57,213 nucleotides of DNA from Acetobacteraceae bacterium (GTDB lineage Bacteria; Pseudomonadota; Alphaproteobacteria; Acetobacterales; Acetobacteraceae), in the NCBI GenBank assembly GCA_030041255.1, contig JASHOF010000084.1, positions 1 to 57,213 on the forward strand. Reading direction: 5' to 3'. Shown here in pieces: positions 1 to 57,213 of this stretch. Each line of letters opens with the position of its first letter. Position 1 is the first letter of the stretch. The translations under genes and the position numbers were made by a program. Below the pieces are notes generated by a model, which saw only the letters and a program-made list of their open reading frames with translations, had not been told where the DNA came from and did not search any database.

Positions 1-2864
1 TCGAATGCGACGGTGTGACGATGCTTCGCCTGCCCGACGCGCTGCATCGCGCGCGGGACGGATTCGCGCTCACCGATGCCGGCATGCCGGACGCCGCCGC
101 GCTGGCCGAGATGCACTACTGCATCTGGTGCCATCATCAGGGCAAGGACAGTTGCAGCAAGGGCCTTGCGGATCGCAAGGCCGGCGGGTTCCAGAAATCC
201 GCGTTCGGCGTTGCGCTTGCCGGCTGCCCGCTCGAGGAGCGGATCAGCGAGATGCACGAGCTTCGTGCGGAAGGCTGCCTCCTGGGCGCGTTTGCCGCCA
301 TCGTCGTCGACAATCCGATGCTGGCCGCGACCGGCCATCGCATCTGCAACGATTGCATGAAGGCCTGCATCTACCAGAAGCAGCAGCCGGTCGATATTCC
401 GCAGGCCGAGACCTCGATTCTGCGCGATGTGCTGCGGCTGCCCTGGGGATTCGAGATCTATGACCTGCTGACCCGATGGAATCCGCTCGATGTCCGCCGG
501 CCGCTGCCGCGGCCCGTGAGCGGGCGGAGCGTGCTGGTGGTCGGCCTTGGCCCGTCCGGATTCACGCTCGCGCATCACCTGCTGAACGAGGGCCATGCGG
601 TGGTGGCGATCGACGGGTTGAAGATCGAGCCGCTCGGCTTCGATCCGCGCCAGCCGGTACGGGAGGTAGGGCGGCTGTTCGAGGATCTGGATGATCGCGC
701 GATGGCCGGCTTCGGCGGTGTCGCCGAGTACGGGATCACGGTCAGGTGGAACAAGAACTACCTGAAGCTGATCCGCCTGCTGCTCGAAAGGCGGGCCACG
801 TTCGCGGCCTTCGGGGGCGTGCGTTTCGGCGGCGGCGGCACGCTCGATATCGACCGGGCGTTCGCGATGGGGTTCGATCATATCGCGCTTTGTCTCGGTG
901 CCGGCCGGCCGACCGTGCTCGACATTCCGAACGGCCTGGCGCGCGGCGTCCGCGAGGCGTCCGACTTCCTGATGGCGCTGCAACTCACCGGGGCGGCGAA
1001 GCGGTCCTCGATCGCCAACCTCGAGCTTCGCCTGCCGGTGGTGGTGATCGGCGGCGGCCTGACGGCCATCGATACCGCGACCGAAAGCCTCGCCTATTAT
1101 GTCCGGCAAGTGGAAAAATTCGCCGCCCGCTGGCGCACTCTCGCCGATGAGCAGGGCGAAGCGACGCTCTGCGCGCGGCTGAGCGAAGAAGAGGCCCGCA
1201 TAGCCGAGGAATTCCTCGCCCATGCCGCGGCCATCGCCGCCGAACGCGCCGCCGCGGCAGAGGAGAACCGCAAGCCGCGATTGGGCCCCCTCCTGGAGGC
1301 GTGGGGAGGTGCCACGATCGCCTATCGCCGGCGGATGGTCGATTCGCCTTCCTACACCCTGAACCACGAGGAAGTGGGAAAGGCGCTCGAGGAAGGCGTG
1401 CGATTTGCCGAGAACCTCGCTCCCCTCGCGGTCGAAACAGACCGTTTCGGGCACGCGGCAGCGGTTTTGTTCCGCACTCGAGACGGTGGCGAGAGGCGGC
1501 TTGCCGCCGGCGCGGTGCTGGTCGCGGCGGGCACCTGGCCGAACACCGTGCTGGCGCGGGAGGATGGGCGGATCCGGCGGGACGGCCGCTATTTCCAGGC
1601 GATCGACGAGAAAGGAGAGCCGGTCGCGCTGCGGGCGGGAGACGTCAAGCCGGAGCGCGCGGAGGTGCTGGTGCATCGCGCAGAGGACGGCCGCTTCGTG
1701 AGCTTCTTCGGGGATTTGCATCCCAATTTCGCGGGCAATGTCGTCAAGGCGATGGCGAGCGCCAAGCGCGGCTATCCGGTGCTCTCCCGCATCCTCGCCG
1801 GGCGGGAGCCCGCCTCCGCGCCGGCGGCGCTGCTCGCCGCCGCAAGGCGCGATCTCGCGCCCGTCGTGCGTGCCGTCTATCGGTTGGCACCTCGCATCGT
1901 CGAGGTGGTCGTGCACGCGCCGGCGGCGGCGCGGGCGTTCCGGCCGGGCCAGTTCTTCCGCCTTCAGAACTATGAGCACCATGCCGCGCGCCTGGTCGAG
2001 CCTGGATTCGGGGCGACTGTGCTGGCGATGGAGGGGCTCGCGATGACCGGCGCGGGTAGCGACCCGGAAAGCGGACTCGTGTCGGTGATCGTGCTCGAGA
2101 TGGGCGGGAGTTCGGATTTGTGTGCGCTGCTGCACCCCGGCGAACTGGTGGTGCTGATGGGTCCGACCGGTACGCCAACTGACATTCCTGCCGGCAGGAC
2201 GCTGGCTCTTGCCGGCGGCGGGCTCGGCAATGCAGTGCTGTTCTCGATCGGGCGCGCGGCGCGGAAAGCCGGCTCGCGCGTGCTCTATTTCGCGGCCTAC
2301 CGCGAGCGTGCCGATCGCTACAAGGTCAGCGAGATCGAGCGTGCGGCCGACGTTATCGTCTGGTGCTGCGAGGAAGCGCCGGGTTTTCCGGTCAACCCGG
2401 AGCGCAGGCAGGATCGGAGCTTCGTCGGCAATATCACGGCCGCCATGACGGCCTATGCGGAAGGCGCGCTCGGCCCGGCGGCGATCGGGCTAGGCGAGGT
2501 GGATCATCTGGTCGCGATCGGATCGGATCGGATGATGAGGGCCGTGAGCGAGGCACGGCGGGGCCGCCTGGCCCGGTTCCTGAAGCCGGACCACACGGCC
2601 ATCGGCTCCATCAACAGCCCGATGCAATGCATGATGAAGGAGATCTGTGCGCAGTGCCTGCAGCCGCAGTGGGATCCGGTGAGCGGCGAGCGCAGCGTCG
2701 TCTTCAGTTGCTTCAATCAGGATCAGAGCCTGGATCGCGTGGATTTCGATGCTCTTGCAGAGCGCCTTGGGCAAAACAGCCTGGCCGAAAAACTGGGCAC
2801 GCTTTGGATCGACCGCGCGCTGAGAAAGCTCAACGCCCGCCCGGCCCTGGCTCTCCAGGCGTGA
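1..2864 (+). CDS. multidomain FAD/NAD(P) oxidoreductase with iron-sulfur motifs, probably 5'-truncated by the window edge
   Basis: A flavin-dependent electron-transfer enzyme of unknown substrate. Counting from the GTG at 15, the N-terminal part has cysteine clusters (CIWCHHQGKDSC, CNDCMKAC) that look like iron-sulfur ligands. A GltD-like double dinucleotide-binding fold follows, with VGLGPSGFTLAHHLL near residue 177 and VIGGGLTAIDTATE near 346. The last 300 residues resemble the dihydroorotate dehydrogenase electron-transfer subunit PyrK: a ferredoxin-reductase fold ending in a [2Fe-2S] set, CMMKEICAQC and then FSC. The frame is open to the window edge and the GTG has no Shine-Dalgarno sequence before it, so the true start is probably upstream. 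The domain order is visible directly; the physiological reaction is not. Confidence 0.75.
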   Translation, partial: ECDGVTMLRLPDALHRARDGFALTDAGMPDAAALAEMHYCIWCHHQGKDSCSKGLADRKAGGFQKSAFGVALAGCPLEERISEMHELRAEGCLLGAFAAIVVDNPMLAATGHRICNDCMKACIYQKQQPVDIPQAETSILRDVLRLPWGFEIYDLLTRWNPLDVRRPLPRPVSGRSVLVVGLGPSGFTLAHHLLNEGHAVVAIDGLKIEPLGFDPRQPVREVGRLFEDLDDRAMAGFGGVAEYGITVRWNKNYLKLIRLLLERRATFAAFGGVRFGGGGTLDIDRAFAMGFDHIALCLGAGRPTVLDIPNGLARGVREASDFLMALQLTGAAKRSSIANLELRLPVVVIGGGLTAIDTATESLAYYVRQVEKFAARWRTLADEQGEATLCARLSEEEARIAEEFLAHAAAIAAERAAAAEENRKPRLGPLLEAWGGATIAYRRRMVDSPSYTLNHEEVGKALEEGVRFAENLAPLAVETDRFGHAAAVLFRTRDGGERRLAAGAVLVAAGTWPNTVLAREDGRIRRDGRYFQAIDEKGEPVALRAGDVKPERAEVLVHRAEDGRFVSFFGDLHPNFAGNVVKAMASAKRGYPVLSRILAGREPASAPAALLAAARRDLAPVVRAVYRLAPRIVEVVVHAPAAARAFRPGQFFRLQNYEHHAARLVEPGFGATVLAMEGLAMTGAGSDPESGLVSVIVLEMGGSSDLCALLHPGELVVLMGPTGTPTDIPAGRTLALAGGGLGNAVLFSIGRAARKAGSRVLYFAAYRERADRYKVSEIERAADVIVWCCEEAPGFPVNPERRQDRSFVGNITAAMTAYAEGALGPAAIGLGEVDHLVAIGSDRMMRAVSEARRGRLARFLKPDHTAIGSINSPMQCMMKEICAQCLQPQWDPVSGERSVVFSCFNQDQSLDRVDFDALAERLGQNSLAEKLGTLWIDRALRKLNARPALALQA

Positions 2865-2874
2865 CGGTGTTGCG

Positions 2875-2894
2875 GCCTTGGCCGGCCCCAAGGC
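2875..2894. terminator. hairpin after the oxidoreductase gene, possible terminator
   Basis: GCCTTGG and CCAAGGC pair as a 7-bp stem around a 6-base loop, in the short gap between the oxidoreductase stop and the next start. No T-run follows, so termination is only a guess. Confidence 0.25.
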
Positions 2895-2912
2895 GAATGC
2901 GATAACAGGCGC

Positions 2913-3581
2913 ATGCGGCTGCTTTATCATCTTCCGCTTTCCCCGTTTTCACGCAAAGTGCGCCTGGTCATGGCCGAGAAACGCCTGCCGTTCGAACTCA
3001 GGCTGGAGCGGGTCTGGGAACGGCGCGCCGAGTATCTCGAACTCAATCCAACCGGCCAGGTGCCGACGCTGATCGAAGAAGGCGGCCTGGCGATCCCGGA
3101 TTCAGGAGTGATCTGCGAGTATCTCGAGGAAGCCTACCCGGATACGCCGCTTCTGGGGCGGACGGCGGCGGAGCGCGTCGAGGTCCGGCGACTGGTCGCC
3201 TGGTTCGACGGCAAGTTCGCCGAGGAGGTGACGCGCAACCTGCTGGGCGAGAAGTTCATGAAGCAGCTTAGCGGGAGGGGCCAGCCGGATGCCGGCGCGA
3301 TCCGGGTCGGCTATGCACAGCTTCGTGAGCATCTGAAGTATCTCGCGTGGCTGGCGGAGAACCGGAAATGGCTGGCCGGGCCAACACTTTCGCTCGCCGA
3401 CTTCGCCGCCGCCGGTCATCTTTCGGCGCTCGATTTCGCGGGTGACGTGGATTGGTCGATCGCGCCTGGCGCACGCGAATGGTATGCAAAAATGAAGTCT
3501 CGCCCGAGCTTTCGTGGTGTGCTGGCTGATCGTGTGCCGGGTGTCGTGCCGCCGGCGCATTACACGGACCTCGATTTCTAG
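2913..3581 (+). CDS. fzlA: GST-like protein, probable FtsZ-binding protein FzlA
   Basis: A 222-residue glutathione S-transferase fold. The N-terminal thioredoxin-like domain (about 1-80) has LSPFSRKVRLVMAEK and the cis-proline segment GQVPTLIEEG, and an all-helical domain follows. The opening motif and the C-terminal PPAHYTDLDF tail fit, from memory, the alphaproteobacterial FzlA group, which binds FtsZ filaments during constriction rather than acting mainly as a transferase. The next gene starts 2 bases after its stop, so the two are probably cotranscribed. An ordinary GST with a detoxification role is the alternative. Confidence 0.65.
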   Translation: MRLLYHLPLSPFSRKVRLVMAEKRLPFELRLERVWERRAEYLELNPTGQVPTLIEEGGLAIPDSGVICEYLEEAYPDTPLLGRTAAERVEVRRLVAWFDGKFAEEVTRNLLGEKFMKQLSGRGQPDAGAIRVGYAQLREHLKYLAWLAENRKWLAGPTLSLADFAAAGHLSALDFAGDVDWSIAPGAREWYAKMKSRPSFRGVLADRVPGVVPPAHYTDLDF

Positions 3582-3583
3582 AA

Positions 3584-4444
3584 TTGACGCGTCGGCTGCT
3601 TTTGTTCGGACCGGGCTATTGCGGCGCCGCCTTGGCGGAGGATCCGCTGGCGGCAGGCTTCGCCGTTGTCGCGGCGAGCCGCGAGCCCGAGCAGGTTGCG
3701 CTGAAGGCGGATATTCGCGTGATCGCCTTCGAGGCTGCCGCCGCAGAGCTTGAGGATGCGACGCATCTCGTTTCGACCGCGCCGCCGAGCGCCGCCGGCG
3801 ATCCGGTGCTGGCCCGATACGCCGAAGCGATTGCCGCCGCGCCGCGCCTTCGCTGGATCGGCTACCTCTCTTCGACCAGCGTCTACGGAGACCGTGCGGG
3901 CTCGGTGGTGGATGAAGAGACTCCGCCTTTGCCCACATCCGAACGCGGTCGGGCGCGGCTTGCCGCCGAGCGGGCCTGGATCGCGGCGGCGGGCGGCCGA
4001 CCGCTCGATCTTTTTCGTCTGGCGGGCATCTACGGGCCAGGCCGATCGGCCTTCGACCAGCTCCGGGCCGGCAACGCCCGGCGAATTCTTGCTCCCGGGC
4101 ATGTATTTTGCCGCATTCACCGCGATGACATCGTGCGCGCGGTGCAAACGGCGATGCAAACACCCGGAGCATGCGGGCGGGTTTTCAACCTCGCGGACGA
4201 GGAGCCGGCGGAGAGCGCGGCAGTGCTGGAAGAAGCGGCGCGACTGCTGGGGATTCCGCCCCCGCCCGCGATTTCTCTTGCGGAAGCCTGGCCCGGGCTG
4301 AGTGCGATGGCACGGAGCTTCTGGCAGGAACGGCGGCGGGTCTCGAGCGCAGCCACCCGCGCTCTGCTCGGTCTTGACTGGCGCTATCCCGAATTTCGCG
4401 CCGGGCTAGCTTCCATTCTGGCTGAGGAACTCGGCAAGGGTTGA
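3584..4444 (+). CDS. SDR-family NAD(P)-dependent sugar-epimerase-like protein (YeeZ type)
   Basis: A 286-residue extended short-chain dehydrogenase-like protein. The N-terminal nucleotide-binding loop is FGPGYCGAALAEDPL, close to the GxGYxG form of the YeeZ/YfcH group. SSTSVYGD near residue 88 carries the Ser/Tyr region of the active site, but the full YxxxK motif is not evident. The start is a TTG 2 bases after the upstream stop. Its 3' end overlaps the convergent hydrolase gene by 39 bases. The substrate is unknown. Confidence 0.7.
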   Translation: MTRRLLLFGPGYCGAALAEDPLAAGFAVVAASREPEQVALKADIRVIAFEAAAAELEDATHLVSTAPPSAAGDPVLARYAEAIAAAPRLRWIGYLSSTSVYGDRAGSVVDEETPPLPTSERGRARLAAERAWIAAAGGRPLDLFRLAGIYGPGRSAFDQLRAGNARRILAPGHVFCRIHRDDIVRAVQTAMQTPGACGRVFNLADEEPAESAAVLEEAARLLGIPPPPAISLAEAWPGLSAMARSFWQERRRVSSAATRALLGLDWRYPEFRAGLASILAEELGKG

Positions 4445-5161
4445 GGAGAGCAGGCGCAAATCCTGCGGCCGGGAGAGGCGATGCTCGCCATCCTTGATCA
4501 GTATCAGCCGGACATCGTCCCCGGTCATGCGCTCGGCTGCCCGGAGCGCGGTTTCCCACGGCACGTCCTGGTCGCGCTGGCCGTGCAGCAGCCTGACCGG
4601 ACAGGAGATCGGAATCGGGGCGCCGAGCAGCAGATGGCGCCTGCCATCCTCGATCAGGCGGCGGGTGATGATGAGCGGCGGGTCGGAGGTGCTTTCGACC
4701 GTGAGCGAGCCCGCAGTCAGCAACCCGGTTTGCTGCGCCGGCGTCATCGCCTGCCACATCAGGTTTTCGGTGAAATCCGGCGCGACGGCGATACCGAGGA
4801 GCCCGGCCATCCGTTCCGGACGGCGGACGGCGACGAGAAATGCGATCCAGCCGCCCATCGAGGAGCCGACCAGGAGGAGTTCGCCCTCTGTCTTGCGATC
4901 GATGACGGCAAGCGCATCCTCCGCCCAGCGCCCGATCGAGCCCTCCTCGAACCGCCCGCCGCTCTCGCCATGTCCCGAGTAATCGAAGCGCAGCAGGGCG
5001 GTTCCGTGCTCGGCGCAGAAGGCGGCGAGATGGCTTGCCTTTTCGCCCTGCATGTCGCTGCGGAACCCGGGCAGGAACACGACCGTAGGGCCGCGCCCGG
5101 CCGCCTTGATCCACGCGAGTTCGACGCCGTCGCCGCGATCAAGCCGGCCACGTTCCTCCAT
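4406..5161 (-). CDS. alpha/beta hydrolase
   Basis: A 251-residue serine hydrolase of the alpha/beta fold. The early strand VVFLPGFRSDMQG holds the oxyanion region and FDYSGHGESGG is the usual Asp-Tyr-x-Gly-x-Gly turn. GSSMGGW is the nucleophile elbow with the catalytic serine. The acid is likely in the HGQRDQDVPWE segment, with the histidine in KDGEHRLSR near the end. I chose the ATG at 5161, since upstream sequence in this frame is low-complexity and runs into the divergent glycosyltransferase. The substrate cannot be told; family members are esterases, lipases or peptidases. Confidence 0.85.
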   Translation of the reverse strand: MEERGRLDRGDGVELAWIKAAGRGPTVVFLPGFRSDMQGEKASHLAAFCAEHGTALLRFDYSGHGESGGRFEEGSIGRWAEDALAVIDRKTEGELLLVGSSMGGWIAFLVAVRRPERMAGLLGIAVAPDFTENLMWQAMTPAQQTGLLTAGSLTVESTSDPPLIITRRLIEDGRRHLLLGAPIPISCPVRLLHGQRDQDVPWETALRAAERMTGDDVRLILIKDGEHRLSRPQDLRLLSSTLAEFLSQNGS

Positions 5162-5225
5162 TCCCGCTCTCCTCCGCCTCGATGGGCTCTGGTATATCGT
5201 GGATGATGCCGACGGTCCTCTTGCC

Positions 5226-6227
5226 TTGAAGCGCATCCTCGTCATCAAGCTCGGCGCGCTCGGCGATTTCGTCCTGGCTTTCGGCCCCTTTGCCGCCATC
5301 CGCGCCGCGCACGGCGCGGCGGAAATCTCGCTTCTGACCACGCAACCGTACGCCGGACTGGCCAGGCAGGCGCCGTGGTTCGATCGCGTCCTGATCGATC
5401 CGCGCGCACCCTGGTGGAACCTCCGGCAAGGCTTTCGCCTGGCGCGAAGGCTCAAGGGCTTCGACTTCGTCTACGACCTGCAGACCAGCGCCCGCTCCGG
5501 ACATTACTTCCGCCTGGCGGGCCGTCCGCCATGGTCGGGCGTGGCGCGCGGTGCTTCGCATCGGCACGGAAATCCGGCCCGCAACCGCATGCATACCTTC
5601 GAACGCCAGCGCGAGCAGCTCCGCCTGGCCGGTATTCAGCATTTCCCTCCGCCCGATCTGGGCTGGCTCACGGGCGGGGCGAGCCGCTTCGAACCGCCCC
5701 GGCCATATGCGCTGCTGGTTCCGGGCGCCGCCGCGCATCGGTCCGCCAAGCGCTGGCCGGCGGAGCGGTTCGGGGTCCTTGCCCGCCACCTCGGCCTCGA
5801 CGGGCTCACGCCGGTCCTGGTCGGAGGGCGAGGTGAAGAAGGCCTCGGGCGGACGATCGGAGCGATGGCGCCGGAGACGATCGACCTGATCGGCAAAACG
5901 GAGCTTGCCGATCTCGGGCCGCTCGCCGCCGGCGCGACCCTGGCGGTCGGCAACGACACCGGGCCGATGCATCTCGCCGCAACCCTTGGCGTCCCCACGC
6001 TGGTACTCTTCTCGGCCGCGAGCGACCCGGCACTGACGGCGCCACGCGGGCCGGCGGGGGAGACCGTCCGGGTGATCGCGGCGCCCGCTCTCGCCGAGCT
6101 TCCGGTGGAGCGGGTTGTCGCCGCACTTCCGCGGCGGCATAGAGCAGCGCTCCATCCGGAAAGCTCAGAGCAATGCCTGCCATCCGCCTTCCCGACGGCT
6201 CCGTCCGCCAGTTCCTTCCGCCCCTGA
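5226..6227 (+). CDS. glycosyltransferase family 9 (heptosyltransferase-like)
   Basis: Likely transfers a heptose or related sugar from a nucleotide donor to the lipopolysaccharide core at the inner membrane. The N-terminus [19 protein letters not shown] is the typical family 9 opening, and the donor-site region [21 protein letters not shown] is clear in the C-terminal half. The start is probably TTG at 5226, with GTG at 5199 as alternative. The 3' end overlaps thrS by 55 bases. A second family 9 gene lies at 41332-42357 on the minus strand. Confidence 0.85.
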
Positions 6228-8107
6228 CCGGCGAAGCCCTTGTCCATGCGATCGGGCCCGGCCTGGCGCGGGATGCCGTGGCGATGGTGGTTTCGGGCAA
6301 GCTCATCGATCTCGCGTCCCTGATCGAGACGGACGCCGAGGTGCGGGTCATCACCCGCCAGGATCCCGAGGCGCTGCCTCTGATCCGCCACGATGCCGCG
6401 CACGTCCTGGCGCAAGCGGTGCAGGAGCTTTACCCCGGAACGCAGGTGACGATCGGGCCGGCGATCGACAATGGCTTCTATTATGATTTCGCGCGCGAGC
6501 CGCCCTTCACGCCGGAAGATTTTCCGCCGATCGAGGCGAAGATGCGCGCAATCGTCGCCGCGCGCGCCCCGTTCGTTCGCGAGGCGATCGGGCGCGAAGA
6601 CGCGATCGCCTTCTTCGAGGGGAAGGGAGAGCGATACAAGGCCGAGATCATCCGCGACCTGCCGGACAGCGAAACGATCACGCTCTACCGGCAGGGCCGG
6701 TGGGTCGATCTCTGCCGCGGCCCGCACATGCGCACGACCGGCGATGTCGGCACCGCGTTCAAGCTGATGCGAACGGCCGGCGCCTACTGGCGCGGCGATC
6801 ATCGCAACCCGATGCTCTCGCGAATCTACGGCACCGCCTGGCGCAACGAAAACGAGCTGGATGCCTATCTCGCGATGCTGGCCGAGGCCGAGCGGCGCGA
6901 CCACCGCCGGCTCGGCAAGGAGATGGATTTGTTCCACTTGCAGGACGAGGCGGTCGGCAGCGTGTTCTGGCATCCGCTCGGCTGGCGGCTCTACCTCACC
7001 GTCGAATCCTACATGCGCCGGCGGCTGGATGCGGATGGCTACCAGGAAGTGCGGACGCCGCAACTCGTCGATCGCAGCCTCTGGGAGGCTTCGGGGCACT
7101 GGGAAAAGTTCGGCGCGTACATGTTCACCGCGCATGTCGAGGACGAGCACCGGACGCTCGCCCTGAAGCCGATGAACTGCCCCTGCCATGTGCAGATCTT
7201 CACCCAGCGGGTGCGCTCCTATCGCGAACTGCCGCTCCGGCTTGCCGAGTTCGGCTCCTGCCACCGCTACGAGCCCTCCGGCGCGTTGCACGGCATCATG
7301 CGGGTGCGCGCCTTCACCCAGGACGATGCGCACATCTTCTGCACCGAAGGCCAGATCGCAGCCGAGACGATCCGCTTCATGGCGCTGCTGTCCGCCGTCT
7401 ATCGCGACCTTGGCTTTCCCACCTTCGAGGTGAAGTTCGCGGATCGCCCGACCGAGCGGGCCGGCTCCGACGAGACCTGGGACCGCGCCGAATCGGCGCT
7501 CCGCGAGGCGTGCGCCGTGGCGGGCGTGGCCTACGCGTTCAACCCCGGCGAGGGTGCCTTCTACGGCCCGAAGCTCGAATTTGCCCTCAAGGATGCGATC
7601 GGGCGGGAGTGGCAGTGCGGCACGCTGCAAGTCGATTTCGTGATGCCGGAGCGGCTCGATGCCGAGTACGTGGCCGAGGATGGCACGCGCCGGCGGCCGG
7701 TCATGCTGCATCGCGCCATCCTCGGCAGCTTCGAGCGCTTCATCGGCATCCTGATCGAGCAATATGCTGGCCGGCTGCCGCTCTGGCTTGCCCCTCTGCA
7801 GGCGGTGGTGGCGACCATTGTTGCGGATGCCGATGCCTATGCCGCCGAAGTCGCTGCGGCCCTCGAGGCCAAGGGGCTGTTCGTCCAACTCGATACGCGG
7901 AACGAAAAGATCAACGCGAAAGTGCGGGAATGGAGCCTCCGCCACGTGCCGGCCCTGCTCGTCGTCGGCCGGCGGGAGGCCGCCTCGGGCACCGTGGCGC
8001 TGAGACGGCTCGGCGCGACGGAGCAGGAGGTTCTGCCCCTGAAAGACGCCGTCGCACGGCTTGCAGCGGCGGCGGAGCCGCCCGATCTTCGGCTGCCTGC
8101 GGCTTGA
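6173..8107 (+). CDS. thrS: threonyl-tRNA synthetase
   Basis: Charges tRNA-Thr with threonine in the cytoplasm. The 644-residue length is normal. In order it has an N-terminal TGS domain (about 1-65), the second additional editing domain ([16 protein letters not shown] and the later CRGPHM), the class II catalytic core with its zinc-site cysteine in [10 protein letters not shown], the histidine-bearing [18 protein letters not shown], and the motif 3 region [17 protein letters not shown]. An anticodon-binding domain follows from about residue 540. The ATG at 6173 lies inside the end of the upstream glycosyltransferase gene. infC follows, the classic thrS-infC order. Confidence 0.97.
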
Positions 8108-8177
8108 TTGCGGCCCGCGGGTGCGGCAACTATCCCGAGGTCGCGTTTCGTTCCGCGACTCTGACACCAACCAGGAC

Positions 8178-8191
8178 AGGAGAGCGCTATC
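8178..8191 (+). promoter_or_regulatory. infC: ribosome binding site and AUC start of infC
   Basis: AGGAG at 8178-8182 sits 6 bases before ATC at 8189-8191, in frame with IF-3. The only standard-like start nearby, TTG at 8204, is 21 bases from this Shine-Dalgarno sequence. Non-canonical AUU/AUC starts are known for infC and allow IF-3 to repress its own translation. A hairpin with arms GTCGCG/CGCGAC (8140-8145 and 8154-8159) lies in the leader. Confidence 0.7.
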
Positions 8192-8725
8192 CCCAGACCC
8201 CCATTGCCCGCCTCACCCACGCGCGAGGGCCCGCGTGTCAACGACGAGATCCGCGCCGAGAAGGTCCGGCTGATCGACGAAGTCGGCGAGATGCAAGGTG
8301 TCGTGAACCTGCGCGAGGCGCTCAACCGGGCCACCGCGGCCGGCCTCGACCTTCTCGAGATCAGCCCGAACGCCGACCCGCCGGTGGTCAAGATCCTCGA
8401 TTTCGGAAAGTTCAAATACGATCAGCAGAAGAAGAAGGCCGAGGCGCGGAAAAAGCAGAAGGTCATCGAGATCAAGGAAATCAAGGTCCGCCCCAACATC
8501 GACGAGAATGATTACCAGGTGAAGCTGCGGGCCATGAAATCGTTCATTGGCGAGGGTGACAAGGTCAAGGTCACGCTCCGCTTCCGCGGCCGCGAGATGG
8601 CGCACCAGGAACTCGGCGTGAAGGTGCTCGAGCGCATCCGCTCCGACATGGAAACCGATACCAAGGTCGAGCAGATGCCGCGAATGGAAAACCGCCAGAT
8701 GGTGATGGTGCTGAGCCCGCGCTGA
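8189..8725 (+). CDS. infC: translation initiation factor IF-3
   Basis: Binds the 30S subunit, prevents premature 50S joining and checks start-codon pairing. GPRVNDEIR opens the N-terminal domain, a lysine-rich linker ([17 protein letters not shown]) separates the domains, and the C-terminal domain ends [13 protein letters not shown]. From the ATC the protein is 178 residues; from TTG at 8204 it is 173. The usual partners rpmI and rplT do not follow. An oppositely oriented molybdenum hydroxylase operon ends 23 bases downstream. Confidence 0.95.
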
Positions 8726-8748
8726 ACGGACCTGCCCGGGCCACTCAT

Positions 8749-11016
8749 TCAGCGCGGTAGTGGTTCCGTCAGCCGTTCGAGCGTGATCGGGAAGCGGCGG
8801 ATGCGGCGGCCGGTGGCGTGCCAGACCGCGTTGGCGACCGCGCCGGCGGTGCCGGTGATCGCGATTTCGCCGACGCCCTTGATGCCGAGCGCGTTGACGT
8901 GGCGGTCCTCCTCCGCGACCAGGATCGCCTCGATCGAGGGAATATCGGCATTCACCGGCACGTGGTACTCGCCGAGATTCGGGTTCATCGGGCGACCCGA
9001 GCGCGAATCGAACGCGCCGTGCTCGTGCAGGGCGAAGGACACGCCCCAGATCATGCCGCCATAATACTGGCTCCGCACCAGCCGCGGATTGATGATCCGC
9101 CCGGCGGCGAAGGCGCCGACCAGACGAGTGACGCGGATCTGCCCGAGTTCGGGATCGACCTTGACTTCGGCGAACACCGCGCCATGCGCGTGCATCGCAT
9201 AGTTCGCCTGGGCGACCGGATCGGCGGCGCTGCTGCCCCGGCCTTCGATTTCGGCAAGGCCGGCGCGATTGAGGATGTCGGCATAGCTCTCGCTTCTCGA
9301 CTCGTCGTCGCGGCGGAACAGCCGGCCGCCGCGCGCGATCACCCCGGCATTCCCGGCGCCGAACAGGGCCGAGCGTTCATCCCCGGTGGCCAGCGCCGCG
9401 AGCTTTGCGATCGCCTCCGCGCCAGCCCCGGCAATCGCCATGCCGGCCGTCGCGGTATGCGCAGATCCGCCGGCGATGCCGGCATCGGGCAGGTCGGAGG
9501 AGCCGGAGCGGAACTCCATTTGTTCGAGGCTGAGGCCGAGCCCGTCGGCCGCAATCTGGGCCAGCGCCGTCCAGGCGCCTTGGCCCATGTCCTCAGCGCC
9601 GGTCTCGACGATGCCGGTGCCATCCTTTCGGATCACCGCGCGCGCCTGGCCCTGGAACATCAAGGCGGGGAATGTCGCGGTGCCGACGCCCCAGCCGACC
9701 AGGAGCCCGGACGCATCGCACATCTCCCGCGGCTTCAGTGGGCGCGCCTGCCAGCCGAAGCGTTCGGCGCCCTCGGCGTAGCAGGCGCGCAATGCCTTCG
9801 AAGAGAACGGCTTGCCGGAAATCGGCTCCAGCTCGGCGTAATTGCGGAGGCGAAAGGCGAGCGGGTCCATCCCGCATGCCTCGGCCATCTCGTCGATGGC
9901 GCTTTCGAGCGCGATGGAACCACTGGCCTCGCCGGGGGCGCGCATGAAGGTCGGCGTTCCGGTGTCGAGCCGGACCGCTTCGTAGGAGGTGCGGATGGCG
10001 GGGCTCGCATAGAGCGTGTGCGAGACGTCCGAGGCCGGCTCGAAGAAGTCGTCGAACGTGCTGCTGGCCGTCCGGGTATGGTGAGAGAGCGCGAGCAGCG
10101 CGCCGTCCGCGCTGGTGGCCAGGCGCAGCGTCTGCCGCGTCGGCGCGCGATGGCCGACCGGGCCGAACATCTGCTCCCGCCGCAGCACCAGCTTGACCGG
10201 CCTGCCGACCAGGCGGGCCGCCATGATGCCGAGCACCTGCGGCCCGGTGAACAGGCCCTTGCAGCCGAAGCCGCCGCCGAGGAAGGGGCTCCGGATCAGG
10301 ATGTTCTCCGCTGGAATGCCGAACAGCCCGGCGATACGCGCCTGAGCCATGGCGAGCCCCTGGCTCGGCGTATCGACGGTCAGGGTATCGCCGTCCCAGG
10401 CGGCGACGATCGCGTGCGGCTCCATCGGGTTGTGGAATTGCGTCGGCGTCTCATAGGTCGCTTCGATGCGCCGCGACGAACGGGCGAGTCCCGCCTCGAC
10501 ATCGCCGATCTCTGTCTCGGAAGGCTGGCCGACACCGACCGCCGGCGGCACGAAGCTCTCGGCGGCATCGAGGCGGGCGCGGGGAGCCTCTTCCTCGTAA
10601 CGGGGGGAGAGGAGCGCGGCACCTTCCGTCGCCGCTTCCAGGGTCTCGGCGATGACCACGGCGATGGGCTGGTTCGCATACCGCACGCGGTCGTTCTGCA
10701 GAAGCTCGAGTCTCCGCATGAACGGATTGGTCTTGGCGTCCGGATCGAGGGCGAGCGGCGGCTTGTTGGCGGAGGTCATGATCTCGACGACGCCGGGATG
10801 CGCTTTGGCTGCTGCGACGTCGAGTAGGGCAACTCGGCCGCGTGCGATACTGCTGACCGCAAGCACGGCATAGAGCATGCCCGGCGGGTGGTTGTCGGCC
10901 GCAAAGCGCGCGCCGCCGCTGACTTTCAGGATGCCGTCGCGGCGGGTGAGCGGCTGGCCGATAGTGGATCCGTGCCGGAGGTGGGCCGGCGCCGCGCTCA
11001 ACACGATCTCAGGCAT
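8749..11016 (-). CDS. molybdopterin-binding subunit, xanthine dehydrogenase / aldehyde oxidase family
   Basis: The large catalytic subunit (755 residues) of a three-subunit molybdenum hydroxylase. It holds the Mo-molybdopterin cofactor and hydroxylates an aldehyde or N-heterocycle with water-derived oxygen. PFLGGGFGCKG and the glycine-rich GGSAHTATAGMA are cofactor-contact regions, and the C-terminal KGVGEIAITGTAGAVANA holds the Glu typical of the active site. I chose the ATG at 11016, which overlaps the FAD gene stop by 8 bases; earlier in-frame sequence is arginine- and proline-rich shadow. No Tat signal is seen, so it is probably cytoplasmic. The substrate is not determined. Confidence 0.9.
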   Translation of the reverse strand: MPEIVLSAAPAHLRHGSTIGQPLTRRDGILKVSGGARFAADNHPPGMLYAVLAVSSIARGRVALLDVAAAKAHPGVVEIMTSANKPPLALDPDAKTNPFMRRLELLQNDRVRYANQPIAVVIAETLEAATEGAALLSPRYEEEAPRARLDAAESFVPPAVGVGQPSETEIGDVEAGLARSSRRIEATYETPTQFHNPMEPHAIVAAWDGDTLTVDTPSQGLAMAQARIAGLFGIPAENILIRSPFLGGGFGCKGLFTGPQVLGIMAARLVGRPVKLVLRREQMFGPVGHRAPTRQTLRLATSADGALLALSHHTRTASSTFDDFFEPASDVSHTLYASPAIRTSYEAVRLDTGTPTFMRAPGEASGSIALESAIDEMAEACGMDPLAFRLRNYAELEPISGKPFSSKALRACYAEGAERFGWQARPLKPREMCDASGLLVGWGVGTATFPALMFQGQARAVIRKDGTGIVETGAEDMGQGAWTALAQIAADGLGLSLEQMEFRSGSSDLPDAGIAGGSAHTATAGMAIAGAGAEAIAKLAALATGDERSALFGAGNAGVIARGGRLFRRDDESRSESYADILNRAGLAEIEGRGSSAADPVAQANYAMHAHGAVFAEVKVDPELGQIRVTRLVGAFAAGRIINPRLVRSQYYGGMIWGVSFALHEHGAFDSRSGRPMNPNLGEYHVPVNADIPSIEAILVAEEDRHVNALGIKGVGEIAITGTAGAVANAVWHATGRRIRRFPITLERLTEPLPR

Positions 11017-12064
11017 GCAGAACTCCGGCAACGGGGGCGAAGGGAGAGGCGGGAAGCGCGGGCAGGCGCGCGGGTGTGCCGGCGGCGGCCAGCGCGAGCG
11101 CACGCGCGACGATCCGGTGGGCGAGTTCGATCTTGAAAGCGTTGTCGCCGGATGGTCTTGCATCGGCGAGCGCCGCCGCTGCGGCGCGATCGAAGTGAGG
11201 GCGATCCGGGCCGACGCCGATCAACGTCCTCTCGGCCAGGCGGGCCCGCCAGGGCTTCGGCGCGACGCCCCCAAGGGCGATGCGCGCCGCGACGATCGCG
11301 CCCTGCTCGATCCGGAGCGCGGCGGCGGCCGAGGCGACAGCGAAGGCAAAGGAGGTGCGGTCGCGTATCTTGAGATAGCGTACGTGCCGCGAAAAGGACG
11401 CGGCTTCCGCCGGCAGGCGAACGGCGATGATCAGCTCGCCCGGCTCGAGCACGCTCTCCTGTTCGGGCGTCTCGCCGGGCAGGCGGTGGAAGCCTTCGAG
11501 CGGTACCGCGCGCTCGCCTCTCTTGCCCGCGATCTCGACCACCGCATCGAGCGCAACCAGCGCGACGCAGAAGTCCGACGGGTGCGTCGCGATGCAGTGC
11601 TCGCTCCATCCGAGCACGGCAGCGTTGCGCGTCTCACCGCCGCGCGCTTCGCAGCCGGCGCCGGGCTGACGTTTGTTGCAGGCGCCGGCGACATCGTAGA
11701 AATAGGCGCAGCGCGTTCGCTGCAGGAGATTGCCGCCGACTGTCGCCATGTTGCGGAGCTGGGCCGAGGCGCCGGAGAGCAGCGCTTCTGCAACCGCGGG
11801 GAAGCGGCGCGCGAACTCCGGATCGTGCGCGAGGTCGGCGTTCCGCACCAGGGCGCCGATACGGACGCCGCCATCGGCGAGCCACTCGATCGCGCCGAGC
11901 CCGGGCAAGCGCGAGACATCGACGAGACGGCCCGGCCGGACGACGCCGCCCTTCATCAGGTCGAGCAGGTTGGTGCCGCCGGCGAGATAGGCCGCACCGG
12001 GTTCCGAAGCCGCCGCGATGGCTTCCGCGAACGTCGCCGGCCTGACGTAATCGAAGCGGTTCAT
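11009..12064 (-). CDS. FAD-binding subunit, xanthine dehydrogenase family
   Basis: The medium subunit (351 residues), which passes electrons between the iron-sulfur subunit and the external acceptor. AYLAGGTNLLDLMK is the FAD-binding loop and NMATVGGNLLQRTRC the second flavin-contact motif. FYDVAGACNKRQPGAGC follows; these cysteines resemble the extra [4Fe-4S] site known in PaoB/HCR-type subunits. The start ATG shares ATGA with the stop of the upstream [2Fe-2S] gene, and its 3' end overlaps the large-subunit start, so all three are translationally coupled. Confidence 0.9.
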   Translation of the reverse strand: MNRFDYVRPATFAEAIAAASEPGAAYLAGGTNLLDLMKGGVVRPGRLVDVSRLPGLGAIEWLADGGVRIGALVRNADLAHDPEFARRFPAVAEALLSGASAQLRNMATVGGNLLQRTRCAYFYDVAGACNKRQPGAGCEARGGETRNAAVLGWSEHCIATHPSDFCVALVALDAVVEIAGKRGERAVPLEGFHRLPGETPEQESVLEPGELIIAVRLPAEAASFSRHVRYLKIRDRTSFAFAVASAAAALRIEQGAIVAARIALGGVAPKPWRARLAERTLIGVGPDRPHFDRAAAAALADARPSGDNAFKIELAHRIVARALALAAAGTPARLPALPASPFAPVAGVLHA

Positions 12065-12558
12065 GCGGCCTCCGCACGGTCGCGTTCGGCAAGCCGGCGT
12101 CCGGCATCCAGGATTGCGGCGGTGATGCCGGCATAGGCACCGCAGCGGCAAATGTTGCCGCTCATGCCTTCCCGGATACGCTCGGGATCATCGCCGGCAT
12201 GGCCTTCGAGGATCAGGCCGACCGCGCTCATGATCTGGCCGGGCGTGCAGAAGCCGCATTGGAAACCGTCATGGGCGATGAAAGCCTCCTGCACGGGATG
12301 CAGTGCACCCTCCTCGGCCAACCCCTCGATGGTGAGGACCCGCGCTCCGTCACAGCTCGCGGCCAGTGCGAGGCAGGAATTGATCCGCCGCCCGTCCACG
12401 AGAACCGTGCAGGCACCGCACTGGCCGCGGTCGCAGCCCTTCTTGGTCCCGGTCAGGCCGAGGCGTTCGCGGAGGAGATCGAGCAGCGTCACGCGCGGGT
12501 CGTCCAGGGCGACTTCCCGCGCCACGCCGTTCACGCTAAGCAAAACCGACACGCTCAT
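12061..12558 (-). CDS. [2Fe-2S]-binding subunit, xanthine dehydrogenase family
   Basis: The small subunit (165 residues), first gene of the operon. It carries two [2Fe-2S] clusters: a plant-ferredoxin type with CDRGQCGACTVLVDGRRINSC, and a helical one with CGFCTPGQ and CRCGAY. It relays electrons from the molybdenum site to FAD. The order small-medium-large matches the paoABC/yagTSR and isoquinoline 1-oxidoreductase-like systems. No signal peptide is visible, unlike PaoA. Confidence 0.93.
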   Translation of the reverse strand: MSVSVLLSVNGVAREVALDDPRVTLLDLLRERLGLTGTKKGCDRGQCGACTVLVDGRRINSCLALAASCDGARVLTIEGLAEEGALHPVQEAFIAHDGFQCGFCTPGQIMSAVGLILEGHAGDDPERIREGMSGNICRCGAYAGITAAILDAGRRLAERDRAEAA

Positions 12559-12739
12559 CCAGTGCTCCGTTTCGTGCTCTTATCGAATGCAACTTGCGCC
12601 CAGACCGGCTGGGCCGTGCGGAGAATCGGAACGCCGCGGCAACATGCCGGACGCCTTTTCGGGAAATGCCCGCCGCTTCGGCGCGCGGCGGGCCGGGACG
12701 GCGGCGTTGCCGTCGCCTTCCGTTGTTCTTTCGGATATA

Positions 12740-12754
12740 CGGAGGATGCCTCCG
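12740..12754. promoter_or_regulatory. inverted repeat in the divergent TetR / molybdenum hydroxylase promoter region
   Basis: CGGAGGATGCCTCCG has 6-bp perfect arms around 3 bases. It lies 22 bases before the TetR start and within the 218-base gap shared with the divergent hydroxylase operon. TetR proteins usually bind such sites near their own gene. The arms are shorter than in most TetR operators. Confidence 0.35.
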
Positions 12755-12776
12755 CTTTGCAAGACGCCTCGGAGAG

Positions 12777-13394
12777 ATGAGCGGCGAGAAGGTCAACCCC
12801 GTGCGCAAGACAGCCAGGCAGCCGCGCACCGATGCGCTGCGCAATCGCGAGCGCCTGCTCGTGGCGGCGAAGGCGGTGTTCAGCGCCGGCGGCCCGGAGG
12901 CGAGCCAGGAGGCCGTCGCGCGGCGCGCCGGCGTCGGCATCGGTACGCTCTATCGGCATTTTCCGACCCGCGAAGCGTTGTTCGAGGCGGTCTATCGGCG
13001 CGAGGTCGATCAGCTTGTCGATCTCGCCGGGCAATGGCAGGGCGAAACCCTGCCGCTCGAAGCCTTGCGCCGCTGGCTGCGCTGCAATGTGGAGTTCGTC
13101 GCCACGAAGAAAGGGATGGCGGCGGCGCTGGCGCTGGCGGCGCATGGCAACTCGGAACTCTCCGCCTATTCCTTCGAGCGCCTGACCAGCGCGCTCGGGA
13201 TGCTGCTGGCGCGCGCGGCGGCGGCGGGCGAGATCCGTTCCGACATCAGCCCGGAGGACCTGCTGCGGGCGTTGGTAGGCATGTGCGTGATCCACGACCG
13301 GCCCGGCTGGCAGGCCGGCGCGTTGCGTCTGGTCGATGTGCTTGTGGACGGGTTGCGCTCAAGTGCGCCGGCTGCGAGGCTTGGTGCCGATTGA
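12777..13394 (+). CDS. TetR/AcrR-family transcriptional regulator
   Basis: A 205-residue one-component repressor. The N-terminal helix-turn-helix spans about residues 14-60, with EAVARRAGVGIGTLYRHFPTREALFEAVY as the hallmark recognition region. The rest is a helical ligand-binding domain with no assignable ligand. The start is ATG at 12777. It is divergent to the molybdenum hydroxylase operon, so by position it likely controls that operon and itself. Confidence 0.9.
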   Translation: MSGEKVNPVRKTARQPRTDALRNRERLLVAAKAVFSAGGPEASQEAVARRAGVGIGTLYRHFPTREALFEAVYRREVDQLVDLAGQWQGETLPLEALRRWLRCNVEFVATKKGMAAALALAAHGNSELSAYSFERLTSALGMLLARAAAAGEIRSDISPEDLLRALVGMCVIHDRPGWQAGALRLVDVLVDGLRSSAPAARLGAD

Positions 13395-13429
13395 TGCGCC
13401 GTAGCGGTCGGCGCACTACTCTTTATTTT

Positions 13430-13494
13430 CAGTGGCCTGCTGATCCCCTTTTCGTTTGCTGCCGATGCCAGCAAACGGCGGGGGCAGGACACTG
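13430..13494 (+). repeat. dispersed long-hairpin repeat, family 1, copy 1
   Basis: A 65-base imperfect palindrome between the TetR gene and the indolepyruvate oxidoreductase gene. The outer arms CAGTGGCCTGC and GCAGGACACTG pair at 10 of 11 positions. CCCC pairs with GGGG, and the inner arms CGTTTGCTG (13453-13461) and CAGCAAACG (13469-13477) pair perfectly around 7 bases. A T-rich stretch precedes it. Copy 2 is at 37295-37358 on the other strand, with a partial copy at 53843. A second AGCAGGACACTGG occurs at 13533-13545. Confidence 0.7.
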
Positions 13495-13608
13495 GGAGGG
13501 GAGCGATGCCCGGTTCTGCTCTGCCGCGGCAGCAGCAGGACACTGGCAGGGCGGATCGCGGGTCTCCATAATGGTTCGGCGGGCAGAGCGCGCCGCAGGG
13601 AGAATCTG

Positions 13609-16600
13609 ATGGATTCCGGGCTCGGAGCCGCCGCCATCGGGCTCGAAAGCCGGTTCGTCGATCTGGACGTGCCGGTCCTGCTCTCCGGCATCCAGGCGCT
13701 GGTGCGGGTCCTGCTCGAACAGGCCCGGCTCGATCGGGCGGCGGGGCACAGCACGGCCGGCCTCGTCTCCGGCTATCGCGGCTCGCCGCTCGGCGGTGTC
13801 GATCTCGAGCTCTGGCATCAGGCGAAGCTGCTCAAGGCCAGCGACATCCGCTTTCAGCCGGGTCTGAATGAGGACCTTGCGGCAACGATGCTGTGGGGCG
13901 CGCAGCAGGTCGACGTCTTTCCGGGCAAGCGCGTCGATGGCGTGTTCGGCATGTGGTACGGCAAGGGGCCGGGCGTCGAACGCAGCGGCGATGCACTGCA
14001 TGCGGCCAATATCTTCGGCACCTCGCGGCTGGGCGGTGTGCTCGCGGTTTCCGGCGACGATCACGCCGCGCATTCTTCCACTTATCCGCACCAGACGGAG
14101 CCGGTCTTCCATTCGGCGATGATCCCGGTGCTGGTGCCGGCCGATGTCGGAGAGATCCTGGATTTCGGCCTGGCCGGGATTGCCTTGTCACGTTTCGCCG
14201 GCTGCTGGGTGGCGTTGAAGACGATCGCCGAAACGGCAGAGCAATCGGCGACTCTGGTCGTGCCCGCGGTGCGTGAGTTCAGGGCGCCGGACTTTCCGAT
14301 CCCGCCGCACGGCCTGAACTATGACGTGCGTTTGCCCTGGCCGGAGCGTCGCGCCGAACTGGAGCGGCGGCTGGTCGAGGAACGCCTGCCGGCGGCGGTG
14401 GCGTTTGCCGCTGCGAACGGGCTCGACCGGCACATCGCCGGTGACGCCGCGGCTCCGCTCGGCCTCGTCACCATCGGCAAGGCGCATCACGACGCCATGC
14501 GCGCCTTGGCCATGCTCGGGCTTGCCGGCAGCCCCGCGATCGCCGTTTACAAGCTCGGCCTGGCATGGCCGGTCAACGCCGAAGGATTGAGAAAATTTGC
14601 CGACGGCAAGCGCGGGATTCTCGTCGTCGAGGAGAAGCGCGGCCTCGTCGAGAGAGAGGTGCGCGACGCGCTCTACAATCTGCCGGCCGAGCGACGGCCG
14701 TGGGTCTGCGGCAAGCACGACGTCGAAAATTCGCCGCTCCTGCCGGCGGTCGGGGAGCTTTCGCCGGAGATCGTTGCGCCGTCTCTCGCCCACTTCCTGC
14801 GCCGCTTCGGCATCGCGGTGGAAGATCCCCTCCTGCCGCCGCCGTTCGAGCGGCCGGGCGGGCTCCTGGTCCGGCTGCCGACCTTCTGCGCCGGCTGCCC
14901 GCACAACACCTCGACCCGGCTGCCGGAGGGAAGCTTTGCCTCGGCCGGCATCGGCTGCCACACCATGGTGATCGAAGGCTGGGGTCCGACCCGCACCTTC
15001 ACGCACATGGGCGGTGAGGGCGTGACCTGGGCCGGGCTTGCGCCGTTCGTTGCGACACCGCACCTGTTCGCCAACATGGGCGACGGCACCTACCAGCACT
15101 CGGGCATTCTCGCGATCCGCCAGGCGGTCGCGGCGAGCGCCCCGATCACCTACAAGATTCTCTTCAACGACGCGGTGGCAATGACCGGCGGGCAGCCGGT
15201 GGAGGGTCATCCCACGGTCGTGCAGATCGCAGAGCAGCTTGCTGCCGAAGGGGTGAAGCGAATCGCCGTGGTGGCGGACGATCCGGGCCGCCTGCCGTCG
15301 GCGGCGCTGCTGCCGCGCGGCACGATGCGCGCGGGGCGGACACAACTCGAGGCGGTGCAGCGCGAACTCGGCGCAACGGAAGGCGTCAGCGTCATCATCT
15401 ACGATCAGGTCTGTGCGACGGAAAAGCGCCGGCGGCGCAAGCGCGGCCTGATGCCCGAGGCCACGCGAAGCGTGCTGATCAACGCCGAGGTGTGCGAAAA
15501 CTGCGGCGATTGCACGGCCCAGTCCCACTGCATCGCGATCGAGCCGGTCGAGACGCCGTTCGGCCGCAAGCGGCGCATCTCGCCGAACGCCTGCAACGCC
15601 GACTTCTCCTGCCTCAAGGGGTTCTGCCCGAGCTTCGTCACCATCGCGGGCGCGCATCTTAAGCGGCAGGAGGCCGAGATCCTGGCCCGCGAGGCGGAGC
15701 TTGCGGCAGCGCTCGAAGAGGCGGCGTGGCAGGACGTGGCATTACCATGGCGCGCGCTCTGCGCCGGGATCGGCGGCGGCGGAATCGTCACCACCGGCGC
15801 GATCGTGGCGATGGCCGCCCATCTCGAAGGCCGTGCCGTGCGGACGCTCTCCTTCACCGGGCTCGCGCAAAAGAACGGCCCGGTCATCTCGCACCTGCAG
15901 ATCGCGCGCGCCGAGGCCGATCTCGATGTCGTCCGCATCCCCCGCGCCGGCGCGGATCTGATGCTGGCGGCCGATCTCGCGGTGGCCTCGAGCGGCGGCG
16001 TTCTGGATCGCTGCCGCAAGGACGCGGCGGTGATCGGTAATCTGGACCTTGCCGCGACGGTGGCCTTCATGGGCGCGCGCGACCTTCCGATCGATGCCGA
16101 GCGCCATCGCCGTGTCATCATCGGCATGACCGACGCGGCACGTTCCTGCTATCTGCACGCCGGCACGATCGCCGAGCGGCTGTTCGGCACGACGCAGGCG
16201 CTGAATACGCTGCTGCTCGGCCTGGCGTGGCAGCGTGGCGACATTCCGGTCGGCCGCGCGGCGCTGGAACGCGCGATCGAGCTGAACGGCGCGGCAGTGG
16301 CGATGAATCGCCGCGCCTTCCTGTGGGGCCGCATTCTCTCGAGGCACCCGGAACTGGCCGCCGACATTCTCGCGGAAAGCCCCGGCATGGCGCCGCCGCA
16401 GGACCTCGAAACGATCGTCTCCACGCGTGCGGCCGCGCTCGCTTCCTACCAGGACGGGCGGCTGGCCCGGCACTATCGGGCACGCGTGGCGGAAATCGCC
16501 GCCCGTGAGAGTGACCTCACCGGCGCACCCGGCCCGCTTGCCCGCGCTGCTGCGGAAAATCTCCATCGTGTGCTGGCGTACAAGGACGAATACGAAGTGG

Positions 16601-17028
16601 CGCGCCTGCATGCGAACACCGAATACGGGCCGAAGCCGGTGTTCCATCTCTCTCCGCCGCTGCCGCTCGGCCGCGATCCGGCCACCGGAAGAAGGCGCAA
16701 GTTGGCACTCCCCGGTTGGGCGGCGCTGCCGCTGTTCCGCGCGCTCAGCCACGGCAAACGGCTGCGCGGCGGCCCGTTCGACGTGTTCGGCTGGCAGAAG
16801 GAACGGCGGATGGAGCGACAGATGATCCGCGATTACGAGGCGGATCTGGCGCTGATCGCCTCCGGCCTCTCAGTGGAGAAACTGGACGCCGCGATCGCGC
16901 TTGCCTCCTGGCCGGATGGCGTACGCGGCTTCGGGCCGGTGAAGCAGGCGGCGAGAGAAGCGGCGATGGCCGAGCGGCAACGATTGCTGGCGGCGTTTTC
17001 CGCGCCCTCCGTTCGCCGCGCCGCCTGA
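13609..17028 (+). CDS. indolepyruvate ferredoxin oxidoreductase family protein (fused alpha and beta parts)
   Basis: A 1139-residue thiamine-diphosphate enzyme that oxidatively decarboxylates aryl or other 2-oxo acids to acyl-CoA, reducing ferredoxin. The N-terminal pyrimidine-binding part has AGLVSGYRGSPLGGVD. The TPP-binding region has GDGTYQHSGILAIRQ and then NDAVAMTGGQPVEGHP. Cysteines CENCGDCTAQSHC and CNADFSCLKGFC can hold clusters. The gamma-like domain begins near GIGGGGIVTTGAIVAMAAH. The ATG at 13609 has GGGAGA just upstream. An acyl-CoA dehydrogenase follows at 28 bases, suggesting a shared amino-acid or aromatic-acid breakdown route. Confidence 0.92.
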   Translation: MDSGLGAAAIGLESRFVDLDVPVLLSGIQALVRVLLEQARLDRAAGHSTAGLVSGYRGSPLGGVDLELWHQAKLLKASDIRFQPGLNEDLAATMLWGAQQVDVFPGKRVDGVFGMWYGKGPGVERSGDALHAANIFGTSRLGGVLAVSGDDHAAHSSTYPHQTEPVFHSAMIPVLVPADVGEILDFGLAGIALSRFAGCWVALKTIAETAEQSATLVVPAVREFRAPDFPIPPHGLNYDVRLPWPERRAELERRLVEERLPAAVAFAAANGLDRHIAGDAAAPLGLVTIGKAHHDAMRALAMLGLAGSPAIAVYKLGLAWPVNAEGLRKFADGKRGILVVEEKRGLVEREVRDALYNLPAERRPWVCGKHDVENSPLLPAVGELSPEIVAPSLAHFLRRFGIAVEDPLLPPPFERPGGLLVRLPTFCAGCPHNTSTRLPEGSFASAGIGCHTMVIEGWGPTRTFTHMGGEGVTWAGLAPFVATPHLFANMGDGTYQHSGILAIRQAVAASAPITYKILFNDAVAMTGGQPVEGHPTVVQIAEQLAAEGVKRIAVVADDPGRLPSAALLPRGTMRAGRTQLEAVQRELGATEGVSVIIYDQVCATEKRRRRKRGLMPEATRSVLINAEVCENCGDCTAQSHCIAIEPVETPFGRKRRISPNACNADFSCLKGFCPSFVTIAGAHLKRQEAEILAREAELAAALEEAAWQDVALPWRALCAGIGGGGIVTTGAIVAMAAHLEGRAVRTLSFTGLAQKNGPVISHLQIARAEADLDVVRIPRAGADLMLAADLAVASSGGVLDRCRKDAAVIGNLDLAATVAFMGARDLPIDAERHRRVIIGMTDAARSCYLHAGTIAERLFGTTQALNTLLLGLAWQRGDIPVGRAALERAIELNGAAVAMNRRAFLWGRILSRHPELAADILAESPGMAPPQDLETIVSTRAAALASYQDGRLARHYRARVAEIAARESDLTGAPGPLARAAAENLHRVLAYKDEYEVARLHANTEYGPKPVFHLSPPLPLGRDPATGRRRKLALPGWAALPLFRALSHGKRLRGGPFDVFGWQKERRMERQMIRDYEADLALIASGLSVEKLDAAIALASWPDGVRGFGPVKQAAREAAMAERQRLLAAFSAPSVRRAA

Positions 17029-17056
17029 GAGGATCGAATGGAAGAGGGGACGGAAG

Positions 17057-18193
17057 ATGCTTGAACAGACTCCCCCGGAAGCGGATCTGGCGGTCATCGA
17101 AACAGTTCGCCGCTTCGCGCACGAGCGGCTCACGCCGGGTGCCGCGGCACGAGAGAAGGCGCGCGCGATCGAGCCCGAACTGATCCGCGAGCTTGGCGAG
17201 CTTGGGCTGTTCGGCGCCACGATCGACCCCCAGTGGGGCGGGGCCGGGCTCGATGAAGTGACCTACGCGCTCGCGCTCGAGGAAATCGCCGCCGGCGATG
17301 CCTCCGTCTCCACCATGATCACCGTGCACAATGCGCCGACCTGCCTGATCCTCGAACGGTACGGCACCACGGCACAGAAGGAGCGGTGGCTGCGCCCGCT
17401 CGCCAGCGGCCGGATGGTTGGCTCCTTCGCGCTCACCGAGCCCGGCACCGGCTCAGACGCCGCGGCCATCCGCACCCGCGCGAAGCGGCGCAACGGGTAC
17501 TACGTCATCGACGGCAGCAAGCAGTTCATCTCGAACGCCCGCGTCGCCGGCGCGGTCGTGATGTTCGCGGTCACCGATCCGGCGGCGGGCAAGCACGGCA
17601 TCTCCTGCTTCGTCGTCAGTCCCGACATGCCGGGGTTCACGGTGGCCAAGCTCGAGGAGAAGCTCGGGCAGAAGGCGTCCGACACCTGCCAGCTTGCCTT
17701 CAATGCGATGGAGGTGCCGGACGAGCAGCGAATCGGGGCCGAGGGCGAGGGCTATCGCATGGCGCTTTCCACCCTGGAATCCGGCCGCATCGGCGTGGCC
17801 GCGCAAAGCGTCGGCATGGCGCGCGCCGCGCTCGACTATGCAATCGGCTACGCCAAGGAGCGAAAAAGCTTCGGCAAGCCGATCATCGAGCACCAGGCAG
17901 TGGGATTCCGGCTGGCGGAGGCGAAGACCCGGCTCGAAGCGGCGCGCCAGCTCACCCTCCTCGCCGCGCGGCTGAAGCGGGATGGCAAGCCGGCCCTGGA
18001 GGCGGCCTGCATGGCCAAGCTGTTCGCCTCCGAGGCGGCCGAGCAGATTTGCAGCGACGCGCTGCAGACCCTCGGCGGCTATGGCTACCTCGCCGACTAT
18101 CCGCTGGAGCGGATCCTGCGCGACGTGCGCGTCTGCAAGATCTACGAAGGCACCTCGGACGTGCAGAAGATGATCCTGCAACGCCTGCTCTGA
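17057..18193 (+). CDS. acyl-CoA dehydrogenase
   Basis: An FAD enzyme that introduces a 2,3-double bond into an acyl-CoA and passes electrons to ETF. Its 378 residues match the short/medium-chain family. Signature 1 region FALTEPGTGSDAAAI binds flavin and substrate. The catalytic base is most likely Glu364 in KIYEGTSDVQ near the end, as in short-chain and butyryl-CoA enzymes. ALQTLGGYGYLADYPLERILRD is signature 2. It follows the 2-oxoacid oxidoreductase, so its acyl-CoA may be that enzyme's product or a downstream intermediate; this is inference. Confidence 0.93.
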   Translation: MLEQTPPEADLAVIETVRRFAHERLTPGAAAREKARAIEPELIRELGELGLFGATIDPQWGGAGLDEVTYALALEEIAAGDASVSTMITVHNAPTCLILERYGTTAQKERWLRPLASGRMVGSFALTEPGTGSDAAAIRTRAKRRNGYYVIDGSKQFISNARVAGAVVMFAVTDPAAGKHGISCFVVSPDMPGFTVAKLEEKLGQKASDTCQLAFNAMEVPDEQRIGAEGEGYRMALSTLESGRIGVAAQSVGMARAALDYAIGYAKERKSFGKPIIEHQAVGFRLAEAKTRLEAARQLTLLAARLKRDGKPALEAACMAKLFASEAAEQICSDALQTLGGYGYLADYPLERILRDVRVCKIYEGTSDVQKMILQRLL

Positions 18194-18337
18194 CGGCAAC
18201 AGCCTGCGTGCCTGCCGCATGGGGGCTTTGTCCTGGCGGCGACGCGCTCGGTGGCGCACGCGGTGCCTCCTGTATCGCAGGCCACGTCCGCGCCGGCCCG
18301 TGGATCGCTATTGCCGGGCGCGCCACTCGGGGTTTCT

Positions 18338-18363
18338 TGATACTTCATGATACGTCATGATAG
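18338..18363 (+). promoter_or_regulatory. three 10-bp-phased repeats, likely antitoxin operator
   Basis: TGATAC at 18338, TGATAC at 18348 and TGATAG at 18358 repeat exactly every 10 bases, placing them on one face of the helix. ATGA(TACG)TCAT within them also makes an inverted repeat. The block ends 28 bases before the antitoxin start. Ribbon-helix-helix antitoxins are known to bind such short phased repeats and repress their own operon. Confidence 0.6.
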
Positions 18364-18391
18364 GTTGAACGAGGAGCAGCGGAGGTGAGCC

Positions 18392-18622
18392 ATGGGATCT
18401 CGAGCCCGGGAGAAATTCGCAACTCAGGTGAATTCGGAGATTCTGTCCGCTCTCCGCCGCATCGCTGCAAGCGAGGGGCGGCAGATTCAGGCGCTGATCG
18501 ACGAAGCGCTGGCCGATCTGATTGAAAAGCGAAAGCAGGGGAAGCCCCGCGCCAGTGTCATGGCCGCCTATCAGGTGAGCCATGACAAATTCGGGACGCT
18601 TTACAAGAAGCTGGCTGAATGA
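18392..18622 (+). CDS. ribbon-helix-helix antitoxin of a Doc toxin-antitoxin pair
   Basis: A 76-residue protein. The first 45 residues, KFATQVNSEILSALRRIAAS followed by EGRQIQALIDEALADLIEK, fit a ribbon-helix-helix DNA-binding fold: a beta strand and then two helices. The C-terminal tail ending VSHDKFGTLYKKLAE would be the toxin-neutralising segment. The toxin start overlaps its stop by 4 bases (ATGA), a typical coupling that keeps antitoxin in excess. Confidence 0.8.
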   Translation: MGSRAREKFATQVNSEILSALRRIAASEGRQIQALIDEALADLIEKRKQGKPRASVMAAYQVSHDKFGTLYKKLAE

Positions 18623-19074
18623 CGGACTATCTGACCGTTGTCGAGGTCCTCGCCATTCATGACGACCAGATCGATCGCTACGGCGGCGCGGCCGGGGTGC
18701 GGGATCGCGGCCTTCTGGAATCCGCCCTGTACCGGCCGCAGACGGGATATTACGCCGATCTGATCGAGGAAGCCGCTGCGCTGTGGGAAAGCCTGGCGCA
18801 AAACCATCCCTTCTTCGACGGCAACAAGCGCACGGCCTTTGCTGTCACCTATACTTTTCTCGCCATCAATGGCGCACGCATCACGGCAGAAGCTGACGCA
18901 ACCCTTGCCTTCATCATCGGCCTTCACGAGGCCGGCGCCTTCGAGTTCGGGCGATTGGCTGACTGGCTCCGCGCCAACGTGGTGCTCACATCTGCGGGCT
19001 TCGTCTTTGACGAAGGAGCCGCCGGCGGCGAAAATCCCGCGGAAAGAATCGGCTCGAGAATCGCACGCTCGTGA
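18619..19074 (+). CDS. doc: Fic/Doc-family toxin (death on curing)
   Basis: A 151-residue Doc-like protein. The Fic motif is HPFFDGNKRT at residues 63-72, with the catalytic His63 and the phosphate-binding loop. Its GNKR ending is of the Doc kinase-like type rather than the HPFxxGNGR AMP-transferase type. Doc of phage P1 phosphorylates elongation factor Tu and stops translation; the same activity is likely but not shown. RDRGLLESALYRPQ is the conserved N-terminal helix. The C-terminal 25 residues, rich in Gly and Glu, extend past the usual fold. Confidence 0.87.
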   Translation: MTDYLTVVEVLAIHDDQIDRYGGAAGVRDRGLLESALYRPQTGYYADLIEEAAALWESLAQNHPFFDGNKRTAFAVTYTFLAINGARITAEADATLAFIIGLHEAGAFEFGRLADWLRANVVLTSAGFVFDEGAAGGENPAERIGSRIARS

Positions 19075-19283
19075 TCCGTGTGATCGTGCCCGTTGCTGAG
19101 CCTCGGACGGTCATGCCCAAGCCCGGGTGACAGGATTGCACATGTGCCAGCCCGTCCCATTCGACCTCGACACCCGGTTGGATTCACCGTTCATCCGAGG
19201 AGCCAATTCCGAGGCCGGCTCGTTCCGCTTCAGTTCCAGAATGGCCTCTCACGATCCGACTGCACGAGAACCGGAGAACCCGC

Positions 19284-20423
19284 ATGCCCGAATCGGCCAT
19301 CGATCTGCTCGCCCAACTGGTCAGGATTCCATCCGTCAATCCGGACCTCGTGCCGGGCAGCGCGGGCGAGGCCGCGATCGCCGATTTCTGCCAGGCTTGG
19401 CTTGCCGCGCGTGGCTTCGAGGTGCATCGGCTGGAAGCGCGGCCGGGCAGGCCGAGCATCGTCGGCATCGCGCGCGGCACCGGCGGCGGCCGATCGCTGA
19501 TGCTGAACGGCCATTACGATACCGTCACACTCGCCACCTACGAAGGCGATCCTCTCTCGGCCGAGCGCCGCAACGGCAGGCTCTACGGGCGCGGCGCATA
19601 CGACATGAAATCGGGCGTGGCAGCGATGATGGTCGCAGCGGTCCGCAGCAAACGGGCAAAACTCGCCGGAGATCTGCTGGTGGCCTGCGTTGCAGACGAG
19701 GAGCATGCCTCGTTCGGCACGGAGGAAGTTGCCCGACGTTTTCGCGCCGATGCCGCCATCGTCACCGAGCCGAGCCACCTGGAACTGACCGTCGCGCACA
19801 AGGGCTTTGCGTGGTTCGAGGTCGTGGTGGAAGGGAAAGCCGCGCATGGATCGCGCCCGGACCTCGGCGTGGATGCCATCACGAAGGCCGGAGAATTCCT
19901 GGTCGCGCTGGGAGAATGGGACCGCCGGCTGCGCGCAAGCCCGACGCACCCGCGGCTAGGCGCTGGCTCGGTGCACGCCTCGCTGATCAAGGGCGGCCAG
20001 GAACTTTCGAGCTATCCCGCCGAATGTCGCATCCATCTCGAGCGCCGCACCGTGCCGGGCGAAACGGGGGCGAGCGTCATCGCCGAGTTGCAAGCGATCG
20101 TCGATGGAATTGCGGCGCGGGACCAAAACTTCCGCGCGGAAATCCTGCCCGGCCTCGTTCGTTCGCCGTTCGAAATCGGTGAGGACGCGCCCGTGGTGCA
20201 GGCGTTGCGGGCCGCAGCGACGGCCAGGCTGGGCAAGGCGCCTGCGTTGCGGGCCGAGCCGTTCTGGACGGATTGCGCCATTCTCGCCGGCGCCGGCATT
20301 CCGGCGGTGATGTTCGGCGCCGACGGCGAGGGCGCGCATGCGGCCGAGGAGTGGGCGGACGAGGCGAGCGTCGAGGCGCTGGCCGACATCCTGACCGATA
20401 CGGCAGCGTCGTTCTGCGGGTGA
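19284..20423 (+). CDS. M20-family deacylase (ArgE/DapE type)
   Basis: A 379-residue zinc amidohydrolase that removes an acyl group or cleaves a peptide. The metal and catalytic set is in place: His77 in GHYDTV, Asp107 in GAYDMKSG, Glu139-Glu140 in VADEEHASFG, and a C-terminal His in GEGAHAAEEW. A dimerisation domain (about 170-285) interrupts the catalytic one. The 209-base gap before it shows no recognisable signal, so it probably has its own promoter. The natural substrate could be acetylornithine, succinyl-diaminopimelate or another N-acyl compound; the sequence does not decide. Confidence 0.85.
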   Translation: MPESAIDLLAQLVRIPSVNPDLVPGSAGEAAIADFCQAWLAARGFEVHRLEARPGRPSIVGIARGTGGGRSLMLNGHYDTVTLATYEGDPLSAERRNGRLYGRGAYDMKSGVAAMMVAAVRSKRAKLAGDLLVACVADEEHASFGTEEVARRFRADAAIVTEPSHLELTVAHKGFAWFEVVVEGKAAHGSRPDLGVDAITKAGEFLVALGEWDRRLRASPTHPRLGAGSVHASLIKGGQELSSYPAECRIHLERRTVPGETGASVIAELQAIVDGIAARDQNFRAEILPGLVRSPFEIGEDAPVVQALRAAATARLGKAPALRAEPFWTDCAILAGAGIPAVMFGADGEGAHAAEEWADEASVEALADILTDTAASFCG

Positions 20424-20438
20424 GGGGATCGCCCCGCT

Positions 20439-21242
20439 TCAGCCGGCGAGGCGCCGGCCCGCGGCCGATAAATGCGCAGTATCGTGTTCTGCCGGCTCCA
20501 GCAGCGCCGGCACCATGGCCTCGACATCCGCGCCGGCCTGCGAGGCGGGATGGCGCGTGAGCAGCAGGCATTGGCGGCGGATCGCCTCGCGCACCCGTTC
20601 GTCGCGGCGCACGACGCCCGCGAGGGGCGGCTGGATGCCGAGGAAGTTGCGGCATGCACGAACGAGGGTCGCGTAGGTCCGTTCGCCGGCGCCACGCGAG
20701 GGCGCTTGGTTGACGACGACGCGCGCATCGGCGGTGCCCCGGTCGGCGGCATTGAGCTTGAGGACGGCATAGGCGTCCGTGAGACTGCCGGGCTCGTCGG
20801 TGGCGAGAACGAGCAGGGTATCCGCGGCTCCCGCCATCCGGCGCGTGCTGCGATCGAGCCCGGCGCCGAGATCGAGAAGAAGGATGTCGTAACGTTCCCC
20901 GAGCCCGATCAACCCGGCCAGCAGCCGCTCGAAAATGGCCGGCGGCAGCGCCGCCAGCGCGCCTGAGCCGGAGCGGCCGGGCAGGATCTCGAACCCGCCC
21001 GGAGGATAGGGGCGCGCCACCTCGGCAAGCCGCATCGACCCCGAAACGACGGCGGAGAGATCCGCCGCCGGCAGCAGGCCGAGCTGGATATCGACATTGG
21101 CGAGGCCGAGATCGCCGTCGAACAGCAGGATGCGCTTCCCGGCACGGGCCAGCGCGTGAGCCAGCGTAATGGCAAACCAGGTCTTCCCGACGCCGCCCTT
21201 GCCGGAGGCGATGGCGATCAGGCGGGCGTGGCCAGGACTCAT
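20439..21242 (-). CDS. flhG: flagellar number/placement ATPase FlhG (FleN, MinD-like)
   Basis: A 267-residue MinD/ParA-family ATPase that sets flagellar number by acting on FlhF. IASGKGGVGKTWFAI is the deviant Walker A, DGDLGLANVDIQLGLL the switch I region, and DILLLDLGAGLD the Walker B. The ATG at 21242 overlaps the natural flhF stop as ATGA. Because flhF carries an extra base upstream, this frame is now open through into flhF. FlhG can be made separately from its own start or as part of a 564-residue FlhF-FlhG fusion. Confidence 0.88.
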   Translation of the reverse strand: MSPGHARLIAIASGKGGVGKTWFAITLAHALARAGKRILLFDGDLGLANVDIQLGLLPAADLSAVVSGSMRLAEVARPYPPGGFEILPGRSGSGALAALPPAIFERLLAGLIGLGERYDILLLDLGAGLDRSTRRMAGAADTLLVLATDEPGSLTDAYAVLKLNAADRGTADARVVVNQAPSRGAGERTYATLVRACRNFLGIQPPLAGVVRRDERVREAIRRQCLLLTRHPASQAGADVEAMVPALLEPAEHDTAHLSAAGRRLAG

Positions 21243-22133
21243 GGGGGGAGATCTCCATTGCGGCCCGCACGCTGCAGGCGTTCGGCAAGAAAAGCCGCCG
21301 TCAGCGCGGTGAGCCCCGTCGGCCGCACCCGGCCCGATGCCGGCTTCCGTCAGGGCGAGCGGGCCTGCGTGCGCTGCCGCCAGCACGCCGCCGAGCCGGC
21401 CGACGATATCGAGGCGGGTCGGCAGCAGGAGCGAGGCGCCGATGCGCGCGAATGCCCCGGCGAGGTCCGCTGCCTCATCCGGATCGAGCCCGGCTGGCAG
21501 CACGAGCACGGTGGTGGCCCCGGCCGTGGCGGCAAGCGCGGCCAGCTCGTCCCGCTGCACCGGGTCGAAGGGATTCGTGCCAGGCGAATCGATCAGCACG
21601 CTTGCACCTGCGGCACGCTCGGCCAGCGCGCGGCCGAGCGTGAGCGGATGGCCGGCGACGATGAGCTTCAATCCGAGCAGGCGCGTGAAGGCCGCGAGCT
21701 GCTCGGTTGCGCCGGCACGCCTTGTGTCGGTGGTGACGACCGTCGGCGCGCTGCCTGCCATGACGAGCCGCGTGGCCAGGCGCGCGACGGCAAGCGTCTT
21801 ACCAGCACCCGGCGGGCCGGCAAATAAAAGCGGCTCGTTGCCCGGCGCGAGCGGCAACTCTGCAAAAGTAAGAGAGCGCCGCAGCCCCTCTTCGAGCGGC
21901 CCAACGGCCAGCAGCCGGTCGAGCGGCGCAGGAACACGATGCCAGGCGAGAGCCGCCTCCCGCCTGAAGCGCGGTTCGGGAACCTCCTCGAGCGCGGGCT
22001 CGAGGGCAGCCGAGACCTCGATGCCGCCACCGATACGCCTGCTGCCGAGGATCAATGCCTCGGCGCCGAGATCGGCGCGGATCGAGGCCATCGCCTCGGG
22101 CATGCTGGCCGCGCGATAGAGCTTCAGCCGCAT
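21239..22133 (-). pseudogene. flhF: flagellar GTPase FlhF, +1 frameshift near the C-terminus
   Basis: An SRP-type GTPase that places the polar flagellum. It starts MRLKLYRAASMPEAMASIR. The G-domain is clear: LLFAGPPGAGKTLAVARLA, TTDTRRAGATEQLAAF and VLIDSPGTNPFDP. At the C-terminus the expected GIGPGAADGLTALTAAFLAERL is broken: a GGGG run (plus-strand CCCC at 21314-21317) has one base too many. Removing one G restores that tail and a TGA overlapping the flhG start. As read, translation leaves the frame 25 codons early and continues into flhG. It may be a real mutation, an error or a tolerated fusion. At 297 residues when corrected, it is shorter than many FlhF proteins. Confidence 0.8.
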
Positions 22134-22150
22134 CGAGCGCCCATCCCCGG

Positions 22151-24243
22151 TCAGACCTGGCCTGCGGTTCGGATACGGGCGCGCGCATAAATCTCGTTCT
22201 GCACGAGCACCGGAGTGGCCGGGCGCACGCGCTCGACGACAGCGCGGACATGGAAGCGGACTGGCCCGGAGGTGGGCAGCACCGGCTGCTCGCCGGCGGA
22301 GCTGGCCGTATCGAAGGCGGCGCGGAGCTTCTGCATGAATTCGGTAAGCCGCGCCGGCTGGATGGCGAGCTGGCGGTCTTCCGGCGGGCCGGTCAGCGCC
22401 TGCGAGAACGCCTCCTCCCACTCCGAAGAAAGCCCGATCAGGGAAGATAGTCGGAGGGGGTGGTGTAGGAATCGCAAAGCTGGCGCGAGAGGCGCGTGCG
22501 CACATGCCCGACCAGCACCGGAAGCGAGCGCGCCCCGCCGACAGCCGCTTCGTGGATGCCTTCGAGTATGGTCGGAAGATCGCGGATCGAGACGCGTTCG
22601 GCGAGCAGCGCCTGCAGCACGCGCTGCACGCCGCCGACACTGACCTGGCCTGGAATGAGGTCGCCGATTAGCTTCTGCTGCTCGCGCGGCAGCTCATCCA
22701 GAAGCTTCTGCGTCTCGCTGTAGGAAAGCAGCTCCGCCATGGTCTGCTTCACGACCTCGGTCAGATGCGTGATGAGGACGCTGGGCGGATCGACCACCGT
22801 GGCACCTCGGAAGAGCGCCTCTTCCTTGCAGGTGGGTTCGATCCAGAGCGCCGGCAGGCCGAACGCGGGTTCACGGGTTGCCTCGCCGGGCACGTCCGGA
22901 ACGCCGCCCTTCGGGTCCATGGCCAGCAGCATGCTCGGCCGCAGTTCGCCGCGCCCGGCTTCGATTTCCTTGATCCGGATCACGTAGCTGTCGGGGCCGA
23001 GCTGCATGTTGTCCTGGATGCGCACCGGCGGCAGGACGAAGCCCATTTCGGCCGCGATGCTGCGGCGGAGGCTCTTGATCTGTTCGGTCAGGCGCGGTGC
23101 ATCGCCCCCGGCCAGCGCCAGGAGCCCGTAGCCGAGCTCGAGGCGGATCATGTCGATGCGCAGGGCCTCGCTGATCGGCGGCTCGGTCGGAGCGGCGGGA
23201 GCCGGCGCCGGCGTCGGCTCCCCGCTCGGCGGGGGATTGCGATGGCGGAAGAAGGCTGCCCCACCGGAAAGCCCGGCCAATGCGAGGAAGGGAAGGGCGG
23301 GCAGGCCCGGCATCAGGGCCAGCACGCCGGCCGCTCCGGCAGCCAGCGCGAGCGGCTTCGAGCTGCCGCCGAGCTGGCGGACGAGAGCGCGATCGGTCGT
23401 GCCTTCGGTACCGCCCTTGGTGATGACGATGCCGGCCGCAACCGAGACCAGCAGGGCCGGGATTTGCGAGACCAGCCCCTCTCCGACCGTGAGGCGGGTG
23501 AAAGTGTGCGCGGCATCGGCGAACGGCATGCCATGCTGGATGATGCCGATGGCGAGCCCGCCCACGATGTTGATGCCGGTGGTGATGACGGCGGCAATCG
23601 CATCCCCGCGCACGAACTTGGCCGCCCCGTCCATCGCGCCGAAGAAGCCGCTTTCCTGCTCCAGCTCCGAGCGGCGGCGGCGGGCGGTTTTCTCGTCGAT
23701 ATGGCCGGCGGAAAGCTCGGCATCGATCGCCATCTGCTTGCCGGGAATGGAATCGAGGCTGAAACGTGCCGCGACCTCGGCGATGCGGCTCGAACCCTTG
23801 GTGATGACCATGAAGTTCACCACCAGGAGGATCGAGAAGACGATCAGCCCGATCACCACGTCCCCGCCCATCAGGAATCCGCCGAACGCGGCGATCACCG
23901 CGCCGGCGTCGTCGGTGCCCTCACTGCCGTGCGAGAGAATGAGCCTTGTGGCGGCGATATCGAGCGAGAGCCGGAGCAGCGTGGTGAGCAGGAGGAGGGT
24001 CGGGAAACTCGTAAAATCGAGCGGCCGGCGGAGAAAGTGCGCGACCATCAGCACCAGCACCGAGACGGTGATGGAAAGGGCGAGGCCGAGATCGATGAGC
24101 GGGGTGGGCAGCGGCAGTATGAGGACCGCCAGCAGCGCAACGACGCCGACCGCAAGCGCGACATCCGAGCCGGGCGCGAAGCGGCGAAGCTTCTCCGGGA
24201 GGCCGGCCGGAACGAGGCCGGCAGGAAGGCTGAGGGCCGCCAT
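22151..24243 (-). pseudogene. flhA: flagellar export gate protein FlhA, -1 frameshift near the C-terminus
   Basis: The inner-membrane gate of the flagellar type III export apparatus. The N-terminal half has eight hydrophobic segments (from about residue 30) and the FHIPEP-like loop region around IAEVAARFSLDSIPGKQMAID. The cytoplasmic domain follows. The reading frame stops after TTPSDYLP at 22438, but the next frame continues with SSEWEEAFSQAL and PEDRQLAIQP, ending QNEIYARARIRTAGQV at 22151, which is the normal FlhA C-terminus. Adding one base in the run at 22441-22443 rejoins them to 697 residues, the usual length. As read, the last 95 or so residues, part of the chaperone-docking domain, are lost. 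Confidence 0.85.
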
Positions 24244-24252
24244 GCGGAGCGC

Positions 24253-25657
<1,405 letters not shown>

Positions 25658-25667
25658 CGAGGTGGGC

Positions 25668-26000
25668 TCAGCCGCCGCGCTCGGTCTTGACGATCTCGGT
25701 CATCGTCACGCCGAGCCGCGTCTCGTCGATCATGACGACCTCGCCGCGCGCCACCAGGCGGTTGTTGACGTAGATCTCGATCGCCTCGCCGAGCTTGCGA
25801 TCGAGTTCGATCACCGCCCCGCGTGCGAGCTTGAGGAGCTGGTTGACTTGCATGGTGGTCCGGCCGAGCACCGCACTGACCGTTACCGGAATGTCGTAGA
25901 CCGCCTCCAGGTCGCGTGCCGTGTGGCCGGCCGTTCCCGTGGACTGGCGCTCCGCCTGCGGCGTTTTGGCCAGCTCGTCGAGCGGCATGTCAACCGGCAT
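25668..26000 (-). CDS. fliN: flagellar motor switch protein FliN
   Basis: A C-ring component that binds the response regulator and helps set rotation direction. It is 110 residues, of which the last 80 form the SpoA-type surface: VYDIPVTVSAVLGRTTMQVN, LLKLARGAVIELDRKLGE and VNNRLVARGEVV. The sequence is intact. It is separated from fliG by only 42 bases; the fliH (flbE) gene that normally sits between them in related clusters is absent. Confidence 0.92.
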   Translation of the reverse strand: MPVDMPLDELAKTPQAERQSTGTAGHTARDLEAVYDIPVTVSAVLGRTTMQVNQLLKLARGAVIELDRKLGEAIEIYVNNRLVARGEVVMIDETRLGVTMTEIVKTERGG

Positions 26001-26042
26001 GCGTGGCCTCCTCGTTCGAAGTCAGCGGAGGGGGACAGCGGT

Positions 26043-27056
26043 TCAATAGACCATCTCCTCGTCCTTGCTGTTGCCGAGCTCGATCTCGCCTTGCTGGGCG
26101 AGCTCCTTGGCGGTGGCGACGACGGCAGCCTGTGCCTCGTCCACGCCGCGCAGGCGGACCGGCCCCAGCGCCTCGATTTCCTCGCGCAGGATTTTGCCGG
26201 CGCGTTCCGAGAGATTCTTGAAGAAAAGGATGCGCACGGCTTCCGACGCGCCCTTCAGCGCGAGCGGCAGGCGGTCCTTCGGAACCGCCCGCAACACGGC
26301 CTGGATCGCCTGCGGCGTCAGGCGCTGCAGATCGTCGAAGGTGAACATCAGCGCCTTGACCCGCTCCGCCGATTCACGGTTGCGTTCCTCGAGTGCCGTC
26401 AGGAAGCGGGACTCGGACTGGCGATCGAGGCTGTTGAAAATCTCCGCCATCACCTCGTGCGGATCCTGCCGGGTGCTGCGCGCGAGGTTGGACATGAACT
26501 CGGCGCGCAGCGTCCGCTCGACGCCCTCCAGCACGTTCTTCTGCACGCTCTCCATGCGCAACATGCGGAGCACGACCTCGATGGCGAAGGGTTCGGGCAG
26601 CAATCCAAGCACCCGTGCCGCATGCTCGGGCCGGATGCGCGAGAGCACCACGGCGACCGTCTGCGGGTATTCGTTCTTGAGATAGTTGGCGAGCACCGCC
26701 TCGTTGACGTTGCCGAGCTTGCCCCACATCGTCCGCCCGGCCGGGCCGCGGATCTCCTCCATGATCTGCCCGACACGCTCCGGTGCCATCGCCTTGCCGA
26801 GCAGGCGCTCGATCGTCTCATGGGAGCCGACGAGAGTGCTGGAGCCGCCGAGGCTTTCCGCAAACTCGTGGCAGAGCCGCTCGACGATCTCCGCAGAAAC
26901 CGGGCCCAGTGTGGCGACCGCCGCGGAGATCTCCTTGATCTCGTCGTCCTCCATCAGCCCGAAAAGCCGGGCCGACTGCTCTTCGCCGAGCGCCAGCATC
27001 AAGACCGCGGCCTTCCGCGCCCCGGTGAGCGTGCGATATTCCGTCCCCCGTTCCAT
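26043..27056 (-). CDS. fliG: flagellar motor switch protein FliG
   Basis: A C-ring protein that couples stator torque to the MS ring. It has the expected 337 residues, intact, in three armadillo-like domains. The N-terminal KAAVLMLALGEEQSARLFGLM contacts FliF. The middle and C-terminal domains follow, with the charged torque helix near MFTFDDLQRL and the downstream helices. The start ATG lies directly after the fliF stop with no gap, so translation is probably coupled. Confidence 0.95.
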   Translation of the reverse strand: MERGTEYRTLTGARKAAVLMLALGEEQSARLFGLMEDDEIKEISAAVATLGPVSAEIVERLCHEFAESLGGSSTLVGSHETIERLLGKAMAPERVGQIMEEIRGPAGRTMWGKLGNVNEAVLANYLKNEYPQTVAVVLSRIRPEHAARVLGLLPEPFAIEVVLRMLRMESVQKNVLEGVERTLRAEFMSNLARSTRQDPHEVMAEIFNSLDRQSESRFLTALEERNRESAERVKALMFTFDDLQRLTPQAIQAVLRAVPKDRLPLALKGASEAVRILFFKNLSERAGKILREEIEALGPVRLRGVDEAQAAVVATAKELAQQGEIELGNSKDEEMVY

Positions 27057-28697
27057 TCAGCCGGCTTCCTTTGCCATCCATCCGCGCACGATCGAGAGCG
27101 TCTCCTCCGGATGCTTATCGACCAGGTTGCTGACCCGGCGCACCGAAGAGACGCGAAGCTGGCCTTCGACGTTGGCGACATCGATCATGCGTTCGTCCTC
27201 GATCAGGCGAAGCGGCCCGGGCCAGGAAGATTCTGCCGGCTGTGAAGCCGCGGCGGGAAGCGCTTTCGCCCCGGGCGACGGCAACTGGGCAGCCTCGGCG
27301 GGGCCGCCGGCCACCGCACTCAGGCGGAACACCATCGGGCGGAGCACGAGCAGGAGGGCGAGCACCGCGATCACGCCGAACAGCAGCGTCTCGGCGAGCT
27401 GCATCACGTCGGCGTGGCTGAGCTGAACGCCGAGCCAGGACTTCGGCGCCGCCGGCTGGGACTCGCCCACGCCCGCGAAGCGCATGCTGGCCACCTCGAC
27501 CGTATCTCCGCGCTTGGCATCGAAGCCGATCGCGCTCTTCACCAATGCCGTGATGGCGGCAAGTTCGGCCGGCGAGCGCGGCTGCCAGGCGACCTTGCCC
27601 TTCGGATCGACGGTCTTCTTCCAGTCCACCAGCACCGCGATGCTGATGCGTTTGATGTCCGGCTGGTTGTGCGTCAGGTTGCGAACGGTGCGGCTGATTT
27701 CGTAGTTCGTGGTCTCTTCGCGCTTCTTCTCGACCGTGCCGTTAGGGGGGCCGGCGGCAGCCTGAGCGCCGGGCAGGTTGTTCTGCACGGTCACGGTGGC
27801 GGGCCCCTTGGAACTGGTGTTGCTGGTATCGATGCTCTGCTCGGAGCGCGCCACCTGCCCGTTCGGACCGTACTGTTCGGTGGTCTGGCTGATGCGGTCG
27901 AAATCCATCGCGACCGTGGCTTCGGCACGCGACTGGCCCGGGCCAAGGGTACGGTCGAGCATCGCTTCGACTGCGTGCGAGAGGCGCATCGCGGCCGACT
28001 GCTCGACAGCATCGGCACTCTTGGCGCCGCCGATATCGCTGAGCGGTGCGCCGGCGCGGGCCAGAAGTTCGCCACGGCTGTCCACGATCGCGATCTGGTC
28101 GGGCTTGAGACCGGGCACGGCAGCCGCAACCAGGTTGAGGATCGCCTGCACGCCCTCGCGATCGAGCGTTGCGGCACCCTGCATGGTGAGCAGGATGCTC
28201 GCCCGCGCCGGCTGCTCTTCCTGGGCAAACGGCGCACGGTTCGGCAGCACGAGATTGACGCGCACCGCCCGCACACCCTCGATGGCGGCGATCGTCCGCT
28301 CCAGTTCACCCTCCAGGGCACGGGTCTCGTCGATGGTCTCGACGAACTGGCTGGTGGTCAGGCTGTTCAGGTGGTCGATGATCTCGTAGCCGACGGAGCC
28401 GCTGTTCGGCAGGCCCTTGGCGGCGAGCGGCACGCGCACGTGCGGCACCTCGTCGGCCCCGACATAGATGGCGTGGCCGTCATCACCGAGGCGGTAGGGG
28501 ATGTGCTGGGCGGAAAGCTGCTCTGTCATCCGGGCCGCGTCGGAGAGGCTGAGATCGCCGTACAGCAGCGCCGTCGGGCGGCTGCCGCCGCTCACTGCCA
28601 GGAGGGCGAAGAGCGCGAGCATGCCGACACCGACGGCGCCGAGCGCGACAAGCCGCACGGTGCCGAGAGCCCTGAGCCCGGCGATGAGCGCTTTCAT
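27057..28697 (-). CDS. fliF: flagellar MS-ring protein FliF
   Basis: Forms the MS ring in the inner membrane, the base of the flagellum. It has 546 residues: an N-terminal membrane segment (about 15-38, VALGAVGVGMLALFALLAV), a YscJ-like ring-building motif domain (to about 200), the ring-forming C domain with its TVRNLTHNQPDIKRISIAV region, a second membrane segment (VMQLAETLLFGVIAVLALLLVL), and a cytoplasmic tail that binds FliG. It is the first gene of the minus-strand flagellar cluster. Its upstream region holds the hairpin at 28810-28830 and a family 2 repeat. No clear sigma-54 promoter is seen there. Confidence 0.95.
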   Translation of the reverse strand: MKALIAGLRALGTVRLVALGAVGVGMLALFALLAVSGGSRPTALLYGDLSLSDAARMTEQLSAQHIPYRLGDDGHAIYVGADEVPHVRVPLAAKGLPNSGSVGYEIIDHLNSLTTSQFVETIDETRALEGELERTIAAIEGVRAVRVNLVLPNRAPFAQEEQPARASILLTMQGAATLDREGVQAILNLVAAAVPGLKPDQIAIVDSRGELLARAGAPLSDIGGAKSADAVEQSAAMRLSHAVEAMLDRTLGPGQSRAEATVAMDFDRISQTTEQYGPNGQVARSEQSIDTSNTSSKGPATVTVQNNLPGAQAAAGPPNGTVEKKREETTNYEISRTVRNLTHNQPDIKRISIAVLVDWKKTVDPKGKVAWQPRSPAELAAITALVKSAIGFDAKRGDTVEVASMRFAGVGESQPAAPKSWLGVQLSHADVMQLAETLLFGVIAVLALLLVLRPMVFRLSAVAGGPAEAAQLPSPGAKALPAAASQPAESSWPGPLRLIEDERMIDVANVEGQLRVSSVRRVSNLVDKHPEETLSIVRGWMAKEAG

Positions 28698-28809
28698 CGC
28701 GCCGACCCCTTTTGGAATCCGCTGGGCTGGAACCCGCCTGCGCGCATCGTACCCCCGGCCCTGATGCCGCGCTGCAAGGGCGCGAGGGTGTGATTACTGT
28801 CGGGTAAAT

Positions 28810-28830
28810 GCCCGGCAGGAAATGCCGGGC
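28810..28830. repeat. perfect 8-bp hairpin next to a dispersed repeat
   Basis: GCCCGGCA and TGCCGGGC pair perfectly around GGAAA. It lies downstream of the amidotransferase gene and upstream of fliF (both minus strand), immediately beside the family 2 repeat at 28833. There is no T-run, so a terminator role for the amidotransferase gene is possible but unproven. Confidence 0.45.
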
Positions 28831-28832
28831 TC

Positions 28833-28882
28833 AGCCCGCGATCGCCCGCGGCGGAATCGTCGGAGGGCGTAAATCGCGGGCT
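28833..28882 (+). repeat. dispersed hairpin repeat, family 2, copy A
   Basis: A 50-base element whose ends AGCCCGCGAT and ATCGCGGGCT pair perfectly, with a second inner pairing CGCCC/GGGCG. It matches 46 of 50 bases of copy B at 40741-40790. It lies in the gap between fliF and the amidotransferase gene. The GC-rich palindromic form recalls REP elements. Confidence 0.7.
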
Positions 28883-28932
28883 CGAATAAACCGCGAGACC
28901 CGTGTCGGCTGCACAGCCAGCCCGCCACGGAT

Positions 28933-29709
28933 CTAGTCTGCGGCGGCGGGCAGCCTTGCGCCGGCGACGCGCTCGCAGACCGCTTCGCCGAAGGCGGCGA
29001 AGATGCGGCGCGAGAGCGGATCGGTCTCGAAATCGTACTCGGGATGCCACTGCACGCCATAGGCGAAGGCCGAGGCACCGATGACACGGACTGCCTCGAT
29101 CGTCCCGTCCGGTGCTGTTCCCTCGGCGGCAAGGCCAGGGGCGAGAACGTCGATGCCCTGATTGTGAAGGGAATTGACGGCGATCTCGCTCGTGCCGGCG
29201 AGGCGATGGACGAAGCCGCCCGGAACGAGGCGCACGGCATGCGCCTTGGCGGTGCGCATGCGCGCCGAAGGCTGCATCGGGGTCGAATGATCGAAGTGCC
29301 CGGGAAGCTCCTGCAGCCGCTGATGCAGGCTGCCGCCGAGTGCGACGTTGAGTTCCTGCAGCCCGCGGCAGATCGCAAGCAGCGGCACTCCGGCGGCGAT
29401 GGCACCGCGGATCAGCGGCAGCGTGACGGCATCGCGCGCCTCGTCCTCGGGCGTTCCCTCCGCGTGCGGCGGACCCTCGTAGTACTCGGGCCGGACGTTG
29501 GAGCGGCTGCCGGTAAGGATGATGCCGTCGAGCCGGAAGAGCAGGGAGGGGATGTCCGCGGCCTCGCCATTGGCGGGGATCAGGACGGGTACCGCCCCGA
29601 CGAGCCGATCGACGGCGCGGACGTAGGTATCGGAGGCGGCGTGGCTCGGGCTTCCAAAGCTACCGAACTGTTTGCGACAACAACTGATGCCGACGAGAGG
29701 CTTCATCAT
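28933..29709 (-). CDS. class I glutamine amidotransferase / peptidase C26 (PuuD-like)
   Basis: A 258-residue hydrolase related to gamma-glutamyl-GABA hydrolase PuuD, which frees glutamate from gamma-glutamyl amides. The nucleophile cysteine is in LLAICRGLQELNV. The other triad residues are the His in GVQWHPEYDF and its Glu. LTGSRSNVRPEYY is the substrate-loop region conserved in C26 proteins. The start is one of two adjacent ATGs at 29709 and 29706. No polyamine genes are nearby, so the exact substrate is open. Confidence 0.85.
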   Translation of the reverse strand: MMKPLVGISCCRKQFGSFGSPSHAASDTYVRAVDRLVGAVPVLIPANGEAADIPSLLFRLDGIILTGSRSNVRPEYYEGPPHAEGTPEDEARDAVTLPLIRGAIAAGVPLLAICRGLQELNVALGGSLHQRLQELPGHFDHSTPMQPSARMRTAKAHAVRLVPGGFVHRLAGTSEIAVNSLHNQGIDVLAPGLAAEGTAPDGTIEAVRVIGASAFAYGVQWHPEYDFETDPLSRRIFAAFGEAVCERVAGARLPAAAD

Positions 29710-29764
29710 GGTGTGCGAAGAGCTTGTTCTTGGCTCGAAGATTAGCTCAGGCGCGCACGTCCGC

Positions 29765-30424
29765 CTAGCGTCCCTTGGCGTTTGTGCCGACCTGAGGCTG
29801 CGGAACAAAGGTAAAAAGATGGTCAGGAAACTGCCCGCCAAGCTCGACATCGTAAAGCGTGACCCTGGTCACCTTGTCCTGGGCGTCGCGCACGGCCCAT
29901 TGGCGGAGCTGGAGCGGGCTGGTGGAGAAGACGAGGGTGAGGCTGCCCGCTTCAGGGGCGGCGGTGCGGACCAGGGTGAGGTCGATTTCGCCCGGCAAGC
30001 GCTCGAATGCAGTGACCGTCACCGAGCCGGAGAGTTCGATGTGCGGCGCGAGCAGCACCCCGAGCGGCGTCGATGAAAGCAGGATGTTGGTGGTCTGGTT
30101 GAGGCTGGAATCGTGGAACACGAGCAGGCCATGCCCGGCAACCAGCAGGTAGGGGCTGGGCGGGTCGTACTGAAAGCGCATCCGCCCCGGCCGCTCCAAC
30201 CAGGCGAGGCCCTGGCTCACCGAGCCGTCCGGCGCGATCTGCAGGAACTTCGCCTTCAGCGAGGCGAGGCTGTTGAGATAGGCCGCGATCTGCTCGACCG
30301 TCTCCTGGTCCGCCGGCGTCAGGCGGGCCGGGACGGGGCCTTGCGCAGCCGCCGCGGGTTGCAGGAGCGGCAGCATCGCCGCCGCAGAAACCGGCAAGGC
30401 CAGCAGAAGATCGCGCCGTCGCAT
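29765..30424 (-). CDS. lolA: outer-membrane lipoprotein carrier protein LolA
   Basis: A periplasmic chaperone that carries lipoproteins from LolCDE to the outer membrane. The start MRRRDLLLALPVSAAAMLPL is an arginine-rich signal peptide with cleavage probably after the AAA(A) stretch. The mature part has QIAAYLNSLASLKAKFLQ, GLAWLERPGRMRFQYDPP and a long series of beta strands ending QPQVGTNAKGR. Its 219 residues are normal. The RRRDLLL opening could also be read as a weak Tat signal, but Sec export is usual. Confidence 0.85.
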   Translation of the reverse strand: MRRRDLLLALPVSAAAMLPLLQPAAAAQGPVPARLTPADQETVEQIAAYLNSLASLKAKFLQIAPDGSVSQGLAWLERPGRMRFQYDPPSPYLLVAGHGLLVFHDSSLNQTTNILLSSTPLGVLLAPHIELSGSVTVTAFERLPGEIDLTLVRTAAPEAGSLTLVFSTSPLQLRQWAVRDAQDKVTRVTLYDVELGGQFPDHLFTFVPQPQVGTNAKGR

Positions 30425-30604
30425 GGCGCTGATGTGGGACCTCGACCGCTGATTTGCAAACGCAGGATCGCGGCCCTGTGACACGCCGTCCGGGTGGCGG
30501 AAGGCACGCCGGCCCGCGCAATCCACAACCTTGGACTCCCGGGTCGGCACGGCCCTCAGTCCGAAGGGACGCTCACGAGCACTCGACCGCGATCACACCT
30601 TGCT

Positions 30605-31450
30605 TCAGTTGCCAGCCGCCCTGGTCAGGCCGCTCATCGTTTCAGGTGACGAACAGGAGCGGCTCAATTCAGTCGCCGCGTCGCCGAGTGCCCGCAATTC
30701 CGGGGCCTGCTCGACGAAAAATTCCGGGTGTCGCTGGCGCAGCTCATCAGTGTAGCGGAATATCCGCCGCAAATGATTCCGTAGTGTCTGATCAGCCTTC
30801 GCAAGATCGCCTCGTCCCAATGCCTCGACGAGTATGCGGTGCTCGCCGTAAAGCGCTTCCATGAGCCCGAAGTTATTTCTGAGCGAAAGCTGCCGGAGTC
30901 GATCCAGATGCGCGCGCGCCGAATTCGTGATCTTGCTGATGCCGGAGTGGCCACTCATCGAGCACAGCAGATTATGGAACACCTCGTCGCAGCGGTAGAA
31001 TTCGGCAGACTCCCGCTCCCGGATGGCGGCCCGTTGAGCACGCAAGGCTTTACTCAAAGAGACCATGATATCTGGATTCGGGACTTTCGCGCCGGCTGCC
31101 AGGCACGCCCTTTCCAGGACCTCGCGCACGAACTGCGCCTCGTAGACCTTCCTCAGGTCCACGAGCGCCACGCTGGCACCGACCTGCGGGACGATGACCA
31201 CCAATTCCTCTTCAGCGAGTTGCAGAAGTGCCTCGCGGACCGGTGTGCGGCTGACGCCATACGCCGTTGCGACACCCTCGATCGAGATTTGGTCACCCGG
31301 GCTCAGATCGCCGCTCACGATGCGTCCCCTGACATCAAAATAGACTCTGTTGCGCAGCAGGTGGCGCTGGCCACCGGGGCCGGTGGCGTTCCGGTTGATC
31401 TGCGGCATCCCTCGCGTCTCCGAAAGGAGCGCACGATCATGACGGGTCAT
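30605..31450 (-). CDS. GntR-family regulator (FadR/UxuR subgroup) of the sugar-acid operon
   Basis: A 281-residue regulator. The N-terminal winged helix-turn-helix (about 40-95) has SIEGVATAYGVSRTPVREALLQLAEE split over its recognition helices. The C-terminal FCD-type all-helical domain has the metal and ligand histidines in DEVFHNLL and GEHRILVEAL. It is the last gene of the operon, and its ATG at 31450 overlaps the mannonate dehydratase stop as ATGA. It most likely controls this operon through the 20-bp near-palindrome at 37202. The inducer may be the imported sugar acid or its dehydration product. Confidence 0.88.
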   Translation of the reverse strand: MTRHDRALLSETRGMPQINRNATGPGGQRHLLRNRVYFDVRGRIVSGDLSPGDQISIEGVATAYGVSRTPVREALLQLAEEELVVIVPQVGASVALVDLRKVYEAQFVREVLERACLAAGAKVPNPDIMVSLSKALRAQRAAIRERESAEFYRCDEVFHNLLCSMSGHSGISKITNSARAHLDRLRQLSLRNNFGLMEALYGEHRILVEALGRGDLAKADQTLRNHLRRIFRYTDELRQRHPEFFVEQAPELRALGDAATELSRSCSSPETMSGLTRAAGN

Positions 31451-32481
31451 CGGCTCTCCGTGCCCGCGATCAGCCCCTGCAGGTAGCCAACCGCATATGC
31501 GCGAGCCCGATGGTGATATGACGTGTCGTTGATAACGGCCGGCACGTGGTCATCCATGACGAATCCGTCGAATCCGGCGTCCTGCAACGCCGCCATGACC
31601 CTCATCGGGTTGAAGTTTCCTTCCCCCAGAAAGCACTCCTCGAAACTGGGAACGGTGCCCTTCACGTCGCGGAAATGGACGTATGCAATTTTGTTTCTAC
31701 CGCCGAGCACCCGAATCGATTCGAGTACGGCATCTTCCCCTCCTGTTTCCGATACAGACCCGAGACACAGCAGCACCTGCCAGCACGGGCTGTCGACGAC
31801 GGACATGGCTCGGTCAAGCGCCTGCGGGGTGTTGATGATCCGGGGAAAGCCGCCAAGCTCGTTGACGGGTGGATCGTCAGGGTGCAGCGCACAGATGACG
31901 CCAGCCTGTTCCGCTACCGGTGCCAGCGCCGTCGCGAAATATCGGTAATTCTCCCAGAGGTCTTCAGCCCGACATCCGCTCCCGTCCTGGAGGCCTTCGC
32001 CTTTCACAAAGGAATCGTGCTCGGATGTCAGATCTCGTCGGGAGATCAGCAGCGTCCCGTTGCGCGCGGCTTCGGCAACCTGCCCGGCGTCGAAACTCGT
32101 CACGTACGCCCCGCCACGGCCGCTCGGGAGATTGCCAGTTCGCCAGACACTCAGCGGCATGAAATGGTATCCGAGGTAGCGCACGCCTGCCCTGCCGAGA
32201 TTCCTGATGGTTTTCGCTACATTCGCGATCTGTTCATCCCGACCGGGCAGGCCACGCATGACTTTATCGTAGAAGCGGATGGGCAGTCCCTCGATCGCCT
32301 CGAGCTCGAGCCCCTGGCTCGCACACTTCTCCACCAGTTCGGCGATGCCGCCGTACTCCCAGGAACCGTCACCGGGCAGGCGTGGCGTGTTCACCTGTAC
32401 GCCGTGGAGCCCGAGCTGCTTCGCGAAACTCAGAAACTCGTTGTCAACATCCTGGGTCTGCCCCAATACCACCCGCATCAT
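31447..32481 (-). CDS. uxuA: mannonate dehydratase-like TIM-barrel enzyme
   Basis: Probably dehydrates D-mannonate to 2-keto-3-deoxy-D-gluconate. It has 344 residues with the UxuA hallmarks: CALHPDDPP (metal-binding His and Asp), NKIAYVHFRDVKG (metal His, catalytic region), and the C-terminal GFVMDDHVP with another His. LGYHFMPLSVWRTG is also typical. No uxuB or uxaC lies beside it. The neighbours are a lactonase and an ABC importer, so the substrate may arrive as an imported sugar or lactone. Other sugar-acid dehydratase activity is possible. Confidence 0.85.
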   Translation of the reverse strand: MMRVVLGQTQDVDNEFLSFAKQLGLHGVQVNTPRLPGDGSWEYGGIAELVEKCASQGLELEAIEGLPIRFYDKVMRGLPGRDEQIANVAKTIRNLGRAGVRYLGYHFMPLSVWRTGNLPSGRGGAYVTSFDAGQVAEAARNGTLLISRRDLTSEHDSFVKGEGLQDGSGCRAEDLWENYRYFATALAPVAEQAGVICALHPDDPPVNELGGFPRIINTPQALDRAMSVVDSPCWQVLLCLGSVSETGGEDAVLESIRVLGGRNKIAYVHFRDVKGTVPSFEECFLGEGNFNPMRVMAALQDAGFDGFVMDDHVPAVINDTSYHHRARAYAVGYLQGLIAGTESR

Positions 32482-32510
32482 CTTCTCTCCATCGCAGCAA
32501 AGTGCCCGGC

Positions 32511-33545
32511 TTACCAGTCCGGCTTGAAGATTTGGACATTGCTCTTGTCGATGACGTAATTGTACGGCTTGAGCACGCTGACACCCGGCAGGTCCTGCTC
32601 CAGGAAGGCAACCGGGTTCTTGTCGCCATGGATACAGTCGTTGACGAGCTTGACCCCCTGGACGCCTTCCTGGACCGGCACTTCCGGAACGTCGGCGGCC
32701 GGATAGCCCTGGCCAATCAACTCCAGCATCTGCTTTTCACCGCCAACGCTGGCAATCGCGACGTGGTTGCGGTCGGTTGTCGTGTTGATGGCGCGAATGG
32801 CGACGACGGAGCCGGGGTTGGTATCGATGAGCAGGGCTTTCAGGTTGGGGCCGTACTTGGTGACCAGGGCCAGGACCTGCCCCCTGATCGTGTCCAGGTT
32901 GAAGTTGTACTGCTGAAGGGAAACAACGTGTATGCCGGGGTACTTTTTCCACTCCGAGAGCGCCCCCTGGTAGCGCCACGCACTCGCACCATGCGCCGTA
33001 TCGCCGAGTTCTACTGCCACGTCGCCTTTGTAGCCGACGTGCTTCGCGAGCCAATCGCCCGCCAGGCTTCCGCTGTAGAATTCATTCCAGCCTACGTAAC
33101 CCTTGGCTCCCGCCGGATAGACGACCCCCGTGTTCGGCCCGAAATTGTCTGTCACGGAGACGACGCAGACACCTGCATGAATAGCATCCGAGATGGCGGG
33201 GACCAGCGCCGTGGAAGACAGAGGATTGATGACGATTCCCACCGCATGGGCGATGATCGCGTCATGGATTTGCGCGATCGCCGTCGTGACCGAGCCGTTC
33301 GCGTTCGCATAGACGACCTTCAGGCCAAGCGCCTTCGCCTCCGAGTCCACTCCCTGATTCGTCGCTGTGACATAGGGGAAAAGGACCGGTTGCAGGTTGT
33401 AGATGACCGGGGTCGAGGTGGTAGCAGCCCTTCCGCTGCCACAGCCTGCGAAGGCGACCATCCCGAGGGTGATCGCAAAGACGGCAAACTTCCTGGCGGA
33501 GGGCGAGCATGCGTTGCCAGGCATCCTGGCGGGGACTTGCATCAT
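32511..33545 (-). CDS. sugar ABC transporter substrate-binding lipoprotein (RbsB-like)
   Basis: The periplasmic binding protein of the sugar importer. The N-terminal segment KFAVFAITLGMVAFAGC ends in a lipobox whose cysteine would be lipidated and anchored. The mature part is a type I two-lobe fold of the RbsB group (VGIVINPLSSTALVPAISDA, hinge near GDVAVELGD). It has 344 residues from the ATG pair at 33545/33542. It is transcribed with the permease (25-base gap). The ligand is not readable from sequence; the operon suggests a hexose, aldonate or its lactone. Confidence 0.88.
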   Translation of the reverse strand: MMQVPARMPGNACSPSARKFAVFAITLGMVAFAGCGSGRAATTSTPVIYNLQPVLFPYVTATNQGVDSEAKALGLKVVYANANGSVTTAIAQIHDAIIAHAVGIVINPLSSTALVPAISDAIHAGVCVVSVTDNFGPNTGVVYPAGAKGYVGWNEFYSGSLAGDWLAKHVGYKGDVAVELGDTAHGASAWRYQGALSEWKKYPGIHVVSLQQYNFNLDTIRGQVLALVTKYGPNLKALLIDTNPGSVVAIRAINTTTDRNHVAIASVGGEKQMLELIGQGYPAADVPEVPVQEGVQGVKLVNDCIHGDKNPVAFLEQDLPGVSVLKPYNYVIDKSNVQIFKPDW

Positions 33546-33570
33546 TCCGGCGTCTCCTTTTCTGGCTTGT

Positions 33571-34680
33571 TCAGTTGCTGTCTCCGACCCGGTGCGCCGC
33601 CTGCCCCCGAGCAGGGGCTTCGGCACCGGCGCCACCGGCAGGGGTGATTCTCGTCGGTTGTTGCCTTGGTGCGGCCAGCCTGGGGAATCTGATCTCACCC
33701 GCCCTCTTCAGCGCGGCATCGCCGAACCGTTGCCTGAACCGCACATCGGCAGCGACGGCAAGAATGATGACGATCCCGAGCACCACCGTCTGCAGGTTGC
33801 TGTTGATCCCGAGCAGCACAAGACCGTTCTGCACCACCCCGATCAATGCCATCCCGACCACCGCAGCGAAGATCGAGCCTTCGCCGCCCGTAATGCTGAT
33901 TCCTCCAACCACGGCGGCCGCGATGGCCTGGAGGGGCCAGTCGGTCCCGGTCTCCGGAACCCCGCCTCCGATGAACGCGATCGTCACGACGCTGGCAATC
34001 GCTGCGAACAACCCTGTCAGGATAAAGGGGATGAAGGATACGAGCGTCACGGGAACGCCGGCCAGGCGCGCTGCTTCCCGGTTGGCGCCAACGGCATAGA
34101 GGCTGTGGCCGGCAATCGTGCGCGAGTACCAGAATGCGATGGCGATCACCGCCAGCGCAATGATCACCGAGACCTGGATGCCTCCCGGTGCGTAGGTAAT
34201 CATGTCCGGGAGATCGTTTGTGCTCAGCGTAATCGGGCTGGACCCGGCGAGCACGTACGCCAGCCCGGACCAGATATAGCCAGTACCCAGCGTCGCAACC
34301 AGTGAGTTGACGCCGACAATGGTGACGATGAACCCGTTGATCACGCCACATAGGAGGCCCGTCACCAGCAGGGCCATGACGCCAGCAAGGGTGCCGGCAT
34401 GATTGATGATGAGCGAACCGGCGACGACGCCAAGCGCTCCCACCCCGCCGACCGAGAGATCGAAGTTGCCGGATATCAGCAGAAGCGCCATGCCCATCGC
34501 GACGATGGTGATGGGGGAAATCGTCGACGCGATATTGATCAGGTTGCTGCCCTGCAGGAAGACCGGGCTGGAGATCCCCATATAGGCCACGAACAGCAAC
34601 AGGACTCCCGGCACGGCAAGCTTTTGCCCGTGCCGCTCGAGAAACTCACCTGCTTCGCGCAAAATCCGCGGCCCTGTCAT
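33571..34680 (-). CDS. sugar ABC transporter permease (RbsC-like)
   Basis: The inner-membrane channel, 369 residues with about nine or ten hydrophobic segments. The stretch MGMALLLISGNFDLSVGGVG near residue 60 and AAVVGGISITGGEGS near 275 are the conserved family motifs, the second being the coupling region for the ATPase. The C-terminal tail (last 40 residues) is unusually proline-, arginine- and alanine-rich. I prefer the ATG at 34680, which has AGG 9 bases upstream, over 34689. The ATPase gene ends 10 bases before it. Confidence 0.88.
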   Translation of the reverse strand: MTGPRILREAGEFLERHGQKLAVPGVLLLFVAYMGISSPVFLQGSNLINIASTISPITIVAMGMALLLISGNFDLSVGGVGALGVVAGSLIINHAGTLAGVMALLVTGLLCGVINGFIVTIVGVNSLVATLGTGYIWSGLAYVLAGSSPITLSTNDLPDMITYAPGGIQVSVIIALAVIAIAFWYSRTIAGHSLYAVGANREAARLAGVPVTLVSFIPFILTGLFAAIASVVTIAFIGGGVPETGTDWPLQAIAAAVVGGISITGGEGSIFAAVVGMALIGVVQNGLVLLGINSNLQTVVLGIVIILAVAADVRFRQRFGDAALKRAGEIRFPRLAAPRQQPTRITPAGGAGAEAPARGQAAHRVGDSN

Positions 34681-34690
34681 GCTGTGCATC

Positions 34691-36256
34691 CTACGCCACA
34701 GCCGACTGGCCTGCCCTGGTCCGCGCAAGATATTCGAGGCTGTCACTCGTTATCTCCGCGCCTGCCAGCTCGCTCACGATGTACCCTTGAGCGAATATAT
34801 AAACCCGGGAACAGAGTTCCGTGATTTCACCCGGGTCGGTCGACCATACGATGACGGCGACATCCTCGCCGAGCGTCGCCTTCATGATCCGATGGATCTC
34901 CGATCTCGCGACTGCATCGATGCCTCGCGTCAGATCGTCGCCCAGTATCAAGAGCGGCCTGTCCAGCTCCAAGGCGCTTCCGACGATCACCTTTTGCTGA
35001 TTTCCCCCGCTCAGCGCCGCGAGGCGGGTCCACACGTCGCCTTTGACACCAAACCGGCGAACCAGCACCTCGGCGGTCCGCACGAATTCGCGCTGAGGCA
35101 CAGGCAGCAACATGGAGCGTTTGAATAATCTGGGCAGGCCAACGTTGAGGTACAAAGGCCAGGAAGAAATCGCTTGCCGGGACCTGTCTCCGGAGCACAG
35201 GACAACGCCGTGCCGGAGCCTGTGGGTCGCGTTCTGCTTGAGACGCATGTTGTTCCAGCGCACGGTCCCACGGTGCGGGATCAAACCGGCGATCGCCTCC
35301 AGGGTTTCCGTTGCCCCGCAACCGGGGTAGCCGTAAAACCCGACACATTCGCCAGCGGAGACGGTGAAGCGGAGCGGGCCGATGCTCCTTGTGGCCAGGT
35401 CTTCCACGGCAAGGACAGGCACTCTGTGTCCTTGGGAAGCGCTCGGTTCGCGAGGGCGCGAGGTCGAGGGTGTCGGCTGCGTGACGTGGAGTTCTCCCGA
35501 AATCGCGCGGATGATCCCGGCATGGGAAATGCGAGCGCCCGTCTCCCCCTCGTAGACTTTCGCCCCATCCCGCAAGACGACCACCCGATCGCCGACATCG
35601 ATCGCGTCGTCGATGAAGTGCGTGATGTACAAAACCGCGAGACGGCCCTGGTGAGCCAGTCGCTTCAGCACCTCCTGGAATTCGTGGCGCTCGGTCAGGT
35701 TCCAGCTCGAGGTGCCCTCGTCGATGATCAGCAACCGGGGCTGATGGGCCAGGGCCCTGATGATGGCCACCTTCTGCCTTTGGCCGACGCTGAGCGGGCG
35801 CAGCACGGTATTCGGATCCGGTGCGGCCGGGACCAGCACTGAGTAGCGCTTGTACACGCGTTCGGCGGCCGTCGCGGAGAACGGACCGAGCATGCTGCCT
35901 GGGGAATTGCCGAGGACGACGTTCTCCGCCGCAGTCAGGTTCGGCAGCAGGTTCAACTCCTGGAAGACGATGCCGATACCGAGCCGTTTCGCTGCTGCCG
36001 GCGAGGGGATCTGCAAATCCCGTCCATCCCAGCTGAGTGTCCCGCTGGTCGGCGTTTCAGCGCCGGTCAGAATCTTTGCCAGCGTGGATTTTCCCGCTCC
36101 GTTCGCTCCGAGCAAGGTGACGATCTCACCACTCCGCAGCGTCAGGTCGACCTGGCGCAATGCGTGCAAGCGGGGCGGATAGACCTTGGTGACATCGACC
36201 AGTGACAGCAATGGCGGCGCGCCGGCACGCGGCAAGGATGGGTGAGATTCGCTCAT
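34691..36256 (-). CDS. sugar ABC transporter ATP-binding protein (RbsA-like, two nucleotide-binding domains)
   Basis: The energising subunit, 521 residues. Domain 1 has Walker A GANGAGKST, the signature LSVGQRQKV and a changed Walker B region, LLIIDEGTSSWN, in place of the common DEPTA. Domain 2 has the usual degenerate P-loop (GYPGCGATETLEAI), the signature LSGGNQQKV, and LLILGDDLTRGID, where the catalytic Glu position is Asp. One weak and one active site is normal for this family. The ATG is at 36256; the lactonase gene ends 37 bases upstream. Confidence 0.88.
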   Translation of the reverse strand: MSESHPSLPRAGAPPLLSLVDVTKVYPPRLHALRQVDLTLRSGEIVTLLGANGAGKSTLAKILTGAETPTSGTLSWDGRDLQIPSPAAAKRLGIGIVFQELNLLPNLTAAENVVLGNSPGSMLGPFSATAAERVYKRYSVLVPAAPDPNTVLRPLSVGQRQKVAIIRALAHQPRLLIIDEGTSSWNLTERHEFQEVLKRLAHQGRLAVLYITHFIDDAIDVGDRVVVLRDGAKVYEGETGARISHAGIIRAISGELHVTQPTPSTSRPREPSASQGHRVPVLAVEDLATRSIGPLRFTVSAGECVGFYGYPGCGATETLEAIAGLIPHRGTVRWNNMRLKQNATHRLRHGVVLCSGDRSRQAISSWPLYLNVGLPRLFKRSMLLPVPQREFVRTAEVLVRRFGVKGDVWTRLAALSGGNQQKVIVGSALELDRPLLILGDDLTRGIDAVARSEIHRIMKATLGEDVAVIVWSTDPGEITELCSRVYIFAQGYIVSELAGAEITSDSLEYLARTRAGQSAVA

Positions 36257-36293
36257 TTTGCCGCCGGGGAATGCATTGCCGGGCTCTGGGTCG

Positions 36294-37169
36294 TCACGGT
36301 CGACCTCGCCCGAACCCGTCTGCGGCCATCCCTGTCGGCCCGGGACGGCACACGAAGACGGATCCCGCCAGCGGCTCGTTGGCAAGCTGCTGGACATTCA
36401 ACTTGTACCGCGCGGTCGTGATGAACAGCAGATCATGGTTCTCGCCGCCGAATACACAGCTTGCTGCGAGACTCACCGGGACCTTGATGTGCATGTCCAG
36501 AACGCCATCGGGTCGATAGCGGCGCACCGCGCCGCCGCCCCAGAGCGCAACCCAGATGTGCCCTTCTGCGTCGATGGTCATTCCGTCAGGGCGACCTTCG
36601 GCAGGGGGAATGGAAAGGATGCTCAGGAGGCTTCCGGGCAGCCCGACGTCGACGTCATAAGACCAGGTTTCGATGACGCTGCGTCCGCTGTCCGCGACGT
36701 ACATCATGGTGCCGTCGAGGCTCCAGCAGAGTCCATTCGGGAGATCGGCAGCACCGCTCCATTCGAACAGCCGGTCATCGCCCGACACGCGGTACCATCT
36801 CCCGTCCTTCCAGTGTTCATCCGACATGGTACCGAGCCAGAGCCTGCCGCGAAGGTCACATTTGCCGTCGTTGCTTCGATAAGCCGGGCGAGTTTGTTCG
36901 AGCGCAACCCTGGGCACATACGTGCCGTCGGAAAGGGTGAGGATGCCTACCGAGTCTCGGGTCCCGGCGACAAACGCTTCCCGATCGAAAGGTACCACGA
37001 ACCCGAGGCTCCGGCCGATAGACGCGCGGACTTCATCTCGTCCGCCGGGACGGCAGGCGTGCAATTCGCCTTTCAGAAGGTCAACCCACCAAAGACAGTT
37101 TCGCCTCTCGTCCCAGAGCGGGGACTCGCCGACCTCGGTCTCTACCCGGCAGAATATGTCGGGCTCCAT
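36294..37169 (-). CDS. SMP-30/gluconolactonase-family protein
   Basis: The first gene of the sugar-acid operon. A 291-residue six-bladed propeller that hydrolyses aldono-lactones to open acids with a divalent metal. Metal-site residues are visible in VGESPLWDERR (Glu), RSNDGKCDLRGRLWLGTM (Asn-Asp), LPNGLCWSLDG (Asn) and YVADSGRSVIETW (Asp). The ATG at 37169 has AAGGA 5 bases upstream. Together with mannonate dehydratase it fits lactone, to aldonate, to keto-deoxy acid; the exact sugar is inferred only. Confidence 0.85.
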   Translation of the reverse strand: MEPDIFCRVETEVGESPLWDERRNCLWWVDLLKGELHACRPGGRDEVRASIGRSLGFVVPFDREAFVAGTRDSVGILTLSDGTYVPRVALEQTRPAYRSNDGKCDLRGRLWLGTMSDEHWKDGRWYRVSGDDRLFEWSGAADLPNGLCWSLDGTMMYVADSGRSVIETWSYDVDVGLPGSLLSILSIPPAEGRPDGMTIDAEGHIWVALWGGGAVRRYRPDGVLDMHIKVPVSLAASCVFGGENHDLLFITTARYKLNVQQLANEPLAGSVFVCRPGPTGMAADGFGRGRP

Positions 37170-37201
37170 CGTTTCCTTCTCCGCGAGGCACGCACGTGAC
37201 A

Positions 37202-37221
37202 CTAATATGCTAGTATCTTAG
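37202..37221. promoter_or_regulatory. 20-bp near-palindrome, likely GntR operator
   Basis: CTAATATGCTAGTATCTTAG pairs at 8 of 10 positions, centred on CTAG. It is AT-rich against a GC-rich background. It sits 33-52 bases upstream of the first gene of the minus-strand sugar-acid operon, overlapping where the promoter should be, and the operon ends with a GntR regulator. Confidence 0.55.
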
Positions 37222-37294
37222 CCGGCCGCCGTCAAACGGGCTTGGGTTGGCGGAGTAAGCAGCGATTGCTCCGATGCCCGGCGTCGCCATCCGG

Positions 37295-37358
37295 CCAGTG
37301 TCCTGCTCCCGAAGTTCGCTGCCCCTTGCAACGAACGGAGGGGATCAGAGGCCACTGG
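37295..37358 (-). repeat. dispersed long-hairpin repeat, family 1, copy 2
   Basis: A 64-base imperfect palindrome, the inverted relative of 13430-13494. The outer arms CCAGTGTCCT and AGGCCACTGG pair at 9 of 10 positions, TCCC pairs with GGGA, and the inner arms GTTCGCTGC (37314-37322) and GCAACGAAC (37328-37336) pair at 8 of 9. The one inner mismatch becomes a G-U pair in a minus-strand transcript, the strand that matches copy 1. Confidence 0.7.
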
Positions 37359-37510
37359 AAACAAATGATCGAGTGTCCCGATTCCGGCCCGCGGCAATCC
37401 TGACGAACGTCGGAATCGGGACCCGAGGTGCCGTGGAAGGAGCCCCCGCTTCGCCGCCCACCCTTCTCTGCGGTCGGGTGCTGGGGTAAGGCCAGCCCCG
37501 GAGTTAAGCC

Positions 37511-38935
37511 ATGCTGCCTAACAGCCCCGCCTTCAAGAAGAACGCCTCGGCGGCGCTTGCCGACGCCGGACTGCAGCGTGCGCTCGAACGCACCAAGCCG
37601 CATTTCCAGCACCGCCGCGCCGCGGCGGTCGCGGCATTGCCGGAATTCGAGGAACTCCGCGAGATCGGGCGGGAGATCAAGGACCACACGCTCGAGAACC
37701 TGGATTTCTATCTCGAGACATGGGCCGAGAACGTCGCCAAAGCGGGTGGCGAAGTGCATTGGTGCGCCACCGCCGCGGATGCGCGCGAGGCAGTGCTCGG
37801 CATCTGCCGCGGGGTCGGCGCGAAGGTCGTGACCAAGGGCAAGTCGATGATCAGCGAGGAGATCGGGATCAACGACTTCCTGGAAGCCAACGGCATCACG
37901 CCGGTCGAGACCGATCTCGGCGAATACATCATTCAACTCGGCCACGAGCCACCCAGCCACATCATCGCGCCGGCCTTCCATCTCAACCGCGAGGACTGGG
38001 AGGCCCGGTTCCGCGCCGCGCACAGGGATTTGCCGGCCGATCGCGTCTTCCACGAACGGCATGACATCCTCACCGAGGCGCGCGATGAACTCCGTCAGCG
38101 TTTCCTTGCCGCCGACGTCGGCATCACGGGCGCCAATTTCCTGATTGCCGAGACCGGCTCCAGCGTGATCGTCACCAACGAAGGCAACGGCGATCTCACG
38201 CAGACGCTGCCCAAGGTGCATATCGTGCTGGCGAGCATCGAGAAGATGCTGCCCACGCTCGAAGACGCCAGCGTGCTGCTCCGCCTGCTCGCACGCTCGG
38301 CCACGGGGCAGGATTTTTCCGTCTACACGACCTTTTCGACCGGGCCGCGCCGTCCGGGCGACCTGGACGGGCCGGAACAGTATCACGTCGTGCTGCTCGA
38401 CAACGGCCGCTCCGCCATGCTCGGGACCGAGTTCCAGGACATGCTGCGGTGCATCCGCTGTTCCGCCTGCATGAACCACTGCCCGGTGTTCGGGGTGGTC
38501 GGCGGGCACGCCTATGGCTGGGTTTATCCCGGCCCGATGGGAGCGGTGCTGACACCGGCGCTGATCGGGGTGGACAAGGCGGGGCACCTGCCGAACGCCT
38601 CCACCTTCTGCGGGCGGTGCGAGAGCGTCTGCCCGATGAAAATCCCGCTGCCGGGGATGATGCGGCATTGGCGGGAGCGCGAGTTCGAACGGCACCTCGG
38701 ACCGCCCTTCGTGCGGCGCAATCTGGCGCTCTGGGCGTGGCTCGCGCGGCGCCCCGGCATCTACCGTCTCGCCACCCGGGCTGCCGCACTGGCTCTCGGC
38801 CTCGCCGGGCGGAGGCACGGACGCTTCCGCCGGTTGCCCCTCGCCGGAGGCTGGACGGCGGGCCGCGACCTGCCGGCACCCGAGGGCGAGACGTTCTTCA
38901 GCCGCTACAGGCGCCAGGGTCGGAGCGGGCGGTGA
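37511..38935 (+). CDS. lutB: lactate utilization iron-sulfur protein LutB
   Basis: Part of the LutABC (YkgEFG) lactate oxidase complex, which oxidises L-lactate to pyruvate. A 474-residue protein with an N-terminal DUF162/LUD domain (TKGKSMISEEIGINDFLE, GANFLIAETGSSVIVTNEGN) and two cysteine sets for iron-sulfur clusters: Cys314, 317, 320, 324 (CIRCSACMNHCP) and Cys367, 370, 374 (CGRCESVCP). lutC follows with a 4-base GTGA overlap. lutA is not upstream or anywhere in the window, which is unusual for this set. Confidence 0.92.
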   Translation: MLPNSPAFKKNASAALADAGLQRALERTKPHFQHRRAAAVAALPEFEELREIGREIKDHTLENLDFYLETWAENVAKAGGEVHWCATAADAREAVLGICRGVGAKVVTKGKSMISEEIGINDFLEANGITPVETDLGEYIIQLGHEPPSHIIAPAFHLNREDWEARFRAAHRDLPADRVFHERHDILTEARDELRQRFLAADVGITGANFLIAETGSSVIVTNEGNGDLTQTLPKVHIVLASIEKMLPTLEDASVLLRLLARSATGQDFSVYTTFSTGPRRPGDLDGPEQYHVVLLDNGRSAMLGTEFQDMLRCIRCSACMNHCPVFGVVGGHAYGWVYPGPMGAVLTPALIGVDKAGHLPNASTFCGRCESVCPMKIPLPGMMRHWREREFERHLGPPFVRRNLALWAWLARRPGIYRLATRAAALALGLAGRRHGRFRRLPLAGGWTAGRDLPAPEGETFFSRYRRQGRSGR

Positions 38936-39639
38936 GCCGGGAAGCCGTGCTCGCGACCATCCGCCGCTCGCTCGGCCGCGGCCCGCTGCCGCCCGACCAG
39001 ACGGCCATGCTGCTCGGTCGGCTGGCCTGCCATCCGCGCGGCCTCATCCCGGCCCGCTCGCGCCTGCCACGCCCCGAGCAGATCGCCCTTTTCGTGCGCA
39101 GCGTGGAGAAGGAATACGGAACGGTCGAGCGTCTCGCCGACCTCGCCGCCGTGCCGGGGGCCATCGCCGACTATCTGGCTCGCCAGAACCTGCCGACCGA
39201 CCTGGTCGTGGGACCGCACCCCGAACTCCTGGCGCTGCCCTGGTCGGAACGGCCGCTGCTGCGGCTGCACACGGGCCGGGCCGAGGCAACGGACATCGTC
39301 GGCGTCCAGCAGGCCTTCGCCGCGGTGGCGGAAACCGGGACCTTGATGCTGCCTTCGGCTCCTGTCCGGCCGACCACGCTCAACCTCCTGGTCGAAACCG
39401 AGATTATCCTGCTCCGCGCAAGCCGCATCGTCGGTGCCTATGAAGAGGCCTGGGATCTCCTCCGGGCCGCGCAGCAAGACGGGGAAACCGCGCGGTTCAT
39501 GCCGCGCAACGTGATGCTGGTGACCGGGCCATCGCGCTCCGCCGATATCGAGCAGACGCTCGAACTCGGTGCCCACGGGCCGCGCCGGCTGCACATCGTT
39601 CTCATCGAAGACGATGCCGCTCCGTCCGGCGAAACCTGA
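38932..39639 (+). CDS. lutC: lactate utilization protein LutC
   Basis: The third Lut protein, 235 residues. It starts at a GTG overlapping the lutB stop (GTGA): SREAVLATIRRSLGRG. It has a LUD domain with AVAETGTLMLPSA and the conserved end region VTGPSRSADIEQTLELGAHGPRRLHIVLI. It has no cysteine clusters; it is thought to support the complex with LutA and LutB. The next gene begins inside its 3' end. Confidence 0.9.
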   Translation: MSREAVLATIRRSLGRGPLPPDQTAMLLGRLACHPRGLIPARSRLPRPEQIALFVRSVEKEYGTVERLADLAAVPGAIADYLARQNLPTDLVVGPHPELLALPWSERPLLRLHTGRAEATDIVGVQQAFAAVAETGTLMLPSAPVRPTTLNLLVETEIILLRASRIVGAYEEAWDLLRAAQQDGETARFMPRNVMLVTGPSRSADIEQTLELGAHGPRRLHIVLIEDDAAPSGET

Positions 39640-40168
39640 ACCGGAAGAAGCGCTCGCCGATCGCAGAGCGTGGCGCGAATTTGCCGCTCAGGTCAGGCCA
39701 CTTTCGGGCAGTGCCCGACCGGCGGCATCGCCGGCGCACTCAGCACCCGTCGCTCCGCCCGCGCCGAAGCCGCCCGCGAACACCGCAGGCACGCCCATCA
39801 GCATACCCATTCCGCAACCCCTCGCATCCCTGGTGATCGGAAAAGCGCCGCCCGGCCTCGATCGCGCCAACTGGCGGCGGTTCTCCTCCGGGCAGATCCG
39901 CCCGGAGCTCACTCTCGATCTGCACGGGATGACGGCAATGCGGGCAGCGCGCGCACTCGAGGAGTTTCTCCAGCGCGCCGCCGCGGACGGCCATCGGGCT
40001 GTCGAAGTGATCACCGGGCGAGGAGCAGGGCCGCAGGGCGGGGTGATCCGCCGCGAAATTTCGCACTGGCTGAACGGACCTGCCCTCCGGCCCCTGCTGC
40101 TCGGCGCCTGCCACCCGCACCGTGCCAATCCGGGCTCGGTGCTGCTCCTGCTGCGAAAGAAGCGATGA
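39614..40168 (+). CDS. Smr-domain protein (MutS2 C-terminal-like)
   Basis: A 184-residue protein. The first 80 residues are low-complexity, rich in Pro and Ala. The Smr domain (about 105-184) has TLDLHGMTAMRAARALEEF, with the LDLHG motif, and VEVITGRGAGPQGGVIRREI, with the TGRG motif. Smr domains nick DNA or cleave RNA. The start overlaps lutC by 26 bases and the stop overlaps the next gene by 4 bases, so the four genes lutB-lutC-smr-xre read as one unit. There is no known functional link to lactate use. Confidence 0.85.
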   Translation: MPLRPAKPEPEEALADRRAWREFAAQVRPLSGSARPAASPAHSAPVAPPAPKPPANTAGTPISIPIPQPLASLVIGKAPPGLDRANWRRFSSGQIRPELTLDLHGMTAMRAARALEEFLQRAAADGHRAVEVITGRGAGPQGGVIRREISHWLNGPALRPLLLGACHPHRANPGSVLLLLRKKR

Positions 40169-40581
40169 CCCCGTTCGGCTCGCGCGTGCGCGGTCTCCGG
40201 GCAGAAAGAGGGGTCCGGCTGGCCGATCTCGCGGCCGGGCTGCAGGTGACGCCGGCTTATCTCTCCGCTCTCGAACATGGCAGGCGCGGCGCGCCGAGCC
40301 CGGGGCTGGTGCACCAGGTCTGCGAGTTCTTCGGCCTGATCTGGGATGATGCCGAAGAACTGGTGCGTCTGGCCCGCATCTCGAATCCGAAGGTGCGGAT
40401 GGACACCGCCGGGTTGACCCCTGACCAGACGGCGCTGGCCAATCGCCTGCAGCAGACTCTGGCCCGGCTGCCACCCGAAACGGTTGCGGCGATGCTGGCA
40501 ATCCTCGATGCGGCGAGGCTGCCACCCAGGCCGCGCCCTCCCGGCCGGGCCCGGAAGCCAAGGCCAGCGCCGCAAAAGTGA
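40165..40581 (+). CDS. XRE-family helix-turn-helix regulator
   Basis: A 138-residue protein. The helix-turn-helix (about 5-60) reads VRGLRAERGVRLADLAAGL and then VTPAYLSALEHGRRG, a standard XRE arrangement. The C-terminal half is helical, followed by a Pro/Arg/Lys-rich tail. It starts at an ATGA overlap with the Smr gene. It may autoregulate or control the lut genes; no operator could be assigned. Confidence 0.85.
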   Translation: MTPFGSRVRGLRAERGVRLADLAAGLQVTPAYLSALEHGRRGAPSPGLVHQVCEFFGLIWDDAEELVRLARISNPKVRMDTAGLTPDQTALANRLQQTLARLPPETVAAMLAILDAARLPPRPRPPGRARKPRPAPQK

Positions 40582-40740
40582 TCCGGACGATCTCGGCCAA
40601 GCGTGGCGGGTGGCCGTCCAAAGCGATAATCTTCAACCCTGAACCGGCGCCGCCGGAAAACTTTCAGCCTGGGAGAGTGGCGGGAGATTTGGCTTGCCTT
40701 GGGCAACGATGCACGGCTTACTTCAGGCCGCGTCTCAGCT

Positions 40741-40790
40741 AGCCTGCGATCGTCCGAGGCGGAATCGTCGGAGGGCGTGAATCGCGGGCT
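40741..40790 (+). repeat. dispersed hairpin repeat, family 2, copy B
   Basis: A 50-base element matching 46 of 50 bases of 28833-28882 in the same orientation. The end arms AGCCTGCGAT and ATCGCGGGCT pair with one G-U type change, and the inner CGTCC/GGGCG pair also keeps pairing by a wobble. It lies in the 245-base gap between the XRE regulator and a secreted-protein gene, 37 bases before the latter's start. Nothing else is seen in that gap. Confidence 0.7.
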
Positions 40791-40826
40791 GGCCATCCGG
40801 GTCCGGTCGATCAGTGGAGGGAAAAG

Positions 40827-41321
40827 ATGCCAAGATTGCTCGCCGCCATCTACGGCCTTGCAGCGACGACCCTGCTCGGGGTGTCGGTCGCGATGGCATG
40901 CGCGACGCCGGATGAAGCAGCGATGTTCGATGTGGCGGGGCTGAAGAGCGAGCTGATGGTGACCGCGCTCACCTGTAACGCCGATTCGCAGTACGACGCC
41001 TTCGTCATGCGCTTCAAGGCTGTTCTCCTGCAAGACGACGAGCAGCTCCTGGTGTATTTCGAGCACACCTACGGCCGCGCCGGCCAGACCGCGCACGATT
41101 CCTATATCACCAATGTTGCCAATAAGATGAGCGAGGTCGGGGTGGCCGAGGGGACCGATTTCTGCCAGCACCACCTGGTGCTCTTCCCGGAGGTCCTGGC
41201 GCTTGCCAGCCCGACCCAGCTTGCGCTGTTCGCCGCTTCGCGCGGCTACGTGGAGCCGGTCGCCCCCCCACGGTGCACCATGCTGGCGAACGATCCGCAG
41301 CAGAGCGGCGCCCATCGCTGA
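40827..41321 (+). CDS. hypothetical secreted protein
   Basis: 164 residues; not recognised. The N-terminus LLAAIYGLAATTLLGVSVAMA is a clear signal peptide with likely cleavage at AMA-CA. The mature part has four cysteines (near the new N-terminus, in ALTCNAD, DFCQHH and PRCTM), which could make two periplasmic disulfides, and is mostly helical. Its start is 37 bases after the family 2 repeat. It converges with a glycosyltransferase gene. Confidence 0.75.
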   Translation: MPRLLAAIYGLAATTLLGVSVAMACATPDEAAMFDVAGLKSELMVTALTCNADSQYDAFVMRFKAVLLQDDEQLLVYFEHTYGRAGQTAHDSYITNVANKMSEVGVAEGTDFCQHHLVLFPEVLALASPTQLALFAASRGYVEPVAPPRCTMLANDPQQSGAHR

Positions 41322-41331
41322 AAGTGGCGCA

Positions 41332-42357
41332 TCACCGGGCAAGGCCCGGTGACAAGGCTTCCAGCACGTGCGTCAGGACTGCCTTCACAGGGATCGCGGC
41401 CATCTCCGCCGAGCCGAAATCCTGCGCACGGATGATCATCCCGCCGGGTGAGAAGGGTGCGAATTTCTCCGCTGCCGTCGGACCAAAGAGCGAAATGAGT
41501 TTCGTGCCGGCGGCCGCCAGAAGGTGGCCGGCGCCGCTGTCGTTCGCGACCGCGGCCGCGAGCCGCCGTGCGAGGGCCATGGTCATCAGCGGCGAATCGG
41601 TGGCTCCGATCGGCAGCAGGGCATCCGGGAGTTCTTCTTCGACCTGCCCGCGCCACTCCTGCTCATCCGGTCCGAGCAGCACGACCGGCCTCAATCCACG
41701 CTCGGAGAGGGCCCGGCCAAGAGCGAGAAACCCGGCCAGCGGCCAGCACTTGTGACGCCCTCCGGCCCCGGGGGCGAGGCCGACGAGCGGGCTGCCCGCG
41801 GGGAGCCGCGCCGCTGCCTCGGCCTCGAGGTCCGCCGGAAGTGCGAGGGGCGGCAATGTGGAGAGGTCCGGCGTGGCCCCGCACGCCTCAAGGAGCTGCA
41901 GCATCTGGCCGAGCATGGAAGCCCGCTTGCTCCGCTCGGCCGGCCGCAGCGCCGAGAGCAGCCAACCCGCCGCGGCGGAAACGAAAACCCTGGCGCCATA
42001 CCGGCGCAGAGCCAGGCTGGTTGGGACATGCCGCTGGGTGTCGATCAGGAGATCGGCACGGGGAAGCGCCAATCGGGAGCGCAGGGGATCACGCCATGAG
42101 CTTCCGATCGCCGTGTCCTCGATCACCTCGTCGATGAGATTCCCGGTGAGCGGTCGAAGCGTGGTTGCGAAGACGCTCCGGCCTGCCACGACCCAGAGAA
42201 TGCGCGCCTCCGGGTAGGCCTGCCTGAGAGCGCGAAGGAACGGCAGTTTCATCACGCCATCGCCGGTCAGGTCGCGACCGACGAAGACGATGATCAGGGC
42301 GGCGGGAACCGGCCGCGCCGGCGGCGGCGCTTGATCGAAGGGCGCATCTCTTTGCAT
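41332..42357 (-). CDS. glycosyltransferase family 9 protein
   Basis: A 341-residue heptosyltransferase-like enzyme, probably for cell-surface sugar assembly. The N-terminus ALIIVFVGRDLTGDGVMKLPFLRAL is the family 9 opening with a GDGV variant, and VANDSGAGHLLAAAGTKLISLFGPT is the nucleotide-sugar site. VGLAPGAGGRHKCWP is also typical. It is a second member beside 5226-6227, with low identity by eye. Confidence 0.85.
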   Translation of the reverse strand: MQRDAPFDQAPPPARPVPAALIIVFVGRDLTGDGVMKLPFLRALRQAYPEARILWVVAGRSVFATTLRPLTGNLIDEVIEDTAIGSSWRDPLRSRLALPRADLLIDTQRHVPTSLALRRYGARVFVSAAAGWLLSALRPAERSKRASMLGQMLQLLEACGATPDLSTLPPLALPADLEAEAAARLPAGSPLVGLAPGAGGRHKCWPLAGFLALGRALSERGLRPVVLLGPDEQEWRGQVEEELPDALLPIGATDSPLMTMALARRLAAAVANDSGAGHLLAAAGTKLISLFGPTAAEKFAPFSPGGMIIRAQDFGSAEMAAIPVKAVLTHVLEALSPGLAR

Positions 42358-42460
42358 TTCTCAGCGCATTACAGCCGATTTCGCGGCCGGCGTCATCGAC
42401 GGGCGCAACCGGGATCGCAATGGACATCGACGGCGCTTCGGTGCGGCGTATGATCGGTTC

Positions 42461-43321
42461 GTGAGCATCGAATCGAAGGAAGCCCTGTCGCTCCGCGCGC
42501 CCGTTGCGGCCGCCGACATGGCGGGGGCAGGGGAGGGGCCGGAGTTCGGGCGGGCGGGCCTCCGCATCACCCGCGAAGGGCTGCGTGACGGTTCGATGCT
42601 GGCCCGTTTGCGGGCACTCGCGCATCCGAAGATAGAGATCAGGAGCGATGCCGAGATCGAGGCCTCGCTCGATGCCACGCTCGCGGAACACAGAGCCGGG
42701 AGCGATGCCTGCGTGTTCGGCTATGGCTCCCTGATGTGGAATCCGGCCTTCCTGTTCGCCGCCCGGCAGCTTGGCACGCTCTCTGGCTGGCATCGGCGGT
42801 TCTGTCTTGGCATGCCGTTCGGCCGCGGCACGCCGGAGCGGCCGGGGCTGATGATGGCGCTGGACAGCGGCGGTTCTTGCCACGGCATTGTCTTCCGCAT
42901 CTCTGCTGCCGAGGTGCGCGACGAGCTGCTGCTCGTATGGCGCCGCGAAATGGCCGGCACCGCCTATCGCGCCCGCTGGGTCAATGTGCGGACGGCACAG
43001 GGGGTGGTCCGTGCGGTGACATTCGTCATCAACCGTGCGCATCCGCACTATGTCGGCACGCTGGAGGAGAGCGCGATCGCCGACATCCTCGCCCATGCCG
43101 CCGGGCCGCTCGGCAGTTGCGCCGCTTACCTTCAGCAGACCATGAACGCACTCCACGCTCTCGGCGTGACCGATCGGAGCCTCGAGAGGCTGGCGGCGGA
43201 AGTCGCGCGCCGCCAGCCATCGGGGCCGCGAGAGCCATCAGGAACGTCACGGCTTTTCGCCGGCCCGCATATTTCTCTGCTCGCTGAGCATCGACGCGAA
43301 GACGGATGCGAATCCGGCTAG
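42461..43321 (+). CDS. chaC: ChaC-type gamma-glutamylcyclotransferase
   Basis: Degrades glutathione to 5-oxoproline and Cys-Gly. It has 286 residues with VFGYGSLMWNP, the glycine-rich substrate loop, LGMPFGRGTPERPGLMMALD and a catalytic Glu in VWRREM. The first 85 residues precede the fold. The start is uncertain: GTG at 42461 or ATG at 42518. The 3' end overlaps the convergent pseudogene by 75 bases. Confidence 0.88.
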   Translation: MSIESKEALSLRAPVAAADMAGAGEGPEFGRAGLRITREGLRDGSMLARLRALAHPKIEIRSDAEIEASLDATLAEHRAGSDACVFGYGSLMWNPAFLFAARQLGTLSGWHRRFCLGMPFGRGTPERPGLMMALDSGGSCHGIVFRISAAEVRDELLLVWRREMAGTAYRARWVNVRTAQGVVRAVTFVINRAHPHYVGTLEESAIADILAHAAGPLGSCAAYLQQTMNALHALGVTDRSLERLAAEVARRQPSGPREPSGTSRLFAGPHISLLAEHRREDGCESG

Positions 43322-44217
43322 CCCGGCCAGGGCCGCAAGCCAGGCCCAGGCGATGCCCGGCGGAGCGAAACCGAATTGCACACGGCCCCTGCCGGAGGGA
43401 AGAGAGACCGACTGGAAAAGGGCGCCATTCGGTCGGAGTGGCGTGCTGCGGCCGTTCGCGAACGCCCGCCAGCCGGGCATGAAAAGCTCCCGGCGCAGCA
43501 GCGTTGCCGGAGACTCGCAGGTGGCATCGAGGGAGCGGGGGTGAGCGCGCCCATCCGGTACTGGTGCACGATCTGGGATTGTCCGAGGTAGTCGACGAAG
43601 GCGAGGAGTTGCGGCGCGGCGATCAGAAGCCCGGGCACGCCCCCGGCAACGACGCGGCCAGCGAAGGCCGCTCGCCCGGGCCTGTCTGCAACCAATCGGA
43701 ACCAAGCCCACAGCAGGGCGAACAGCGCGCCACCGGTCAGCGCCGCCAGCCGGCCAAGGCCCAGTTCGCGGCTGAGCGCGTAGGCGGCAAGGCCGGCCAC
43801 CGTCTCCAGGGCGATGCCCAGCCAGAGCACGCCACCCTTCAGCAAAAGCAGCAGTACGAAAGGAAAAAAGAAGGTGGCAGGCTGCATTTCGCCCGCCAGC
43901 GGCATGCCGACGCCGGCATCGGGGTTTCACCACGGCACCGTGCCGTGGACCCAGTCGAGCGCCGCCAGGCGGCCAAGCGCTTCGGTGGTCCAGCCGGCAT
44001 TGGGGTCGGCGTTCCGCAATCCGTTGAAGAGCCCGATCCGGGTCCCGAGGCCGACACCCGAATTCTGCCAGACCGGGTCGGCGCTCAGGCCGAGCAGCCA
44101 CAGCGGCAGGTGGGCCGCCCAGGGAAGGATCAGCAGCAGAACGGCAGGCAGCCAGCGGTGCTTTTCCAGCCATTTGCTCTGTTCCGTCGCGCGAGCCCGC
44201 CCGAGGCCCTCCGTCAC
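43247..44217 (-). pseudogene. broken multi-pass membrane protein (YfhO-like)
   Basis: Remnant of a large inner-membrane protein of the YfhO/glycosyltransferase-C type. It starts at GTG 44217, overlapping the Nudix stop as GTGA. The first part, KHRWLPAVLLLILPWAAHLP and VHGTVPW, ends in TGA (43927-43929) where the family motif PWWNP expects TGG. Then NPDAGVGMPLAGEMQP resumes in the same frame. After HQYRMGALTP a G-run (plus 43537-43541) shifts the frame; the next frame continues SLDATCESPATLLRRELF to the end. Corrected, it would be 323 residues, much shorter than family members as I know them, so an internal deletion is also likely. Confidence 0.75.
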
Positions 44218-45053
44218 GGCGCAATCGGGGCCTCGAGCAGAGCGCGCAGCCGCCTTCCTTCGCGCCCGCCCGGATCGATCAGTGCCAGGCGAAGGAAGAG
44301 ATCGATCAGCACCAGGGTGACATTGAACTTGAAAGCCTCGGTCTCCCGCACCGCCTCGAGCACGCGCTTGAGCGGCCAGAGCGCAAAGCCCGCCACTTCC
44401 CCGTCTGCCGGCCGGGGTGCGAAATCCTCCGGCAGCCAGAGGTCGTAGTGGTGCAGCCGGTCCCTTCTCAGCCCCTCGGGCCGTTCCATGGCGTAGGTCG
44501 AGTGCCCGACCGGAACTGCCAGGCGTGCCAGCTCGCCCGGAATGGCTGCCTCTTCCGCCGCCTCCTTGCAAAGCGTGTCCCAGGCCGTGAGCCCGGCCGG
44601 CAATCCGCCGGCGACGAGATGATCGAGCTTGCCGGGATCGAGCGCCTTGTCGGCTGCCCGCTCGGCAACCCAGAGCCAGGGCTCGTCGCCGCGGCGGACG
44701 AGCCCATTGACATGCACGCCCTCCGTCCAGATGCCGAGCAACGGCAAGGCGCCGCGGTCGAGCCGGGCCAGCTCCGGTTGATCCGGACCGGCACGAACCG
44801 AAAACAGCTCGTTTCGCCGCCGCACGATGCCGCGCGCGACCAGCGCCTCCCCCATCGCCTCGAAGGAAGCGGCGTCGGGGAGCAGAAGCCCCTGCTCGCT
44901 CTGCCGCGCCTCGGGTGCCACGGCGCGGATCTCGGCCGCGGTCGCAGGCTTGATCCATCCCACCGCCGCTCCACCCAGCCAGAGCCTGAGCCAATTGCCG
45001 GGCAGGCGGGCGTTGCGGCAACGAAGGATGTGGCGAAGCAGGCTTCGGGCCAT
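44214..45053 (-). CDS. Nudix hydrolase with N-terminal DUF4743 domain
   Basis: 279 residues. The N-terminal domain (about 1-110) is the DUF4743 type, and the Nudix fold follows. The Nudix box reads GGLPAGLTAWDTLCKEAAEE with Lys at the usual Arg and the EAAEEA metal ligands. HSTYAMERPEGLRRDRLHHYD follows. It hydrolyses a nucleoside-diphosphate-linked compound, like the thiamine pyrophosphokinase-associated Nudix group; the substrate is unknown. I chose the ATG at 45053; it is divergent to the Atm1 gene with a 64-base gap. Confidence 0.82.
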   Translation of the reverse strand: MARSLLRHILRCRNARLPGNWLRLWLGGAAVGWIKPATAAEIRAVAPEARQSEQGLLLPDAASFEAMGEALVARGIVRRRNELFSVRAGPDQPELARLDRGALPLLGIWTEGVHVNGLVRRGDEPWLWVAERAADKALDPGKLDHLVAGGLPAGLTAWDTLCKEAAEEAAIPGELARLAVPVGHSTYAMERPEGLRRDRLHHYDLWLPEDFAPRPADGEVAGFALWPLKRVLEAVRETEAFKFNVTLVLIDLFLRLALIDPGGREGRRLRALLEAPIAP

Positions 45054-45117
45054 CCGCGGGAGGTAGGCGCCGGGACGCTTCTTCCCAAGAGGGGGACCGC
45101 ACGCCACATGCGGGGCC

Positions 45118-46941
45118 ATGTCCGCCGCCACCCGAGGCCGGGGCTCGCTCCTCGGCACCCTCCGCGCACTTCTCCCCTATCTCTGGCCGCGCAACAATCC
45201 GCGCGCCCGATTCAGCGTCGCCGCCGCGGGGCTGGCGCTGGTTGCCGCCAAGGTCGCGACGGTCATGGTGCCGATCGCCTATTCACGCGCGGTCGATGCG
45301 TTGGCCCCCAAGGCCGCCTCGGCCGTCATCGTGCTGCCGGCGGCGATGATCCTGGCCTATGGCCTTCTGCGCATCGGCGCCTCGGGCTTTGGCGAGTTGC
45401 GCGATGCATTGTTCGCCGCCGTGCAACAGCGGGCGGTGAGAACCATCGCCCTCGAAACTTTCCGCCACCTGCATCGGCTTTCGCTCCGCTTCCATCTCGA
45501 GCGCCAGACCGGGGCACTCGGGCGGGTGATCGACCGTGGCACCGATGGCATCGAAAGCGTGCTGCGACTCGCGGTGTTCAACGTGCTGCCGACGCTGTTC
45601 GAGGTGCTGCTGGTCACGCTCGTGCTCTGGCGCGTATTCGACTGGCGATTCGCATCGATCACGCTCCTCGCGGTCGGCAGCTATCTCGCTTTCACGGTCG
45701 GGTTCACCGGCGTCAGGCTGCGCATCCGCCGCACGATGAACGAGACCGACAACGAGGCCAAGAACAAGGCGTTGGACAGCCTGATCAATCACGAGACGGT
45801 GAAATATTTCGGCAACGAGGAGCACGAAGCGCGCAAATTTGACGAATCGCTCGCTCGCTACGAGCGGGCGGCGGTGCGGTCACAGGTGACGTTGAATGTC
45901 CTGAACACCGGCCAGGCGATCATCGTTGCCGTCGGGCTCGCCGCCGTGATGCTTCTGGCGGCAGAGGGTGTTCGGGCCGGCACGATGACGGTCGGAAAAT
46001 TCGTGCTGGTCAACACCTATCTCCTCCAGCTCTATCAGCCGCTCAATTTCCTGGGCTTCGTCTATCGCGAGATCAGGCAAGGGCTGCTCGACATGGAGCA
46101 GATGTTCCAGCTTCTCGAGGCGCCGATCGAAGTCAGGGACCGCCCCTCCGCTCGCGGGCTCCCTGCGCCCGAGCGCCTTGCGGGCCGGATCGAGTTCGAA
46201 AACGTCCGCTTCGGCTATCGGCCGGAACGCGAGATCCTGCGCGGGCTGAGCTTCACCGTCGCCGCCGGCGGAACGCTCGGCATCGTCGGGCCGACCGGCT
46301 CCGGGAAATCGACGATCACGCGCCTGGTATTCCGATTTTACGACCCGACCGGCGGGCGCGTCCTGATCGACGGGACGGATCTCCGCGAAGTGACCCAGGC
46401 GAGCCTGCGCGCGGCAATCGGCATCGTGCCGCAGGATACCGTGCTGTTCAACGATACGATCGGCTACAACATCGCCTACGGCAGGCCCGGCGCCGGCGAG
46501 GCCGAGATCGAACGCGCGGCACGGCTGGCCCGGATCCACGATTTCGTGCGCCGCCTTCCCGAGGGCTACGCGACCCGCGTCGGCGAACGCGGGCTCAAGC
46601 TATCGGGCGGAGAGAAGCAGCGGGTGGCGATCGCGCGCACCTTGCTCAGGAACCCGCGCATCCTCATCCTCGACGAGGCAACCAGCGCGCTCGATACCGG
46701 CACGGAACGGGAAATTTCTGCCGCTCTCAGCGGGCTGGAGCGGGGGCGCACCACGCTGATCATCGCGCACCGGCTCTCGACGGTGGTGGAGGCAGACGAG
46801 ATCCTGGTGCTGGACCTGGGCCAGGTGGTCGAACGCGGCACCCACGCCGAGCTTCTGGCCGCCGGCGGGCTCTATGCGCGGATGTGGGCCATGCAGGCGA
46901 TCGAGCGGGAAGAGCTGCCTTTCGCCGAGCGCGTGGCTTGA
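45118..46941 (+). CDS. atm1: Atm1-type ABC exporter (fused permease and ATPase)
   Basis: Exports glutathione-linked sulfur or metal compounds from the cytoplasm. 607 residues: an N-terminal domain of six membrane helices (about 30-330) with [20 protein letters not shown] and [12 protein letters not shown], close to the mitochondrial Atm1/HMT1 loops that bind glutathione. The nucleotide-binding domain has [38 protein letters not shown] and IAHRLSTV. It is intact with all motifs. Alphaproteobacterial members of this group are the relatives of mitochondrial Atm1. Confidence 0.92.
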
Positions 46942-47003
46942 CGGAGCCGGCTGCGCCAGGCCATAAGCCGCGACCTCAGGCATCCTCCCCAAGGGCCACT
47001 CCG

Positions 47004-47294
47004 ATGTCGCGCACCTGCCAGCTCACCGGCAAGGGCGTGCTGACCGGCAACAACGTCAGCCACGCCAACAACAAGACCCGCCGGCGATTCCTGCCCAACC
47101 TGCAAGAGGCAACGCTGGTGTCGGATCTCCTCGGCCGGCCAGTCCGGCTCAGGCTTTCGACGCGCGCGCTATCCACGGTCGAGCACAAGGGCGGGCTCGA
47201 TGCCTTCTTGCTCGGCGTGCCGGCGAGGCGACTGCCGGCGCCGGCGCGGGCGCTGAAGCGGCAGGTGGAGCGGGCCCACGCAGCGAAAGCGTAA
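47004..47294 (+). CDS. rpmB: 50S ribosomal protein L28
   Basis: A large-subunit ribosomal protein, 96 residues, the usual alphaproteobacterial length. It starts [20 protein letters not shown] and has [15 protein letters not shown] and [20 protein letters not shown], the standard L28 sequence. It lies 62 bases after the Atm1 gene. No rpmG follows. A six-T run at 47321-47326 is nearby but lacks a good stem. Confidence 0.96.
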
Positions 47295-47449
47295 CCCCGT
47301 CCGATCCTCGCACGGCCGCCTTTTTTCGCGATGAATGTCATGGGCTTGCCGGATCGATTCGCGAATCTGGCGGAATCGTTACCGATCTTGCCGGGCCGGG
47401 CTCCCCGTCGTTAACCCGGCGTTTTCGAACGCCACGCTTATCTCGTGCC

Positions 47450-48196
47450 ATGAGAATGCTGGAACGCCTGGCCGCGCGGCAACGTGTGCGCGGCATCCCC
47501 GCCGTATCTTCGTTGGTCCCGGTTGCGTCCGAAGGACCGCCGACACAGCGCGTGCGAATGGCGGCCACGGAAATGCGGGCGCCAGCGCTGGCGCTGCTCG
47601 GCCATGCGCAGTGCCTGCTCAGGAACCCGGCCGAGGGGCCGGAGCGCGCGCAGGCGGTGGCGGCGATCGCGACTGAAATGCTCGATCTCGCCGACGAGCT
47701 CGAGGATCACACAACCGAGGCGAAGGCACGTTGCACGCTGGTTCCCGAGCCGGTCGAACTGGCCGCACTGACCGGCGAGGTGGTGGAAACCGTGATGGCG
47801 GCGCTCTCCCCCGGGAAGCGCCTCTTCCGGGTCGCCCCGGGCCTCGCCGCAATGGCGCTCGAAGCGGACCGGCGAGCGCTTCGCCAGGTGCTGAACCGGG
47901 TATTGACCAGCGCCGCACGGAGCACGCGCGAGGGCGACTGGATCGAAATCGCGCCGGAGTCTCGTCCGGGCACCTTTGCGCTCGTGGTTGCCGATGAAGG
48001 CTCGGGGCTGGCCGGATGTCGTGGAAGAATTGCCGACCGCCGTGGACTGGGATTCGGACTCTCGCTCGCGCGCACGCTGATGGAAGCGCACGGCGGCAGC
48101 CTGGCGGTCGAATCGCTGGCCCGGATCGGCACCCGGGTAACGCTCTTCTTCCCGAGCGCCTTGGTCATTGCTCCGCTGGCATCGGCCGTGGCCTGA
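47450..48196 (+). CDS. histidine-kinase-like ATPase with altered phosphoacceptor site
   Basis: A 248-residue cytoplasmic protein with a dimerisation/phosphotransfer-like helix and a HATPase domain. The place where kinases have HELRTPL reads TEMRAPALALLGHAQ, so the phosphoacceptor His is Thr. The ATP-binding part has DRRALRQVLNRVLTSAARST (N box, also altered), VADEGSGLAGC (G1) and GLGFGLSLARTLMEAHGG (G2). It may be a regulator or a scaffold without autophosphorylation. TTAACC at 47411-47416 resembles a CtrA half-site; this is weak. Confidence 0.7.
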   Translation: MRMLERLAARQRVRGIPAVSSLVPVASEGPPTQRVRMAATEMRAPALALLGHAQCLLRNPAEGPERAQAVAAIATEMLDLADELEDHTTEAKARCTLVPEPVELAALTGEVVETVMAALSPGKRLFRVAPGLAAMALEADRRALRQVLNRVLTSAARSTREGDWIEIAPESRPGTFALVVADEGSGLAGCRGRIADRRGLGFGLSLARTLMEAHGGSLAVESLARIGTRVTLFFPSALVIAPLASAVA

Positions 48197-48214
48197 CAGA
48201 GCCACGCCAACGGC

Positions 48215-48231
48215 GAGGCCCGCCTGGCCTC
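48215..48231. terminator. hairpin between convergent genes, possible bidirectional terminator
   Basis: GAGGCC and GGCCTC pair around five bases between the kinase-like gene and the NDUFA9-like gene, overlapping the latter's stop codon by two bases. There is no T-run. Confidence 0.25.
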
Positions 48232-49174
48232 AGGCCGGAACCAACGCGCGCCGCCCACCGCCAGGGCGGAAGCGTCGCAGATACTGCGATACCACGAGCT
48301 CGACCGGCGTCGGCGTGATGCCAAGATCGGCCAGGCCCGGTGCGTCGTCGGAGACAACGTTGTCGCGCGCCAGCAGCAGTAGCTGATCGCGGGTCAGCGG
48401 CTTGCCGGGCAGCCATTCGGCAAGCCTCGCCTGCAGCCGGGCGAGTGCGGGTGGAATCGCGACCAGCGTCCGATGGCGGTCCGTTTCGCGCAGCACGTAT
48501 TCCAGGATCTGGCGGAACGTGAAGATATGCGGCCCGCCCAGTTCGTAGGTATGGCCCGTGGCGTCGGCTCGCTCCACGGCGGCCATCACCGCATCCGCCA
48601 CGTCCCCGACATAGACCGGCTGCATGCGGGTTTCGCCGCAGATCACCGGCATGAAAGGCAAAAACTGCGCCAGTGCCGCAAAACGATTGAAGAACTGGTC
48701 CTCGGCGCCGAACACGACCGAGGGGCGGAGGATGACGGAGCCCGGAAAGGCAGAGCGCACGGCTTCCTCGCCGGCGGCTTTGCTCTTTGCGTACTGGCTC
48801 GGGCTCGCCGCATCGGCGCCGATCGCGGAGAGGTGCACGAGCTGGCTCGTGCCGGCAATGGCGGCCGCGCGCGCGACTGCGCCAGCGCCTTCGGCGTGAA
48901 CGCGCTGGAAGTCGCCGGGCCGGTTCTCGGCCAGGATGCCGACCATGTTGACCACGATCTCTGCTGCCTCGACCGCGCGGGCCACGTCGTCATGCCGCGC
49001 GAGGTCCGCGTAGAGCGGCACGATCTGGCCGACCACCCCCATCGGCTTGAGAAAGAGCGCCGCTTCGGTGTCCCGGACCGCGACCCGCACGACGTGGTCC
49101 TGGGCGGCCAGGCGCTTCACGACATAACGGCCGATGAAGCCCGAGCCGCCGAATACAGTTGCCACCTTGCGCAC
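48230..49174 (-). CDS. complex I NDUFA9-family NAD(P)-binding protein
   Basis: A 314-residue atypical short-chain dehydrogenase, related to the mitochondrial complex I accessory subunit NDUFA9. The nucleotide-binding loop is VATVFGGSGFIGRYVVKRLA, followed by NMVGILAEN and the SKAAGEEAV region in place of a full YxxxK site. A C-terminal helical part binds quinone-like or lipid ligands in relatives. I prefer the GTG at 49174, which has GGAGG 9 bases upstream, over the GTG at 49234. Confidence 0.8.
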   Translation of the reverse strand: MRKVATVFGGSGFIGRYVVKRLAAQDHVVRVAVRDTEAALFLKPMGVVGQIVPLYADLARHDDVARAVEAAEIVVNMVGILAENRPGDFQRVHAEGAGAVARAAAIAGTSQLVHLSAIGADAASPSQYAKSKAAGEEAVRSAFPGSVILRPSVVFGAEDQFFNRFAALAQFLPFMPVICGETRMQPVYVGDVADAVMAAVERADATGHTYELGGPHIFTFRQILEYVLRETDRHRTLVAIPPALARLQARLAEWLPGKPLTRDQLLLLARDNVVSDDAPGLADLGITPTPVELVVSQYLRRFRPGGGRRALVPA

Positions 49175-49304
49175 TGCCGCCCGCCTCCGCCCGATCAGCG
49201 CCGTCGTCGTGCATAGGCCGGGGCCGGAATTCACTCAAGCTGCTCTCAGTTGACGGCCCTTTCAGCGGGCGTTACAGGACCGCCCGCTCGCACCTGCCGT
49301 CCGT

Positions 49305-49391
49305 GCCCAGGTGGCGGAACTGGTAGACGCGCAGGTTTCAGGTACCTGTGGCCGCAAGGCCGTGGAAGTTCGAGTCTTCTCCTGGGCACCA
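49305..49391 (+). tRNA. tRNA-Leu (anticodon CAG)
   Basis: An 87-base class II tRNA. The acceptor arms GCCCAGG (49305) and CCTGGGC (49381-49387) pair fully, followed by an encoded ACCA. The anticodon stem CAGGT/ACCTG encloses TTCAGGT, giving anticodon CAG. A long variable arm (GGCCGCAAGGCC) and the T-arm GAAG-TTCGAGT-CTTC are clear. RNase D starts 16 bases after it on the same strand. Confidence 0.95.
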
Positions 49392-49407
49392 TTGCGACAG
49401 CAGATCC

Positions 49408-50064
49408 GTGGCAGCCGTCACCCAGTTCCAGGCCGATGCGACCATCCACCTCCACCGGAACGATCTTCCGGACGGAATCGTGCTCGGCCCGGTGGTTGCG
49501 GTCGACACCGAGACGATGGGGTTGAACCCGCATCGCGACCGGCTCTGCCTGGTGCAGCTTTCGTCCGGCGATGGGATCGCCCATCTCGTGCAGATCGTGC
49601 CGGAGAGCCTGGGTGGGCGTGGCGCCGAGTGCCCCAATCTCAAGCGCCTGTTGTGCGATCCCGCGGTGGTGAAGCTGTTCCATTTCGCACGCTTCGACCT
49701 TGCCGTGCTCGCCAAGGCACTCGGTATCAGGGTCGCTCCAGTCCGCTGCACCAAGATCGCCTCCAGGCTCGTCCGTACTTTTACCGACCGTCACGGCTTG
49801 AAGGAGCTTTGCCGCGAGTTGCTCGGCGTCGAACTCGCCAAGCAGCAGCAGACTTCCGATTGGGGTGCCCCGGAGCTGGCCCCCGAACAGCTTGCCTATG
49901 CTGCCTCGGACGTGCTCTACCTGCACGCGCTCTGGGAGCGGCTCGAGGCGCTGCTCCGGCGCGAGGGCCGGCTCGGACTGGCCGAGGCATGCTTTGCCTT
50001 TCTGCCCGAGAGGGCGGTGCTCGACCTGCTCGGCTACGAGGAGCCGGATCTGTTCGCCCACTGA
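49408..50064 (+). CDS. rnd: ribonuclease D (exonuclease domain only)
   Basis: A 3'-5' exoribonuclease that trims tRNA precursors and other RNAs. 218 residues cover only the DEDD exonuclease domain: VVAVDTETMGLNPHRD (DxE), the Asp in HFARFDLAVLAKAL, and YAASDVLYLHALW (the last Asp with the Tyr). The HRDC domains of longer RNase D are missing, which is common in alphaproteobacteria. The start is probably GTG at 49408. It sits directly after tRNA-Leu, a possible substrate made on the same transcript. Confidence 0.88.
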   Translation: MAAVTQFQADATIHLHRNDLPDGIVLGPVVAVDTETMGLNPHRDRLCLVQLSSGDGIAHLVQIVPESLGGRGAECPNLKRLLCDPAVVKLFHFARFDLAVLAKALGIRVAPVRCTKIASRLVRTFTDRHGLKELCRELLGVELAKQQQTSDWGAPELAPEQLAYAASDVLYLHALWERLEALLRREGRLGLAEACFAFLPERAVLDLLGYEEPDLFAH

Positions 50065-50094
50065 AGGGCACCTCGCATCAGGCGGGACGTGCGC

Positions 50095-51876
50095 CTATGC
50101 GGGCTGATGCATCGCCGCTTCACGGACGCGCGCCAAGTCCCGCTTCGCCTTGTCCGCCGCGTGGCGGGCCGCGTCGGTCGCGGTGAATATCTCGAGCGCG
50201 TCCATTTCCTCATCCGAGACCGGCGCCAGCGCGGTATCCATGTAGGATCGGCGATCCGGGTCGCGCTTGATCGCGCGCCTGACCGCGGCCAGCCGCAGCA
50301 CCATGCGCAGCACCTGCACGTGCTTGGCGATCAGATCGAAGGCGTAGCGAGGATAGAACAGCAGCGGATTCTCGATCGGCAGGCCGGGGCGGCGGTCCGT
50401 ACGCACCTTGCGCCTGAGATACCCGCCCTCGAGCGGGTGGATTTTTTCGAGCGTGACACAGCCCCAGAACCAGAGCAGCAGGAACATCATCTTGCCGGGG
50501 CTGATCCCGCTGGCGCCGGCCCGGCGCATCACGCGCACCATGTGTTCGGGCGTATAATAGGTCCGCCAGGCCAGCCGGTACGCGCGCTCCCATTCCTCCT
50601 TCGACATCAGCGGATGGCCCGCGCAGACATGCTCGAGGTCATACTTGTTCATGTCCGGGTCCATTGGCGTGCCGGCCGTGAAGAGCCGCTTGTGGTCCTC
50701 GGATCCCGGCAGCGGCGTCAGGCAGAAGAATTCGAGGAGATCGAGCGGCAGCTCGCGCTGGATGATGCCGATATCCCGCTCGATGCTCTCCGGCGTGTCT
50801 GCCGGGAAACCGAGGATATAGCCCGCATAGGTGAAGCAGCCGACGCTCTTCCAGGCGAGCAGCATCCGGCGGTACTCGGAGATTCGGTTCTGCCGCTTCT
50901 TGGCAGCGAGCAGGCTTTCCGGGTTGATGCTCTCCATGCCGATGAAAACGCGCGTCACCCCGGCCCGGGCAGCCTTCTCAACGAAGTTCGGGATCTTGTG
51001 GCAGAGCGTGTCCACCTGGATCAGGAAGTGGATCGAGGCACCTTCCCCTTCGCGCAATGCGGTCAGCCGGTCGAAGATCGCTTCCCAGTTGCGGTTGCGC
51101 GCAAAATTGTCGTCAGTGATGAAGAAACGGTCGACTCCCTGCGAGAGGTTGCGCCTGACGATCGCCTCTATGTCGTCAGCGGAACGATAGCGCGATTTGC
51201 GTCCCTGCACATTGATGATCGTGCAGAACGAACACTGGAATGGGCAGCCGCGGCCGGCATCGAAGCTGGTGATCCGTCCGCCCGTCCGCTTGATCCGCCG
51301 GCTCGGCAGGATCGGCGGTGGCGCCCCTTCGAGCCCCGGCAGATCCTGCATGAAGTTGTAGACCGGCGCGAGCCTGCCCGCGAGCGCGTCGAGCAGCACC
51401 CGCTCCAGCCGGCCCTCGGCCTCGCCGGCAAACAGCGCGATACCGCGATCGAGCGCTGCCTGGAGGTCCGGCTGAATGCCCGGCAGCATGGCCATGCAGC
51501 CGGAGACATGGAAGCCACCGATCGCAACCAGGACCCCGGCCTCGCGCAACGGCCGTGCGATATCCAGCGCGCGCGGGTACTGGTTGGATTGCACGCCGAC
51601 CAGGGCGACCAGGCCGAGCCCACCGCCTTGCCTGATCCAGCGGGCGATCTTTTTCGGGCGGATACGCGAGTTCGTCTCATCGAATGCCGAAATCTCGATC
51701 TCGACGTCATCGCCGAGCACCTGGCGATCACGAATATCGAGCGCGAGCCCATGCAGGGAAGCCAGCGTGTTGGAGGGGATGGCCGAACGCAGCCACTGGA
51801 TGACGTAGCCGTCATCATCGTAGTGAGATGGCTTGATGAGAACCAGCCTGAAGCGGCGCCGGGCCGCAGTTGGCAT
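50095..51876 (-). CDS. B12-binding-type radical SAM protein
   Basis: A 593-residue radical S-adenosylmethionine enzyme of unknown reaction. The N-terminal part (about 1-190) resembles a cobalamin-binding fold. The [4Fe-4S] motif CxxxCxxC is CPFQCSFC near residue 219. The core continues with FFITDDNFARNRNWEAIF and RVFIGMESINPESLLAAKKR, and a C-terminal helical domain follows. Related enzymes act in bacteriochlorophyll, hopanoid and methylation pathways; no neighbour points to one. It is divergent to the kdsD operon with a 193-base gap that holds a sigma-54 promoter on the other strand. Confidence 0.82.
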   Translation of the reverse strand: MPTAARRRFRLVLIKPSHYDDDGYVIQWLRSAIPSNTLASLHGLALDIRDRQVLGDDVEIEISAFDETNSRIRPKKIARWIRQGGGLGLVALVGVQSNQYPRALDIARPLREAGVLVAIGGFHVSGCMAMLPGIQPDLQAALDRGIALFAGEAEGRLERVLLDALAGRLAPVYNFMQDLPGLEGAPPPILPSRRIKRTGGRITSFDAGRGCPFQCSFCTIINVQGRKSRYRSADDIEAIVRRNLSQGVDRFFITDDNFARNRNWEAIFDRLTALREGEGASIHFLIQVDTLCHKIPNFVEKAARAGVTRVFIGMESINPESLLAAKKRQNRISEYRRMLLAWKSVGCFTYAGYILGFPADTPESIERDIGIIQRELPLDLLEFFCLTPLPGSEDHKRLFTAGTPMDPDMNKYDLEHVCAGHPLMSKEEWERAYRLAWRTYYTPEHMVRVMRRAGASGISPGKMMFLLLWFWGCVTLEKIHPLEGGYLRRKVRTDRRPGLPIENPLLFYPRYAFDLIAKHVQVLRMVLRLAAVRRAIKRDPDRRSYMDTALAPVSDEEMDALEIFTATDAARHAADKAKRDLARVREAAMHQPA

Positions 51877-51961
51877 GTCGTGCCCTTCGCTGGATTGGGA
51901 CGCAGCCGAAATTAACACGGGCCGGACGGCGCCGGTCAAGCCAGGATTGACGATGAAAATG

Positions 51962-51977
51962 TTGGCACAATTCTTGC
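51962..51977 (+). promoter_or_regulatory. near-consensus sigma-54 promoter upstream of the kdsD-lpt-rpoN operon
   Basis: TTGGCACAATTCTTGC has GG at 51964-51965 and GC at 51976-51977 separated by exactly 10 bases. It matches the known TGGCAC-N5-TTGC consensus at every key position. It points toward kdsD, whose start is about 92 bases downstream. The operon ends with rpoN itself, so a feedback loop is possible. Confidence 0.65.
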
Positions 51978-52069
51978 CGCAATTGGGCTCGATGATGCTG
52001 TTCGAGGTTGACCCCGCCAGGCCAGCCGGCCATAGAATTATTGTGCAGAGCAGCGAGCACCGACTCCGG

Positions 52070-53056
52070 ATGTCCAGCTTGGCCCTCACCTCGGCCGCAG
52101 ACGATCTCGACGCCGCCCGTTCGGTTCTCAGGCTCGAGGCCGCGGGCCTCAGCGCGCTGGCCGCCGGGCTGGACCAAGAGTTCGCCCGTGCGGTCGAGCT
52201 TCTGGCGGCGGCGAAGGGCCGCGTTGTGGTCTCAGGCATGGGCAAGTCCGGCCATATCGCCCGCAAGGTGGCGGCGACCCTGTCCTCGACCGGCACGCCC
52301 GCGCTGTTCGTGCATCCGGGCGAAGCCTCACATGGCGATCTCGGAATGATCGTGGCGGGAGATGCCGTGCTGGCGCTCTCGAACTCCGGGGAAACCGCCG
52401 AGCTCGCCGATCTCGTCCAGCACGCGCGACGCTTCGGCCTGCCGCTGGTCGCCGTGACCGGTCGCGCTGGCTCGACCCTGGCCCGCGCGGCTGACGTGGC
52501 GCTGGTGCTGCCGGGTACTCCGGAGGCATGCCCGATGGGGCTTGCGCCCACCACTTCCACCACCATGCAGCTCGGGCTGGGAGATGCGCTGGCGGTGGCG
52601 CTTCTGAAGCGTCGCGGCTTCACGGTCAGCGATTTTCGCCGCATCCATCCCGGCGGGCGCCTTGGGGCGCGGCTGTTGCGGGTTCGCGAGGTGATGCACA
52701 CCGGCGCCGCCCTGCCCCTCGCCGCGCCCGATCTGCCGATGGACCAGGCGCTGCTGCTGATGACCGAGAAAGCCTTCGGTTGCCTCGGCGTCATCGAGCC
52801 GCCGTGCCGGCTGGTCGGCATCATTACGGATGGCGATTTGCGGCGCGCGATGGGTCCGGATTTGCTTTCCTCCAAGGTCGCCTCGGTGATGACGCGGGCG
52901 CCCCGTACAATCGGGCCCGATGCCCTCGCGGCCGAGGCGCTGCACGAAATGAACGAAGGCCCGCGGCCCATCACCACACTCTTTGTCGTTGACGCTGCCG
53001 CCGAGGTGCTCGGGCTCGTGCATGTGCACGATCTTCTCCGGGCCGGGGTGGCGTGA
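52070..53056 (+). CDS. kdsD: arabinose-5-phosphate isomerase KdsD (KpsF/GutQ family)
   Basis: Converts ribulose-5-phosphate to arabinose-5-phosphate, the first step to Kdo for lipopolysaccharide. 328 residues: an SIS sugar-isomerase domain (about 40-175) with VVVSGMGKSGHIARKVAATL, THPGEASHGDLG-type loop HPGEASHGDLGMI and ALSNSGETAELADLV, then two CBS domains (about 205-325). The start is ATG at 52070; an upstream in-frame run exists but does not resemble the family. lptC starts 4 bases after its stop. Confidence 0.93.
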   Translation: MSSLALTSAADDLDAARSVLRLEAAGLSALAAGLDQEFARAVELLAAAKGRVVVSGMGKSGHIARKVAATLSSTGTPALFVHPGEASHGDLGMIVAGDAVLALSNSGETAELADLVQHARRFGLPLVAVTGRAGSTLARAADVALVLPGTPEACPMGLAPTTSTTMQLGLGDALAVALLKRRGFTVSDFRRIHPGGRLGARLLRVREVMHTGAALPLAAPDLPMDQALLLMTEKAFGCLGVIEPPCRLVGIITDGDLRRAMGPDLLSSKVASVMTRAPRTIGPDALAAEALHEMNEGPRPITTLFVVDAAAEVLGLVHVHDLLRAGVA

Positions 53057-53060
53057 GCCC

Positions 53061-53759
53061 ATGGAGAACGCGGGCAGCCCCACCAACCGCAGGCCGCGCC
53101 CCGAGACGCCGCGCGAACTTGTGCGCATCGTCGGGCTCGGCCTGGCACGGGCGCGGTCCATGCCCTCGCCCGCCAGCCTGGCCCGCCGGCGGCGTGTCGT
53201 CATCTGGGCCAAGCGACTGCTGCCTCTGGTCGGTCTTGCCCTGCTCGCCTCGATCACGCTGTGGCCGAATCTCGAAGGCGGCGCGGCAGGGGAACGGGTC
53301 AGCTTCCACGTCTCGGCGAACGTGCCTGCGGGCGCCGGCAAGCTCCTGGATGCGCGTTATAGCAGCGTCAATCAACACGGAGAGCCCTACACCGTGACGG
53401 CAGCGCAGGCGGTTCAGGTCGCGCCGGACAGGGTGAACCTGACCCGGCCGAAGGGCGATATCACCCTGCAATCGGGCTCGTGGCTCATGCTGGACGCAAA
53501 AAAGGGCGTGTACGGACCGAAAAGCCGCCAGCTCGATCTTTCCGGTGACGTCACGCTCTATCGGGACGACGGCACGACCATACGCACCGCCAGTGCCACC
53601 ATCGATATCGTGCAGGGAGCTGCCGCGAGCGGTGTCGCGGTGAGCGCCGAAGGCCCGTTCGGCACCCTCGACGCCACCGGCTTCAGCTTGCTCGATGGTG
53701 GCGCGGTGATCCAGTTCAGCGGGCCGGCGCGCCTGGTCCTGAACGGGCACAATCCGTGA
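53061..53759 (+). CDS. lptC: LPS export protein LptC
   Basis: An inner-membrane-anchored periplasmic part of the Lpt bridge, which passes lipopolysaccharide from LptBFG to LptA. 232 residues with one membrane helix (about 53-70, RLLPLVGLALLASITLW) after a long, basic, Pro/Arg-rich cytoplasmic segment. The beta-jellyroll domain follows, with PYTVTAAQAVQV, DITLQSGSWLMLDAKKG and GDVTLYRDDGTTI. It is in the standard kdsD-lptC-lptA-lptB order, but a 116-base gap, not an overlap, separates it from lptA. Confidence 0.9.
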   Translation: MENAGSPTNRRPRPETPRELVRIVGLGLARARSMPSPASLARRRRVVIWAKRLLPLVGLALLASITLWPNLEGGAAGERVSFHVSANVPAGAGKLLDARYSSVNQHGEPYTVTAAQAVQVAPDRVNLTRPKGDITLQSGSWLMLDAKKGVYGPKSRQLDLSGDVTLYRDDGTTIRTASATIDIVQGAAASGVAVSAEGPFGTLDATGFSLLDGGAVIQFSGPARLVLNGHNP

Positions 53760-53764
53760 GACGC

Positions 53765-53816
53765 GGGAGTCCGGTTTGCCGGACCCCGGCAGTGGCGGCC
53801 GGCAAACAGATCTCCC
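53765..53816 (+). repeat. hairpin in the lptC-lptA gap
   Basis: GTTTGCCGG (53774-53782) and CCGGCAAAC (53799-53807) pair perfectly around 16 bases, with an outer GGGAG/CTCCC pairing at 53765-53769 and 53812-53816. It lies inside the operon, just before the partial family 1 repeat. It could pause or stop transcription or stabilise the mRNA. Confidence 0.5.
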
Positions 53817-53842
53817 GGACCGGCACCAGGGCTTTTCGTCTT

Positions 53843-53878
53843 CACTGGCCTGCTGATCTCCTGCGTTCGCCGCGAATG
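53843..53878 (+). repeat. dispersed long-hairpin repeat, family 1, partial copy 3
   Basis: CACTGGCCTGCTGATCTCCT at 53843-53862 closely matches the 5' half of copy 1, including the T-rich lead-in. A shortened inner stem CGTTCG/CGAATG (53864-53869, 53873-53878) follows, whose 3' arm contains the likely lptA start codon. The 3' half of the element is absent. Confidence 0.5.
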
Positions 53879-54871
53879 ACAATGAACGTCGCGGGCATGA
53901 TGCTGGCGCTGCTGTTGCTGCTCGGGGCGAGTGCAAAGCCACTTTCCGCACAGCCGCTCGATCTTTCGCAGGGCGGGCCCATCACGGTGACGGCTTTGGG
54001 CGGCATCGAATGGCGGCAGAACGAGCAGGAGGTGATCGCCCATGGAGATGCCCGGGCGATACGCGGCGCCGTGACGGTCACCGCAGACAGGCTGATTGCG
54101 CATTACAGGCCAAAGCCGCCCGATGCCACCGGAAAGCCCGCCGCTTCGGTCCAGCCGGCCAGTGCAACCGGCGGCATCGATACCGGCGGGCAGGAGATCT
54201 ACCGGCTCAATGCCGAGGGAAATGTGCACATCTTCACAGCGACAGACCAGGCCTTCGCCGATCACGCCGTTTATGACCTGGATCAGTCCGTGCTGGTGCT
54301 GACCGGCGGACATCTCAAATTGACCAACCCGGAGGACGTGCTGACGGCACAAAGAGATGTGGAATACTGGCCGGACAGACACATGGCAGTGGCGCGGGGG
54401 GACGCGGTGGTGACCACCAATACCGGGCGGCGGATCACCGCCGATACGCTGGTTGCCTATACGATCCCGTCGACGAACGCGCCGGCGGGCCAGGCGCCGC
54501 CATCCCCGACACCTGCCAGCACCGCCTCGGCCGACCCGCTGGCCTCATCGGGGCGAATCAGGCGGGTAGAGGCGTTCGGCCACGTCGTGGTTCGCACCGC
54601 AACCGAAACGGCAACCGCGGACCGCGGAGTGTATATTCCCGCCACCGGAATCGCACTGCTTCTCGGCAACGTACATATCACCCGCGGAGAGAATCAGCTC
54701 AATGGCGAGCGTGGCGTGGTCGATATGAAAACCGGTGTTGCGGATCTTCTCTCCACTCCGGGTACACGCGTGCAAGGGCTGGTGGTGCCGAATTCCGTGA
54801 ACAACGCGCCGCCCGCTCAGCCGGGTGCGGCGGAATCGCCACACCCCGCCTCTCCCGTGAGGCCGCAATGA
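53876..54871 (+). CDS. lptA: LPS transport bridge protein LptA
   Basis: The periplasmic protein that forms the LPS bridge between the membranes. 331 residues, longer than the enterobacterial protein. The signal peptide GMMLALLLLLGASAKPLSA is followed by OstA-type beta repeats: ITVTALGGIEWRQNEQEVIA, VTADRLIAHYRP, AVYDLDQSVLVLTGG and NQLNGERGVVDMKTGVADL. A Pro/Ala-rich insert (about 200-225) and tail interrupt it. The ATG at 53876 (or 53882) is chosen; a GTG at 53756 overlapping the lptC stop would add 40 residues that read through the repeat. lptB overlaps its stop (ATGA). Confidence 0.88.
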   Translation: MTMNVAGMMLALLLLLGASAKPLSAQPLDLSQGGPITVTALGGIEWRQNEQEVIAHGDARAIRGAVTVTADRLIAHYRPKPPDATGKPAASVQPASATGGIDTGGQEIYRLNAEGNVHIFTATDQAFADHAVYDLDQSVLVLTGGHLKLTNPEDVLTAQRDVEYWPDRHMAVARGDAVVTTNTGRRITADTLVAYTIPSTNAPAGQAPPSPTPASTASADPLASSGRIRRVEAFGHVVVRTATETATADRGVYIPATGIALLLGNVHITRGENQLNGERGVVDMKTGVADLLSTPGTRVQGLVVPNSVNNAPPAQPGAAESPHPASPVRPQ

Positions 54872-55620
54872 GCGATCGGTTGCGCGTTCTTTCCGGCAGC
54901 CCCGGCCTCTTCGCCCGCGGTCTCGGCAAGCAGTTCCGCCGCCGCCCCGTGGTGCATAATGTCAGCCTCCGGCTGACCCGCGGCGAGGCAGTCGGGTTGC
55001 TCGGCCCGAACGGGGCCGGCAAAACCACGACCTTCTACATGATCGTCGGCCTGGTTCCGCCTGACACCGGCAGCATCACGCTCGACGGCGCCGATATCAC
55101 GGCCTTGCCGATGTATCGTCGCGCCCGGCTCGGTATCGGCTACCTGCCGCAGGAAGCAAGCGTCTTTCGCGGCCTCAATGTCGAACAGAACATCAAGGCA
55201 GTGCTCGAGGTGACCGAGCCCTATTCCGACCGGCGCGAGCAGATGCTGGAGGCGCTGCTCACCGAGTTCGGCATCGCGCATCTCAGGCGCACCCCGGCCC
55301 TGGCCCTCTCCGGCGGAGAACGCCGACGCGTCGAAATCGCCCGCGCGCTCGCCAGCCAGCCAAGCTACATCCTGCTCGACGAGCCGCTGGCCGGGATCGA
55401 CCCGATCGCGCTCGGCGAGATCCGCGATCTCGTCTCGCACCTGAAGCTGCGCGGCATCGGCGTCCTGATCACCGACCACAACGTCCGCGAGACTCTCGAG
55501 ATCGTCGATCGTGCCTATATCCTGCACGATGGCCAGGTACTGATGCAGGGCCTGCCGGAGGAGGTGGTGGCGCACGAAGATGTGCGTCGCTTCTACCTTG
55601 GAGAAAGATTCAGCCTCTAA
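54868..55620 (+). CDS. lptB: LPS export ABC transporter ATP-binding protein LptB
   Basis: The cytoplasmic ATPase that powers LPS extraction with LptF and LptG. 250 residues with GPNGAGKTTTFYMIVGL (Walker A), GYLPQEASVFRGL (Q-loop), LSGGERRRVEIARAL (signature), YILLDEPLAGIDP (Walker B) and ITDHNVRETL (H-loop), all typical of LptB. It starts at an ATGA overlap with lptA, and rpoN begins 9 bases after it. Confidence 0.96.
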   Translation: MSDRLRVLSGSPGLFARGLGKQFRRRPVVHNVSLRLTRGEAVGLLGPNGAGKTTTFYMIVGLVPPDTGSITLDGADITALPMYRRARLGIGYLPQEASVFRGLNVEQNIKAVLEVTEPYSDRREQMLEALLTEFGIAHLRRTPALALSGGERRRVEIARALASQPSYILLDEPLAGIDPIALGEIRDLVSHLKLRGIGVLITDHNVRETLEIVDRAYILHDGQVLMQGLPEEVVAHEDVRRFYLGERFSL

Positions 55621-55629
55621 GGTTCCGCC

Positions 55630-57168
55630 ATGCCAACCGGCCCACGCCTCGAGCTCCGACATGCCACCGCCCTGGTGATGACGCCGCAGTTGCGGCAGGC
55701 GATCAAGCTCTTGCAGCTTTCGAATCTCGACCTGACGGCGTTCGTTGCGGAGGAGCTGGAACGCAACCCGTTGCTCGAGCGCGACGAGGGTCTGGAATCG
55801 GGCCGCGAACGGGTGCCGGCAGACGAGCGGGTGGCGCTGCCCTCGGCCGACGCCGACGCGGCAACCCTGTTCGATTCGGAGGCCCTGCCGGCTCCGGACG
55901 CGGCTCCGCTCGACGCCGCTTCGTTGGAGGCGGAACTTGCCGACAGCGGAGACGGTGCGGCGCCGGAAAGTGCCGGTGCGGGCGAGGACGCCGGATACCG
56001 CGCCGCGCGGCATGACGGTTCATTCGACACCGACGAACGCGGTATCGAAGACGTGCCTGAGGGCCCGAGGAGCCTGCGGGAGCATCTCTCGGAACAGCTC
56101 CGGCTTGCCTTCGACCGGCCGGCCGAACGCCTGATCGGGGCGCATTTGATTGCCTTGCTCGATCCGGCGGGAAGGCTTTCCGCCGAACCCCCGGCACTCG
56201 CTGCCGCGCTCGGGGCGAGCCTCGAGGAGATCGAGCGCGTGCGTGCGCGCATGCTGCAGTTCGATCCGGTCGGCTGCTTCGCGCTCAACTTGAGCGAGTG
56301 CCTCGCCGCACAGCTTGCCGAGCGCAATCGGCTCGACCCGGCGATGCAGGCGCTGCTCGACAACCTCGAACTCCTGGCCCGCCGCGAGATGCGCCAGCTC
56401 ATGACCATCTGCGGCGTCGATGCCGAAGACCTTGCCGGGATGGTGGCGGAACTCCGCCGGCTCGATCCGAAGCCGGGAACCCGTTTCGATTCCGTTCCGC
56501 TCGCGCCGCTGGTGCCGGATATCCTGATGCGCCCCGACGAGGCCGGCGGGTTCCATCTCGAGCTGAACCCCGAAACGCTGCCGCGCGTGCTCGTCAATCA
56601 TCGCTTCCATGCGCGGATCAGTTCCGGTCTGCAGGGGGCGGAACGGACATTCCTGGCCGAGCGACTGGCCGCGGCCAACTGGCTGGTGCGCTCGCTCGAG
56701 CAACGGGCGGCAACCATTCTCAAGGTGACAGCCGAGATCGTGCGCCAGCAAAGCGGCTTCTTCCGCCACGGGGTGCAGCATCTTCGGCCGTTGATCCTGC
56801 GCGAAGTGGCCGAAGCAGTGGAACTGCACGAAAGCACGGTGAGCCGGGTGACGGCGAACAAATACATCGCCACACCGCGCGGCATTTTCGAGCTGAAATA
56901 CTTTTTCACGACCGCCCTTGCCGGGCTTGCCGGCCAGATCCACAGCGCCGAGGCGGTGCGCAGCCGCATTCGTCAATTGGTGGATGCGGAACCACCCGCC
57001 GCGGTGCTGTCTGACGACGCGATTACCAGTGCGCTCCGGGCGGAGGGTGTGGACATCGCTCGGCGAACCGTGGCCAAATACCGTGAAGCCCTGCACATCC
57101 CGGGCTCGGCACAGCGCCGGAGAGAGAAGGCGGGGCCTCTGTGGGGCAAATCGGAGCTCAGCTCGTAG
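55630..57168 (+). CDS. rpoN: RNA polymerase sigma-54 factor RpoN
   Basis: Directs polymerase to -24/-12 promoters and needs AAA+ activators. 512 residues: Region I (about 1-50), rich in Gln and Leu (MTPQLRQAIKLLQL); an acidic variable Region II; the core-binding domain (about 140-330); and the DNA-binding domain with a helix-turn-helix around VAEAVELHESTVSRVT. The RpoN box ARRTVAKYRE is at residues 477-486. Its activator FlbD in this window is frameshifted, though other activators may exist elsewhere. The last 45 bases of the window after it show no gene. Confidence 0.96.
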   Translation: MPTGPRLELRHATALVMTPQLRQAIKLLQLSNLDLTAFVAEELERNPLLERDEGLESGRERVPADERVALPSADADAATLFDSEALPAPDAAPLDAASLEAELADSGDGAAPESAGAGEDAGYRAARHDGSFDTDERGIEDVPEGPRSLREHLSEQLRLAFDRPAERLIGAHLIALLDPAGRLSAEPPALAAALGASLEEIERVRARMLQFDPVGCFALNLSECLAAQLAERNRLDPAMQALLDNLELLARREMRQLMTICGVDAEDLAGMVAELRRLDPKPGTRFDSVPLAPLVPDILMRPDEAGGFHLELNPETLPRVLVNHRFHARISSGLQGAERTFLAERLAAANWLVRSLEQRAATILKVTAEIVRQQSGFFRHGVQHLRPLILREVAEAVELHESTVSRVTANKYIATPRGIFELKYFFTTALAGLAGQIHSAEAVRSRIRQLVDAEPPAAVLSDDAITSALRAEGVDIARRTVAKYREALHIPGSAQRRREKAGPLWGKSELSS

Positions 57169-57213
57169 AGCGGCGCGGACCGGCCGCCCGAGCCGACATG
57201 AGAGATATGGCGC

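Follow-up and report, generated by a model that had tools for sequence, protein, structure and literature searches.

A conserved sigma-54-type element at the head of the lipopolysaccharide-export and rpoN operon of Acetobacteraceae, upstream of a sigma-70-type promoter

A 57,213-base stretch of Acetobacteraceae DNA, analysed whole and referred to here as the window, carries a sigma-54-type -24/-12 box ahead of the operon kdsD-lptC-lptA-lptB-rpoN, which encodes sigma-54 itself. Comparison across the family supports reading this box as a sigma-54-type element under selection, and it probably lets sigma-54 control its own production. We propose that it may serve as a site for sigma-54 polymerase in the autogenous control of rpoN, stacked on a housekeeping promoter, and we lean slightly towards negative feedback. 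If true, this would explain how many genera of a single family set the level of sigma-54, and it would couple that level to lipopolysaccharide (LPS) export.

The box in the window and in its congeners

The box lies in the gap between a divergent radical-SAM gene and kdsD, with the kdsD ATG 92 bp past it. The relevant features of the window are as follows.

50095-51879, minus strand: divergent radical-SAM gene (Pfam PF04055), which bounds the intergenic region
51962-51977, plus strand: sigma-54-type box TTGGCACAATTCTTGC, with -24 TGGCAC and -12 TTGC
51963-51984, plus strand: 22-mer TGGCACAATTCTTGCCGCAATT, the box plus 6 bp, conserved in the genus
52008-52013, plus strand: TTGACC, -35 of the sigma-70-type promoter
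52031-52036, plus strand: CATAGA, -10 of the sigma-70-type promoter, after a 17 bp spacer
52070-53056, plus strand: kdsD, arabinose-5-phosphate isomerase of the KpsF/GutQ family (Pfam SIS and CBS; NCBIfam kpsF over cut-off)
53061-53759, plus strand: lptC (Pfam PF06835)
53756-54871, plus strand: lptA (Pfam PF03968; NCBIfam LptA model below cut-off)
54868-55620, plus strand: lptB (NCBIfam TIGR04406 over cut-off)
55630-57168, plus strand: rpoN, sigma-54 (all three Pfam domains, AID, CBD and DBD; NCBIfam TIGR02395 over cut-off)

The sigma-54 -24/-12 consensus is TGGCACG-N4-TTGCW. In the window, GG at 51964-51965 is separated by ten bases from GC at 51976-51977; the coordinates, the letters and the exact GG-N10-GC spacing agree with those recorded in the first-pass annotation, and the gene order that it placed behind the box was confirmed with Pfam and NCBIfam models. 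The kdsD product falls below the cut-off of the NCBIfam KdsD model. The five genes are predicted to form one transcript, and sigma-54 is the only DNA-binding protein encoded among them. If the box drives a transcription start, that start would lie near 51989.

The box is the sole match to TGGCACN5TTGC with zero mismatches in the 57,213 bases. A single match would be no more than suggestive, since the whole genome holds 25 exact copies of the pattern against 7 of its reversed form, which gives one isolated match background odds of roughly 1 in 4. The box is, however, kept in all congeners with upstream sequence (G001, G002 and G003; a fourth, G004, was left out because its contig, locus L025, ends inside kdsD). 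In G002 it reads TGGCATAATTCTTGC, with T replacing C at the sixth base. Three distinct species in the genus agree in 21 of the 22 columns of TGGCACAATTCTTGCCGCAATT, in all six columns of TTGACC and in all six of CATAGA, compared with 3 of 23 columns between the box and TTGACC and 5 of 17 in the promoter spacer. Because the box is conserved and the gap to TTGACC is not, the doubt over chance is removed; in spite of the seven reversed matches in the genome, conservation in the genus and the family leaves a coincidental match with a negligible probability, and we reject it.

Conservation in the genus extends past the box (CCGCAATT; 51969-51984). AATT-N8-AATT makes a short repeat with symmetry here, possibly a site for a second protein.

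Other features of the region were also considered. Among the 110 family loci searched, the radical-SAM gene was matched only in the four of the window's genus, where it lies between rnd and kdsD; in many other family genomes that we read, rnd is directly upstream of kdsD or lptC. A minus-strand frame of 1017 codons (50095-53148) crosses the intergenic region without a stop and overlaps kdsD in antisense; it is probably an artefact of high G+C content. A known RNA element was rejected: the sole Rfam match in 51850-52150, to mir-1227, scores 19.1 bits against a cut-off of 70 and overlaps the start of the radical-SAM gene, not the box.

Distribution in the family and linkage to rpoN

kdsD was matched in 192 of 200 family genomes; 110 kdsD upstreams, mostly of higher identity, were read (30 loci from the first searches and 80 fetched afterwards), followed by 20 more. 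Conservation in close relatives, which the first-pass annotation had named as one check on its claim, was found in the three congeners and more widely: TGGCAY-N5-TTG occurs on the coding strand within 200 bp upstream in 47 of the 110. The same 110 upstreams gave no match on the other strand and none to the reversed pattern, and 50 shuffles of them gave a mean of 0.32 matches and a maximum of 2. We also read upstream of rpoN in 40 further genomes, in which the best kdsD match seemingly does not lie beside rpoN. In 23 of these, lptC, lptB and rpoN occur without a kdsD match and the box is found upstream of lptC. Since it heads the operon even without kdsD, the box belongs to the lpt-rpoN operon, and control specific to kdsD is rejected.

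The box is nearly confined to this operon. Its strict 14-mer TGGCAYGATTYTTG is present as a single copy in 32 of 54 genomes, at the operon in 31 and elsewhere in one, and the reversed control was absent from all 54. The wider layout TGGCAYN5TTG-N{4,33}-TTGACC has 59 matches in 47 box-bearing genomes, 42 of them at the operon (in 42 of the 47 genomes) and 17 elsewhere, against 6 elsewhere in the reversed control. A regulon sharing this layout is rejected, although 17 against 6 is not nothing. An identical 15-mer, TGGCACGGTTCTTGT, is present away from the operon in three genomes (G038:C336, G077:C2 and G163:C1) and may mark another shared target.

An lptB tree of 122 genomes has one clade (SH-aLRT 97) in which 45 of 47 genomes carry the box; elsewhere on the tree it is scattered. 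Of the two that do not, G041 carries a degenerate version, CGGCACATATTTTGCT, and is the only one of 42 linked operons without a strict box to score above the shuffle threshold; none of 26 unlinked operons does so. Beyond the family, 248 of 289 genomes sampled from the class gave matches and 49 were read, two of which (G245, G277) carry the box when TCG is allowed for TTG. Among 80 named loci, mostly Alphaproteobacteria by title and possibly overlapping with those 49 genomes, the box is strict in L149 and L185 and has TCGCA in L155 and L183. In three genomes of genus g66 (L114/G069, L261/G173 and L274/G132), a sigma-54-like box, TGGCATGGCTYTTGCT, stands immediately before rpoN, and the operon head has none.

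A sigma-54 gene was found in 165 of the 200 family genomes; the window's own genome, G000, has two matches to the family of the sigma-54 DNA-binding domain. Of 96 operons with rpoN beside lptB, 54 have the box and 42 do not; of 26 for which rpoN is absent or elsewhere, none has it (one genome, G118, is unlinked under the stricter score rule and linked under the looser). The linkage is weakened because these operons are not phylogenetically independent: a test of independent pairs yielded two pairs on supported branches (eight on all branches) and no significance. It agrees with autoregulation and does not prove it. In six genomes with rpoN away from lptB (G143, G093, G182, G046, G080 and G052), the sequence read ahead of rpoN, at most about 6 kb, gave no box; G008 and G100 offer little sequence there. 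On these genomes the idea that the box travels with rpoN is rejected.

Spacing to the sigma-70-type promoter and the base at -12

TTGACC occurs downstream of the box in 67 of 70 box loci (36 genera). The spacer between it and the -10 element is 17 bp in 45 of these, 18 in 12 and 16 in 10, and the -10 element is CATACA in 38, CATAGA in 10, CCTACA in 5 or similar. The alphaproteobacterial housekeeping promoter is CTTGAC-N17-CTATAT, which TTGACC-N17-CATACA resembles; a scan for E. coli-type promoters over 51860-52100 reported no sigma-70 promoter. Linked operons that lack the box have TTGAC within 250 bp upstream in 25 of 30 cases. The first-pass annotation had proposed sigma-54 control of the operon with possible autoregulation. 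A selected box at the head of the rpoN operon speaks for this, but the operon is not simply under sigma-54, because the conserved sigma-70-type promoter starts 30 bp past the box in the window.

Spacing was counted between the -13 G of the box and the initial T of TTGACC, with one entry per genus and value; G063, G130 and G171 (genus g60) lack a TTGACC close to the box and are excluded, and G016 was counted as 42, to TTGACC (TTGACG gives 25). The 46 genus-level entries comprise 23 at 20-24 bp, 18 at 29-33 and two at 42-43, with single exceptions at 19, 8 (g29) and 3 (g44) and none at 9-18, 25-28 or 34-41. These classes are about 10.5 bp apart, roughly one helical turn. With one value for each of 35 genera, the mean Rayleigh R at 10.5 bp is 0.78, a figure inflated by relatedness; different spacings occur within a genus in g89 (19 and 31) and g29 (8 and 20), and independent shifts are few. 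Helical phasing of the box with TTGACC is probable, not proven; it would imply that the factor bound there works on sigma-70 polymerase or together with it. Because the spacing is constrained, a plain independent sigma-54 promoter is in doubt.

At -12, 69 sites (G009 falls outside the matrix) have T in 43, C in 14, A in 7 and G in 5. The window's own box has the diagnostic C, and its genus is one of 4 among 36 in which C is the majority. Genome-wide sites favour C: across 38 family genomes, TGGCACGN4TTGC has 296 matches against 77 reversed, compared with 53 against 26 for TGGCACGN4TTGT, and 12 of those 53 are the operon's own box. Loss of the C is therefore largely peculiar to the rpoN-operon box. 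The spacer bases GATTY are conserved beyond what the sigma-54 consensus needs. In sum, the box is identical to sigma-54 -24/-12 promoters in TGGCAY, spacing and TTG, and in the window also in the -12 C; it departs from them in that most relatives lack this C, no enhancer of the NtrC or NifA type is enriched, and the box keeps set distances from a sigma-70-type promoter.

According to PMC4551910, 96% of bacterial sigma-54 promoters have C at -12, every E. coli site of sigma-54 repression has it too, and E. coli activator-bypass sites do not conserve it strictly. The ccpR promoter of M. loti, with TTGA at -12, still depends on NifA (PMC3538637). Given these two patterns, the missing C is not decisive among repression, activation and bypass.

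Candidate mechanisms

The best explanation in our judgement, held tentatively and with slightly less than even confidence, is negative feedback through sigma-54 polymerase at the box. Basal transcription would come from the sigma-70-type promoter TTGACC-N17-CATACA. Sigma-54 polymerase would sit on the box, with its centre close to -62, -73 or -83 relative to that promoter and for the most part on the same side of the helix, and would cut the promoter's output, placing rpoN in a negative feedback loop. That sigma-54 is what binds the box is likely, judging by the fit of the box to its recognition sequence, and sigma-54 is also the sole DNA binder that the operon encodes; the negative sign is only slightly favoured over a productive promoter. 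Several observations stand against repression: C occupies -12 in only 14 of 69 sites, even though the window has it; the box lies upstream of the -35 and not over the promoter; 42 of 96 linked operons have no box, and the spacings 3 and 8 are off register; and GATTY is more conserved than sigma-54 needs. E. coli offers a partial precedent, in that sigma-54 polymerase competes with sigma-70 promoters there, with binding competition seen in vitro, and in both cases a sigma-54 site lies near a sigma-70 promoter (PMC4551910). The repressive E. coli sites described in that paper lie inside the footprint of sigma-70 polymerase and keep the C, whereas the box described here is upstream and mostly lacks the C.

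The box could instead be an ordinary productive sigma-54 promoter, at which an enhancer-binding protein raises rpoN and LPS export above a basal level from the sigma-70-type promoter. In the window's genus the exact -24/-12 match, which includes the -12 C, fits this, as do the 7 strong enhancer-binding proteins among 12 Sigma54_activat matches in the genome. In M. loti the prxS-rpoN2 promoter is NifA-activated, and the TTGA-bearing ccpR promoter also depends on NifA (PMC3538637). Enhancers were sought in the 220 bp upstream of the box in one genome per genus. NtrC-like sites were found in 1 of 36 upstreams and NifA-like sites in none of the 36, against shuffle means of 1.25 and 0.67, so that neither is enriched. 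Seven further dyads were commoner than in any shuffle (15, 13, 13, 10, 10, 8 and 8 upstreams of 36, against at most 7). Of their 77 occurrences, 70 fall inside rnd, and the dyads are counted as codon conservation. The 12 Sigma54_activat matches make an activator of another type possible. Nonetheless, an independent promoter needs no register with a downstream -35, and most relatives have lost the -12 C; a productive promoter is on balance unlikely, if still a serious contender.

Class-I activators have sites at phased spacings like those of the box, and the box might be such a site for an unknown activator, at -62, -73 and -83 of the sigma-70-type promoter, with its likeness to sigma-54 promoters accidental. 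The 46 genus-level spacings, the conserved spacer bases and the missing -12 C would all follow. We know of no activator family whose site fits the box, and the accident would have to cover all fixed sigma-54 bases of -24 and TTG at their exact spacing. A strict 14-mer that is almost single-copy per genome would be odd for a general activator. The box also stands at the head of the rpoN operon and occurs in 0 of 26 operons in which rpoN is not beside lptB. We therefore regard this reading as rather improbable. Still less probable is a bypass promoter, at which loss of the -12 C permits opening without an enhancer-binding protein and puts rpoN under positive feedback. The predominance of T at -12 (43 of 69, with A in 7 and G in 5) against a genome-wide preference for C, the failure to find a known enhancer, and E. 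coli bypass sites without a strict C (PMC4551910) speak for it. The window's genus retains the C, however, and bypass in E. coli was observed for a sigma-54 lacking Region I, at 42 °C and only at low level (PMC4551910); A at -12 is compatible with activator dependence (PMC3538637), and the register would be left without a reason.

A broader proposal would treat the box as a dedicated, family-wide sigma-54 element, almost exclusive to the rpoN operon, that has abandoned the -12 C in most genera, although other sigma-54-like sites in those genomes retain it, and that stands in register with a sigma-70 promoter. Sigma-54 polymerase would need no enhancer-binding protein there: it would work either as at a leaky promoter under autogenous control or through contact with the neighbouring sigma-70 polymerase, and so tie LPS export to the level of sigma-54. 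We consider this combination speculative and unlikely.

Sigma-54 control of rpoN is already in print for other bacteria. The R. leguminosarum rpoN is negatively autoregulated (as cited in PMC3538637), and rpoN is enriched among in silico sigma-54 targets in alpha-Proteobacteria and other classes (PMC12316311), the main text of which names neither kdsD, lipopolysaccharide nor Acetobacter. In Yersinia pseudotuberculosis, mutation revealed RpoN sites with positive and others with negative effect (PMC7657599). What the Acetobacteraceae share with the systems of PMC3538637 and PMC12316311 is control of rpoN that involves sigma-54; here, however, the site heads an LPS-export operon and stands upstream of a sigma-70-type promoter at set spacings, and we found no description of this box or its register in the open-access papers that our searches covered. 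Its natural variants, with C, T, A or G at -12 and spacings of 3 to 43 bp, could help to show the in vivo role of the -12 C and how sigma-54 and sigma-70 polymerases behave when bound side by side.

The window also contains an FlbD-like sigma-54 activator gene (24253-25587, minus strand), which scores 636.7 bits against the NCBIfam FlbD model, below the cut-off of 750. Its neighbours at 22438-24243 and 26043-28697, both on the minus strand, look flagellar by eye, with flhA-, fliG- and fliF-like genes. The window thus contains a sigma-54 activator gene as well as the gene for sigma-54 itself.
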